Of a DNA stretch of 64,000 nt, positions 1-64,000 are shown one piece after another. The notes beneath the pieces were generated by a model, which was given only the letters and a program-made list of their open reading frames with translations, made no database searches and was not told the DNA's origin. The DNA comes from Taiwanofungus camphoratus (Eukaryota > Basidiomycota > Agaricomycetes > Polyporales > Taiwanofungaceae): positions 3,906,001-3,970,000 of the forward strand of contig CP021220.1 in assembly GCA_003999685.1 (NCBI GenBank), in the 5' to 3' direction. Every line of letters begins with the position of its first letter. The stretch's first letter is position 1. The position numbers were made by a program, and so were the translations under genes.

Positions 1-170
1 TGATTGAGGTCCAGTCGAAGATTCCAAAAATATCACAAGGTTTCGCAGTTAACTGTCTTATATACGGGTATCTAGTCGATACATGGGTAGTCGCTACAAT
101 ATCAATAGCAAAACGATCCGATGATGTTCTCAAGAGTACAGTCTTAAAACCGTTGTGTATGCCCTGATCA

Positions 171-2391
171 CTATCTCGGGGCCATGTACGGGGTGGGGCT
201 CTCGTCTACCCTTCCAGCCCCCTTGCCAATCGTGTCTTGGAATAGCTCCTCACCTAGCATCCTGAGGTTCTGTTCTGAATTGCGAGCCTGCGCCTGCAGA
301 CGTTGAGCTGGCGGCACACCGAAGACCGTCTCTTCTTCCGCCTCACCTCCGAGTGCCGAGTCGTCGAAAGAGTCATCATCGAATGCGTCCACATCTCCTG
401 CAGCTAGTCCGCGCGCGAACGGATGGATGGGCTCCATGTCTCCCTCCACAATCTCATCTATACTGTTGTCCGACGCGAATGAGTCGTCGTCATCGTCGTA
501 CGACCCCCGTTGCGATGCTAGAAGGAAGGCTGCCGAAGGATTCGCAGTATTATGGACCTCGTATTCGAGCGAATCAGACGAGTCGTCAGGGTCAATGTCC
601 TGTAAGGGCGGCTGAAACTCATCGTCCTGGAAGCGGAAAATGTTAACTTGCTGTTGCAGCGGTATCTGCACTTCTACAGGAGGGAGGTTCTCTGTTGGTG
701 GGGGCGCAACCTTAACTGGTGCTGTGCTGCTCGTAGTGGACACAGAAGAGGAAGGAATTTGAGGATAGCTGCCAGAATGAGTGCTTGTGCTGGCCAGAAC
801 ACTACCTGAGGGGGCCCCACCCGCGCCAGTCGAAGCAAAACCGGGAATATTGAGTCCCACTCTCCGCATGATACTGCCCAAGCTGGCATCTACGCTCCCA
901 CTCGTCTCGGAATTGGATGGTTGAGGGTTGTACTTGGACAGCGATGGTAGAGTGGGCATCGTGCTCGCGCTCGACTCCACATCATTGCCTTTACTTCCGC
1001 CTGCTGCACTTGGCGCCTCGCCAAACACACCACGTCGCTCCACATCTAGAATATTTTGCAGAATGCGCTCCGCGGCGTCTTTTTTCGGAGTCCTGCCAAG
1101 TTTCGGAAGCCGGGCAAAATCCATCGTGATCGGAGGGGACATGCCGAAGTCCACGTCCAAGGAATCATCATCTGTATATCTTGGCGTCGTTGGTTGAGCG
1201 GCACCTGCGGGCCTCGCAGTGACGTTCAGGGTGGCTGAAGATAAGTGCCCTTTCCGGGGTGTGGTGACTGATGGGTCAGCCAAGTCAACGACGCCCTTCC
1301 ATTCAGTAGGCTTGGTACCCGGAGGAAGATACGGATTCATGGCTTTGAGGATCGGCGTCTTGGGTTTTATCTTAAGGGGGGAGACCGCAGTTTTTCTAGC
1401 ACTGGCCAGTGAAGGATCCACAGTGCTGGCATTACGACGTAGAACATTATGTAGAAGAGGTTGCATGAGCTCTCGAGCCTTACCCTTTCCATTTGCAGTT
1501 TCGGATACGCGCTGGACAGACCGTTCTTCGATTGATGGAGGTTGGATTTGTCGTTGAGTAACTTCCTCCGTCTCATCGGATTGAGCGACCTGCTGTGCCG
1601 CGGAGGTATTTGATACTTCATCATCTTGAGACAGGCTTTGGATCTCCCTGTCCAATCGCACAAGAGGCGATTCAAGAGACGTTGTCCAAGAGGGTGTGGG
1701 GTCCGAATCATGACCCGCGAAGCTGTCATGCTGGTGCATTGCCCGCTGCATATAGGTCGTAGCGGGGGTGGAGGAGATGGCAGCTTGGCCAGGCATGAAC
1801 GAGACCTCTGATGTTGTGCCATCAGGATTGAACGTCTGATGGGAGCGTATGGGTGTCGACGGGGTGTCTAAATGGGTTGATGTCGTCCCTGAGGCCCCCA
1901 CACGCTCTGCGTCTGATTCAGAAGTCGATCGTGTCTCCTGTTGTTCGTGCAGAGAGTCGTATTCGTCGTACGTAGGCACCCGGATTTGGGCGGCTTGTTC
2001 GAAGAACGTTGTCCAGAACTGTTCACGAAAAATTTAACGTAAGATTTGATTGTGCGCATCGACAACATAATCACACACCTTCGCTGCCTCTCTCACCGGC
2101 TCTGTTCCTACCGCGTAACGTTTGAAAGCGGGCAGAATCCTGTTCGCCATGATTTGTTGCATCTTGGAGAAGTTGGCATCTATATTCTAACGCACAATGT
2201 TAGCGAAGAGATATATGGAAGCAAAAGTAGAGGTAGACCTGCAGCTTGATTGTAATGAGCTGTTCGACCTGTTCAATCTGATCGTAGGTTGGCGCCGCAG
2301 TGTCAAGCCCTGGAACGACTATATCGTGAGGATCTGCGGTGGGCTCCCATCTTGGTGATTTCGGGTCTATGGGCTTGAGATTTGAGGACAT
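171..2391 (-). CDS. ASK1: DASH complex subunit Ask1
   Basis: Component of the DASH/Dam1 ring that couples kinetochores to spindle microtubules. Three exons: 2391-2239, 2186-2079 and 2018-171, joined by two short GT-AG introns, give about 702 residues. The N-terminal ~105 residues carry the Ask1 domain: the opening around PGLDTAAPTYDQIEQVEQ, then NIDANFSKMQQIMANRILP, then REAAKFWTTFFEQAAQ, which crosses the second intron. The rest is a long Ser/Thr/Pro-rich tail with acidic stretches, as is usual for fungal Ask1, where Cdk and Ipl1/Aurora act in yeast. The start was chosen at MSSNLKP because the domain begins directly after it; an upstream in-frame Met at 2460 is less likely. The sugar transporter lies 274 bp away on the same strand. 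Identification rests on domain recognition. Confidence 0.9.
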
Positions 2392-2665
2392 CGCTAAGAG
2401 GCGTAAGCAAGTCGCGTCAAAGGACGCGACGCGACATGCGTTGGGCGCTTGTATGTTCAAGTTTATCTAGCATCTGTTGTCGTTATAGCGTAACTTGAGA
2501 ACCATGTAACGGGGGAAGCTGCACATGTTTATCATTTCGCTCGTGTGAATACGGGAAGACTGCGAATTACGGAGATACAGGATGTGCTCTAATGATACAA
2601 GTAGGCAGTCGCTGCGCCTGAACTTTAAACTGTCGCTGAATATCGTGTGCATGTCGTTTACATTG

Positions 2666-5053
2666 TCATGGGACCTCCTCGCCCTTCTTCTCGTTGACTT
2701 CCCTAACCTCCGTGGCTTCGGCCTTATCGTGAATGTGTTTTTCGCTCGGCTGCCAACCCGACGAGTTCCACGGCAGAACTCCAGAGCGGTACATCTCGTC
2801 AACCTGAGACCATAGCTTAATCATGACAACATTGATAGACACAGAACGACGCACCTCTTCCAAGCTCAGGCCTTTGGTCTCAGGGATAAACAAGTACACG
2901 TAAACGGCACCAAAGAGCAGCATGCCAAAGAAGATCAACAGGATAAGGGGTCCTATGTCCGCAGCTATCCGTGGAGAGAAGAAACTCAGGAGGAAATTCC
3001 AAACCCAGTCTTGCCCAGAGCTGTATCAGAACATGGGCCCATAGGACAGCATTGTCACACTTACTCGTCGCACTACCCAAAGCAATACTCTTCGGCCTCA
3101 CTCGCAAGGGGAAGCTTTCTCCGAGGTACACCCTGCATTGAACGTTCTGTCAGTACCTTCGTTCAGAACTCTCGGAAGAAGAGATGCTGACCAAGGTGTT
3201 GGTCCCCAGAAGATTGCATACATGAATACATGTAAGACGGCGAAGGCGATAAGCACGTCGCCGCCTTGCTTGTTCTTCGGTGTAAGCTGATCGAGGGGAG
3301 TGCCAGAGGGTGCCAGCAGGAAGTGCCCCACAAAACCGGCAATCACAGCGCAAGCGGCCTCGAAGAGGGCTCCTGTTATTAGTGACTGCAGAAATGAAGA
3401 CGCAGACAATTCAGTAGAAGACATTCGGCTGGAAACCAGCACTTACTTTACGGCGACCCCAAGTATCAACGAGATACAACGCTGGGAGGGTACCCGCGAC
3501 GGAAACCGCGCCAAGGATGACTTGGATGACATAAGGAGACAACCTAGAGATGGCATCAGTGCCAGAAGTACGAAGAACGTTAATTTAGACATACTGTGTA
3601 CCTGCGCTCTAGATAGCGCGCAAAGATCGACACGGTTGAGCTATCGTGGATTACCGGCATCCCGGAACACATACCCTGAAGAATGTATCACCGTAGTAAT
3701 CTGGTCTTTGTGGTGAGTAAAGAGTACGCAGATTCTGCATGAGTAGCTTACAATAGAAATTTTGACCGTTCAATTGCTGGATGAACTGGAGCATCATGCC
3801 ATTGATCGTCCTCTTCCAGAGTTGGTTCCTGGTTGAGAAGCATTCTAGCCACGACGCCTTGCCACCTTCGTTCTCCGCCTTGATGCCGAAATCAAGTTCG
3901 TCCATGATCTCGATGACGACAGGATCATCTTGCGGAACACTATTCAGTTCAGCAATGACTTCGCGCGCTTCTTCCACCCGCCCTGTGCCGAGGAGATGTC
4001 GCCTGACCGAAATCTATTTGGCATGACAAAGATAGATTGTAGAATGAGAACTTACGGTGACTCAGGCAGGAAGAAAATGCCGGAGAGAAGGATGAAACCC
4101 CATAGGATTTGCAGGCCGACGGGGATTCGCCAAGACGCTGGGCCATTGAGAGAATGTGATGCCAGGTCAATGACGTAACTGATGAAAATTCTGTGGTCCT
4201 GCTCAGAACAGCCGATGGACAGAAGGGACACTTGTACACACCCCATGATGATCTGAACCTGGTATAGCACAATGAGCGTGCCACGCAGTGCCTTGGGCGC
4301 AGTCTCTCCATTGTATAGAGGAACGATGCCTTCCGACACCGAATAAGCATGAAGAAGCCTGCCATGCAGATATTTATACCTGACAATGCCCCCACTCCAA
4401 GGCCTGCAATGAACCGTCCTATGATGATTTGTGCAAGCGAATGAATTGTACTCGTTTGGATGACGGTACCGACAGTGAAGACGGCGGACCAAATCAGAAT
4501 GGATCCTCGCCGACCGAACCTGTCTGAGGTGAACGCTTGCGCAATGGCCCCGACGATAGTGCTGCCCCAGAAGTATTCTAAGAGGATGAGCCTAGCAGAT
4601 ACATCGGTCGTGCTTACCCCGCTGACAGTAAGGAAGTAATGACAGATTGTCGCGAACTTGACAGGTATGGTTGGCCATCCGAACCCATTTGCCCAAACCG
4701 TGCGATGAAGTCCTTCATGATCAAACATCCCTACAGAGCAGAGTCAGGGGGAGCGGCTAGCTGTATAGATCAAGTACGTACCGAGATGACACCGATGTCA
4801 TATCCGAACAAAAAGCCTGACAATTATTAAATACATTCTGAGCAGACGAAATAGAATATCAGCGTTATCCTTGTTGGCGAGCTGAAAAATCTCTTACAAT
4901 TCAAGGCGGCAGCGCACAAACTGTCAAGGTATTTACCTCCTGCAAGATTGGTTCCGGGTGAGCAATACGGTTGTGACCGAGCATTTATGCAAACTCACCA
5001 AATGCAACGAAGGTGGCGAGCAAAATTGCCCTTCGGTTCGTTGGGACGGCCAT
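2666..5053 (-). CDS. MFS sugar (hexose-type) transporter, about 14 exons with two microexons
   Basis: Plasma-membrane sugar porter of the major facilitator superfamily, probably a proton symporter. Family hallmarks in order: FGGFLFGYDIGVISG after the first helix, DRFGRRGS in loop 2-3, IGRFIAGLGVGAL, VPLYNGETAPKALRG, LNGPASWRIPVGLQ, FLPESPR, QQLNGQNF, VDTWGRR, GPTPWVYLGESFPLRVR and PETKGLSLEEV. The Met at 5053 begins MAVPTNRRAI and leads straight into helix 1. The gene is split by many 50-65 nt introns. Keeping the FGGFLFG motif needs a 3-nt exon (4937-4939), and keeping the helix 7 loop needs a 14-nt exon (3595-3608). The C-terminus is short, cytoplasmic and charged. Which sugar is carried cannot be told from the sequence. 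Upstream GC boxes fit glucose repression. Confidence 0.9.
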
Positions 5054-6220
5054 CCCGTTATCCAAGCAGTACAGTTGTCGTCAAAAGCAAAGAGAAGTTT
5101 CACAACACTACCATCGTCAGGATCTCTGGGCTTTTATGTCTCACGAATTCGGTTATCTTTCTCCACATTCTGGGGTGACATCTCAGGACTGAGGATCTGC
5201 GGAGGCCCCGAGGGGGCGGGGAGGGTATATAGATCAGGACGCGGCCCGCTCCAATACGGTCCAGCCTCAGAAGCCATTCGTGCTTATGGTCTCGTGTCTC
5301 CTGCGGTGATAAAACGCTGGAGGATAAAGTGCATATCCAGACCCACCCCCCCGTAGTTGCGGGGGCAGTTGCGGGCGCTGCATCAATCACGTGGACTTGC
5401 GATCAGTACATTTCTGATTTAGGCGATCGACTCCAACCCGTCGCCAACTCAGCCCGGCGGCGAGTAGGTCAGGCTATCAGACAAACAATCTCTCCTTCCC
5501 CCGTTTGTGCAAATTTCCAACACGCAGACCAGGGACGAAGATCGCGAACAGTCTTCATGTTACGCTTGCAGGCCCGGGAAAGCCATCGGTCCTAATTATT
5601 GCTTGCGCACTTACCGTAGATCGTGATAAGTATGTATGTGATCTACTGCAAGCACTGGCGCCGGCGGATAAGCCGCTATGACGGTACGTGCTTCCTTGTC
5701 CAGAAAACGACGGCAACGGCTCGTAACTGCGGGCATCATGCCAAGGTGGGGTTCAAGGCTATGTTTTCTGCATATTTCGGCCGATGTCGGGAGTATGAAC
5801 CTCTCCAGGACAAGTTGGAGTCGCGATGATGCCAGACGCCAGACGAGGCTTGTCTGGAATGCGTGGCCAGTCTGCCATGTCATTTTCCCAATGTGCGAGA
5901 CGAGCCTTCCAATGCAACCTCAGCCTGCAAGTTTGTATGACGCTGCTTCGCCAAAGCGGAGATCTGGCACTCGTACAATCGTTTTTGCCGTGGGAGATTC
6001 TTTAGCCTCTGCGAGAGGACTGAACATGATCGATAGAACAAAACACCACATTCACGATGATTAAGTAGGACAATACTCAGACAGTCCAACTCGTTCAGAC
6101 ATTGGCGACGCAACTCAAGTCACACAAAGATATTGAACTCCTCAGAAGTATTCGCTTTTTCGTCAAAGTCGTAAACTAATATACACATAATACCAATCGT
6201 CATGATGTTGTCAAAAGCGC
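5054..6220. other. Intergenic, no gene seen
   Basis: Apart from the transporter promoter at its left edge, I see only short overlapping frames with no recognisable domain, no splice-joined model and no repeat. The right edge holds the 3' flank of the modular precursor gene. Confidence 0.55.
5170..5364 (-). promoter_or_regulatory. Promoter of the sugar transporter: TATA box and CreA/Mig1-like GC boxes
   Basis: On the minus strand a CTATATA box lies at about 5225-5232, roughly 175 bp upstream of the ATG at 5053. Three matches to the CreA/Mig1 consensus SYGGRG sit at 5170-5175 (CTGGGG), 5217-5222 (GCGGGG) and 5359-5364 (GCGGGG). Carbon-catabolite repression of sugar porters through such sites is well known in fungi. 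The sites are short and the region is GC-rich, so regulation is an inference. Confidence 0.4.
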
Positions 6221-8158
6221 TTAATCCAGCTCGTCGAGCAAGGAGCGCGAGGTGATAGAGTCCCACGCCTGCTTGATCGCAGGAACAGCGTTGGCAGCGT
6301 CGGTGACGATGTGGACGCCCGTGTCAATGTCGTTGAGAGACACAGATGCATCGCTGGCGGCTTGACGCGCCATCAACTCGGCAATGTCATCAAACTCGCT
6401 GGAGCGGAAATGTTAATCCATGGATCGTGATGTAAGGCATCACATCTTACCGCTTGGATGATTGCTGCTGGTTGTTGCCGGAGTTTGTGAAGCTCTCGAC
6501 GGCATTCTTGCCGGCCTCGAATGCATTCCAGCCGTCCGCGGCAATCCCACCGATGTTCTTGATGGTACTCCAAGAGATAGCATCGCTGCCATCCTGACGC
6601 GCCATCATCCTCACAAGGTCATCAAACTCACTGCAAGAAAGTCAGTCTCCAAGGAGGCCAGAGGGTGATACCAAGACTCACCGCTTGGACTGCTGGTTCT
6701 GAACAGTGTTGACCGCGTTTGCACCAGCAGAGACGGCACTGGCACCGTCACTGAAGATGTTGAAGATCTTCCCAAGACTGCTCCATGAGAAGGCCTGGCT
6801 GCCGTCATCTTGACGCGCCATCAGCTCAAGTAGATCATCGAATTCGCTAGAAAATAAAATCAGTGCGGCAGACATATTTGAAGACACAACAACCTACCGC
6901 CTGTTGTTGTTGTTGGTGACAGCCTGATAAACGTTTGCACCAGCATTAGCAGCTTCTGCACCATCCTTAACGTAGCCGATGATCTTTCCGAGAGATCCTA
7001 ACGAGAATGCCTGGCTGCCATCTTGCCGAGCCATGAGTTCGACCAAATCATCGAGCTCACTAGGGAAGAGTGCGTTCAAAACTGACTAAAATTGTGTAGG
7101 GAGGTCACAACTTACCGCCTATTGTTGTTGTTCGTGACAGCCTGGTAAACGTTTGCACCGGCATCCGCTGCTTCTGCACCGTCTTTGACGTAGCCGATGA
7201 TCTTTCCGAGGGATCCCAACGAGAACGCCTGGCTGCCATCTTGTCGGGCCATGAGCTCGACGAGATCGTCAAGTTCCCTGAAGGAGAAACATTCAGAATC
7301 AAGTCAGGCCTTGTAAGGCAGGCGCTACACACCGTCTGTTGTTGTTAGTGACAGCCTGGTATACATTGGCACCAGCATTAGCAGCATCGGCACCATCCTT
7401 GATGTAGCCAAAGATCTTGCCCAGAGAACCCAAAGAGAAGGCCTCGCTGCCATCTTGACGAGCCGCGTGGGCCTTCGAGTGCTTACTGGCACCATGCGTA
7501 CGATGGTGCGACTTGGGCTCCCTGGCCATCAGCTCCATCAAGTCGTCGAGCTCACTGAATGAAACATAAGCAACACAAAGTACTATGTACTGTGAGATTA
7601 CCTACCGCTTTGAGGACTGCTGGTTGTTAGAGTTGGTGAGACTCTCGACCGCGTTCTTGCCAGCTTCGAATGCATTCCAGCCATCTGAGGCAATACCACC
7701 GATGTTTTTGATTGTGCTCCATGAAATGGCATCGCTGCTGTCTTGACGAGCCTTGTGGCCCTTGGTGTGCTTCGTGCCATGGTGGCCATGGGACTTGGGC
7801 TCTCTGGCAAGGAGCTCCTCAAGCTCACTATCCCATACATGAGAACAGAACAAGCCCGAGGCTCATGCATTAACGTACCGCGCATGGGCTTTAGAGTGGC
7901 CCTTGGAATGCTTGCCGGTATGAGCACGGTGCTTGGGCTCTCGTGCGAGCAGTTCCTCCACATCGCTGAACAATGTAATCAGAAAGTTGACTGGGTGACA
8001 TGCAAGAGACGACGTACCGGCTAGTGATCGAGTTCCATGCCTGTTTGATCGCAGGAACGGCGTTCGCGACGTCCGTCACGAAACCAACACCCTTGTCAAC
8101 GTCGCTCAATGAGACACTGGCAGCGCTGCCGCTCTGGGGGGTTGGAAGCGCGCTAGAT
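6221..8158 (-). repeat. Array of symmetric phase-2 module exons (A-H-B-C-C-C-D-B-A)
   Basis: Nine successive exons are related coding repeats of 87-222 nt. Exon 2 and exon 10 share VTDVANAVPAIKQAW or VTDAANAVPAIKQAW. Exons 4 and 9 share DAISWSTIKNIGGIA. Exons 5, 6 and 7 share SLGSLGKI and AGANVYQAVTNNN. Exon 8 is a divergent C-like form. Exon 3 holds only the His-rich segment. Exons 6 and 7 are both 162 nt and differ by only one residue (AADAG versus AANAG), so they are the most recent duplication. Confidence 0.85.
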
Positions 8159-8264
8159 CTACGCGTAAGCTATGACGAATGTAGACAAATAAATGTACTC
8201 ACCCTACGAAAGAGGGGGTAGCGGCAGCAACGGCAGCAACAGCGATAACAGTGGAAGTGCGCAT
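6221..8264 (-). CDS. Modular secreted multi-peptide precursor (putative Kex2-processed repeat protein)
   Basis: Not a family I can name. Ten exons (8264-8203, 8158-8018, 7965-7879, 7827-7606, 7554-7333, 7277-7116, 7059-6898, 6846-6682, 6630-6451, 6398-6221) join to 526 residues with no cysteine. Exon 1 encodes a signal-peptide-like Ala/Val-rich start, MRTSTVIAVAAVAAA. Each later exon encodes one module, and all nine introns are phase 2, splitting an Arg codon (except the first, in Gly). Exons 4-9 end in KR or RR. The next exon opens with an acidic stretch such as EFDDLVELMAR and then QDGSQAFS. Module cores come in four types: A (exons 2, 10), B (4, 9), C (5-7) and D (8). Exons 3-5 also carry His/Lys-rich segments. 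A TATA-like TTATTTAA sits about 120 bp upstream. By analogy with Ustilago Rep1, dibasic cleavage in the Golgi is inferred; function is unknown. Confidence 0.8.
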
Positions 8265-9307
8265 GTTGATCGTTAGATTGGTATTAAAATGGAGATCGTA
8301 ATGAAGCGAGATTAATTAACGAGAGTAGTCGTGACGAAAAAAGCGAATATGAACGAAACAAGTCAAGCTGGGTGATGCAGGCATTAAATAAGTGGGGATG
8401 TGATAGGGGATTCGGGATTTATTGACTCACTAGCCAGTACCTGAACTTGAAGAAGATTGGCCCGAACAAATCGACTGAGGAGCTGGGGAGACAAAGTCGA
8501 AAAGTCGGCGTATTTTATACCATGTACAGTAGTGGGGCGGTGCCGACACCGATCATCACACTGCTCAGCCTCGCTGTCTGTGTAAAACTTGCAACAAATG
8601 ATCGTAAGCATGGAGATACGTTCGAGCGCCAAGTGATAGGCGTACCGCACTGGCGTCACTGTGAGTGCATCACCTGGGTCATGTCATTTTGTTTCTGCGA
8701 TTCAGCAAGCACTGATGCATAATGTCAGCCTATAGTCGTGCCGTCAGTCTTCCCTGTTGCAATCTTCAAATGATCAGTCTGGTCGTGAAGATCAAAGCAG
8801 GAAAACGATTTACCGTATTGGCGGGCTCTAGAGGTTCTGCACACTTTTCCGAGACTCTAAGCGCTTAAAGATAGCTCGGTTGATCCTGAGACCGCAATTG
8901 TGTTTCAGCAAGTCATAAATCAAGTTGCGAATGTTTTTTTCACGATGCGATCACCTATCTTGTTAGATTGATGCTGCTCAAACGAGCTCGGCATTCGAAA
9001 GTGAACAGATGTCACTCGTGATCTTTGTCATGGTCTCAAGAGTGTGCACATGCAGAGAGCAAGTATCCATGTCAATTGCGCTTCAAGTGTTAGGGGCGAT
9101 ACATGATCATACATCCCGCATCCCGCATCATGATTGGGAAAAGGCTGGAACTGGGACGTTATACGCGAGACTGATATAAGGCGATTCTTACAGTATGGTG
9201 TCCTCAGTGTACGCTGCGCGTAACACCCACTGCTGTTTCCAGCTACTTTCTTTCGTCACTTCACTTATTTCACGAATTCTTTAACGTCAATTGTAACTGC
9301 AGTAATC
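8265..9307. promoter_or_regulatory. Divergent promoter region between the modular precursor and the GPI-tailed protein gene
   Basis: No gene is seen in these 1,043 bp. A TTAAATAA at 8384-8391 reads as a TATA-like TTATTTAA for the minus-strand precursor, about 120 bp from its ATG. GATATAAG at 9173-9180 is a TATA-like box about 130 bp before the plus-strand ATG. A short tandem of CATCCCG units lies near 9113-9126. Shared control of the two genes is possible but not shown. Confidence 0.45.
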
Positions 9308-10601
9308 ATGCTTGCCCAAATCATTATCCCTTCCGTCTTCTTGCTCGCTTCCGTACATGGAGCTGGTGCTCTTGAATTCAGACGTGAACCTGAGTTATTC
9401 AATGCTGGTAGCGGTACGTTTGTTGTCATGTAGGCGAGCAGCCACTGGCCATTGGCTCAAAGTTTGTCACCCAAGCATCAAGCGTGGCTGCTCCGACGAC
9501 CACTGTTCCGACACAGACTCCCGGTGTTACGTCGCAAACCTTCGACTTGAAATCGCAAGTTATCCATTTCCCATTTGAAAGGACGGGCACTCGGCCCACG
9601 GGAATCATACCTCTAGCAGCCCGGCAGGACTGTAGGTGTCGATGTCCACGGAAATATATAATTGCTTTCGAGCTGATTTACGAGCCTCAGCTCAAAGTGG
9701 CTTGAGTGGTATCTTGTCAGAACTGGGTGGTGGAGGAGATGCAATCGTCAGCGTTATTGATGACGTCATCGCTGCATTGCCCTCCAATCGTGAGTCGCAG
9801 TTGCCAGGATTTTCAGTATGCGAACCTCACAGCGTCTCGATCCAGTCGTCGCTCCCGCTTCTGCACTGTTCGCCGAAGTGACAAGCGCAGTTGACGGTGT
9901 TGCTTCACAGGCAGCCCTCTCAGGCGTGACTCCGACCCCAACATCAACACCTGTGTCGACACAGACGCAAATTCCCAGCGCTACGGTGGCCAAACGTCAA
10001 GGTATTTCTCCAGACGATGTTCTTTTCGAAGCATCTCATGTTTGGGGGCCATATAGTAGCAGCCAGCGACGTGGGCCGACTGTTTTCGGATGTCAACAAC
10101 GCCGGCGACGATGTCTCTGTTATCCTGATGGCATTGCTGGGCATGTTACCCTCTCCAAGTAAGTGTCAGATCATTTGATTAGACAACCGCGAGGAGGATC
10201 TGACCCCTCTTGCACACTCACAGTCGAGGCTCCCGCATCGTCATTGCTTGCTGAGGCGACGGCGGCTGTTGGAGGAGAGTTCAGCCAGATCACGAGTGCT
10301 GTCGACCAGGATCTATCCATTACGCCAGCAGCGGTGTCGCCTGCAACAATCGTCACTGTCTCTTCAGTGGCGGAGCCTAGCATTTCCATTACGCCTAGCT
10401 CTGTCAATGTGTAAGTATCCTGGAAAATTCGGCAGCCCAAAACTCATCCACGACGCATTTAGGGCGGCCCGTTCAACGCACTCTGAGTCTGCTAAGGCCA
10501 ACGCAGCGCTAAGCAGCCATCTAACCATGTCCAAGGCGGCACTCACCGGCTTTGCCACAATCGTAGGTGGCATCTTCGTTGGTGCCTTGGCTGTATTCTA
10601 G
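9308..10601 (+). CDS. Secreted, GPI-tailed modular protein of unknown function
   Basis: Seven exons (9308-9413, 9476-9631, 9691-9789, 9846-10001, 10057-10158, 10224-10410, 10463-10601) join to 314 residues without cysteine. The N-terminus (MLAQIIIPSVFLLASVHGAG) looks like a signal peptide, followed by EFRREPE. The C-terminus ends in a hydrophobic run, FATIVGGIFVGALAVF, directly before the stop, after Ser/Ala/Asn residues, as in GPI-anchor signals. The middle is Ser/Thr/Pro/Val-rich, so probably O-glycosylated. Exons 3+4 and 5+6 are a tandem duplication; five of six introns are phase 1. LAARQDSQSG recalls the ARQDGSQ motif of the neighbouring precursor, and AKRQ is a possible dibasic site. The intron 1 acceptor is the least certain join. 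A cell-wall or surface role is inferred. Confidence 0.65.
9691..10410 (+). repeat. Internal two-exon duplication in the GPI-tailed gene
   Basis: Exon 3 (GLSGILSEL ... DVIAALPSN) parallels exon 5 (DVGRLFSDV ... MALLGMLPSP). Exon 4 (VAPASALFAEVTSAVDG) parallels exon 6 (EAPASSLLAEATAAVGG). The exons keep intron phase 1 at their 5' borders, which allows duplication in frame. Identity is low to moderate, so the duplication is old. Confidence 0.65.
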
Positions 10602-11085
10602 TCTGCATCACCTGTACTGCTTCCGACGACCCGATAGCAACGCCCGTGGCTGGCTGGCAGTGTGGCTATTACTGTAATTGACCGTCATTCGTTCCACGTA
10701 AATTCTGTATTTTTAGTGATGACGAAATACAAGTAGTTGTATAACTCCGGAATGCCCGCATCGTAACGATGCATAAACTAACAAAAGAACGTCCCGTGAG
10801 GGTCGGTAGGGCATCTTGAGGCGGCAATGTCACCGTCGGTTTGGGAAGACGAATTGTACACTCGCTCGGGAAGAGTGCTAGTGGGCAGTGCTATTGATGA
10901 TGTGGGCATTAGCACATCCGCCGACCTTAATTCCGACGTTCGCACGAGCTCCAGCTAGTGATCGATCCGCATCTGGGAAACAAAATGGAAAACAGTCACC
11001 TTCAGCAAGCGGTATACCAAGGGCAAAGATCAGACCAGTACAATACCACGAAAAGGGCATCACGCCCACACGCAGCTGTGTCGGA
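10602..11085. other. Intergenic between two convergent genes
   Basis: This is the 3' flank of the GPI-tailed gene and of COG8. I see no coding or RNA feature in it. Confidence 0.55.
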
Positions 11086-12840
11086 CTACTCTCCGTTGAG
11101 ACCATTCCTCTGTGAGCCGTCTATCCAAGTCTGCCACTCCCGTATTACATCTGCCAAATCCTTTGCCATGGTCATTTTTGCCTCGCGCATTGGAACACCG
11201 TACACCCCCTCGACCAGGCCTCGTCTTAGAAATGGAATAAACACCTGGCTATACACCGTGCCCACAGCTCGTAACACCTCCGAATCCTTCTTCTCTTCCA
11301 CTTTGCTGTCAGCTCCTGCCGTCCAAGGCCTCTGCTGCGCCAAAATAAGCAATGCTGTGAGACCCTTCGTGAGGGCCTCCTCCAACGCGTGCAGTAGGTC
11401 TCCCAGCAGCTCTATGGGTGCGAACATGCGCAGACTATTGAGGGCTGTCAGGACGGCATTCGTGTATGTGGCGAGGGGAGGATATGAGACCAGGATCGGT
11501 GGCGGCACGTTTGCTGGGCCGGAAGCGAGTGCCTCAAGCTGGTTAGCGGTGGGTAGCGGCGGGGACACAAAGGATGATGGCGAAACGAGGAACTTGGACG
11601 GTCTCGTGACGGATGAAGACGTAGAGTGTGATCTTGGCTTGTCTTCACGGGTACCTGTGCCTTGCCTCAACTTGCTGCACCAGCTCTCTGCCGCATCCTG
11701 CAGCTCTTTCGTAATGCCCTTCTTAACGGCGTCAACGAAGATCGGGGCTAGCAAGCTCTTGAAATCCATTCCGACCCGCGCAAATGAGTTTGCGCAGTAT
11801 GTAAGTTGGGTTAGAAGGGACGTGAGAAGCGATGGATCCGGGATGAGTGGGAGAGTGTCGCGGAGGAGCGATAGCAGCGTCTGCAGATGAAGCGTCGTAA
11901 ACGTAGTAAGCAAAGTATGCAGCCGCGTTGGTGTGGACAAGGAAGTTGATGGTGCGCGGTCGAGGAAGATGGTCGTGTACTGTGTGATGACATCGTGCAC
12001 GCCCTCCCGCCATAGATCCACGTATCGTTTGAGGTACCTAGCGTATGCTTCCTTCTCCTTGTCTCTGTCACCTCCCAGGCCCTTTCTCTCGATTTCGAGA
12101 GTTTTGAGCACGCCCTCGATACAGGCTCCTCGGCCTGTCAGGAAAGTCAATGCCAGTTCTTCTTCTTCAAGCACCTCCATCTTGCGAAGGAAGCCAACAG
12201 CACGGAACAGTGCAGGCAGCTTGGCCTGCTCACTGAGCATATGTAACAGCTGGCCGAGCATAGCTTGGACACGCGTGTCGCATTCCGATTTCACGGACTG
12301 AATAAGGGAGTTGGACGGAAAGCGCTGAGACAGTGCGGTCGCGTGGTCTGCGAGCAGCAGAGCCTCTGTATAGTTGTGGTTGCGGATACACGAATCCAGA
12401 AGGACAGGCAGAGAGAGTACATCATGGAGTTTGTCGTGGTGCTCGAGAACCAATGCCGCCTTCCTGCGTTCTTTCTGAATCTCCCGCGTGTCCTGGGCGA
12501 ATGTACGCGCCGACCCTTCGAGGGCTGGCAATGATGATATGAGAGCATCCAATGAGGAGGAAAATGAGGATAGCGACGAGGAAAGCGTGGATGTTGTCGA
12601 GTGGAGAGAGAGAAACGTGGGGTAGGAGGTATAGCAAAGAGTGGTCAAGGCATTCGTGAGCTGCGCAGACGAGGATGAAAGCTCCGTAGGCTCAGACTCG
12701 AGAGCGGATAGTGGAAGGCTTGTCAAATGCGTCAAATAGGCTGATATGTCCGGCGGGGGTATCGTACTCGACGACGAGAATGTAATGATGTCCGATAAAA
12801 GGGGTACATCAGAGAACCCAGGTTTCAAGATGTCTGTCAT
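11086..12840 (-). CDS. COG8: Conserved oligomeric Golgi complex subunit 8 (Dor1 family)
   Basis: Intronless, 584 residues. COG8 belongs to lobe B of the COG tethering complex on the Golgi, needed for retrograde vesicle docking and for correct glycosylation. The N-terminal half matches the Dor1/COG8 pattern: YLTHLTSLPLSALESEP, then LCYTSYPTFLSLH, the LVLEHHDKLHDVLSLP region, CIRNHNYTEALLLADHA, LLHMLSEQAKLPALFRAVGFLRKM and RYVDLWREGVHDVITQYTTI. The middle has a Ser-rich linker at about residues 400-425. The final part (GLTALLILAQQRPW) is less conserved. The ATG at 12840 is the first in frame and begins directly before the conserved domain. It is divergent to NOG2, with 206 bp between the start codons. 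Confidence 0.87.
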   Translation of the reverse strand: MTDILKPGFSDVPLLSDIITFSSSSTIPPPDISAYLTHLTSLPLSALESEPTELSSSSAQLTNALTTLCYTSYPTFLSLHSTTSTLSSSLSSFSSSLDALISSLPALEGSARTFAQDTREIQKERRKAALVLEHHDKLHDVLSLPVLLDSCIRNHNYTEALLLADHATALSQRFPSNSLIQSVKSECDTRVQAMLGQLLHMLSEQAKLPALFRAVGFLRKMEVLEEEELALTFLTGRGACIEGVLKTLEIERKGLGGDRDKEKEAYARYLKRYVDLWREGVHDVITQYTTIFLDRAPSTSLSTPTRLHTLLTTFTTLHLQTLLSLLRDTLPLIPDPSLLTSLLTQLTYCANSFARVGMDFKSLLAPIFVDAVKKGITKELQDAAESWCSKLRQGTGTREDKPRSHSTSSSVTRPSKFLVSPSSFVSPPLPTANQLEALASGPANVPPPILVSYPPLATYTNAVLTALNSLRMFAPIELLGDLLHALEEALTKGLTALLILAQQRPWTAGADSKVEEKKDSEVLRAVGTVYSQVFIPFLRRGLVEGVYGVPMREAKMTMAKDLADVIREWQTWIDGSQRNGLNGE

Positions 12841-13046
12841 AGCTGTATATTAGCAAATTGGATAATGCTTCGAACCTCAAGTGGTAGTGAAAACTAGCGA
12901 TACATGAATAATATTCAGAAAGCACGAAACGTCGTAGAACTCCGTCCAATTCAGGCAACTCGTGATCGGAGGCCGCAACTTTTTGTAGCACTTGCCCACG
13001 CCGAGTGCAGGGTTTCTTCAAGTCGACAACTTTGTCTTCGCTGGCC
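12841..13046. promoter_or_regulatory. Compact bidirectional promoter, COG8 / NOG2
   Basis: Only 206 bp separate the two start codons. No clear TATA box is seen, which suits two housekeeping genes. The exact elements cannot be read from sequence alone. Confidence 0.5.
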
Positions 13047-15403
13047 ATGGCACCCTCCAAGAAGCCCGTGTCATCTTCCAAAGCTCGTTCTTCCTCTCAG
13101 CCATCCCTGAAGAAGGTTAAAGGCGAAAACTTCTATCGCAATGCGAAAGCTGTGGCCAGATTGAAGATGCTGAGCGGGGGCAAAGCCGTCCGCGATCGAG
13201 ATGGAAAAATCATCCAGGCAGCCGCCTTTCAAAAGGGGGAGGATGAAACGACACCTGGGCGAGTGCAGCCCGACCGCAGGTGGTTTGGTGTGTAGTCCTG
13301 CTTGGAGCGTGTCGAGTTTATGCTGAGTGTTCGTCAGGTAACACCAGGGTTATCTCGCAAACTGCTCTTGATCATTTCCGGACCAGCCTTGCTTCAAAAC
13401 AGCATGATCCGTATTCAGTGCTCCTTCGCCGCAACAAGCTTCCTATTACTCTGCTCGACGATACTGCTAATCCAAACACTCGCAAGGTACGTCTGCTGCG
13501 CGTTGCCTCCTTTAAGAACGATATATTAATATTGTAGGTACTGTGATAGCGGTCACACATCGTCGAGACAGAACCCTTTAAGGACACCTTTGGTCCCAAA
13601 GCTCAGCGCAAGAAGCCGAGATTGGATGTGGGCACTTTTGAAGAGCTCAGTAAACTCGGTTCTGCAGCGGCAGAGGAAGCGGATAGTGCTGCCGACATGG
13701 TAGAGGGGTCATCCGGTTTGTTTGAATTGCTTCATTATGCTTGCATCATTTGAATTGGTATGCTACAGCACTTGCTGCATCGACCCCGGCATCGAATGAC
13801 TTCCAAACGCACGCCGATGTCATCGAGCCTATCTACGCCAAGGGTACTTCTCGCCGGATATACGGCGAACTCTATAAAGTCATAGATTCCTCTGATGTTA
13901 TTCTGCATATTCTCGATGCTCGAGATCCCATGGGAACGCTGTGCGAGTCTGTCTTGGAATACATCAAAAAGGAAAAGGCCCACAAGCAAGTTGTGCTTGT
14001 CATCAACAAATGTGATCTTGTTCCGAACTGGGTTACAGTGAGTATCTTCTCTTATGCAATGATGCGCAGCAGAGGTTGATGAAGCTTGTCAGGCACGGTA
14101 CATCCAGCACCTTACACCTCGTTACCCTACTCTCGCCTTCCACGCTTCACCTAACCACTCTTTCGGAAAGGGCTCGCTCATTCAGCTCCTGCGACAATTC
14201 TCGCAGCTACATTCGGACAAGAAGCAGATCTCGGTGGGCTTTGTTGGCTATCCCAACGTGGGAAAGAGTAGCGTCATCAACACACTAAAAAGCGGGAAGG
14301 TATGCAATGTTGCGCCCGTACCGGGCGAGACGAAAGTAAGCTCTTGTTTCCGGAGCCGGGTCACGAGGCTCAATTTCCGCATCCTTAGGTGTGGCAATAC
14401 ATAACACTCACCAAACGCATCTATTTGATCGACTGCCCGGGTATCGTCCCCACTTCCGCCAAAGACTCGCAAACCTCCACAGTCCTCAAAGGGGTTGTGC
14501 GCGTCGAGGCGCTCGCCACGCCTTCCGAGCACATCCCCGCGCTCATGGAACGCGTCAAGCCCGTCTACCTCTCGCGTACATACGGCATACCGCTCCCCGA
14601 CCCGGACGACGCCAGCCGAGGCTGGGAGCCCGAGGTCTTCCTGGACAAGCTGGCGCGAATGAAGGGCAGACTTCTGAAAGGCGGCGAGCCAGACTTGGAG
14701 GCTGTCGCAAAGATCATGCTGAGCGACTGGGTAAGAGGCCGGATCCCGTTCTTCGTCGCGCCGCCTGAGAGGCCGGAGGAGGTGAATAAGGCAGAGGCGA
14801 AGAAGGCGAAAGAGGCTGGTGCTGATGCGAAGGGCAAGGCAAGGGCGGCGGATCCTGAGGAAGAACCACGGGTCATTGGTGTGAAGCAGAATTTGGGTTC
14901 GATCATGCAGAAGAACACGTTCGTGAGTGAAGACATTCGCCCGCTTGAAGACGTAGCTTCCGGGGAGGAGGTAGTCGGGGAGGAGCAAGAGGATGATGCA
15001 GAGGAAAGTGATGATGGCAACGAGGCAAATGAGGAGGAGGCACTGAGTTGGAACGACGTCTTCAATGGTGAGGATGGTCTCAATGGAGAGGAAGAATTCA
15101 CTGTCTTCAGCAAATTGGATGAAGAAGCGAATTCAGTATCAGAAAATGAAGCTACGGAACTTGTTTCAAAACAAGAATCGTCAAAAGAGCCGCGCATGAA
15201 AACAAATAAGGTACCCATCCGCGCTCTTATTCAAACTGGCTGGCGTTACGACGACTGACTACACTGTCTATTTGCAGCGCAAGGCAATTAACTTCTACTC
15301 AACTGCGAATGTCAAAAACAAGAACCGTCAGAAGGCAGCACTGATGAAGTCATTACCTCGTGGCGAGAGAGGAGATGGCCGAAAGCACAGGAGAAAGGCC
15401 TAA
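13047..15403 (+). CDS. NOG2: Nucleolar GTPase 2 (Nog2/Nug2, 60S ribosome assembly)
   Basis: Circularly permuted GTPase that acts in late nuclear maturation of the 60S subunit. The NGP1 N-terminal domain is seen as [20 protein letters not shown] and [19 protein letters not shown]. The GTPase motifs then come in permuted order: G4 NKCDLVP, G1 [14 protein letters not shown], then the PGETK switch region and G3 IDCPGIV. The chain continues with YGIPLPDP and [11 protein letters not shown], an acidic linker at about 14930-15130, and a basic nucleolar C-terminus ending KHRRKA. Several short introns are needed, the last skipping to the exon that begins [19 protein letters not shown]. The acceptor before SHIVETE was picked because it keeps the frame. 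It is divergent from COG8. Confidence 0.9.
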
Positions 15404-15716
15404 TGTTCTTATTGATATTCTCATTGATATTCTGTCATTATAACCTAGCCCAAGATGATGGAACATATACACATACAGATATCCTCCTTTGGCCTTCTAA
15501 GATTTCCCCAATTATTCAGAACCGAAGGAGATGTCACAAGTACGAGATTCTTACAAGACTCCTGCACAACACATCAGTGAGATGGATATAGCCTTTACAT
15601 TTTAGTATGTAGGCCGTTCGCAGCTTGTGGCATGGGCAATCCTACTTGACATGAATTCGTGAAATACGTTGTGAATCATCAATCATCAAGTCCGGAGTCC
15701 GTTCGTCCAAATCCTA
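15404..15716. other. Intergenic between two convergent genes
   Basis: 313 bp holding the 3' ends of NOG2 and the GH89 gene. The only frame open across it is short and has no recognisable domain. Confidence 0.6.
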
Positions 15717-18079
15717 TCAAACCCAATTTTGCAATACCTGGTTAATGACATCCATGGAATTCCCAGACGCAGACCATGGTTGGCCACTACTCTGGCCCCA
15801 GGTCTGGCTGTCCCACTGCTCTCCGATAGCCAGCAACTGCTGCGATATCGTATTGCTGTCGTATGCCGACCCATTCTGGGTGATGCCCGCAAGGTACGAG
15901 ATGAACGTCTGCCACCTATTTACATAGTACGTGCCAATGAGCCCGGCCCATGCCTTCGAGGCGTAGTCATTGAGCTCCCCGTCTGGACCCCAAAGCGTGA
16001 TTTGGTTGCGTGCGTTGTATTCCAGATACGCTGCGTACGTCTCATTATTGTCTGACAGGCTCCGCGCATCCGAGATCCAAGTGCTCAGGAGGAAGTTATC
16101 GCTCGTGTACAGCAACGTATCGAGGTCAGAGAGTATGGCAAGGAGAGACTGGCCTGCACCAGTGACAGAAGCGGCAGTAGCACCTGGAGTGTAGTATTCA
16201 GAGACGAGCGCGTTATACGCATCGATGAACCTGTTCGACAGCAGCTGTCTAGTCACATCTACAGCATCGTACACGAACTCAGGAACTGTGAGCAAAGCCG
16301 AGTTCTCTGCCGCTGCCTGTACCAACGCCTGCAATGCCGGAACAATGGTTGTATTTGTGTTATACGGAATTGCAGTGGCATGGTGTCCCGTACGATCTGT
16401 TAGCCCTGATAAACTAGGCTCGAGCTCATATATGCTCTTGATGGTCGCCTGCGTATTGGGATCCTGATTGCTATACACCGTGGAGCTGAGGATACCCCAA
16501 GCCTGCTGTGCTGCAACCGGAAGCGGCTGGACAGTGTATCGACGTGCAACCCAGGCCTCGACGTATGCAGAAATATTGAGGGGTGTGGGAGACCAAGCCT
16601 GGTCGAGCAGAATATCGTACACGATTTCGTTCCCTTCTTGGCCCTCCATCGTCAGACCCATGCCCTTCATTGTGCTTCCAGGATAATTGAGGGCAGTAAC
16701 AGGGCCAGTAGTGACCTCGGGCAAGTTGCCCTCCATGCCAATGTTCCCCCCGAAGTCGTGAAGTTCACACCAAACCCATTGCTTTCCGAAGTACGAATTC
16801 GTACGGTTCCACTGAGGCGCCGCTTCGGAGTACAGATCGAGCACGATCATGCTATCGTTGTCGGTGACACCCCCCAGGTATGCGGCAACACGCTCATTCG
16901 TCCAGAACGACTCGCTACTAAAGAAAAGCCAGCCCTGCATCAACCATACTGCTTCTGGATCGGCAGCCCGAAGGCTTGCAAAAGTGCCTGCAGAGATGTT
17001 AGCAAGATACGAAAGATCTCCACTGTACGGATTGTTCTCGTTGTACTGATCCAAGGTATATATATGCGTCAGATTGGCGCCGTATGCGGCTTGCTGTTTC
17101 GATATGAAGGACTTCTGGAGGGTTGTGAAAAGCTCGTCGAACGGCTCAAGGAAAGACACGTCCGTCAGACTTGACGGGAAGCTACCCCACTGACTTCCAT
17201 TTACTATTGACGCGTTAGGGTAGACCTGAGCCATAGCTCGAGGAACGAATCCAGTGAACGCAGGCAAGATAGGCGTCATACCAAGTTCCGACATGCGCTG
17301 GACAATCTGTTGCTGGAGTGCATACTGGTCGTTAATCCACTGTGTAGGCAAATCTCCACCCCAGCTTCCTTGAATGTTTCCAAACCGGTTCCAGGCCTGA
17401 AATGCTGACCCTGAGAGGAAGGATGCGATGTCCGAGCCGGATAGCCCAGCTTCCTGAAACACTTGTACGAGTGTGTACTCATATCCGACCCAGGCTAAGG
17501 GCAGATTCACGCCGCGGAGTGCAAGCCAGTCAAGCTCGAGAGACCAGTCGTCGAAATCCCAGAAAGCCGCAGTATAATCGAATGTAACCGTATTGAAATG
17601 GTATCTGATGGTCTTGAAATCAGGATTTTCAGCATGGAGTGGAGGTATTCGTACCTGTATGGGACAATGGCACTTCCACTAACTGGTTGACCGACTGCAG
17701 GCAGACTGGTGGGAAGTTGGTCCAGCCGAGAACCTGTCCACCAGATATCGACCCCTCCATAACGCGTGACATACCTGACCACCGCATTTCTGAGGTTCAA
17801 ACGCTCCGTGGGCAATCAAAGCAGAAGCACGTACGTGTAAAGACCCCTAGCGCACGCACTGACAGTGGTACATTGTACAGTGATTCCTCCGCTCTGACCC
17901 TGGGTATCACTGATAACGAATGAATCTCCTTGCCCTTCTATCAACGCAAAGGTGAACGAGTTCTCATGCTGAGGTATGAGGCGCTGCACAAGCGAATAAA
18001 TTCCGTCCAGGCTAGTAGTGGCCGCACCGACGAGAGCCGCCCCGAGAGCCGCCGCAAGTAGCAGGGACAACCTCTGCAT
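15717..18079 (-). CDS. Secreted alpha-N-acetylglucosaminidase, glycoside hydrolase family 89
   Basis: Homologue of human lysosomal NAGLU, which removes terminal alpha-linked GlcNAc. The start at 18079 gives a signal peptide (MQRLSLLLAAALGAALVGA). An N-terminal domain (SLVQRLIPQHENSFTFAL) is followed by the catalytic barrel: WDFDDWSLELDWLALRGVNL, LAWVGYEY, NIQGSWGGDLPTQWINDQ, MTPILPAFTGFVPRA, DQYNENNPYSG, WLMQGWLF, LDLYSEAAPQWNRT, WVWCELHDFGGNIGMEGNL and GLTMEGQEGNEIVYD. The C-terminal helical domain ends with LWGPDGELNDYASKAWAGL. Many NxS/T sites fit a secreted glycoprotein. The 3' exon runs from about 17.5 kb to the stop; short 5' exons cover the rest. A TATA-like CCTATATTTAA lies about 45 bp upstream. 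In fungi the substrate is probably cell-wall or glycoprotein glycan (inferred). Confidence 0.9.
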
Positions 18080-19080
18080 GTTTGCGAGGGTGCCGGCCTC
18101 CCACCGACAGGACTGTCTTGTTAAATATAGGGCACGCTCATCGTTGTGGATCAAGATTTGAACATGCCGTCATGCGTGCGGGCGTCCGGAAATTCTGATG
18201 CCCTGCAAGAAACACCCTGGAATAACGATTGGGTCCCATGAAGGCGTGTGTAGGCGGACCGAGGCACATGCGAGTAGAATAGAACGACCAGTGAACGAGC
18301 GTGCGTGCCTGCCAATATCTGTGGATCAATAGGCCTATTTTTCCCCATCGAGGGTCTTCTCTTGACTACACAGCACACGTTCGTAAGGACAGAGGTAGGG
18401 AATGGTTAATCTGTTGTGAAGTCTTGTTTGACTTGCTTTGCATTGTCGACCTTTTCTGTTCTGCGGTACTCACAGTCCGGCGGATACACGGCACAGGACG
18501 CAACAAATGCGGAGAGTTTCCCATATATAGCGCCAACGTTTGCAATCACGGCAACATTGACTGACCCATGTCGTTGTTCCGATACGTTGAACTCGGCAGA
18601 GTTTGATCATGAACATATGCTGCAGCGTCGGTGGACGATTCATAGTGGTGGTGGTAAGTGAGGATTGATTCCGCAGCAATGTTGACCACAATTCCGGACA
18701 AACTTGAGAAGACACATCCCCATAATGTCTGATTTTCTCAAACAAGAAATATCATACATAAATATGGTGTAGATATAAGTACAGGTAGAAATGTCACAGG
18801 GATATGTCGACATGCCGCAACATAGAAGAAATAAATCACGACACTTCCTAACCTGTTTATGCCAAAGCCAAATCTTGAGAGAACAGGACTCGGAGAGTCA
18901 CTGGCACTGCCCCGACGGTCGAACAGTCTGACATCGAGCAGCGTGGCATATCTCTGGGGGGAAAGGAAAAGGAAATGGCGCTCTTTATAGACCACTTGGG
19001 CGCTTATGACACGCGGTTTCTCACGGACGACAAATTGCTACGCCTTGCTTATTTCAGATCTCAGCTCGTCGACGACAACG
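18080..19080. other. Divergent intergenic region, GH89 / mitochondrial uS15
   Basis: The left edge holds the GH89 TATA-like box (about 18121-18131, minus strand). The rest shows only short frames with no family resemblance. No repeat or RNA gene was recognised. Confidence 0.55.
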
Positions 19081-20040
19081 ATGCTAAGAGCGCGTCTGGC
19101 ACAATGTAAGTTCTGCTCACGCACAGTGAATCCCTTAGTCGATGTATATGTTTACTTGATCTATCATGGCAGGCTCTCGCTCGGTCGCGTCTTCAAGCTC
19201 ACATACTGCGCCCCTACATACATCTGCTAACTTGCAGGCCTCTGCATTCCGCAAGCGTAAATCACGCGTCGCAGAAAAGGCCAACGTCGACAAGCGCAGG
19301 GAGCGAGAACAGCTTGCGCTGAATAACAGACCTCATATCATCCTGGGCACCCGACCTGGCGATGAGGTGAGGTGGCAAAACTGTGACCTCGCAAGGATTA
19401 TTATCACCGAAGAAAACATTCTCTCTGCCCCCATCCCTCCCGCAACTGTCTCAGATGGCGAGAATGTCCAGACACCGACATTTTGCAACTATGGAATGGG
19501 TGAGAAGGAGAAGAGGATGCTGTTCGAGATTTTGCCGGCTTTGACAACAGAGGGGATGATCGCGCCACAGCAGGAGGGTGAGCAGAGGTATGAGCTGGAT
19601 AGTCTTCGGCGTGCGGACTTGAAGCAAGAACAAAAGGCGGCGATGATGGCGAGGTTGGTGGATCTGCGGAACGCGAATGCGGGCGGTATTGCATATGAGA
19701 ACCGTAGGCGCATTGTCGCAGAATTTTCTGAGCCAGAAAACCCGACGGACCCCGGGCGGCCTGAGGTTCAAGGTGCGTTCCACTGCTCCGGTATAGTCTG
19801 CAGCTCTTTGAAACTGTCAACATCATAGCTGCTCTCTTGACGATGAGAATTAGGGCTCTGTGGGGTCACCTGAGTAAGTTCAAGAAGGATATAAGTAACC
19901 GTCGGAGCCTAAGAAGATTAGTGCATCAAAGAGCAAAGGTACTCAGGTATTTGAAGCGGGTAGACCGAGATAGGTACGACAGGATACTCGAGCGTCTCGC
20001 CTTGGAACCGCAGAGCGTGGAGGGCGAGTTGGTCGTCTAA
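19081..20040 (+). CDS. Mitochondrial small-subunit ribosomal protein uS15m
   Basis: Three exons. Exon 1 encodes MLRARLAQ and is joined by a phase-1 intron to a Ser/Arg-rich stretch, together a typical mitochondrial targeting sequence. The long middle exon is a fungal-type N-terminal extension (FRKRKSRVAEKANVDKRR and on). After the last intron comes the S15 domain: TMRIRALWGHLSKFKKDI, SNRRSLRRLVHQRAKVLRYL, then KRVDRDRYDRILERLAL. These match the bacterial S15 helices, including the conserved H-L-x-x-x-K-K-D and R-R-x-L-x-x-L-V-x-x-R patterns. S15 binds the small-subunit rRNA central domain. The yeast counterpart is called Mrps28. The start at 19081 was chosen because a Met at 19166 would lose the presequence. 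Confidence 0.85.
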
Positions 20041-20622
20041 TATGATATATAGTTCTCATCTGCAGGCTGCATATATTAATACAGGGTGCAGGGTGCTTTT
20101 ACCCCCAAGTGTCTTTTTTGTTATCGGTTGATAGTCACTTCATCTCCGTGACGTTCGCACCAATCACAACTATTTCTGAAATTTGAAAGGGTATCATGCT
20201 TTGCCCCCATTCCGCGAAGACCAGAATGACTTCGGGGTGCAAGATTCTGAAGCTCCACGGAATCATTCATTTGCAAGTGATCAGCATTATGTTTCATTTA
20301 AGCAGAAAATCCCCTGTCCTGCATTTTCAATACCCCTCAAAGCCATCGCCTGTGATGTCTCCTAAACATCAAAGATGGCTTTGGTGTTGGCCTCCTGTCC
20401 CTATGATGAACCACGAGACTTGCCTGATTTGGCAGAAGTAGGTGGAGTAGCGCTTTGCCTGTGAGCTAGGTGGCGGCGCCGCATGATCGAGTACGACGCT
20501 GACCAGCAGTCAGCGACCACAGGCGCCAGTCCCTAAACACCACCCCTCGATGGCCCTAGGTCTGTATTCGCTTTCATTTCATTTCCTTCATCACGCATTC
20601 AGGAGCGTTAATCCTTTTTGTT
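20041..20622. other. Intergenic
   Basis: The sequence before the RhoGEF gene is pyrimidine-rich (about 20560-20620), a common fungal promoter feature. No gene or repeat is seen. Confidence 0.55.
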
Positions 20623-23451
20623 ATGTTTTCAGTTTCCAGCCCGCCGGCCTCCATGGTCGACTTTCCCTCTTCTTCCGAATCGCACCTTTCTGCCAGTGCC
20701 TCTGATATTGGGTACCAGCGACCGCAGCATTTGCCGTTCCGCAGAATCTCATTGCCTTCCGCACCGAACCTGCTTCATCGCCAATCTGTTGTCAGTACCG
20801 CCTCCTTTGACTCGCTTCCTGAGGAAGGTGTCTCCCCTGGTGCCGCCATGCCTGCGGTCACCCCAGCCATCATCAGGAACGCAGTTAGGGCCCCTCGTAA
20901 CAGACCATCCTCTTTGGATATCTCCAGAAGAGCTGGGAGAAGAAGCCAAATGCGGCCTATAGACGAGCACAGAGAGGCGAAGCGCAGGAGAGTCATTAAC
21001 GAATTTCACGAAACGGAGAAGTCGTATGTGGATGGGCTTGAACTCATATATTCTGTGCGTAGCATTGCGTTCTATACAGGCGTTGCCAACTTACATATTT
21101 TAATCAGCATTTCTTGACACCAATCATTGCATCTTTGGATACCCCACAACAATTACTCGACCGCTCTGAACTCACATCTGTATTTTCGAACTTCATCGAC
21201 ATCTGGAACTTGCATCGTTCTTTCTTATCATCTTTGACTGCGTTTCTTGACACTTCAACGTCTGCGCTGGACGACTCACCGCCGCCTCTGTCCCCGGTGC
21301 TACTATGCCACTTCCCCTACCTATCCTTATATACTCCGTTCGTTACATCGTTTTCGGATGCACTTGCTTCATATGCGAAGCTCCTCGCTACAAATCATGC
21401 CTTCGCTTCTTTTATTGCTCAGCAGGAGGCTGATCCGCGCTGCGGAAAGCTCAAATTCCGCGATTGGCTGCTCACAATCGTCCAGAGGTGCCCGCGTTAT
21501 CTCCTGTTGCTAAAGGACATGATTAGCTGCACAGATCAGGATGACTCGGAATTTGCTCAATTGACTGCAGTCTACACACTCGTTTCGAAGAGTAAGCGTG
21601 GCGGGTTAACGTTCTTTTGTTGCATACTCATGTCTTTGTCATAGTTACTTCATCTCTCAACACCTCTCTTCATACACATGCCCAGGTTCTTGCACTACTA
21701 GCACTCCAGCGGAACACCGCGAACCTCCCTTTCCAACTTATCACCCCTGGGCGTACCTTCCTGAAGCGCGCGCCCCTTCTTCAGCTACACGGCTCAACGC
21801 CAAGGGAACGCGAGTTTCTTCTCTTCTCTGACTGCCTACTTTGGCTCGCCAGTGCCGACGGAGACGTCTTCTCGGACAAGTGGGACATCACCACGAGCGT
21901 TGTAGGCGGCCGGCCGCCGATGATACGCACTCGGAGCAAGAGCGATGCGGATCTGTTCACGGCGGCGGAGGCTATCAAGGGCAAGGAGTCCGTACTCAAA
22001 TTCAAGCTTGGTGGCAGTCCTAAGAAGAAAGCCAGACACGCTAGCAGCGGCTCTGACGAGAGGTGGATCTATAAAGGCCATATCGACCTCGTGGATGTCG
22101 AAATAGTAGTCAGCCCATCCCGTGAATCTGGCGAGCAGAGGAGGTTCGAACTCCTCAGTCCTCATCAATCGTTCGCCGTTTATGCTGGTATGTCAGCCTC
22201 TTGCATCCTCCAGTCGTTGCAGTACCTTGACGAGCCTTGGTCTTCAGCGAGCGAAGCGGAACGTGATGAATGGAGCTCTGCTATCCGAAACGCGAAGGCG
22301 TCACTTCTTGTCTCTCTGAACATGATGCAGCCAAATTCAACCCTCACATCATCGTCCTCAACGCACCATCTCCGGCGCACACTGCAGGCCATGCCCTACT
22401 CTCCCGAGGAGGACGGGCGGAAGCCGAAGAGAGGGAAGGTGGATCACTTCGTCCCTGCGATCTGGATTCCAGATGGGAAGGCACAGAGTTGCATGAGGTG
22501 TGGACGGACCTTCGGCTGGCGCAGACGGAGACATCATTGTAGACTGTGCGGACGCTGCGTCTGCGGCAGTTGTTCTGGAAAGGTAAGGAGTTTGATGCAA
22601 CCAGTCTGACATGAGACTGAGTGTTTGCACATGGGTAGACCTTTTTCATATTGGACGACAATGTCAAAGAGTCTCACAAGCCAGCTCGGGCGTGCGATGC
22701 ATGCTACGACACTGTCTTCCCGGTGTTAGACTCTTCAGCTCAGCGATCATTCGCACCCGCAGGCACTATTCATTCCCATCTCACTCTGTCGGGCCTGCAA
22801 TCCATGCCATCCCTCATGATCTCGGACCAAAGCGGCAATTCGCCCTCCGCCTTGATGGTCGTTGATCTGGAGAGCCCCAGGAGGGTATTGACCCGGATAG
22901 ATGACGAGGCCTCTGTGGAGGACAGAAGTGAGGGGGGACCTGTCCCAGCCATCAGGCTGAAACCTGCTTCGCGGCCTCGGAGTTATATTCAGATTCTCGA
23001 AGACTTCCAAGAACATGGGCGATCGGAGACGCCTCCCTCTGCCAGTCCAAGCTTCTCTCGATTCAGTGAGCGAACGGCTGCGAGCTCGCAGCTTATCCTG
23101 GACGAGCGGGACGAGGAGCTGTTGTCGGACTCGCTAGAAACACTGGCCGATTCTCCCAGCCAGAAGCGCTCCAGTCTGCCACCAACCCCGCGCAAAGAGA
23201 ATACGGCGCGACGTCACAAGCGCTTCTCTCTGCCTGCAGTTGCGCTTCAGACCAGTCCTGTTACGACACGGCCTAATCTTGTTGGCGAAGGGAGCGGCAG
23301 GCGATTCTCCCTTGTATTGGGCAGAGGGAGTGTCAGGCAGTCGGAAGGCGGAGAAGGAAGTCGCCTGACCAGGTCTGACACATCTCCGTTGAGAGAAGGA
23401 GTGGCTGCTGGGAAGCTGAGTGAACTTTTGGGCCGAGCAAGGGGTTTGTGA
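20623..23451 (+). CDS. FYVE, RhoGEF and PH domain protein (FGD-like)
   Basis: Likely guanine-nucleotide exchange factor for Cdc42/Rho at phosphoinositide membranes. Domains in order: a Ser/Pro-rich N-terminus (about residues 1-115); a DH domain from [20 protein letters not shown] through [20 protein letters not shown]; a PH region ([44 protein letters not shown]); and a FYVE zinc finger ([36 protein letters not shown]). The FYVE core is RRRRHHC in place of the usual RRHHCR and is split by an intron. A Ser-rich C-terminal tail follows. Four or five exons are joined at short introns. The ATG at 20623 could be replaced by one at 20653, because a CAG acceptor-like site lies between them. Confidence 0.87.
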
Positions 23452-25262
23452 TGACCCTTTATGGACAGTTTCTATTTGATAACGGAAATCCGTGCTTCAT
23501 CCAAGCATCAGCATCTTTCCGATTGTTTCGTCTGTTTGTTGCTCTATGTATCATTATAAGTAACTGCAACCCTCTATCATGCTGTCATCAATCTTTGATC
23601 TTGTGCCTCTATAACAACTGTCTGGGCTGTTTCTCGATGCCTTCGTTATGTACATACAGGCCTGTTGCAATTACGTTACATTCATATCGATGGACCCATG
23701 CGTGGAAGACCCGTGCACAGGCTGAGCTTCGGCGTGGGCATCGGGGCACCTCATTTGGTAGGCTGTCTTGAATGTTGTTGGCAGAACCCTGGCATTGGAT
23801 AAGCCCATTTCTGCCAACCCGGCCATTGCCTGGCAGTTAGAAATTTAGCAGAAACCCGACAGATATCCCGATTGCAAACTAGCTGTGCTGGACATCTTTT
23901 TTGAGTTATGATTAGTGATTGGACGTAGGTACCCTCGAGTTCCTCATACAGCACCATATTTAGGAGAGTCATTTTGGAGGGTCCTACGGCCCGACTGATA
24001 GTCTTTTACTAGTACAACCCTCCGGTCGGCGGCAGTGCGTCAAGTGCCGCTGCCTAAATTTCCAATCAAGGACGTTCAGATCGGCCCACGCACGAATTTT
24101 CGCTAGAACCAGCCGTTCGGAGCTGAATTTCTGCACGACGAAACACTCCTGAACATCTGGTGGCTTTGCCCCCGTGGTCCTGAGCATAGTGAAACAGTCA
24201 CGTGCCTAGCTTTCCCTTCTTATGGATGCTACACATCACGATGGCACTTTGGGCTCACTGTTTGAAAATGAGGACTCTGATAATGACGAAAGCCAGCGCC
24301 AGTAGCACGGACACAGCGCTCAACAAATGTAGAAGTTAGTGGGTGTTCTGCAGCGTGAGTGTCACGCATGTCACCGACCCAGGTGTCACGGGGGCAAAGC
24401 CACCAGACGTTCAGGAGCGTTTCGTCGTGCAGAAATTCAGCTCCGAACGACTGGTTCCGAGACTAGAATTTTCGCGTGCACAGACACTGTCAGACAGTAA
24501 AGTAGGTCTCCCGATATGAATTTAGCACTGCGTATCGGTGATCCGCTAGTGCTGTCATTGTACAGGTCGGTCACTGCGCACTACAATGCTGCGTAGCACA
24601 GACCTCGGTCTTATCACGAGTGACGCGGCATCTCGCCGACGTATGTTTGGTGCTAGCCGCTTCCTCGACGGCACCGATTGCCATCAACAAAAGTTAAGTG
24701 CATTTACCGATATATGTGAGTACTCTTTCAGTCGTCTTGCTGCCATATGTATACACGATATCCTCTTGCTCGGCAGAAACTGACAGCGCCTGCTAGCAAT
24801 CGTGTCACCGAGTCCCATGCATGCCATATTGGCTGCAAGAGGAAAATTCGGACACATTTGTCTATTGAATGAAACGCGCAATAGCTGAGTTACCTGAATC
24901 GACGACTGTGCATGGGGTCGTGTGATATCCTGCAATAACACGAATCAAGATTGCATCATACACCTCGTCACACGAGGCTAATGCATGCTGATAAAGCTGT
25001 AGAGACATATTCCAAAGTTGAATGTGGGTAGGTATGTAAGGCTCATCTAGTGATGCTGAAGTCGCCACTTCGAAATATTTTCTGGTAGTGCCTATACCCA
25101 GGCGATCAAGAAGCACCGCCCCTGTCCACAGATCTCATCATAGCGTCAAGTCTACTGCGTGTACAAGGTATTCGTATATAACAACCGCAGTGCTTATGGA
25201 CGCAGTGCAATATCCCCTGTCATATTTATCATTCGCTGCTTGCTATCAGCTGACATCTCCAA
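23452..25262. other. Long intergenic region with an inverted repeat
   Basis: No gene is seen in 1.8 kb. It contains a 350-bp inverted repeat (24107-24456), listed separately. The remaining frames are short and unrecognised. Confidence 0.55.
24107..24456. repeat. Inverted repeat: two 70-bp arms around a 210-bp spacer
   Basis: Arm 24107-24176 is the reverse complement of arm 24387-24456, with 67 of 70 positions matching by eye and no gap. The three differences are transitions, two of them at CpG. The spacer has no open frame of note. Outside the arms the two flanks share weaker, gapped similarity for about 20 bp. It could be a relic of a non-autonomous DNA transposon or a local inverted duplication. 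No target-site duplication was identified. Confidence 0.7.
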
Positions 25263-27032
25263 ATGTTTGAGGGCTTCAGATGGCTTCAATCTCAGAAGAG
25301 GCAGCCTGAGCCAGCTTATGAGCTTCTCCTGGATCCTAACTCTCGTTCGCAGCCTACCCTCCATCGATTTCCTTGGTTCACGAAAGGATGTGTCAAATTA
25401 TCAATGGCATTTGTCATTCCAATAGTGGTGGTCTCTATTTTTCTATTAGCGCATTTCAGGGCGAGACACTTTGTGACCGAAACAGGGTTGGTGTCGCTGA
25501 GACCACCCTCTCCTCTCCCCCCATTATATTCTGCTTGGCATGAATACGAACTTCGACTACCACAACACAATATGGACCTGCCGTTTCCAGAAGGGAGGGA
25601 CGGAAAGTATTTTAGAATAGCCAACTATGCACATTGTATGTCACGGTGTTTCCTGTATCTCTAACTATCAATGTATCTCTAACTATTAATTCTGCCATCA
25701 GCGTCTGGTTGGGGTAATGTGATGCAAAATCTGCTTCTAAATGCCTATCTGGCCTACAGTACTGGCCGATCGTAAGTGATGACAGATTTTCTTGAATTCT
25801 GCCAATGATATGTATCATCTTAGTTTCGTCTTCTATAATTATACCTGGAATACTGACGGGTCTAACTATTCAAATTACAACGGGAAACTCATCCCCTCGA
25901 AGGTCCCTCTTTCCACCTTGTTAGGAGGTAGAGCAACTCGTACTCCAGTAGCAGGAGTGACTAATCTTTATCTGTAGGACCAATTGTTGGGGAGCCCTTC
26001 CCTGCTGGGATCCAGGTTCCACGTGCCGTGGCGAAGGAGTATTGGGATGAGGTTTGCCCTAGTCCGAAGGTGGTCAGGAATGACGATATTCTAGCATCAT
26101 TGGGGAGAGAGTCTACTGCTGGTAATATGATTGACAAGTGGAACGAAGTCCTCAATTCGACAGAGGATCGGTGCGTTGAGGTTGCGGGTGATTCATACAC
26201 AATCTTTGACATTTTGTAAGTATATCCATCCTTCAACATCTTCAGATCCTGACACCTAGAAGCATATTTGGAGATCCCAGAAGGTTGCTGGATGCCTGGC
26301 CCAGATTCTCAACATCTCCCATTCTGACTCACTTTGCCTTGTCCCCGCTCGTAGAGCTCGCGTTCGACACCAACCGAGACCTTATCTCCCCACCGGCTGT
26401 TTTCGAACCCTACGTCTCTTCAATGTCTTCCACATTGAGCGCTGAACGTTATGCGCCCATTCCCGGTTTACTGGCGCTGCACATCAGAAGGGCGATTTCG
26501 AGCAGCATTGTAAGAACTTGGCGGACTGGCAAGCCGGCTATGTCGGCTTTAACTCGTTCCCAGAGCTTCCGGACAAATTCTCGCTTCCTCCAGACATTCC
26601 TTCGGAGAGAAGACGAAATTTATATCGCCCTCGCTGCTACCTTAACATCTGGGAGATTGTGAACAGAGCCTCCTATATGCGCCAGACGGAGGCTGGGCAA
26701 GGATTACAGAACGTATATATCATGACGAATGCGCCAACCTCATGGGTGGACAAGCTGAAGGCCGCACTCCTTAGGACCAATTATTGGGATAATGTTGCGA
26801 GTAGCAGAGATCTTCTGGTAAATCTGGAGCAGAAGTATGTCAAGCAAGCAGTGGATATGCTCATCGGACAAAGGGCACAGGTATTTGTCGGGAACGGGGT
26901 ACGTGCCTTTGATGCCTCACAAGCATTGCGGGATCTGACATGTCCACAATCAAGTTCTCAAGTCTATCAGGACTCGTTACAATGCTGCGCATGGCCAATG
27001 GTATTGATCCTAACGCTAATCGAGTTTTATAG
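25263..27032 (+). pseudogene. Glycosyltransferase-like type II membrane protein, copy 1 (frameshifted)
   Basis: First of three tandem paralogues; see copy 2 for the family. The N-terminal cytoplasmic stretch, a membrane segment (LSMAFVIPIVVVSIFLLAHF), the YELRLPQHN motif, ASGWGNVMQNLLLNAYLAY-like segment, FVFYNYTWN, ALHIRRGDF region, VYIMTNAP, QKYVKQAVDMLIGQRAQVF and the end TMLRMANGIDPN are all present. In the HIRRGDF motif, at about 26488-26493, one G is missing relative to copies 2 and 3, so the frame shifts from HIRRG to an unrelated reading. Downstream exons remain intact in the other frame, so the lesion is young or is a sequencing error. All other splice sites are conserved. If real, the catalytic part is lost. 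Confidence 0.65.
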
Positions 27033-28207
27033 AGAATCGGATACATCAATTGAACTGACTGCTGTAGCTGTAGTGTATCGGGTCCCATGATGATTAGTCC
27101 GTTGCATGAACAGCTACCAGTCGCTGCTGAGCTGATCTAACTGTTGGCACGCGTTGAATAGCTCGTGGGCGTGCCAACCCCCTTTAACACGTCAACCCTG
27201 CTGTCCTTCGAAATCCTCTATCCCCTCTTTTCATAATGACTTCAATGACTTCAACGGAGTCTTGGCTACACTGAGCATGACTATCCGACATACCCAACCC
27301 CTTGTCGAACGACAATGTCGACCCAGTTTGCGACTCGAGAGCTGTGCAGTAATACTGATGCAGCATTGTCCTTGTGGAATCATTCTAATGCCTCAAGCAA
27401 ACAGCGTGCATCCGGTCGCTAAAGTCCATCATCTCGAAAGCCTGCAGACTGCGGATCTTCTCCGCGAAAAGTCCATGTGCTCGTGAGCGTGAACATTGGT
27501 GCATCCGACGCGGCCCTTGGGCTGTGCTCTTGCTGCTTGCCCGTGCTTATCGGCGGTCGACTCTGGACATTGTATCTCTCCATATGGTAAGTCTTATAGT
27601 TCCCATCTTAGGTAAACTGCCAGAACGGACGAGGTAACTTATAGCACGTCCGTATCGTGAGTCTGTTCAGAAGTGGCAAGTACTACTGATAATCGTGGTC
27701 AGCTTCAATGGCAGTCTATTGAACCAGAATGCAACTGTATCACGCAATGCATGCTTATCGGGCTTAAAGTTATACTTTGGGGCTGCGGCAGACTGCGCCT
27801 TGCTGACAGCGCTCCCAGTCCATCGCTCATGAGGCAGAGAGCGCCGATAGCGACACAGGCGTTTGTTGACTGCAGTAAGTCTTATGGCATCACAAGACCA
27901 ATCCAGTGGTAAAGTGACAGGTATGCCGAGTTCAATTAGTAAACTACCAACTCAAACGGGACATTCACTTCCACAGCAACGTTGTTCGGTTCGATGCCAG
28001 ATCTCAAGAGCACCGGCTTGCCCAAAGAGCGTGACAGAATCCATATACAGAAGTCAGCTATTAATTGGAGATTTATGTACGTCGTGATGGTCAAGACGCC
28101 CAGTCCACATCACATACGGCCATGTATAAAGCTCCACCCATCACGCGTGCCGTGCGTACTTTCGCCTCGAACAATTGCTTGCTAAGTGAGTCATCAAGAT
28201 ACAGAAA
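27033..28207. other. Spacer between glycosyltransferase-like copies 1 and 2
   Basis: No convincing gene. Short frames here do not resemble the flanking family, and I recognise no repeat. Confidence 0.5.
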
Positions 28208-30080
28208 ATGTTTTCTCGGTGGCCACAGAACAAATCTGCAAGGGATTATAATGGATTGCCTAGTATTCACATTAGCCCTAATCCACAGCAAAATGCAAAT
28301 CGAATATCGTTCCTCACAAAACGATACACGAGATTTGCCGTAGTAGCATTCATCTCGTTAGCTACTCTGTGTCTGTTACTCAGATCCTCTGCGACCCCAG
28401 AGGTGATACCAGAGTTGACGTCTGAAACAGCTACTGCATCGCATTATGAGCTGCCATCCTCTTCACTTGCGCCGACAGGGCCGCCATCTTCTCCCCCACC
28501 TCCGCCATCACCCTCACCTCCACCACCACCCTCACCTCCACCATCACCCTCACCTCCCTCAACGCCCCCGCCACCGTTATATGGGGCGTATCAACAATAC
28601 GAGCTTCGTTTACCACAGCACAGCTTGACCCTGCCGTCTTCAGACGGGCTCGATCGTACCTTTTTTCGGATAGCAAACACTGTTCATGGTAAGTGGGCAC
28701 CATACACGACAGTTGACTGTGTTCTGACTTCCTCGATAGGGGCAGGCTGGGGAAACTTTTTGCAAGATCTCCTACTCAATTCTTACCTGACCTACGCCGC
28801 CGGTCGATCGTACGCGTCTGTTTCAGGAATCAGCACTCCCTGCCCTCACCAGTATTCTGTTATAGATTTGTCTTTTATAATTACACCTGGAATGATGACG
28901 GTTCCGATTATACAGACTATAACGGGAAGCCCATTCCTTCGCGAATACCGCTTTCCGCCTTGATACGAGGTAGCACCATCAAAAGTCTCCTGAATATCCT
29001 GTCTTGATTTGTTTGCCAAAGGACCGACGGTAGGAGCGCCATTCGCTACCGAGACCCACATCCCGCGTGCCATCAAGCTGGAATTCTGGGAGAAAGCCTG
29101 TCCTGATCCCAGACTAGTTAGCAACGACGACATTCTGCGTTCGTTGGGCCATGAGTCAACAGCCGGAACGCTGGTCGAGAAGTGGGTAGAAGTACTCAAA
29201 AGCACAGAAGAAAGTTGCGTAGAAATGCCGCGCAGTGGATGGACGATATTCGATCTCTGGTAGGTCAAGTCTGCCGTGATACTTTCGTCGGCCTGACACT
29301 GGTAAGGATTATGGGGGACGGAGAGCGGCTGCTCGATGTCTGGCCTGGATTCTCAAAGTCGCCGATCATCACCGAATTCGGGTGGTCCCCGCTCGTCGAG
29401 CTCGCGTTCGATATGAACCGCGAGCTGATTTCCCCGTCGGCGGTATTCGAGCCGTTCCTCGCGCAGAACCCGTCCCCATTCAACGCGGAGCGCTACACGC
29501 CCATCCCTGGCCTGCTCGTCCTGCACATCCGCCGTGGCGACTTTGCGGAGCACTGCCAGAACCTCAGACGGTGGGGATCGAACTTTGAGGGCTTCAACTC
29601 GTTCGCGGCGCTCCCAGACAAGCTGGGTGTCCCCGCGGACGCGACAGAGGAGGCGCGCACCCGGCTGTACAGCTTGCACTGCTACCCCGAGATCGACGAG
29701 ATCGTAGAGAGAGTCGAGAACGTGTGCGCGACGGACGCTGGACGCGGCCTCAAGAACGTATATATCATGACAAATGGCCCGGTGCCATTCGTCAACGAGC
29801 TCAAGGCGGCCCTGTGGCGGACTCACCATTGGAACAGCATCGTGAGCAGCAGAGACATTATTTTGAATCACGAGCAGAAGTACGTCAAGCAAGCTGTGGA
29901 CATGCTTATTGGGCAGCGGGCGCAGGTGCTCATCGGGAATGGAGTGCGTGTCTTCGGCCTGTTTACCGGCCTCATAGCACTGTCTGACCTGACGTGTCCT
30001 AGTTCTCGACGTTGACTGGGATCATCGTCATGTTGCGCATGGCCAATGGGATCGATCCCAATGCTACTAGGTTATGGTGA
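28208..30080 (+). CDS. Glycosyltransferase-like type II membrane protein, copy 2
   Basis: Basidiomycete family of unknown substrate. The pattern HIRRGDF with GFNSFAALPD and IMTNG resembles the GDP-fucose O-fucosyltransferase fold, where an HxR motif binds nucleotide sugar; this is an inference. Layout: a short cytosolic N-terminus, a membrane anchor (VVAFISLATLCLLL), and a stem made of Pro/Ser repeats (about residues 90-125). The luminal domain then has YELRLPQHS, GAGWGNFLQDLLLNSYLTYA, FVFYNYTWND, FDLW, VFGDGERLLDVWPGF, LHIRRGDFAEHC, QKYVKQAVDMLIGQRAQVLI and the end MLRMANGIDPNATRLW. About six exons; splice sites align with copies 1 and 3. The frame is intact. The last large exon is clearly more GC-rich than the rest. 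Confidence 0.75.
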
Positions 30081-31194
30081 TACATCAGTTTCCTTCGATG
30101 TTTTTTCTGCGGGTTCATTAGCAAGGTTTCGGGTGTGGCAAAAAGCATCCCAAGTATGTATTTCGAAGGTGGGCTCGATCTTTCTGAAATTAACTTGCTG
30201 GCAGCGGTACAATTCCGAAAACGCAATGAAGTGGTCCCTTTTGAACACGCGGAGACGTCGACCTGAGGCAGTATCAGGAGAAATAAACCCATTATCGCCT
30301 TGGGCACTCCACCACCTTGTGCTATATATCTTGCCCATCGCCCTTTCGGTTTCTTGAGCCTCGATCTATCCATGCTACAATGCTTACACGACAAGGTGGC
30401 ATCTGGGATCGATGAAGGCCTTCGCATTCAGTCACCAGAAAAGTAGATGGAGCAATCTGATGCTTATGGGTCAAGCGATGTGCTGCTATGGAGCGTGTCG
30501 AATACCCTTTTAGATTGCTTGTTTCCTGGTGGCATCAGAAGGCTTTCATCGATTTCAAGTGCATATTTGTTCGTTTGACCAGGATCTTGGCGCTATGAGA
30601 CTCATCAGCTGGATCCGCAAACATGCCATGTCCTAAGTCCACGACAACTGGAGTATCTTCGATGCAACTGAAGGCTTAAAGTCTCGCTCTACTTATCCGC
30701 TATTCAAAATTCTCAGCATCGCACAAGAGAACCCAAGTTGGGAAGTTATGAGGATAGAATTTCTGACCCTAGCAGCTGAAAGAATCATGTAAACTCGATC
30801 CTGAGAATGGATCAATGCCGTTCATGAGGTCAATTGCAATCATCAACACAAAGATTAAGATTTCCAGCTTTTCCTTCAAAATCGTTTGAATACAGGCCGG
30901 CACTGGACAGAATAGAAGCGGTTCTGCAGCTGGCCAGAGGCATTTGATCATGTGAAGGCAGTCGCGGCAGACGACGCGGTCGTCAGCTTCCCGCTCCACT
31001 TTGCCACGCGAGAAATAGGTGCCAAGCGCAGCAATGATCGACTACGCGCTCACAACATTCAAGTTACGTCTTTTGAGTCTGCATTCTAGTGCAGTGGCAT
31101 GCCAGCAGTGCATGTTTTTCCACCTTTCACTGGATCAGCACTTTCTGTAGCCCTTGCTCTCTCTTTCTATCTTTGAGAACAGCGTCGTACTGGA
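30081..31194. other. Spacer between glycosyltransferase-like copies 2 and 3
   Basis: Short unrecognised frames only. No repeat shared with the other spacer was noticed. Confidence 0.5.
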
Positions 31195-32997
31195 ATGCCT
31201 ATCGAGTATGTCAAGCTGGTCGCTAACATGTCTGCACGCACGCACCGGAAACCTCTCGAACACAATGGCACCATCCTTCCCATGACCTCTGAGCGACATT
31301 GCAACGGTACCCGGCCATGGTGGTCGAGGTGGTATACAAGACGTCACTCGCGCATCGCACTGCTCGCCGTGTTAGCGTTAGCGTTCATAGCTTTGTTTCG
31401 CAGTCTAGATGGACTGGCGCTCCTGGAGGAAGTCGCCCCCATCATTGAGGATCTTGCGGAGAACCACATATTTCCCCCGTTATATGGGCAATATCATGAG
31501 CAAGAAATGCTTTTACCGCAACACAATCCCGACCTGCCTTACCCCGAAGGGCGAGAGGGAAAGTACATATGGTTTCCCAACCATGTTCATGGTGCGTCAT
31601 GTCACACTCCTCTTGGAAACGCTTGGATCAATAACTACTCGTTCCTAACAGCATCCGGATGGGGTAACGCTATGCAAGAGCTACTTCTCAATTCGTACTT
31701 GGCTTATGGTTCTGGGCGAGCGTATGTGGACGGAGCATATCACACGACGCTGTTCGCTGATAGAATGCTACATTCAGTTTTGTGTTCGACAACTACACAT
31801 GGAACAGAGATGGTTCAGATTATACTGACTACAATGGGAAACTTATCCCTTCGCGAATACCGTATACTGTTCAGATGAGAGGTAACTGATAGACATATCA
31901 CCATCTTCGCAATCACTAACAGTGATTTTAGGACCTTCTGTTGGCGACCCATTTCCTCCAGGCGACCCAGCCCCACGTTCTGTCATAAAAGAATACTGGG
32001 ATCAAGTATGCCCATCGCCCACGATCATAAGTAGCGACGAAGTCACATACAGCATAGACAAGGATGCGTCAGCGCTGACACTATTTAACAATTGGGTGGA
32101 AAAGCTAAACTCGGTGGACGACCGGTGCATTGAGATCGACAAAAATTCTGGGCAAATCTTCTCCATATGGTATGTTGTGTGGCCGTCTTGTTTCGAATTG
32201 CGTGGCATGACCAGGCATTAGGGTTTTTGGCACTAATCGAATACTGGACATCTGGCCGACATTCTCTAAATCGCCCATCCTGAACGAATTCCGGTGGTCA
32301 CCACTGATCGAGAACGCTTTCAACACGAACCGCCCAATATTCTCGCCCGCATCCAGACTGGACTCCTACATCCCCTCCTTCCCCTTCTTCAGCAACGACG
32401 ACCCGTACGCTCCGCTCCCTGGGCTGCTTGTGTTGCACATCCGGCGTGGCGACTTCGCGGACCACTGCATGCACCTCGCGAAGTGGTCGTCCGGCTGGAA
32501 TGGATTCAACTCGTTCCCCGAGCTGCCGGACAAGTTTGAGGTGCCGCTCGGCGGCGGGTGGGGCGAGACGACGCGGGAGAACATGGAGCTGTACATGCAG
32601 CACTGCTTCCCCAGCATCGAGCAGATCGTCGCGAAGACGGAGGCAGTGCGCCAGACGCGCGCGGGTCGCGGGCTCAAGAACGTGTATATTATGACCAATG
32701 GCGCGAAGTCGTGGGTGGATGACCTCAAGGCTGCGCTGATGAGCACGGGGCACTGGAAGAAGGTCACGGGCAGCAGGGACGTGAAACTAAACTGGGAGCA
32801 GAAGTACGTCGCACAAGCGGTGGACATGCTGATCGGCCAGAGGGCACAGGTGCTCATTGGCAACGGAGTAAGTGGATTGGGTCCTTGCACTCAGGATGTT
32901 TGCTCATCTAGCCTTGCAGTTTTCTAGCCTGACGTCGAACATTGTTATGCTGCGTATGGCAAGGAATATACCCCCAGACAGCAACCGCTTCTGGTGA
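31195..32997 (+). CDS. Glycosyltransferase-like type II membrane protein, copy 3
   Basis: Third tandem paralogue, intact. Membrane anchor IALLAVLALAFIALF is followed by a short stem without the Pro repeats of copy 2. Conserved motifs follow in the same order: LYGQYHEQEMLLPQHNPDLP, ASGWGNAMQELLLNSYLAYG, FVFDNYTWNRDG, LHIRRGDFADHC, GFNSFPELPDKF, NVYIMTNGAKSWVDDLK, QKYVAQAVDMLIGQRAQVLI, NG joined to FSSLTSNIVMLRMARN, and a C-terminal NRFW before the stop at 32995-32997. Six exons are inferred from GT-AG sites that align with copy 2. The start may be at 31195 or at the Met at 31228; both precede the anchor. As in copy 2, the final coding stretch is GC-rich. Confidence 0.75.
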
Positions 32998-33510
32998 TCT
33001 CGTTGATCTCTTTGCGCTCTCTATCTGGATGGACCCGTCACGATATGTTTCCCGCCGCATCAGGAAAAATCAGGGTAGCTCCCGACGCTACGGCAACTAC
33101 AACCAAATCTGTAGCACTACATAGTGCTATAGATTGGGAATGTAGCACATCCAGCTACATAGTTACCTACACTTTTCCTGATAGGCTGCAATAGCAGAAC
33201 ACTGTTCATAGGAGCTTATAATTACGTAGGGACTAATCCGTTGTATTACTTATGAACGATGGTCGTCGATGTCGATGTCTGCGGGTAGAGCATGATGCAA
33301 GATGTGTAGCCTAACTGATGGCGCATCTAAGAGCATGTACACAAGGCGCACATCCGTTCACCAAGAGGTTCGCTATTCTGAGGACCTGCCGCTGGGAGTT
33401 CGCTAGGAGTCTGGTGCAATATTTATACCTATTTGTGACTTCACAGTTCTACTCAGCCACAGGATAGACCTTCCCGACCGCCACAAAGGTAGCGCAACAA
33501 TATCCTCAAG
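32998..33510. promoter_or_regulatory. Intergenic with hairpin repeat and eL28 promoter
   Basis: Left part holds the hairpin at 33059-33182. A TATA-like ATATTTATACC lies at about 33419-33429, some 85 bp before the eL28 ATG. A pyrimidine-rich stretch near 33466-33478 is typical of ribosomal protein promoters. Confidence 0.45.
33059..33182. repeat. 124-bp palindromic hairpin (foldback, MITE-like)
   Basis: The segment is symmetric about 33120/33121. The outer ends match (ATCAGGAAAA against its reverse complement at 33173-33182) and the inner 20 bp also pair well, centred on TAGCACTA-CA-TAGTGCTA. The middle of each arm pairs only partly. There is no open frame. No clear target-site duplication was found. 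A foldback MITE relic or a small hairpin RNA locus are both possible. Confidence 0.6.
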
Positions 33511-34489
33511 ATGTCCTCCGACCTCCAGTGGCTCCTCCTCCGCGTTCGTGGTGCCCCTGGTACCTATGAAATAGCTGCGATACTCATGTTCAGTTAATTT
33601 CTGCAGAAAAGCAACTCCTTCATCACGAAGAAGGTTGCGGAGGGCCCGATCTTCTCGACGGAGCCCGTGCGTGTTCCTCCAGTTATCTACTTTGCTGGTA
33701 TTGACCAGTGGGTCTACAGGGCAACCTCACGAACCTCCATTCATACAAGTACTCTGGGCTCGCCAACGCGAAGGTGCACGATTTGTTGTAACATCAAGTA
33801 TTCATACTAACACATGATCTAGGCCATTGAGGTGAAGGATTCCGAGTCAGGCATTCAGCTTATCACCCGCAAGAAGGGCGCGTCGTCGCACGCTGTCCGC
33901 AGCGGGTTCACGACAACAACGATCCGTCCCCGCTCAGGACCGCGCCGTGCGCTCGGTATCACCGCCAAGCTCGCCAAGCGCGGCTACCGCCCCGACCTCA
34001 GAGCCGTGAGTGTTGCTCATATGAACTTACGTCCTGCACCTTCTGTTCCGTCACTTCCCGCTCTCAATTAACTCATTTTTGAACACGGCGATGAGTTTCG
34101 CCACCCAACACGCACCACCTAGAGCCCGCTGGACAGCCGTAAGGCATTATGAAAGTTGGGTGTGGACATGATGTGCAAGATCGCGCGGTCTGGTATGGAG
34201 TCGATCAAACTCTGACTGGATACTTGCCATGTCGCTATCGGGTCCCGTTCGACGCTCGACGCGGTTGCCCGACTCTTTGGCCCTCACATATATATACTTC
34301 CACCTTTCATGTTTCACTTATGCTTCGCTAACTTTACTCTGTCTATTGTATTGAAAAAATGACACTGATGCGTTGGTCTTGTGACAGGCTGCGTTGGCTC
34401 GTGTGTCTGCCATCATTGCTGCACAAAAGGAAAAGAAGCCTTCACCTCCGAAGAAGACGCGGGGTAAGAAGAAGGCTAAGACTACATAG
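33511..34489 (+). CDS. 60S ribosomal protein eL28
   Basis: Cytosolic large-subunit protein of the eL28 family (human RPL28), absent from S. cerevisiae. Exons join to about 143 residues: MSSDLQWLLLR, KSNSFITKK with STEPGNLTNLHSYKYSG, then AIEVKD and the RSGFTTTTIRPRSGPRRAL block, KRGYRPDLR, and after the last intron AAALARVSAIIAAQKEKK with a Lys-rich tail. All three segments match eL28 (human has LQWMVVRN, TINKNARATL and NKYRPDLR). Four introns; the last, about 34006-34386, is ~380 nt, far longer than the 50-65 nt usual here. Highly expressed and constitutive by family knowledge. The neighbour on the right is convergent. Confidence 0.92.
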
Positions 34490-34770
34490 GTGTAGCGTGT
34501 TTGTGGTGGACTCTGCTGTATTTCTCTCTTGCTCTCGCTCCCTGCCTCGCTGCCAGATACATGTCCATGTTTAGATCAAGTAATCTCTATGCTCAGGTCT
34601 ATGCATGAAACTCCCGCTGCGTGAGTGACACGACTATGTATCAGCGTTCAGCAGCCTACAACTACAGGATATAGCTATCAGGACATAAGTACACAATTTC
34701 GCACGAAGTGCTAACAAAATTCACTATTTTTACACATTCTGGTCTGAGGCCGTATTCGCATTGTTCACAT

Positions 34771-35266
34771 TCAGAGTCCCACCCCTCGTCCAGCAGGCTG
34801 TCCAATTCTCCCTCCACCGCCAACTGCGTTCCAGTTCTTGGCATTGTGGAGGTCTTTGCGCGGTCTGTTCTGCTCGGCTTTCCTGTACAGGCTCTCCTGA
34901 AGCCTGCGCTCGTGTTCTTCACCGCCGTTGCCTTTCTTCTTTTCTTTCTTAGGTGCTTCATCTTCATGCGGCGGTGCCTGCTCTCCTGGAGCTGCAGGAC
35001 GCGGGTAGTCCATCGCTTCCTCTCCTGTAGGACTGGCGGGGTTAGAGCTTATTAAAAAAAAGACATCAAGACATGAGGATAGAGGATGAGCGCGCAACCA
35101 CGGAACGCCACTCACGCAGGGGGATGGGGTTTGGGCCTAGAGCTGATGGAGAGACGACGCCCGCCCACTTTTACTGCAAGAGGCACAGTCACACGACTGG
35201 TATTGTGAATGTCGAGAAAGATATGAACTCACCTGCCGGGGGATGCTGAGCGACAGTGTCCGTCAT
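34771..35266 (-). CDS. Small DAP-like (death-associated protein family) protein
   Basis: Three exons join to about 121 residues. The N-terminus MTDTVAQHPPAVKVGGRRLS resembles the HPPAVKAGGMR signature of the DAP/DAPL1 family. A Pro-rich linker, a Lys/Glu-rich charged region (APKKEKKKGNGGEEHERR), then RPRKDLHNAKNWNAVGGGGR and a Gly-rich end follow. No membrane segment, no cysteine. In vertebrates, Dap1b/Dapl1 sits in the exit tunnel of stored ribosomes; a similar role here is only an inference. The first intron splits the signature (HPPA / VKVGG). The ATG at 35266 directly precedes it. It is convergent with eL28 at 280 bp. The family match rests on a short motif, so it is tentative. Confidence 0.6.
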
Positions 35267-35500
35267 TTAGAGAGTCGGTGAGAAGGCGATGAGGAAGTCG
35301 TCGGTTGGAAATTAGGGGAGATATATAGAGGGCTACTTGACCTGGGCAGCTGACCAGGCCCAACTAGCACCCACTGCTGCGAATGGAAGGGAGCTTCTTA
35401 GTTACTCCATATAGACTCCCATCCGTACTACCATCATTCACGCTTGTGGCGCGCGTCTTGACAACATGACCGCCTGACTTCGTGAATCTATGCGTCCAGC

Positions 35501-36380
35501 ATGCTCAAGTTCACTTTGGCGGCTTTGTTCCTTGGTCTTTACTTAGGGATCTATGTCCCCGCTGTTGTTGGAAATACTGAGATCGTAAATTTCGATGCTG
35601 TGGAAGGCCATGATGTGATCTTGTCGCCCACCATTCAATGGCAAGCAACTTCATGAACATTACGTATGTTGCCCATGGCTTAAGTACAGCTTTGCCCTTG
35701 CAGGCCCGTACTACGGTATGGGGAAGCAGAAAGGCTGCTGCAGCTGCAACCTGCACGACTCGGGACATCGTTGGAAGATGTTTGCGGACATTCACGAAAT
35801 ATTCTTGCACCAAGTTCTTGCGCACACGAGCTCTGGTTCATTTTGGACCTCGACAGCCCTGAATGGATACAATACTCCAAGTTTACTCTCCGGATATCGT
35901 GGCCAGCATCAGTGCGTACTGAGACGAGGCATCTAAAATCCAGTACAGTGCTCATGCTCGTGTGCTTAGTCTCCTGCGGATTTCTCCATCCAGATATATT
36001 CACCTGAGTCTCTAGTGAAATTCATTGATCATTCCAACTCCGATCTCAGCAATAAAATAGTCCTTCCCTCCAGAACACGCCGACAATTTGCGCGGATTCG
36101 TGTGGTAGACACAGGCGTCCGCACACCCGCTGTGGTTGCGTCTGCATTATATCCACAGGCCAACGCTGTGGAACCTGTACCCTTTAACCTGCTTCTTGAG
36201 CCACTCTATTTTGGTGTCCTCCCTGCCTCTGTTGCCCCCATCGTATTGTTCTTGATACCAGTGATATTATTCGCCGGTCTAGTACTTGCGCCATTCGTCA
36301 ACCGTCATCTCCGTGCCATAGCTCAGGAGGCGCGATCAGAAATCACAGCAGCCAGCGTGCTACCACAGAAAGAAGAGTAG
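35501..36380 (+). CDS. Type I membrane protein of unknown function
   Basis: Three exons (35501-35640, 35704-35911, 35970-36380) give 252 residues. A signal peptide (MLKFTLAALFLGLYLGIYVP) is followed by a luminal domain with two cysteines (DVCGH, SSCAH), an immunoglobulin-like beta pattern (ELWFILDLDSPEWIQYSKFT, LRISWP, FSIQIYSP), and one C-terminal membrane segment (SVAPIVLFLIPVILFAGLVL). A short cytosolic tail ends QKEE. The first intron is read as GC-AG, because every GT donor nearby leads into a stop. I could not name the family; the layout would fit an ER/secretory-pathway subunit. All three exons are open and joined in frame. Confidence 0.6.
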
Positions 36381-36624
36381 TAATTGGTACGTACACATAT
36401 CTCGAGAAACTGGTTATCGGCAGTCTCACAGGTACTCGGGCTGCAGCAATCGTGCTGATGCATGCATCATATGGAATTATCGCGAGCCTCGTACGAAGGA
36501 AGTACCATACCCATATACCTAGTCTGCGGTCTCGTCTTAAGTCGAGAATCATCCGACAGACGATTGTACAATAAGTCAAAAGCAGCTAACGAGTCTTCTA
36601 CGCAATCACAATAAAGTCACAATC

Positions 36625-39325
36625 TCAGGCAACGTTGTCTAGCTCAGTCAAGTGCACAGCGCCCAACCATGCCAAGACAATCTCAACCCGAGGCCCGTGC
36701 AATGGTATATTGATGTTGAGTGGCTTCTTCTTGCCTTTGGCCTTCGCCACGGCTTTCTCTGCAGCAACTCTCTCCGCTTTCTCGCGTTGTCTTGTGACGA
36801 CGGGCGCGAGCAAAATTCTCGCGCAGTCTAACGCTTCCACAAGGTCGATACGACCCGCGCCGCTGGAGGGCGTCTCGCGCCCGGATGGCGAGGGCGAAAT
36901 ATGGATCGTGGTGCTCGAGCTGGACCCGTTTATGCCCAGAGTTAATGCCGTCATGGAGGACGCAAGGCGGTCAGAATCTGGTGATGGTGGCGTTGGCACA
37001 CGGTCGACCTCCTTCGCTTTGGGAGACCTCGGTGGTGCCTCAATCGCGAGCTTTGAGTTGGCGCGGCTGAGTGAGTGTGGCTGAATGCCATTGCGCCATC
37101 CGCCCGCAAGGCGCTCGAGGATCTCTACAAACTCAGCCTGGGCCATGGAGCGCGGGGGAAGGAAAATGGGGTAGCCTTCAAGCCCGTCGACGACTGCAGC
37201 GGTGCGTCCGAACGCTGGAAGGAGCGCGGGGAAGTCACCGAGCATGAGGTGGCAGAGGAGGATGCTGAAGTGCGACTCGACGAGCAGCGGGTGGTACGTC
37301 GTGAACATCGCAGGCGCGTCGGAGAGCGGTGGCGACGAAGTGTGGTTTCCGGGCCGCAGCGACTCGGTGATGTGGAACGCGCGCTCGATGCGCTGCGCGA
37401 GGTCGCCATACGTTTCCGGGATACCTTCCAGCGTGTCGAAATGCGCGAGGAACTTATCGTGATCGCGCATGCTCTTCTTGACAAGTATCATGATCTGTTC
37501 ACGGAAGTTCTCGTCCGCTAACACCTGCTTGTACGCCTGCAGCTTTGCGCTGTCTTTCGTTCCCAATGGCCCATCCGGATTCCCAATTTCAACTCCCCCG
37601 TATCTCCCGTTCTCGATGTAGCACAAGCGTAACTCTGCCCCGTCTGAGGAAGGTACCTTGTGAATACCTTCAAGCTTCAAGATCGCATCCTCGACGAGGA
37701 AGATAGCATGTTGTAAGTATGCAGCTGCGCGCAAGAAGAGACATTGAGGCTCAATAGGCTCCGGTGCGTCTGGCAAGACGGACGGATGGAGGAGAAGCGG
37801 CTCCCCATCCGGACCGTCGATCGTAGGAGTATCTACTGATGCATTGGCGCTCGTCCCGTTCGGCGGGGCCTGCCCGTTCGTCTTGCTCCCGCCTGCTTTA
37901 CCCTTCTTCTTATGGCCTTTTCCTCGCTGCTTCTCGTTAGGTAGATTGTTGTGATGTGCGAGTTTCGCTCTACGCAAGGCGCGGGCCTCCTTGATAGCAT
38001 GTGTGAAGTCCTTGACTGCGAACGCATATTCGTCACGGAAGCAATGTACTATACCGCGCGTCCGGTAAAATTCGAGGCGATGCGGCTGTGCTACTATAAG
38101 CTCATCCAGCACCTGTGTGGTTGTAGATTCGGCCAATTGCCTGACAGAAAACAATTAGATGGGAAAACGGAGAGCGTTTCTTGACTCACCGAGAAGGAAT
38201 CTTTTCATGGAAAAAATGTACGTATCGAGCGTCAATGTCGCTAGGGTCTAAAGCAGAGACCAGATTGGACCGAGAATAACATACGAATGACTCAATTAAA
38301 ACTCACCGGTTCTGAGTACACGCTCCGCGATATCGTCAAACACGCTCCCGCCCTGCATTATCATCACGCTCGACGCGATCTCGTCCGTCCTATATGCAGC
38401 TGCCAACTTCTGCACGGCAAGCGCCCTCAGCCGATGCACGCGCATCGCGGACATCGCAACGTTCCTTCCTCCTCCCCCGCTGTCTCCAAGCGGGTTAATT
38501 CCTAGGGAGTGGGCAGTCGCCCACGGACTGTTGTTCATTCCCGGGGCCGAACCGCGCATCGAGTTCAGGGCAGCAGCAGACAGCCCAGAGCTCGCGCGCA
38601 CGGAGAGCTCCGAGGCCTCGTCGATAAGCCGCCGGATGTTCGTGACGGAGCGGAAGACGCCTGGGTCAATGGGCGGAGGTGTGGCCTTTCCAGGCTTGGG
38701 TGTAGGGAAGGCTGGCGGCGGAGGCAGGCTGGCAAATGTACCGCGCGGAGAATCGGGTGGGGAGTGGTCGCCCAAGCTTGCGAAGCCGCGATCGCGCGGC
38801 TTCTGTGCACCGGTGCTAGACGGGGAAGAGGGAAGCGGGGGAAGGCGCTGCTCAGCTGCTGAAAGCGTGGCTGGGTCCAGATTAAGAACCAGGAGAGATT
38901 CGAGTAGCTCGAGTGGTAGCTGTAGCCAAGGCCCCTAAAACAGCGTCAGATGGAGTGCAGGAATGGACGAAAGCAATAGATTGACTGACGTGATAGGAGC
39001 TGATGTACCGCCAATGCTTATTCCTGCTGATGCACAAGACTGGCGGACGCTCATCTTCAATTGGTTCGTCAGGCTTTCCAGCACTACTAGGGCTGGTAGG
39101 TTCCTTGGCCTTGTTAGACTTCTTGCTCTTTTTCTTTTTTTTCTTCTTCTGCGCGTTCAGCTGTTCACCTGACCCAGCATCCTCGGCAACTTGAACGGGA
39201 GACGAAGATCTCGAGGAATGAGTCGAAGGAGGTGTCGGAGGCATGTCAACCATCGAAGGATTCAATTTCTCCGCGGGTACCTCTGCAGGTATATCAAGTG
39301 GTGGGCACCGTACTGTGACAGACAT
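36625..39325 (-). CDS. Conserved fungal protein with TPR-like region, unknown function
   Basis: Four main exons, about 860 residues. The N-terminus is Ser/Pro-rich with a run of lysines (NAQ then nine-odd K residues), followed by the strongly conserved-looking block PPVLCISRNKHWRYISSYH, joined by an intron to GPWLQLPLELLESLLVLNLD. Then comes a Pro/Ser linker, a region with LRALAVQKLAAAYRTDEIAS, a short exon (DPSDIDARYVHFFHEKIPSR), and a TPR-like helix pair (PHRLEFYRTRGIVHCFRDEY, then FAVKDFTHAIKEARALRRAK). The final third has further helical repeats (CLFLRAAAYLQHAIFLVEDA) and ends in a basic stretch, LGAVHLTELDNVA. No membrane segment. Probably a scaffold; no function can be assigned. Confidence 0.72.
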
Positions 39326-40026
39326 ATTAAAAATAAGAAAGCCAGAAGGAACATTCAGAGGCTATATAACGCCTTGAACTTGGATGCGATGCAGATAGTA
39401 GACGCTGGTGTTCTGGTGTTGTATAGCTCCTAGTAAGCGTGGGAACACAAGCCCTACGCGAACTGCAGATCTCTCCAGTCTTTCCAGCTTTTGCAAAAGT
39501 GGGTTCGCGGAGACCAACTTCCAGAAATGTTCATGAAGTCAAAAAGCTTGACAATTCAAAAATGTTGTGAGGCACACTGCACATGTTGCAGTATGTCGGC
39601 AGTTCGCTGAATTCTCTCTGACCACGACAGACCTTGGAAACTCTCAGGACCACCTGCAGGAGTGCCTTCATTTCGTTTTCACTGGTTGCGGACGAGTTAC
39701 AGCAGACGCTCGATAGGCCTGCATTGTTCTCGGGTTCTTAGCCACATCTTAGCACAGCAGAAGATGATGAGGACGGCCATTTTGGGCAGCAGAACGCACA
39801 ACCTGTGCTATAAGGTCTTGTTCGGGTGTTGAGCACGGCGTGATCATTGCAGATGCAGCCAGCGTCTTTCGGTGCTCGGAGCACGTTGCATTCGACGAGA
39901 GAAGGTACAGTGTTTTCGATTGTCGCATTGGTCAGTTGACGGACAGCCCTGCAGTAGGTGGCTCGTCGAGCCTCCGAGTACAGGAACTAAGGTGAGTTTA
40001 CTCCCGGTCTTTTTGAAGAAAAAAGT
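39326..40026. other. Intergenic
   Basis: No gene, RNA or repeat recognised. The right part carries the 3' flank of the DUF3140 gene. Confidence 0.55.
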
Positions 40027-40991
40027 TCAAGCTGATGTCTCCTCTTCTGCGTCTTTTTCCACGGCCTTTTGGGACGCCCCAACAGTCTTCGATTTTTTCC
40101 GCGGTCGTTCTGCTCCCTCCTCGCTGGTTCCGCTGCTAGTATCGTCGCCAGTGTCTTCTTCGGCGGACGCTACAGGACCTTCTGTTCCATCGTTTTCGTC
40201 ATCGTCTTTGTCATCGCTCTTACGCGTGAGTTTGCGTTTAGGGCGTCCGCTGCGAGCCGTCTTGGACTCGTTGGCGGCCGAGTCCACGTTTTTCTTCTTG
40301 GACGACTTATCATCATTTTTTGTGCTGGTCTCATCGTCCTTCGCATGCTCCTTTTTGGATGCTGGACTACCGTCGCCGAGCGTCTTCATCGGATCCTGAC
40401 AAGCGGAAAGTCAGAAAACCACAGGATACGTCTCCTTGTGGTCATAGAGAAATGTAAGGAAGTCGTGGAGCTTACATGGCCCCAGTTCTTCATGCTGGAT
40501 AAGAAATCCATATCCTGAGTCCTGAGCGCTGAGCACTTGGAATGCGTAGCCCACTGACCTGATGGTGCTCTTCGTGTGCTCTAGCTCCTCTTTGGTCTTG
40601 GTGTCTTTCAGGTGGTCTTCCTGCGCCATGTGCCGACCATTGTATCTACCCTCAGGCTCATGCTTGAGTGCGTACGGCACGTAAGGCAAAGAAGACTTAC
40701 GCAACAACTTTTCGCATATGCTCGATATCGTCCTAACAGATGAGAATGTACGCGTTTCAGCATTCTAAGCGGCTCCATTGAAAACGGTTGCAGTCTCGCC
40801 TCCTCGTACTTCTCCGGGTCCTTACCCGGATTCCTCTTCAATATCTCAATGATCTTGTGCCCGCTGTCTACTCCGACCCCGGTGCCCGCCTTCTTGCTCT
40901 CTGGGTTGTCAAGCCACTTTTGCAGCTCCTCGGCGGTCATGTTGACCTGTTCGTTGAACTGGGCGATAACATCTTCCTTTGACTTGACCAT
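40027..40991 (-). CDS. DUF3140 family protein
   Basis: Small hydrophilic protein of a family found in bacteria and fungi, function unknown. Exon 1 (40991-40800) encodes MVKSKEDVIAQFNEQVNMTA, EELQKWLDNPES, and SGHKIIEILKRNP. Exon 2 (40732-40701) encodes DDIEHMRKVVA. Exon 3 has RHMAQEDHL and HTKSTI. A small exon gives MKNWGHDP. The last exon is a Lys/Ser/Glu-rich, probably disordered, nuclear-type tail. The domain covers roughly residues 1-115 and matches the family layout (S-G-x-K-I-I-E-I-L, H-M-R-K-V-V, K-N-W-G-H-D). The first intron is GC-AG (40799-40733). The tail, with SGRPKRKLTRK, may bind nucleic acid (inferred). Confidence 0.82.
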
Positions 40992-41537
40992 GGGAGTGAA
41001 ATGTACGTGGGTTCTGGCCGACAGTCGCGGTTGGCTAGTTTCATCCTACGATATATCTTCACTCTAGGTGCCACTTGACAAGAACGGAGCTTGAGGATCA
41101 TTGCACGAAATTGACCTTTCTGATAATGACCGAGGTTGCCTTGACAGGCCGTACTCTTATATCTGACGTTGATCTAATCCGCAAAATTCATTTCGATTCA
41201 CCGTGAATGTAATTAGTGTCCATGCTCTTATTGAACATTAGGACGGAGTAGGCTACTACGACGCAATTGCAGTCCAGGGTTCGCAGGAGAAGCATATGCA
41301 TGTACACGTGGTCATATACAAGGTCGTGAATGCAAAGTCTTATCTTCAATCACACGAATAAGGCGCAAAAAACTGCCGTGGGGTCAATGTAAGAGTAGAA
41401 AGTGAGAGTAAGAGTATAAAGTCCAGTGGCAGATAAACAAGGCGTACGGCTCGGAAAGGAAAATCGTTACGGTAGTTCAGGGCCTGCATGGAAGGTCCGC
41501 GGAATAAACATCATAGGTAAGATCGCACACGGAGAAC
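40992..41537. other. Intergenic
   Basis: Promoter side of the DUF3140 gene and 3' flank of the chitin synthase. Nothing else is seen. Confidence 0.55.
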
Positions 41538-44500
41538 TTAATAGCCGTGGCCTTGCTGAGGTGGAGCAGCACCGGGCGGGAGGTTCATGTACGTCGAAGG
41601 GGACGTCCGCGAGTACCGGTTCTGCGGCGGCGCCTGCGATGTCGTGCGCCGACCGGTCTGCCTTGAGACTCTCCGCACACCGCCTGGTCCAGGTACGGGC
41701 CCATTGTCAGCCAAACTGACGCCTCTCGACCTAGCTGGGGCTGCTGACGGCGGAGGCAGAGGTGGGATGATCATCTCCTCCGGCTCGTTGGACACGAAAG
41801 GCACATGCGGCTCTTCATACCTTGTTGTCTGCTGATAGCCATACGGGTTATAAGTCTCGCCAGGATACTGGCTAGCCGTGGTTGACTGCCGGAGGACGCC
41901 ACTATTCGCACCCGCGGTACGGGATACACGCGCTTCGAAGGCACCTGGCTGTTGAGAATAAGACTGCTGAGGGTGTGGTTGCTGGCTGTACTGTTGCTGC
42001 GCGTATGACTGCTGAGAAAACGGCGAGCCGTCATAGTCATCCTGATAATCCTGGGGAGGACTGGAGACAAGCCGCTGTTGCGAGCCGATGTCGGAAGTAT
42101 AGCCTCCTTCTTCGCTCGACCGAGATAGGCCAGACGTTGAAACAGATGCTGTCGTAGATCCTGCAGGACGGTTGTTGACGGACAAAGGAGCAGGCAACAT
42201 GAGCAGTTGATTGCTGTCTTTCCTTGGACGAGGGGGAGGTATGCTACCGGCTGATTCGTACGTCTCTTGATCGAACTGTTGAGCAGTATGTTGTTGGTAA
42301 GTGTCAACAGTTGAGATCAATGAGTGTCGGTTGCTCTCAGCCCTGTGTCAAAACAAATATTAGTAATATGCATTTTCAACTTTTTGCTGGGTGAATCACC
42401 TCTTCGGAGAATTCGAACGGTAGTCAAAGACCGTGGAATCGCGTGACTGTGTGCCATTCTTCCAGCGTCTCTCGCGTTCGAACTCGGCCCATCGCTTCAT
42501 CACGATGTGAGACGAATCGAACTCTCCTTCCTTGTCGCCGTGATTAGCGCCCTTGTCACCACCAGCAACCCGACGCGTCTGACCCCATGAGAAATCATCG
42601 AAGTGCCAAAATGCATAGGCTGGCAGGACACCGTTCCAGATCGGTAAAGATAGCAGATACACGATCATCCAGCCAACATACGCCACCTTGAACGATGTCA
42701 CAACAATAAGCACACCTGGCAGACCTAGAACAATGGCAAGCAGGATAAGAGGAATTGTCGTGTTTGGTCCGCCAGGAATGATCGATTCGATGATGAGATA
42801 CAGGGTGAACGAGATGGCAGCGGGGAGAACAAGCGTCCCGACAAGTTCCATGCCGACGACGAACTGCATAGAGAAACAGAAGGTACCGCACATGTCGCGG
42901 ACCAGAAGAAGTTCCGCAAGATTGTGCACTGTAGAGTTGATCCAGCGACGGCGCTGTGACAAGAGTACCCTAAAAGTGTCGGGTACAACGGTCTTGCAAA
43001 CAGCCTGAGGACAAAAGATGTTCTTGCGTTTCGGGAACGTCTTCAAAAGCAAAGTGGTGAGATATCGATCTTCTCCCAGGAGTAGCAAGTTCTTCTTGTG
43101 CAAGGTATCGACAACGTTCTCCGAGTAATGCTCCACAATATCCGGGTTCGCTAGGATCGGGACCCAGTATCCAGACTCGCCTTTGGGTGTTTTGATGCGA
43201 TACATACTGAAACACCCAGGTAAACAAGTAACACCACCGAACACGGACTCAAAGGCCTTCGTCATATGGTGAGAGATATAGTATTCGAAGACTACCACGA
43301 AAACAGTCAGTGTGATACACGACATCCAGAAAAGAGTGAAATGACCTTGTATCATGGTGACCCAAGTCTCAGCCTTGTTTGCGATCTTCGTCTCACCGCA
43401 AATGCCCATAACCTCGTAGTCGTGGACCATGCACGAAACCATCCTGCTCAGCGAGTCCGGGAAGACCTTCGTGTCCGCATCAACGCATAGTACCATCTCG
43501 TACCGGTCCGGACTGATACCCGTCACGCGCCACATGGAATTGAAGAACTCATACTCGAACGTCGTCATCCGCTCGTCGAACATGACTTTCTGCATGAAGC
43601 CCATAAGGACAATCTGCGAGTCGCGCTTTCCACGATTTCCGGGCTTCGGATCGTTCTGCTCGAGCGGATTACCACACTTCGCGACCAGCACGATCGGCAC
43701 ACGCTGCTGCTTTGACCGCTCGATTGTGGCGTCGTCATAATCATAGAAACCCGCATACACTTTGGCCATATTGTGTCGTTTGTGACCATCCGCGATCGCA
43801 ACATAAGAGTGTGCCTCAACCTCGTGGGGAGGAATGATGAACTCTTTCATCATGGTCAGACAGATCTCCGGCGTCGTCATTGTATTTCCTGCACCCTTAA
43901 CCATACCATCTGCAATGACTAGAATGAGCTTGTGGCTGTTGGGGTAGTCGGTTGTGGCGAGTGAGTCGAGCGTTGTGCGCAGACCTTCCACAGACTCGGA
44001 GTAAGCAGTGACAAGACACAACGTGTGCGCGAGCGGGTAGTTGAAGGGCTCATAGTCAGGAGGGGGCTGTGGGACGACATTGTGCAGAGGGAAGGGACAC
44101 GGGTTGTCAGCGAAGAGACCACGTGTGCCGTCAACAAGAGATGTCGAACTCCTCGACTGGCGATAAGCTGGGGTATCAGGTGGCGAAAGCTTCGATATAC
44201 TCTTCCTGCTTGACGAGCCATACATGCTCATAGCGGCGCCCCTCTTGTAGGGCATGGGCTCCAGCATACCATAAGCAGTAGACGATCGCAAGCCCATATT
44301 GCTCTTGGGCAAATTATCTGCGGGTGTGAACCTGGACGTGCTCGGAAGGAACGTAGGCCGTTTTGTGCCCTTTGCGACGCCATTTTTATACACATTTGGA
44401 CGGTACTCGCTGGGAGCTGGCCGGTAAATATCGTTCGTCCAGTTCTCAATCTCTAGCATGCGCTGCCGCCGCTGCTCGTACGTCTCCTTACCAAAGTTGC

Positions 44501-46260
44501 CGAGCCTCCAGGAGAAAAACCATGCAAACAGCACCGCGATCGCGAATCGGATGGCCACGACGCCGACAATGAAAATCAACGAGACATACAGGACGATGTC
44601 TGACGCGATGCATCCAATCGTCTTCGTGTCGATGAAGCCAACGGTAATGATGTCCTGTAAACATCGCCCAAGGTCGCGCGCGTTCAAACGCTGGAACAAC
44701 ATAGTCAGATCTTTCCCATTGTAAGTTCCATTTGCGTGCATCAACTCGTCGAACAGCGGAGGATAGTTCACTTGCGACTTGCTCAGCCACTGGAGCAGGT
44801 TCAAATTAATGACATTCCTGTAATTGAATTAACAACGAGCACCAGAAACTCGGTACGTTCAAAACAGACTCACTCCTCATAGAGAGCTAAGTTAGTGTTC
44901 GCAGCAGTCAGGTTGCCCCACGAGTAATACACTTGACCCATTGGCTTCATCGTGGCTAGCTGCGACCTCGCCTGAGAGGATGTATGACAAGTCGTATCAC
45001 TTCCATAGTTTGTCAGGTTGACTCCAGAGGTACCATACTGGTTAAAAACGTTGCAGGGGAAGTACCACTCCAGATTGTTCCCGCTCCCAGAGATTGTCGA
45101 ATTGCCTGCTTTCGAGATGTAGTTCGAGCAGTACCCATTCGTGTTCTGAAACATAAAGGAGATGTCAGCCCCTGCCACACCCCAATTGCCCACGAAAAGC
45201 GGATTCTGGTGTCCATTGAAGTTCCCCACGACCGGATGGTTGAAATCGGAAAAGTCGTAGTCGTACCCGTGGATGATCACCGATGCGTTCTCGATCGTCC
45301 CTGCAAGATACCGGTTTGGGGGTCTCCCACACACCGTCTCCGTGAAGCCGAACGTGATGAATCCGACGATGGCCATCAGCACGAGAATGATGGCGATGAG
45401 TCCCATCTTTTCACGCCATGCTCGCTGCTGTTCCGGCGTGCGGATGCCTAAGGTTCAAAGGTACAGTCATGACGTGTTTAAGGGATGAATACTACACACA
45501 CAAGACTCACCCAAAAGTGTGAGCAGTGGTGGTGGTACCAGAAAGGTGATAACGTAGCTATAGATGAAGAAAGGATCCTTTGGTCCAGGACCTATGTTGT
45601 CCAAACAACTCCTCGTCTTCTCGGTAGCTACTGGCACTGGCGTCTTCTTCCTGCGAGTTGTGGCTCGCTTAAACAGCGCAAGTCCGGATTCGTTCACGGT
45701 ATCTTCCTCTCGTCCAAGAAGCGACTTGCCTCGCCGCAACGGCGCTCTCTGCGGGACGTTGCCCGTCGCTGCAAGACGCAACGCACAGTGCCCGACGTCC
45801 CCCGTCAGCGCAAGTTTTGTACGACACGCGGTTAACACGTACACGAAGGCATGGCATTTCCCCCTCCCTCGTCCTCCATCTTCGTGGCGTGTGTGCGGTA
45901 GTGCCATAGTCGATGGCCCGGCTCGATCTTCTCGCGCTCCGGCCTCACGAGGCTCTTCTTTCTGCCCACTCTTCCGTCGTCATAGCCGCCAGCCTCAGCA
46001 GAGGCAGGGTCGAGCTGCGCGGGTGGCTGGTTGTGGTACGCAGTATACAAACGCTGACGGTTCTGGTCGACGGTATTCTGACGATCACCACGCTCTGTAT
46101 TCTGGAAGGAGATGCCTCTGGGGGTTTCTCCCTGACCGAGTGCTGGCCGATACGGGGTGTACGAGTTATCTGCGTCAGAGGAGGGCGACGAGGAGTAATT
46201 TGGAGAATTCTGCTGCGGTGGACGCGCTGAGCGTGGGGGACGCTGTCCTCGGTAGTCCAT
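41538..46260 (-). CDS. Chitin synthase, class IV (Chs3-like, division 2)
   Basis: Membrane-bound GT2 enzyme that polymerises GlcNAc from UDP-GlcNAc into cell-wall chitin. About five exons. The N-terminus ([17 protein letters not shown]) is disordered, followed by [40 protein letters not shown], then membrane segments around [20 protein letters not shown] and [21 protein letters not shown] luminal domain with N-glycosylation sites precedes the large exon (ends at 42396), which holds the catalytic part: [49 protein letters not shown], and several C-terminal helices. A Gln/Ser/Pro-rich tail closes the protein. The exon 1-2 donor was chosen at TCGT/GTACGT because it restores the conserved MPSSTGN stretch. 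Trafficking to the bud neck or hyphal tip is family knowledge. Confidence 0.92.
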
Positions 46261-47854
46261 GATTAGTTAGAAGGTGAAGAGAAGGAGGGGCGTCAGCGCA
46301 TGCACGCTGAGCGTCGTCGCCAGGCAGCGGGATGGCAGAGGCACACAACGTGAGAGTACTTTGCAGAAACGTGCTTGCAGGCCTTGTGCCTATGTAATCA
46401 ACGCTTCAACGTTTCTTCTAATGCTGTCTACTTATTCCGAATACAAACTTTTATAATAGACTAATTCCATATGTAGAGCTGGGAAAAAAACTATGGCAAA
46501 CCCCACATACGACGTCACGCAGTTGCAACGTTTTTTGGCTCCTCGGTCCTCGGAGTATCATATCTGACTGAAGTTCACTATACCGCCTGATCACGAAATA
46601 ATGCTGGAATAAATACAGACGAACCGCCGAGGAATGGAACTGGGTTCTACCACTATGCCAGGCGGATTGACAGCGCTCCGACTGGATTGCGGTCAGGTAT
46701 TATGTGACCATCTTAGGGCTCTCTCGTTCAAAAGCCAATCACCCGATTATTTGGCGTTTTGAGTTCCACGGACATACGCTGAAGGGCGTGATTTAAGTAT
46801 CCCTGGTTCTAAGCAAACCGATCTCGTGTCCAGACGAATATATGTATAGTGCAGCACCGTTGCACAATCCGATATACCCATGGTCGAGATTTAATCCCGT
46901 CGAGCACAATTCTTGAACAACAGAGGAGGATCTTAAGGGTCAAGATTTCAGTAAGAGCATCCAAGACTCATAGCGCGTTTTTGCCCACAACAGTTATTTC
47001 TGAAACAAACATGGATTCTTCTTTCGCAAGCTTCACGTAAAACGAGCAATTGGGGACATATGGACTACCTAATATTCATCGCATAGCGTAAAGCCATGAT
47101 ACAGAGCCTGCATAACGACCTGTTTCTGCCGAGATACAGCACTCTCCGTGCGGAAGCACAGCAAGTCACACCGGCCATGAGTGCGCAATCAACGGCCAAC
47201 ATAACCGCCAATTCTTCTGGGGGCATGCAAGCGATTTGCGGCACACGGTCTTTTTGTTCGTCGTTGCCTCGCAGTTATCAAAGCGGCTTGCTAGGAAGCT
47301 GGGTCAACAGGATGCCATAACGTTTTTTAATGGTCACCCGGTGACGCGAGAACTTGTCATCTGGCGAGAAACGCGCTGGCGAAACAAGATAGACCGCATG
47401 AGCCTAGAGAGTACAAAAACATGGTACGCAATTTTCGAGTGCGAACCTGGATGCGCAGACTTCGTGATTTTGCCCGAGTCTGTGATTTTCTGCAGCCAAA
47501 GATGAGCGAGCGTGATCAGTGGACTGACAGGAGACTTCTCACTTTCAATGTGTATATTCTTTTACCGTTCTCATCGAGGGTATACATGAGATGCATGACG
47601 GGTGAAGTACAAGGCACTCTCCCGCAGGCTGTAGCGGCGAAATGCCGTCCATATTTTAACCCCAAATTTGGTAACTGAAAACTGCCCGGCCAAGCCCTGC
47701 CTGCATAGTACCTACTGAGTAGACCTGCTGCGGTATCCCTACTTATATATATGCCCTGCTTTCCAGTCAATCGCCAAGAGCGAGCTGTGTCGCGCCCCCA
47801 TGCAGAATAGCTATCCTTTCTAATCCCGGGACCCCGCCCCTCTACCTTCTCATC
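46261..47854. promoter_or_regulatory. Long divergent intergenic region, chitin synthase / RCC1
   Basis: 1.6 kb without a supported gene. A TATA-like TTATATATATG at about 47741-47751 lies about 105 bp before the RCC1 ATG. The rest is AT-richer than the flanking genes and shows only short unrelated frames. Confidence 0.5.
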
Positions 47855-49528
47855 ATGCCGGCGGCCCGTGCCTCTTCCTCCAAAGCCAAGAAAGCGGCTC
47901 AGAAAGTCCCCTCACCACCCCTTGAGCTTGCCATTTCTTTTCAGAATGGTCCTGGAACGAGGACGAGACGAACCAGCACCAGAGGAGCCCCGGTCAAGCC
48001 GGCGAAGTCCAAGGCAACGCCGAATGGGAAAACTGCCGCACCAGTTCGCAAGAGAACGGCCGCAGCCCACCATGACCCTCCGCCCTTCAATGCGCTCCCT
48101 ACTCTGCCTATCCATTCGCGCCCTCCGTTGCAATTGTTTGCATGGGGCGTAGGGGACGGCGGCCAGCTCGGTCTGGGCATTGACCTGCTCCCCGGCCAGG
48201 TCAACAAGATCAGGCGGAATCACTACGTCGAGGAGAAGATTGCTGAAGGCGCATTTGGTGGCGAGAACGCCGGGTTGGAGGCCGTTGCAGCCGGTGGGAT
48301 GCATACGCTTCTCATAGATGAGAAGGGTAGCGTGAGTATCTCATTGCTTGCTTAATGGACTTAGCTTATGGCGGCTCAGGTCTGGTCGTGCGGCGTGAAC
48401 GACAACGCTGCATTGGGCCGGGTAACAAAGACAATTGTCGACCCCAACAACTCCATGAGGACCCTGGAAGTTGACGAGAGAACTGCACTCCCAAACAGCG
48501 TCCCGGTGCCCATTCAGAGCTTAGCGGACGAAGGCTTCCGCGCCGTCAAAGTCGCGGCGGGCGACAGCATCTCTCTGGCGATCAGCGACCAGGGCGAGCT
48601 TCGTCTCTGGGGCACATTTCGCGTGAGCCACACCACGAAGACTTCCGGACCACGGTAGTAATCCATTGCGGTTCAGGGCGGCGGAGGCCTCGTAGGCTTC
48701 TCACCCAGCTCGCAACGTCAATTCCGGCCTGTAGCCGTACCGGAGCTTGCTGGCGAGAAAATCGTGTCTGCGGCAGCGGGGAACAACCATGTGCTCCTCC
48801 TCACCTCGAAAGGTGAGGTCTACACGATGGGTACAGGCGCAGAAGGCCAATTGGGCCGGCGCGTGCTTGATTGGCATGCCGCACACGGCACGGTCCCCCG
48901 GAAGATCGTGCTCGGCAGACGAGGACGGAAAGCCGTCGTTGTCGGTGCGGGAAACGAGCATTCCTTTGCGGTCGACGAGGAGGGCACGGTTTGGGGCTGG
49001 GGCATCAACAGTAAGGGTCAGACGGGCACGGGTGTACGGGACCCGAGGCGCGATCCCGTTGTCTATGCACCGAAGAAGGTGCTCGGGCTGGCCAGGGTTG
49101 AGCTCGGTGGCGCGACAGTCGTTGAGATCGCCGGAGGAGACCTCCACACGCTGTTCCTGACTTCCGACGGGAGGGTGTATGCGTGCGGCATATCGGATGA
49201 AGGCCAGCTCGGACTCGCGGACGACGATCCGGCGTTCGCGAATCGCGTGTTTCGCGACTTCCTGCCTGAGCCTGCCCAGGTGACGTTTCCTGACGAGGAT
49301 GACCCTGTCGTGCGCATTGCATGTGGCATGAACAACAATCTTGCCGTGACTCAGGGAGGGGCCATGTACTCATGGGGCAGACAAGTTGTGGGCGAGCTGG
49401 GGTTGGGACATGACGATGATGTGAAAACCCCCGCCGTCCTTGTGCGAAGGAGCGGAGGGTCGTGGGCGGCCGCGGTTCCTGCTTGCGGAGGGCAGCATGC
49501 CTTGGCCTTGCTGAGAAGGAAGACATGA
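47855..49528 (+). CDS. RCC1: RCC1 family Ran guanine-nucleotide exchange factor
   Basis: Nuclear chromatin-bound exchange factor for Ran GTPase (Pim1 in fission yeast). Exons join at short introns near 48332 and 48624. A basic N-terminal tail (SSSKAKKAAQK and on) serves as nuclear/chromatin targeting. The seven-bladed propeller follows, seen by repeated G-x-x-H/S-x-x-A/L patterns: FAWGVGDGGQLGLGIDL, AAGGMHTLLIDEKGS, WSCGVNDNAALGR, AAGDSISLAISDQGELRLWG, AAGNNHVLLLTSKGEVYTMG, GAGNEHSFAVDEEGTVWGWG, AGGDLHTLFLTSDGRVYACG, CGMNNNLAVTQGGAMYSWG and CGGQHALALL. The order and spacing fit RCC1 itself more than RCC1-like proteins. The ATG at 47855 begins directly before the basic tail. Confidence 0.9.
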
Positions 49529-50276
49529 TATGCTACGATACGGACAGGAGCCGTGAGCACGTCTTCTCTCAATTTTTTGCTGAACAAGTTGTAAGGGAAT
49601 CTTGGTTCCACGTCGGGGCGTATCTTATTGTATCAGCTGTCGAGGGAGGAAAGTGCAAGGTTTTGAACCAAGCTAATCTCGAGGAACAGGCTGGTCTCCC
49701 CTGGAGAAGCCCTATCTATTGTTTCGTGTTTCTCGCTACGCGTTTGCGGATAACTGTTTCGTGTTGCAAGCTACAAGGATCGAGATGGGACTATGTGTGC
49801 ATAGCCGCCCTCGCTGGAATCTTTCACCTTCTTGCCTTACTCCGTTCTATCCACCGGGCGACTAGGGCAAGAAACTACTTTGAAATGAGGAAGACTCTTG
49901 CGTGTTCTGCTTGTTAGCTTACAGTCTGATGGGTGACCAATTGCCTGTTGCCGTCCCAAAAGACTAGGTTGCCTGCTTGTAAATCTGCAGTAGCCGTTCC
50001 TTTGAGTATATGCTAGTGCTCTGTCATTGCCATCCCTGTATGCACCCGCACTGTGACTATACCGAACAGTATCAGAACGTGCTCGCAAATATCGAGAGAC
50101 GCCCATAGACTGGAGCGCGTGTTTTCTTACGCATGGATGCTGACCGAAGAAGGTCGGGGACCGGAGCAGTGACATAGGACGCTATGACAAAGTGGCTTGA
50201 TATTTGAGTTACTCTTCGAGCGCGCGGTTGCCAAAGTCGAGTGGCTTGAAGCAGCACAAAGACTGGCAAGGCCGCC
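49529..50276. other. Intergenic
   Basis: 3' flank of RCC1 and upstream region of the CRAL-TRIO gene. Frames here are short and unrecognised. Confidence 0.55.
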
Positions 50277-51548
50277 ATGGCGAAGACGACAAGGATTAGC
50301 ACTGCGCCCTCCCCCGGAACGCAAATCGGCCTCGTGCACGTGTACGACGACGACCAGGAGGCCAAGATACGGGCGCTGCGCGAGGTGCGCAGCCGTCATC
50401 TCGGGCACGCTCGTTTTATAGATGTACTCATATGTGCTGCTGCCCAGTATGCAGACACCCTGCTGCTCCCGCCCTCCGACCCGTACCGCGAGTGGGAGCT
50501 GCGATGGCTGAACAGGTGGGACACCATCCCGCGCTACATGCGCGCCGCCAAGTGGGACCTCGACAATGGCAAAAAGCGCATCAGGGGCACGATGGAGTGG
50601 CGGAGAGAGTTCAAGCCTGACCTTATTCCCCCAGACGAGGTGAGTACACCGCTATGGCCTCGTGTCGCGTTCGCTGACGAGCGCACTAGGTGAGGATCGA
50701 GGCAGAGACGGGTAAGATGTACGTGCCACCGTCCCCCTCCTTCCGCCCTTGCACTGAGCCTCGCGAGGCAGTATCCTGAACGGCTTTGACAACCAAGGCC
50801 GTCCGATGCTCTACTTGCGGCCCGGCCGCGAGAACACCGAGACCAGCCCCCGCCAGCTCCGGCATCTAGTGTGGTGGTTGTAAGCCGCTCGCATTTTCGC
50901 GCTAGCGTACGCTCACAGACAGCCGTCTCCCCCGCCAGAGAGCGCGCAAAAGACATGATGCCCCCGGGGCAAGACTCGCTGGTCATCATCGTCGACTACA
51001 AGACCACGACGCTTCGGACTAACCCCTCCCTGTCCATCGCGCGCAAGGTGCCCCTTCCCTGTCTCGGGCAGGCGCATAAAGGTCTGATCGTGTGCGTTTC
51101 CAGGTCCTCACGATCCTCCAGCAGCACTACGTCGAGACGCTCGGCCGCGCGCTCGTCGTCAACCTCCCCATGATCCTCAACTTCTTCTACAAGGGCATCG
51201 CGCCCTTCCTCGACCCCATCACGCGCGACAAGATGCGCTTCAACCCGGACCTCTTCGCGCTCATCCCGCGCGACCAGCTCGACGCCGACTTTGGCGGCGA
51301 CTACGAGTTCGAGTTCGAGCCTCAGTCGTATTGGGAGCAGATCGTCGAGTAACGCCCTCTTTTCGAAAACTTGCATTCTTGGTCTCATGATGATCGGTCT
51401 CAGGTTCTGCGGCGTCGCCCCCGACGGCACGCGCGTCACCAAGTCCGACCCACCAGAGCCTCCTGCAGCCGAGCCAGCGCCGGACTTAAAAGCGGAGCCG
51501 GCAGTGGAGCGTACAGACGACATAGAGGCTGGCACACAGTGCGCATGA
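50277..51548 (+). CDS. CRAL-TRIO (Sec14-like) lipid-transfer protein
   Basis: Likely phosphatidylinositol/lipid transfer protein. Several exons joined at short introns. The N-terminal CRAL-TRIO N region reads RWDTIPRYMRAAKWDLDNGK with KRIRGTMEWRREFKPDLIPP. The lipid-binding domain continues with ILNGFDNQGRPMLYLRPGRE, HLVWWLERAKDMMPPGQDSL, VIIVDYKTTTLRTNPSLSIA, VLTILQQHYVETLGRALVVN, PMILNFFYKGIAPFLDPITR and FNPDLFALIPRDQLDADFGG. The ending EYEFEFEP-like acid stretch and SYWEQIVEFCGVAPDGTR match the Pdr16/Pdr17-type subgroup. The tail is Pro/Glu-rich. The start at 50277 is the first Met before the domain; the exon holding ILNGFDNQG is fixed by frame. The precise lipid is unknown. Confidence 0.85.
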
Positions 51549-52203
51549 ATGTCCTGCGTAGTCCTCCCACGACGCAGTCTCACTCTGAGTGGATTCTAGG
51601 GATCGGGAGACCAGCACACCTTCGCTGGGGTCTCCCGAGAGTATCGCTGTTGCAGCGTGATGGACGTTGACGTCCCGGTATCTATTCAGGCGGATCTACT
51701 GTTGTAGAGCATCGTAATCCACCGTACCAGTGTACTCGGGGCAGGCTCAGGCACTGGATCCAACACTCATATTCCATCTGAGGTGCTTTTGAATTGAGTG
51801 CTGCGAAAACAAAACGTAGCCTACAACCGACGTCGACTGCTACACGCAATCCGGGTGTCAACGATATCATTGCAAGATACTAGATTATGTCCCATGCTGA
51901 TCAATTTGTGGGCAATGTGAATAGAGTGGACAGAGAGGAAACAGTGATGCGTGGTGGGTATTATAACATAAGGAACGAGTAAATATGCAGCCGCGATATC
52001 ACCGGCCGGAACTGCAGAATGGCTTCATGTAGATGTGGAAACAAGACAAGGAGGGGATGGATGCAGATAACGAGTAATCAAGTCCGGTCTAGCTTGGCGC
52101 CAGAGGCAGGCGTCCCCTGCCCCTGCGCCCAGAATGCGATGTGACGTCTCTAATGCAAACGGAACCAAAACGAAGGATGTCTCATAATGAATAAATGCAC
52201 AGA
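51549..52203. other. Intergenic between two convergent genes
   Basis: 3' flanks of the CRAL-TRIO gene and the low-complexity gene. Nothing recognised. Confidence 0.55.
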
Positions 52204-53230
52204 TCATGCGGCCCTCGCACCCGCCTTCCAGCTCGATGGAGGCGGAGGCGGGCGGCGCGGGCCCTCGGATGGCGGACCCGTGGGCGCCGTCCGCGTTCGT
52301 GGTCTTGGACCAGACCGTCCATGGGGCTGGCCGCCTGTCTGGCCAGTCGGCTGCTGGGGCACCGGCGGCTGCTGGGGGAACCCGAACTGCGACGTCCTGA
52401 ACGTCGACGCGCGATCGCCGCCCGCGAAGCCCGTCGGCTCGCCGTACGCGCTGCGCGAGCCCCACCCGCCGCGCGCGTCGACGCCCAGCTCGCTCCCTGC
52501 AACGCTCCCGGCGTACATCGAGCGCGCGCTGCTCGGGAACATCATGCTCCCGCCCCACCCGCCCTGCATGCCCATGCCCATGCCCATACCGCTCATGCCG
52601 AAGCCGCCCTGCGGGAACATGGGGGTCATCCCGCCCATGCCGCTCATGGTGCTCATCGCGCCTCTGCCGCCGCCAAGGATACTCGTCGCCGCGGTCGAGC
52701 CGCGCTCCCACTCCTCCTCCGCGGCAGCCATGGCCTGCTGCGCGACGGCCATCTGGTACGCCTGCTTCGCGAACATCATGGCTTGCTGGTGGGCGGCGAG
52801 GAATGTCGGGTCGGCGTTGGGCGGCATCATGGGGAACATAAACTGCTGCGGTGTGAGCATCCCGGGAGCGCCGGCCTGGGGGGAATGCCAGGCCATGGGC
52901 GACGGAGGGGTCATGTTCGGGGCGCCGGGCATACCCATCATGGGCGGCATCATGCTCATACGCGGGGGCATGTTATCGAGCGGGCGGTCCTCCTCATCGT
53001 CGTCGTCAGCGATGGGGCCGTGGCCGTTGACGATCTTCCCGAGCTGCAGAACGGGCTATAAGGTCAGTACACGAGGATCGTCGCGCGTACACGGGGAGCA
53101 CGCACCTCAAGAGCGGCCTTGGCCTCGCTGCGCCTGCGCTCCTTCCTCCGCACCTCCTCCGCCTCCGCCTCAGCAACCGCGGCACGCTCCTCCCTCTCCC
53201 TGTCAAGCTCTCTCTCCCGGCCCACACGCC

Positions 53231-53267
<37 letters not shown>

Positions 53268-56200
53268 TCTATCCCTCTCTGGCTCGTCAAACGTCACGCT
53301 CGCGCTCTTCTTGTGCGCCCTCCTCGCGCCACCCTGGCTCGGCGCCTGACTCTGGCCCTGGCCCGGCCGGCCGTTCCTGTCCCGCAGCGCATAGCTCACC
53401 TCGCTCCCGTCCACCGGCGTGACCGGCGTGCGCCCGCTGCTCGACTCGCCCGTCGAGCTCGCAGGGCTGTTCCCGCGCAGCCCGCCCGCGAACGGCTTCG
53501 GCGGCGCGCCCATCCCCGCGCCCGCGCCTGCGCCTGCGCCTGTCCCAATCCCAATCCCAGTCCCAGTCCCAGTCCCAGTCCCAGCCCCGGCCCTCTGGCC
53601 CAAGCCAACGCTCGCACCAGACGACGCAACCGTACTGGACCGCTGGCGCGGCCCCATGAGTGCCTTCGGTGCCGGTTGCGCAGGCGCCGCGAGCGAGAGC
53701 GACGACGCGGAGGACGACGTCGCGCCCGATCCAGATCCCGAGTTGGCCTGGCGCGCAGGGCTGCCCGTGCGCCCGAGCGGCCGCGCGAACGGGCGGAGCG
53801 TCGGCGGCTGGTCCTCCCGCGGGGCGTCGGACGCCTGGCTCGCCGTCGCGGCGCGGTGGCGCGCAGCGCGCAGTGCGGGCGCGGGCACGGGCGCGGGCGG
53901 GTTGCTTGGTACCGTAGGGTTCGCCGTGGCGCTCGCGAGGAGCCCCCCGCCCGTAAAGCCCTTCGAGGGGGGCATGCCGCCGTTGGGGATGAGCGGCTGC
54001 CTGCCGACGGGCAGAGCTGGTGGCGAGGGCGGGGGCTGGGGCGGGGAGCTGATCATGCGCACGGTCGGCTGTTGCGCTTGTTGATGCTGCTGTTGCTGCT
54101 GTTGTTGTGCCTGCAGCTGGTGGTGCTGTTGCGGCGAGTACGGCGTCTGTCCCTGCGCGCCGGCGAACTGCGTCTGCGACGCGGGGCGCGAGGTGACGCT
54201 GAACGCGGGCGGGGGCGAGCGTTCGCGGATCGGCGTGGGCACGATCGGCGGGGGGTCTGAGAGGTCCTTGACGCCCTCGCCCGCGAGCGTGCCGGCGTCC
54301 GGGGTCGAGAGCGAGCGGCCGTTCGGCTTCCGCACAGTTGTCGGTGACGGCGGCACAGGGGGCGACGCCGAGGCGGGGGACGCGGGCGGGGTGAGCGACG
54401 CGAGCGAAGATGCGGATGTGAGCGACGCGGGCGACGTGGACAGCGGGAGGAGCGTGTCTGCGGGCGCGGTCTGGCTGCGCGTGGGCAGCCTGCGCGCACC
54501 GCTGTCCCTGTCCCAGGCCTTCTCCCTGCCGTCGTCCTCACGCGCACCCAGGGCCTTCTGCAGCGCGTCCTCAGTCCCCACGCGCGCGGCGCCGACGCCC
54601 AGCGCCAGCCTTGCGAGGCGGTCGTTGATATTCGGCTTACTGTCCACGGGCGATAACGCCGCCTTGTCCCTCTCCCTCTCTTTCTCCTTCTCCGTTTCTC
54701 TCTCGTCTTCGTTCTTCGTCTCCTTCATCTCCTCCATCCTTGTCTCCTCCTTCTTCTCCCTCTCCCTCTCCCTAGCGTTCTTCACAGGCAGTGCGGGCGC
54801 CTTTGCCCGCTCCGGCTCAGCAACGAGGGGCGGTGGCGGGCTCAAGCCCGCGATGTCAATCAGCGGCCGCGCAGGAACGCGCGCGCGCGAGCCCGCCGTC
54901 GCGCTCGACGCTGCGCTCCCGGGGCGCCGCGGCTGCACGAGCCGCGAGAGGGGCGCGTCGTCCGAATCTTCGTCCGAATCCGAGGAGTCGTCCGAGGAGC
55001 TCGTCGCGCTATCCTTGTTCTTGTCCTTGGCGCGGGCTTGTGTGCGCTGGAGAAGGTCCGCGGCGGAGCCTGTGGTAGTGCGTGCTCTGTCAGGACGGGG
55101 ACAGACAAAGGGGAAGGGGGACGGGAGGAGGGAACGGGGAGAGACAACAACGAGCGCTCACCTGACGCGCCCTTGTTCGCCGCAGCGAGCATCGACGCGC
55201 GCTTGGCCGCGGCGCTGGGCATCAGAGCGGACGTCGACACCGAGGCCCGCGCCCGGCTGTATACGCTGTCGCGCCCCCCGCTTCCGTTCGACTGCGCCGA
55301 GCTCGATGGTGTCATGCGTGCCGGGGCCGGGGCCTGTACAGGCGACTCGCGTGGGCGCGGGTGTGGGGGAGCGCGGTGCCCGAGCTCCGACCGCGCTTTT
55401 GCAGCGGACCGCGGTGTGATCGTGCGGTTGCGCCTCGCGCCCACCGTCGACGACCCTGCCGAGTCTTCCCCAGAGTCCGCGTCCGAGTCCGCGTCCGAGT
55501 CCGAGTCTGGCTCGGACGATGTCGAGTGCGTTGATGCTGCCGCCCGACGGTGCCGTGTTCTGTGTGCAGGCGACGACGTGCGCCCCAGTGCGGACGGTGG
55601 CCGACCAAACCGCGACGCCCCCTCGCGCCCGACGTCCGCAGACGATGGCGATGGCGACGGCAACGGCGAGTTTGCAGCGCTGCGCCGCGCCGCCATCTCC
55701 CGGAACGCCGCGACCGAGATCCGCTGCGGCGAGTCTGCCGTCGGCGACGTCGACGCCGACCCAAAGCTGCCTGCACGCGGACGGGTGCCGCCCACCGCCA
55801 GGCTGCTCGCCGAGATCCCAGACAGCGCAGACGGCGGGCGCAGCAGCGGCAGCTCTGGCGGGCCAGGCGACGCGGGGCGGACGTGGCGGAACGCACGCAG
55901 GTTGAACGCCCCGTCGTCGGGTGGGGGCACCGACGGGAGTGGCACCGACGGCTTGCTCTTCTTGCGCTCGCGGTGCGCCCACGAGAACATGCCCTTCTTT
56001 GGCGGCGCAGGAGGGGGCTTGGGCTCTGGCCCACAGTCGTCGACGCTGACGCTCGGTGTGTCGGCGGAGGGCGCCCGAGCGTGCGTGGGGGAGGCGGGGA
56101 GCGAACGGGTGGACCGGGCCGCAGGGTCACCATAGGCCGCGAACAGGTGCGCCTTGGAGGGCGGCGGGCCGAGCAGGTCGTGGCCCGAGTCGGAGCGGGC

Positions 56201-56479
56201 GCTGGTGTAGCGCGGGAGGTCTGTCGCGGCGTGGGGCACACGGAGGAAGGCGGGGTCACCGCCGGGGGGTGGAGCCGGCTTTTTGTGGCGAAAGGCGAGC
56301 AGGAGCTTGCTGGACGACGCAGCTGTTGTAGTGCTGTAGACCGAGTTGTGGACGGACGGGCGGAGGGATGCACGGTCTGCGTTGTCCGTGGAGGCCGAGG
56401 CGGTGCTGGTAGTGGACGACTTGTCGACGGAGGCAGGCTTGGGCTTGTCGCGCTTGGCGAACAGACCGAGCAGCGCCAT
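52204..56479 (-). CDS. Very large Ser/Pro/Arg-rich low-complexity protein, unknown function
   Basis: Three exons, roughly 1,380 residues, joined at introns near 55160-55090 and 53108-53061. The start MALLGLFAKRDKPKP at 56479 was preferred over an upstream in-frame Met because the sequence before it looks non-coding. Segments: N-terminal S/P/R-rich with KKGMFSWAHRERKKSK; an acidic Ser stretch (SSSDDSSDSDEDSDD); a charged EREREKKEE coiled region; a (Q)n stretch; Gly-Thr and Asp-Arg dipeptide runs encoded by DNA microsatellites; a short conserved-looking PVLQLGKIVNGHGPIADDD; and a Met/Gly/Pro-rich end (MGMGMGMQGG). No enzyme domain is seen. A scaffold or condensate-forming protein is plausible. 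Opposite-strand long frames across this region are shadows of its GC-rich code. Confidence 0.72.
53232..53290. repeat. CCTGTC hexanucleotide microsatellite, codes Asp-Arg repeats
   Basis: About six CCTGTC units (53232-53268) followed by degenerate copies. On the minus strand it reads as (DR)n within the low-complexity gene. Hexamer length keeps the frame when copy number changes. Confidence 0.85.
53523..53590. repeat. CCCAGT/CCCAAT hexanucleotide microsatellite, codes Gly-Thr/Gly-Ile repeats
   Basis: Begins with three CGCCTG units and continues as CCCAAT then CCCAGT units. On the minus strand it reads GTGTGTGIGIG-like and Gly-Ala dipeptides. It is a second in-frame hexamer array in the same exon. 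Confidence 0.8.
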
Positions 56480-57074
56480 GGCAGTCAGGAAGACACTGGC
56501 GAGCCTCGCGAGTGGCTGCAGTCGCAGTGACACGCGCAATGACCGCTTTGCTTGTCGCTGTTTGGCCTTGAGGCGAGATCGCTCTTCAATGTCGAGAAGT
56601 ACGTAGCGTGTACAAGTCGGCAGTGTCTTTCCTATCCACCGTCCGTACTGCAAGTGCCCCCCCTCTCCTCACCGGTGCTCGGATTCGCCCGCGCCCAGAC
56701 ACCTCGCCCGTTCACACGTTGCTCGCCTCGAGGACGCATTCGAAGTGCCCTCCCATGTGTGCCCATCCCCCACGAGACGCGCTCTTCCCAGCCATGGCCC
56801 ATGTCACTCATCCTCGTCCTTATCGCCTGCGATCGCTCCCACGTGACTGCCCCGCGCTTGCTCGATCGTCCCCCTCTGCAAGTCCCGCTGCTGTCAGCCA
56901 ATGACGCACGCTTCCTCTCCCGACGCCTGACCTGCGTCACCCGTCGCAGCGCTCACACCCGCACTCGTTCGCCCGTGGCCCGCACTGGCACGCCAATCGC
57001 CGCCATCCAATGCCCGCAGGCACGTAGCCTCACCCCATGCGAGTTCTCGGATAGATTGAACTTCACCTTCCTAG
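56480..57074. promoter_or_regulatory. Divergent region, low-complexity gene / terpene synthase
   Basis: Very C-rich on the plus strand. It should contain both promoters and the missing first exon of the terpene synthase, but I could not pick an exon that is supported by frame and splice sites. Confidence 0.4.
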
Positions 57075-57984
57075 AAATACAAGCGTGACCTCGACCTCGA
57101 GGCCCGAGTCAACGAAGCGACCCGAGGCTGGGAAAATGGAGAATACATGTGTCCGTATGTCGTCTCGGCGATCCTCATCACGGTCATGGCATACGGCCAC
57201 CTTTCGAGCATCGACGCCAAGCGCGCAGTCGCCCTGTACACTGCTCTTCTTTTCGCCTTGGACGATCCCGCCGTGTTCGATTCGCTGTCGGCCCAGAAGC
57301 TGCCCTTCCGGCCGTGTGCTGGGGGCGCACAGCGCGATGGCAGCGTACTCGGGGAGCTGAGCAGGAACCTGGCGGGGATGTGGGGCATCTACCCGGACTT
57401 CGCAGCCAGCGCTATATGCACGTCCGCGCTCCTATTCGTCAACGCTTGTCTCCTCGAGAACACGGGCATGGACGCGATGCTGCGCCCAGGTATGCGCTCT
57501 TTCGTGGATTATCAACGGAGCATGAGTGACCTCGCTGACGCATATGCGTGCTTCATCTGGGAGAAGGCGCGGTTTCCTGATGTCAGGATATACTGGGAGG
57601 CTATGCCGTAAGTCAGTCATGGCGTCTATACGTCCCCGAGGCCACAGTTTGTCCCGCAGAGATGCCATGCTGTTTATCGGCCGTAGCAAGTGAGTGCGGC
57701 CCTCGTACGCCCGTGCGTGGTCTCAGAGCTTCCTCGGGTTGATTTCCTATTTCTTAACCAATGGTAGTGACATCTTATCCTTTTACAAAGAAGAGCTAGC
57801 GGGCGAAACAGGCAACTACATCCATGATCTTGCCCTTGTCACCGAAGAATCTGTCCTCCATGCTCTCCAGCATCTCGTCGATGACATCCTCGCAGCATTA
57901 GTGCGGGTGCGCACCGTCCTCGGTGAAGGGGAGGCGTGGGTGAATTTTGCGGCGGGATATGTGTATATCCTCAGTCCGTCTTAA
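57075..57984 (+). CDS. Trichodiene-synthase-family (TRI5) sesquiterpene synthase, 5' end unresolved
   Basis: Terpene cyclase of the TRI5 family, common in Agaricomycetes; would cyclise farnesyl diphosphate. Recognised exons: 57075-57608, then a small exon with DAMLFIGRSN, then the exon to the stop at 57984. Seen motifs: WENGEYMCPYVVSAILITVM, the Asp-rich LFALDDPAVFD, GELSRNLAGMWGIYPDF, EAYACFIWEK-like DAYACFIWEKARFPDV, and the metal-binding SNDILSFYKEELAGETGNYI (NDxxSxxKE), with FAAGYVYI near the end. An AG acceptor at 57074 suggests an upstream exon of roughly 30-40 residues; none was found, so the model is partial. An internal Met at 57147 could start a shorter form that keeps both motifs. 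The product cannot be predicted. No other biosynthetic gene is beside it. Confidence 0.78.
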
Positions 57985-60154
57985 CGACGTTCTTGAAGAC
58001 CAGTGTGTCATCGACCACGGCCTTTCTTGAACTGCAAAGATAAGATATCATGGCAGTCAGCCAAGAGCTTTCATACTCTTGTTGTATGTTGTACTGGATT
58101 TCCTCGTCTAAATAGGTCTGTCTACTCGGATACGTCATGTATACAGCTCTCGAACCCGAAGCTTATTTTGCATCGATGAATGGAAGCTGGCTCGTTCCGT
58201 TAAGTGGCGGTTGGTGTGCAGCCGCTTAAGGGGTAAAGTCTTAGCGTCCGTTCCGTGTGATACTTCTCAGTCGAAATTTGCCGACAATGGTCCAACATAG
58301 GAGTGACCAAACTCCAATCGTAATTTACAACTTGAATGTGCCTCTCTTCATCTTTAGATAGCGTACTATGGCTTCACGCGCAATGCAAAATGGTCAGTGA
58401 GTGCAAAATCCTGTCCCGAGTACCACAATCATCATGAAACCTTATAAAACTTGGTTGAGGTATAGATACAATAGTATTCTAGAGGCTCGTCAAGTTTTGG
58501 TACGAAAATATACAATGTACCCAATTTACGAGATGCTGCTGCACTCCGCCAAAGCCGTGCATCGGCGGGCTGTGACTTAGTATGACAAAATTTTGCATTA
58601 CACTTCCAAACTGCACTCTTCGTCTCGGGATTGTTATCAAAGGCACTACTGTACTGGCACGACCATAGGTTCAGCCGGTGTGACGTGTGACACCCTTGAA
58701 CCACATTTTTTCTAGTTCAAGGGCCCGTGTGACGCAGGACAGGGCCCTTAGTTCAGTTCAATTGTGGGCGTGACACATTTGTGACTGAACTAAGGACCTA
58801 AGGACCGTCCTAAGCTGGTGTGACACCTGCTTTTGCAATTGAATATTGGGCTAGCAACCTACTTAGTGTGATGTCACTTAGCGAAATGTGGAGAAAAACA
58901 GCGTAAATCATAAGACCCAACTTATGTATATAGTAATTTACAAGTCACACTTGAACAATACAGACTTACTCTCTGCCGCTGAGCATAACTTTGAAACCTG
59001 AAATGCAACTATAGATCAAGATGAGTGAGCAGCTTTCTCGGTGTATCTGTGTAATGTCATTAAGGAGCTGGAAGCCTTTGCAAAACTGTTTGCAAACAGG
59101 CTACAAAAGACATCCAAGCCACCTGCAAAAAGACAAAAAATTACAGTAGTTTTCATTGCAATTGTCTTATTTGTTACTTCTATAGGACACCACTAGAGTT
59201 TACAAGTTGTTTTGAGTCTCAACTGAAGGCTGAACAGCCAGGAAACAGTGTTTTTCGCCTGTGTGACCAATGGTTCGGATCCCAGTTCAGACCCCCTTAG
59301 GACGCGTGACATTTGAACTAACTGCGGGCCTGTGACGCGTGACTGAACCTATGGTCGTGCCAGTACAGTATTTTGAGCTGTATTGTCCCTGTCCACCGCT
59401 CGCACGAGAAGAAAGAACGTGGATCGTGCTCTCCTAACGTAAGGTATGTACTTCCAGGGAAATCACTGTGCTGTGTTTGCATCAAGTTCTAAGTTGCGAC
59501 GGATAGTGACTCGATGGCTCGCACGAACAAGAGTATTGAAGACACAACCCGAGAAGCGTCATTCGGAAAATGGCTTGGATGGCAACGTTTGATAAAAACA
59601 TAAGCCGACTCCGTGATTCATTGATAGCGTTACGTGACTCTGAAAGCGAAGTTTGATGTCTTGTCAATAGCGTATGTTTGGTGCATTGTCGAGGAGAGAA
59701 AGGCGATGTCCAAAACGGTCTGGTAACATTGGTTCGAGAGACAGGCCGCGGTGGAGACTCGGACTTTTCTACAGGACAGCCAATTCGAATTCGCACAAGG
59801 TGCCGATTTACGAAGAGAAGCTAGCTTGCTTCAATACTTTCAGTGCTTTTGGAAGTCTTATCGCCTGTACCGGTTCTTACGAAAATAAAGAATTCATGTG
59901 GTTCTTCCGCTGGCAGCACTGCTCACACGACACATCGCACGATGCTGAGTACTATGAAACAGACACTTTGCACTGGGCCGAACACCGTCCCTGGACATCG
60001 TGATCAGGGTTCAGAAGAATCCTCCCTGCTCAGGTTTCGGCAAGTCCTCTGATGCGTATAAAGTCCAGCACTATCTGAATCCGTGAAATCCTCGACAACT
60101 GTCCTGAGCGTTTGCTGCAGTCCTTACCGAGCCGTGGTCGACTTCCATTTCAAC
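57985..60154. other. Long intergenic region with a MITE and acid phosphatase promoter
   Basis: Contains the 720-bp MITE (58649-59368). A TATA box (GTATAAAG) at 60056-60063 lies about 95 bp before the acid phosphatase ATG. No gene was recognised in the rest. Confidence 0.55.
58649..59368. mobile_element. MITE with perfect 26-bp terminal inverted repeats and TA duplication
   Basis: Ends read CTGTACTGGCACGACCATAG plus GTTCAG at the left and the exact reverse complement at the right. The dinucleotide TA flanks both ends (58647-58648 and 59369-59370), the target of Tc1/mariner-type transposases. Sub-terminal regions carry repeated GTGTGAC and TTCAAGGGCCC/GGGCCCTTAGTTCA-type short inverted motifs. 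The interior is AT-rich and has no transposase frame, so it is non-autonomous. Perfect end repeats suggest a fairly recent insertion. Confidence 0.85.
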
Positions 60155-62069
60155 ATGGTACACATCGCTCGCGCAGCGCTCCTTGTTGGGTCGACGATCG
60201 CATTGGCTTCCTCGGCGTATGCTGCGACGGCCCAGACGTTCCAAAAACCGGCATTCTCGCCGAGTTCTGCGTCTATGAACTACACTGGGCAATCCAACCA
60301 CACGATATCCAATGGTCCCCTCGTGCCCGGAAAGGCCTTCGACCGATTTTTGCAGATCTGGTTTGAGAACACCGACTGTAAGTGTCCATGTTCTCAGTGT
60401 GATCGATCGACCTGAGGACCAAGTTTCGCGGAATCTGTTTCCAAAGTCGAAACGGCAGCATCGTCCCCCACCTTCCAGAATTTGTCAGCCCAGGGTCTTC
60501 TCTTTACATCGTATTACGCGACGACGCACCCCTCGGAGCCAAATTATATCGCAGTAGTCGGTGGTGATAACTTTGGAAACGCGGCAGATGATTTCCGTAC
60601 GTGTCTCGTCTTATTTCGCGCGTTGCGTTCCCCTCATTGTGCCCCAATGGCTACTTAGGCGCCATCCCGCAGAACATTTCTACTATCGTTGATTTGCTCG
60701 AGTCAAAAAACATCTCATGGTCCTCGTGTAAGTGATATCCTCATGGCAGAGATTACTCACTAAGCCTTCTGACAGACCAAGAGTCTATGCCATACGATGG
60801 TTATACTGTAGGTCATTCCGCTCACGCTTACCCGCACATGCTGACTTCAGTGATAGGGCTACAATTGGACCTCAAATAACTACGTTAGTAAGTACCTATG
60901 GTTGCCGGAGAGCGTGATTATTGGACGCTGATATGATCATCAGCCGGTTCCGGCAGCTACACATACTACGTCCGCAAGCACAACCCTTTAATAATCTACG
61001 ATTCCGTTTCGAATGTGACTGAACGTGCGCTCAGGATTCGGAACTGTGAGTATCGTGCTCCAGTGTTGACATGCGGTACAGGGATACTGACTGGACATTG
61101 ATCACGTAGTCAACGACTTCGCCAACGATCTCAACAACAGTGCGATTTCGCAGTGGAGTTTTATCACACCCAACTTGGTTAATGATGTATGCCCGAAGAC
61201 GGCTATTGGGAGTGATGCCAAAGCTCATTGATATCTTGATCAGGGTCATGATACGAGTATCGATTTCGTGAGCAGTTGGCTTGAATATTGGCTGGTCCCC
61301 CTTCTGGATGATGAGAGGTTTAACAACAACCGTACCATCATCCTAGTCACGTTCGACGAAACTGAGAGTAAGCACCTTCTCCATGATATCCAGGATCTCC
61401 TGTCTGACCCAAATGCTTCGACATCCAAGCTTACAGCACCAACAACCGCATCTGGACTCTGGCCCTTGGTGGTGGCTTGCCCGAGGACCTCCGCGGACAG
61501 ACAGACGACACCTTCTACACGCATTACTCTTCTCTTTCCACCGTCGAGGCCAACTGGGGCCTCGGCTCGCTCGGCCGCGGTGACACGAACATGACTCTCA
61601 ACAACGTCTACTCGTGGGTGGCGAATGTGACCGGATGGAAGAATAACGGTATTAGCGGCAACTCGAGCGCTATCCGTGCGTCCGTTCTCTAGGCCTTCAC
61701 ATGGGTACAGCTGATGTCTCTTACACAGCGCTGCTGAACATCACGGAGACAATCCCGGGCCCGCTCAACCCGGAGTACTACGTCCCGTTCTCCGCACCCA
61801 ATGTGAGCGCAGTCAGCGTGGGCGGCGGACCCGTGTTCATAGGCCCCGGTATGGACCCTACAATCAGCGCCTCAATGCTCCCCGCTCCGGTCAACCTCAC
61901 TGCGCAAGGCAAGAACATCCCGTGGGCGACGAACCCTGGCTACGACTATCCGAACGGCATCAAGACATACAGCTCACCGAGCGCGACGCCCAGCACGTCG
62001 GGTGCTAGAAAGATTCTCCCGGGGTTCACTTTCTTGGCGACTGTCTGCTGGATAATCGTGGCGGTCTAG
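60155..62069 (+). CDS. Secreted acid phosphatase, phosphoesterase family, GPI-type tail
   Basis: Homologue of fungal PhoA-type acid phosphatases (phosphoesterase family PF04185). The ATG at 60155 gives a signal peptide (MVHIARAALLVGSTIALASS); an upstream in-frame Met would bury it. About eight short exons. Motifs: FDRFLQIWFENTD, NLSAQGLLFTSYYATTHPSE, PNYIAVVGGDNFG, AIPQNISTIVDLLESKNISW, YTYYVRKHNPLIIYDSVSN, NFNDFANDLNNSAISQWSFI, TPNLVNDGHDTSIDF, RTIILVTFDE and LGGGLPEDLRG. The metal-binding E in WFENTD, H/E of HPSEPNY, and DGHD fit this fold. The C-terminus is Ser-rich with a hydrophobic end (GFTFLATVCWIIVAV), consistent with GPI attachment. Several N-glycosylation sites. It would release phosphate outside the cell; a phosphate-responsive promoter was not tested. 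Confidence 0.88.
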
Positions 62070-62786
62070 GTTATGAAGGATTGCTGAGGCTTGCATTCTT
62101 GGTACTTTAATGACACGATACAATGGTGATGACTTCACGATGAAAATAGCGCTGACGTCTCGAGGAGTGCAATATACCTTCATAATTCTTAGTATGTCTG
62201 TAGGTCGGGCCATAAGTGCATGAGACAATCTCCATATCATACTGAGCGTGTGCCTAAGGGCAGTCTTGAAATATGCTTGTGACAATAGGTAATTCGGGTA
62301 TCTGTCGACTGCTGGTACAGTAATGCGTATACATTAGAGCGTATTCACAGCCAAGTTCGAATTGGCCCACGCCAATCAGAGACCGTTATATGCCTATTTT
62401 TTCCTTTTTTTGCTCGAGTTCGACTTGGGTGCGGATACGCCCCATTACATATGTCTCGGTAGGTCTTCTGTGGTGGCTGCTGTTCCTCGCCGCGTTAGGC
62501 AAATCCGCAAGTCATACACTATGAAAGCATGCGTCAGAGAGCGCCTACCATCGAAGCGCGTCGATGTGACATCGATCATGTCCATAGATAAGATATAATG
62601 ATGTCTCCAACCTAAAGTTCAATTTCGCTTTCAAATTTTATGCGAATTGCACGAGTACATTTGCTGCACCAGTTGCTACAAGCGTAGAAAGGATACAACA
62701 CATAGGGTAGGCGTTTATAATGATAGTCCGTACGACGACCGTGAAAAGGGATGATGGGACAGACGTCAGGGGCGGACGACCGCCGT
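62070..62786. other. Intergenic between two convergent genes
   Basis: 3' flanks of acid phosphatase and thioredoxin. Nothing else recognised. Confidence 0.55.
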
Positions 62787-63320
62787 TCACGCGAGGTCCT
62801 GGATGAGTTGCTGTGGATGGGAAGTCAAAACGGCCAGAAAAGACAATTCAAAACGGGAGTCATACCTGAAGGCCAACCGGGTTAGCGCCGACGATCTCTT
62901 TAAGCTTCGAGCCGTTCTTGAAAGCGACGAAGGTAGGCATCTAGACGAGTCGCCGATCAGCCGCCACAACTCGACAACCAAGCCCGTCGCCGACAGAGAA
63001 AATGGGTACGTACCGCGCGAATGCCGACTTCCTGGGAGATTTCCTGCTGATCGTCCACGTCGACCTTGTAGAAGTCCGCGTGCGAGAACTGCTCAGAGAG
63101 CTTCTCGAAGATGGGCGAGATGACCTTGCAAGGGCCGCACCATGTCGCCCAGAAGTCGATTACAACAGGCTTCTGGCCATTGATCTGGTAATCGCGCGCG
63201 ATTAGTCATTCGCGAGGCATTCAGCAGAGGGAGTGGAAGGGGAGACCGGGAGAACTGGAGCGAAACATTACTTACGACCTGCTGGAATTGGTCCAGGGAG
63301 GAGATGACGGTAACGGTCAT
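62787..63320 (-). CDS. Thioredoxin (cytosolic type)
   Basis: Small disulphide oxidoreductase that supplies electrons to peroxiredoxins and ribonucleotide reductase. Four exons join to about 105 residues: MTVTVISSLDQFQQV, then the exon with PVVIDFWATWCGPCKVISP holding the WCGPC active site, FYKVDVDDQQEISQEVGIRA, an exon starting MPTFVAFKNGSKLKEIVGA with the conserved cis-Pro (MPTF), and the last exon QLIQDLA. Length and order match ordinary thioredoxin. There is no targeting sequence, so it is taken to be cytosolic. A TATA box (CTATAAAG, minus strand, about 63402-63409) lies about 85 bp upstream of the ATG. Confidence 0.92.
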
Positions 63321-64000
63321 GGTAATTAGGTGTTTCTGGAGACGAAGGAGGAAGGTGGTTGCTAGACAGCGGGTGTGGAGATGATGATAGTCTAGAGGAA
63401 AGTTGCTTTATAGCACTGGCCCAGGCAGAACCTACGATAGAGATCGCGCCATAGATCACATGATCCTGACAAATATATGTCGGCGTCTCTGTCGGCGCTT
63501 GGGTCTACCAGGCTGGACAGTCGCCTACCTGCGCAATTTTACAAATGCCTGTCACCGACACCGAAGCTGCTTGGTCAAATTGCATGTTTAGAACATACTG
63601 TTCCCCGAACCTTGCAAACAAGCGTCGGATACCTCTTTGAGCTTGTGACGTGCTCGCCTCGTCCGGAGAATTGTGGTCAAAGTTGACACTTCACCTGATG
63701 GTATCGATGAGGATAAGAGTCCAGTAAGGGCTCGATGTTCGCTGCACGTTTCCAGCTTATAGTTCGTTAAGGTTGAGTTCATCCTTGTGGTCTGATCTTC
63801 ACTCACCAGCATCTTGTCGTCAACCTTCTCATGGCTCAACCTCGGGCTATGAGCGTCTTACTGCGTTCCATTCTGTACCTGTCTACAGGGCCAAGTCAAG
63901 GCTGTTGGTCTAGTGCTCGTTCGACGCCAGGATCTCCTTTGTATCACCACCGTGTTCAAATGATTCTGTTCCATCATCGGGTTGACACCGCTTTTTCACC
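63321..64000. other. Upstream region of thioredoxin, window end
   Basis: Contains the thioredoxin TATA box. No other gene was recognised before the window ends. Confidence 0.5.

What the first reader, a model, noticed from the sequence alone, without database searches (positions are those of the whole stretch)
6221..8264. Ten-exon modular precursor: one peptide module per exon, in mirror order
Seen directly: exons join without a frame break to a 526-residue, cysteine-free protein with a signal peptide-like start. Eight helix-like modules of four types run A-B-C-C-C-D-B-A. Exons 4-9 end at a dibasic KR/RR exactly at the splice site, followed by an acidic EFDDLVELMAR-type spacer. Known: fungal Kex2-processed repeat proteins (for example Ustilago Rep1) release several secreted peptides. 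Inferred: this gene encodes a cocktail of related but non-identical Ala/Gly-rich peptides, unlike most such proteins, which repeat one peptide. I know no named family with this layout.
Basis: partly seen in the sequence, partly recalled or inferred. Interest (0 to 1): 0.85.

Follow-up and report, generated by a model that had tools for sequence, protein, structure and literature searches.

The report
Exon-by-exon fungal secreted-peptide precursor gene
This fungal gene appears to encode one long secreted protein that is cut into about a dozen small peptides of several kinds, with each main peptide carried on its own exon; the general strategy is known in fungi, but I found no earlier description of this exon layout in the papers I could search.

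Summary
Minus-strand exons at 8264..6221 join in one frame into a 526-residue, cysteine-free protein. All nine coding introns are phase 2; eight split an Arg codon as CG|N, so any exon-to-exon join keeps that Arg. Exons 4-9 (6 of 6) end in KR/RR at the splice site. Same-type modules differ mostly at silent sites (C2/C3 dN/dS 0.015), so the peptides are under strong purifying selection. The mirror order is weak: A and B alone mirror, as do 48 of 1680 arrangements. Best reading: a Kex2-processed repeat protein (KEP) releasing eight anionic, probably helical peptides of four types plus cationic His-rich peptides. Heterogeneous KEPs are known (Rep1, Ece1), so this is a variant. Secretion, cleavage and function are inferred; no fungal sequence collection was available to look for relatives elsewhere.

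The parts
8513..8519 (-). TATA box (TATAAAA); a TATA-like box lies 32-34 nt upstream of a CAGCTCCTC block in all three genes
8431..8485 (-). predicted 5'-UTR exon; 5' end approximate; conserved with the C3 paralog
   Evidence: K1/K2 local alignment score 75 against a shuffle maximum of 33 (300 shuffles); K1/K3 and K2/K3 score 29 each, below their shuffle maxima of 32 and 30
8368..8430 (-). predicted 5'-UTR intron GTGAGT...CAG, followed by CTTGACTTGTTT that the C3 paralog shares
8203..8264 (-). exon 1: start and signal-peptide-like segment; 62 nt, the same length as exon 1 of the C3 paralog
8018..8158 (-). exon 2: module A1 (core residues 34-68), ends TSR split CG|N
7879..7965 (-). exon 3: acidic spacer ...LLAR plus His-rich segment H3, ends HAR split CG|N
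7606..7827 (-). exon 4: spacer LLAR, His-rich H4, module B1, ends KR at the splice site
7333..7554 (-). exon 5: spacer LMAR, His-rich H5, module C1, ends RR
7116..7277 (-). exon 6: spacer LMAR, module C2, ends RR
6898..7059 (-). exon 7: spacer LMAR, module C3, ends RR
6682..6846 (-). exon 8: spacer LMAR, module D, ends KR
6451..6630 (-). exon 9: spacer MMAR, module B2, ends KR
6221..6398 (-). exon 10: spacer LMAR, module A2, acidic tail SLLDELD, stop

Best explanation
A Kex2-processed repeat protein (KEP) of a basidiomycete-like fungus (lineage judged from gene anatomy, not tested). Shown: a 526-aa cysteine-free frame made of symmetric phase-2 exons, most carrying [acidic LxxR-like spacer] - [His-rich segment in exons 3-5] - [34-47 aa core] - [Arg or KR/RR], with strong purifying selection on the cores. 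Inferred: after signal-peptide removal, Kex2 cuts after KR/RR and after the xAR spacers, Kex1 trims the basic ends, and the seven cores whose new N-terminus would be Gln become pyroglutamyl; the products are eight slightly anionic amphipathic peptides of four types, probably helical, plus three cationic His-rich peptides. Most likely role (inferred, about 0.3): surface-active or self-assembling peptides at the hyphal surface or in the extracellular matrix, as with Rep1 repellents. Exon duplication built and tunes the blend: because Arg is CGN and every join of internal exons falls after CG, duplication or skipping of an internal exon keeps both the reading frame and the cleavage Arg.
For: Gene model, phases, CG|N junctions. 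dN/dS: C2/C3 0.015, C1/C2 0.058, C1/C3 0.074, A1/A2 0.135; B1/B2 5 nonsynonymous differences over 112 sites with synonymous sites saturated. His-rich segments 0.23-0.29; A modules within K2 0.085 (4 of its 5), K3 cores 0.059 (7 of its 8); A modules K1 against K2 0.30. Paralog on C3 and likely member on C4 with introns all phase 2, 5 of 5 and 7 of 7. Of 25 Arg after residue 21, six are the second residue of KR/RR, and 12 have L, I, V, M, A or P at P4. LxxR is an extended Kex2 motif (PMC8528282, passages); apparent cleavage after single Arg and N-terminal pyroglutamate were reported for Coprinopsis KEPs (PMC9769878). One Kex2 P-domain match in the genome. Helical models.
Against: No RNA or peptide data. 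Ala at P2 is not among the five best non-Lys P2 residues named for Kex2, and Met is not among the P4 residues named (PMC8528282); two sites before cores (HKAR, HAAR) lack an aliphatic P4. The C3 paralog has few dibasic sites, and its cores after xAR start with D, E or A, not Q. AlphaFold confidence is low. Amphipathicity per module is modest (shuffle p 0.016-0.098). The genome has hydrophobin matches (5), so these would not be its only surface-active molecules. The B modules resemble a frog antimicrobial peptide, which favours the first rival.
Confidence: 0.6

Rival explanations
1. Ece1-like: one or a few of the peptides are membrane-active or antimicrobial, and the rest are escorts. Candidates are the B peptides, or the cationic His-rich segments, which would be most charged at the low pH that wood-decay fungi create (recalled); the acidic spacers mask them before cleavage.
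For: Ece1 gives eight peptides, of which one 31-aa amphipathic helical peptide is the active one (PMC12153327, passages). B1/B2 share WSTIKN and more with frog dermaseptin: local score 52/49, reached by 0 and 1 of 5000 shuffles; Pfam dermaseptin E 0.046/0.071, below its cut-off. His-rich segments have net +3 to +4 and five His each, a spacer -4; they are kept in K1 and K2 with dN/dS 0.23-0.29.
Against: The dermaseptin likeness was met by chance in a word search and is limited to B: A1, A2, C2, D and one module each of K2 and K3 are no better than shuffles; no match in solved structures. Cores are net -1 to -3, unlike the cationic dermaseptins. His segments are less constrained than cores. No antibacterial activity was seen for the Coprinopsis KEP peptides tested (PMC9769878).
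Confidence: 0.25
2. An uncleaved modular structural or cell-wall protein: the exons are beads of helical repeats and the basic pairs are merely linkers, as in the repeat protein Cin1 of Venturia.
For: Regular one-module-per-exon layout; Cin1 is described as eight imperfect repeats of 52-64 aa with a helix-loop-helix core (PMC4617103, passage).
Against: Cin1 is cysteine-rich (PMC9632046, passage), and this protein has no Cys; the models of single modules are extended helices at low confidence rather than a packed domain, though packing of the whole protein was not tested; KR/RR lie in Asn/Gln/Ser-rich tails at 6 of 6 exon ends.
Confidence: 0.15
3. A RiPP (dikaritin-like) precursor whose cores are cyclised.
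For: KEP layout; the genome has at least 15 UstYa matches.
Against: None of the 15 lies on contig C1, where the gene is (such counts are lower bounds); cores are 34-47 aa with Tyr only in type C; none of 8 window frames scanned by Pfam gave UstYa.
Confidence: 0.03
4. A secreted signalling or pheromone-like peptide precursor.
For: The KEP layout is shared with alpha-pheromone precursors (PMC9769878, introduction).
Against: Cores are longer than the 9-24 aa alpha-pheromone class (PMC6339444); no XA/XP dipeptide ladder after the basic sites (sequence); four peptide types.
Confidence: 0.05

Closest known systems
Rep1 repellent precursor of Ustilago maydis
   Same: Secreted precursor with amphipathic imperfect repeats of 34-55 aa separated by Kex2 sites, giving 10 peptides of 35-53 aa plus one of 228 aa (PMC4617103, passage); core length here 34-47 aa.
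   Different: No sequence or gene-structure comparison with Rep1 was made. Here: four peptide types, acidic LxxR-like spacers, His-rich inserts, one module per exon.
Ece1 of Candida albicans
   Same: Polyprotein of eight peptides released at KR by Kex2 and trimmed by Kex1 (PMC12153327, passages).
   Different: Here the modules are recognisably related to each other and the helical peptides are net anionic; no sequence comparison with Ece1 was made.
Agaricomycete KEPs (Coprinopsis, Lentinula, Pleurotus)
   Same: Signal peptide, repeats, KR/RR sites; apparent cleavage after single Arg and pyroglutamate were observed (PMC9769878, introduction and two of three parts of the results read).
   Different: Detected peptides quoted in those parts are 6-20 residues long; exon structure is not discussed (0 hits for exon; 1 for intron, in methods).
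K2PP effectors (Kex2-processed pro-domains)
   Same: LxxR pro-domain cleavage motif (PMC8528282, passages).
   Different: One N-terminal pro-domain per protein; here a pro-domain-like spacer precedes most cores.
Cin1 of Venturia inaequalis
   Same: Secreted protein of 523 aa with eight imperfect repeats of 52-64 aa (PMC4617103, passage).
   Different: Cys-rich and Venturia-specific (PMC9632046, passage); no Cys here.
Dermaseptins (frog skin peptides)
   Same: B1 and B2 share WSTIKN plus a weaker C-terminal match.
   Different: Below Pfam's cut-off, B only, net charge of opposite sign; taken as probable convergence.

Membership tests
Kex2-processed repeat protein (KEP) | N-terminal secretion signal | tested here: inconclusive
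   Start reads as a signal peptide by eye and resembles the starts of K2 and K3; no predictor was available.
Kex2-processed repeat protein (KEP) | At least three repeats | tested here: met
   Eight modules, type C three times.
Kex2-processed repeat protein (KEP) | Kex2 sites flanking the repeats | tested here: met
   KR/RR at 6 of 6 ends of exons 4-9; the A modules end in a single Arg.
Kex2-processed repeat protein (KEP) | Peptides actually released | not testable with these tools
   Needs peptidomics.
Repellent (Rep1) | Kex2-released amphipathic peptides of about 35-53 aa | tested here: inconclusive
   Core length 34-47 aa; hydrophobic moment above shuffles at p 0.016-0.098; release unknown.
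Repellent (Rep1) | Amyloid-like surface fibrils | not testable with these tools
   Needs synthetic peptides.
Repellent (Rep1) | Sequence homology to Rep1 | not tested
   No Rep1 sequence was fetched.
Dikaritin RiPP | UstYa (DUF3328) gene near the precursor | tested here: not met
   15 matches reported in the genome, none on contig C1.
Dermaseptin (Pfam DD_K) | Match above the curated cut-off | tested here: not met
   B1 14.2 and B2 13.6 bits against a cut-off of 20.9.
Any Pfam family | Match above curated cut-off | tested here: not met
   12 families listed at E<=10 for the whole protein, none above cut-off; 2 of 5 other listings for single modules also below (Pax7 and TPR_CcmH_CycH for D). 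In K3 one, Vps39_1, exceeds its cut-off but with 0 significant stretches.

The most novel reading that the evidence does not exclude
A splice-tolerant, plug-and-play peptide gene: every internal coding exon is symmetric phase 2 and the junction codon is CG|N (always Arg), so skipping or duplicating an internal exon yields a legal precursor with its cleavage Arg; and retaining intron 4, 6, 7, 8 or 9 puts a stop codon immediately after that KR/RR. Alternative splicing and exon duplication could then set the composition and dose of the peptide blend without making a faulty peptide end.
Probability: 0.13. Interest if true: 0.75.

Novelty: new variant of a known kind. Interest (0 to 1): 0.5.

Why it matters
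Functions of most KEP peptides are unknown (PMC9769878, introduction). This gene and its relatives give a compact system: one genome with two homogeneous precursors and one heterogeneous precursor, unusually strong selection on each peptide type, and predicted peptide ends that mass spectrometry can test. It also shows how intron phase and codon degeneracy can make a peptide precursor evolvable by exon duplication. KEP searches that rely on dibasic sites, or on unspliced translation, could miss such genes.

Tried and rejected
Solved structures: whole protein, best E 0.36 and 0.64, taken as chance; B2 alone, nothing at E<=10. Pfam: nothing above cut-off for the precursor or for five single modules. 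Viral contigs: 33 and 27 pattern stretches, none confirmed. Bacterial/archaeal genome contigs, in the hope of fungal contaminants: 67 stretches, none confirmed. Sequence words in paper full text: one search found 912 papers (20 listed), mostly one string inside unrelated words; one listed paper (PMC10892537, WSTIKN) led to the dermaseptin likeness, followed. One search found 10 papers, all by one string inside an unrelated name; the other five strings had no occurrence. Papers on exon-per-repeat Kex2 precursors: searches gave 0; one search gave 1 (Glomeromycotina surface proteins, listing only). So 'undescribed' is limited to those searches of open-access text.

Species identification: no GH7 match (where the control rang nowhere either) and no 5.8S match (control rang in 9 of 14); species left open. 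Fold search was not run because both models are low confidence.

Rejected: mirror order as a strong signal. The A modules of K1 pair with each other (93/88), with the last K2 module next (83/83), so they are not position-by-position counterparts of the K2 ends (two of the eight K3 modules were left out of that tree as near-copies). The immediate stop on intron retention is largely what phase 2 plus a consensus donor gives (6 of 9, 5 of 5, 7 of 7), so it is no evidence of selection. Intron-intron similarity (z up to 4.1) may reflect shared splice signals and was not used.

Full report
Check of the observation. The gene lies on the minus strand. Nine GT-AG introns of 44-56 nt join ten coding exons (8264-8203 to 6398-6221) into 526 residues without cysteine. 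Lengths of exons 2-9 are all multiples of three and every coding intron is phase 2. At introns 2-9 the split codon is CG|N, which is Arg whatever base follows; at intron 1 it is GG|N. Exons 4-9 end with KR or RR, 6 of 6, the second Arg being the split codon.

Is it a real coding gene? Pairs of modules of the same type differ mainly at silent positions: C2/C3 13 synonymous and 1 nonsynonymous difference (dN/dS 0.015), C1/C2 0.058, C1/C3 0.074, A1/A2 0.135, B1/B2 22 differences over 29 synonymous sites against 5 over 112 nonsynonymous sites. This argues that the frame is translated and that each peptide type is individually constrained. D against B or C is more divergent (0.41 to 0.62 where the ratio can be computed).

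Anatomy. A typical unit reads: acidic spacer (ELDDLVELMAR type), then in exons 3-5 a His-rich stretch of 19-21 residues (EPK...AR), then a core of 34-47 residues, then Arg, KR or RR. Exon 2 has no spacer; exon 3 has spacer and His-rich stretch only. Net charge of cores is -1 to -3, of His stretches +3 to +4 with five His each, of a spacer -4. The spacers have Leu, or once Met, at P4 before Arg, like the extended Kex2 motif LxxR (PMC8528282, passages); their P2 Ala is not among the best-ranked P2 residues there, which counts against efficient cleavage. All 7 cores that follow an AR site begin with Gln; KEP peptides with N-terminal Gln were found as pyroglutamates in Coprinopsis (PMC9769878).

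Histories of spacer and core differ. Over exons 4-10 the spacer DNA similarity follows position along the gene (r 0.73, permutation p 0.0014), the core similarity does not (r 0.24, p 0.16), and the two are not correlated (r 0.13, p 0.26; seven exons only). So exons look like mosaics: spacers resemble their neighbours while cores are placed independently. The mirror order holds for A and B only; 48 of 1680 arrangements do as well, a post-hoc figure, so I do not build on it.

Family. Searching the window's own genome (33.19 Mb, 15 contigs, unnamed) with the spliced protein found a second gene on contig C3 and a weak match on C4 (E 0.0076). The C3 gene (K2, 336 aa, 6 coding exons) repeats type A five times with four His-rich stretches between; its exon 1 is 62 nt as in K1, all five introns are phase 2, four of them CG|N, and its C-terminus RFLDELD resembles RSLLDELD of K1. 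The C4 gene (K3, 395 aa, 8 coding exons) repeats a shorter core GSDAINWGS... with LLARQ spacers and NNNQNNRR-like ends; all seven introns are phase 2, but they lie just after the core, not in the Arg codon, and two exons hold two modules. Neither has cysteine. Further searches with K3, B/D and K2 pieces found no fourth gene (only best candidates are scored). K2 and K3 cores show low dN/dS (0.085 for 4 of 5, 0.059 for 7 of 8). A tree puts the K1 A modules with K2 (95/95) and K3 apart on a long branch; membership of K3 therefore rests mainly on shared layout and motif.

Promoter and 5'-UTR. K1 and K2 share a block of about 65 nt ending at a GTGAGT donor (score 75, shuffle maximum 33 in 300), followed after an AG by CTTGACTTGTTT in both. 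K3 has a similar order (TATA, 32 nt, CAGCTCC, GTAAGT), but its alignment scores of 29 do not exceed the shuffle maxima of 32 and 30. This predicts a 5'-UTR intron at 8430-8368 in K1 and a TATA box at 8519-8513.

Mechanism. Shown: frame, phases, sites, selection, paralogs, one Kex2 P-domain match. Inferred: secretion, cleavage at KR/RR and xAR, Kex1 trimming, pyroglutamate formation, helical peptides (mean pLDDT 63.6 and 62.1, helices 20-53 and 20-57). The function is a guess guided by Rep1, whose peptides of 35-53 aa form amyloid-like surface fibrils (PMC4617103, passages): length, lack of cysteine, Ala/Gly/Ser-rich amphipathic character and Asn/Gln-rich tails fit. The genome also has hydrophobins (5 matches).

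A hint towards membrane activity. The B modules share WSTIKN and a weaker C-terminal stretch with a frog dermaseptin (sequence as printed in PMC10892537, one table passage): local score 52 (B1) and 49 (B2), reached by 0 and 1 of 5000 shuffles; A1, A2, C2, D and one module each of K2 and K3 are no better than shuffles. Pfam's dermaseptin model gives E 0.046 and 0.071, below its cut-off. The likeness was met through a word search for six strings, so it is picked after the fact; I read it as probable convergence on an amphipathic helix, and it raises the antimicrobial rival somewhat.

Splicing consequence. Because internal exons are symmetric and CG|N always gives Arg, exon skipping or duplication preserves frame and cleavage Arg. 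Retention of introns 4, 6, 7, 8 and 9 gives a stop directly after KR/RR. This follows from phase 2 with consensus donors and needs no selection, but for this gene it means that truncated transcripts would still encode complete peptides. No transcript data were available.

Relation to the known. It meets the repeat and cleavage-site criteria of KEPs; secretion was judged by eye and release is untested. Heterogeneous KEPs are known (Rep1; Ece1, PMC12153327, passages; general statement in PMC7329392). What I did not find described is one module per exon with a split cleavage codon, in searches of open-access text only. Of 8 window frames scanned by Pfam, 3 had matches (sugar transporter, Dor1, NAGLU), none suggesting a peptide-modifying cluster. 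Main gap: no fungal protein or genome collection was available, so distribution in other species is unknown.

Noticed in passing
G000 contig C3:2560869-2562145 (L047:1869-3145): Unlinked paralog K2, 336 aa, 6 coding exons, five A-type modules with His-rich stretches; mostly single-Arg sites, so dibasic-based KEP screens may miss it.
   Followed up: yes
G000 contig C4:569136-570719 (L048:1636-3219): Likely third member K3, 395 aa, 8 coding exons, similar short cores; exons 5 and 6 are close two-module duplicates (273 of 292 nt identical).
   Followed up: yes
window 7965-7333: Three His/Lys-rich segments of 19-21 aa in exons 3-5, with counterparts in K2; possible separate cationic or metal-binding peptides.
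   Followed up: partly
window 7827-7606 and 6630-6451: The B modules carry WSTIKN and resemble frog dermaseptins; sub-threshold in Pfam, not shared by the other module types tested.
   Followed up: partly
window 25254-32927 (+): Several similar frames in a row with a near-shared motif (GLLVLHIRRGDF and variants), perhaps a tandem gene family; the one frame scanned (29155-30015) had no Pfam match at E<=1e-5.
   Followed up: no
G000 contigs C7 and C14: Groups of UstYa matches (C7:1555-1565 kb, C14:871-878 kb), possible dikaritin-type gene clusters.
   Followed up: no
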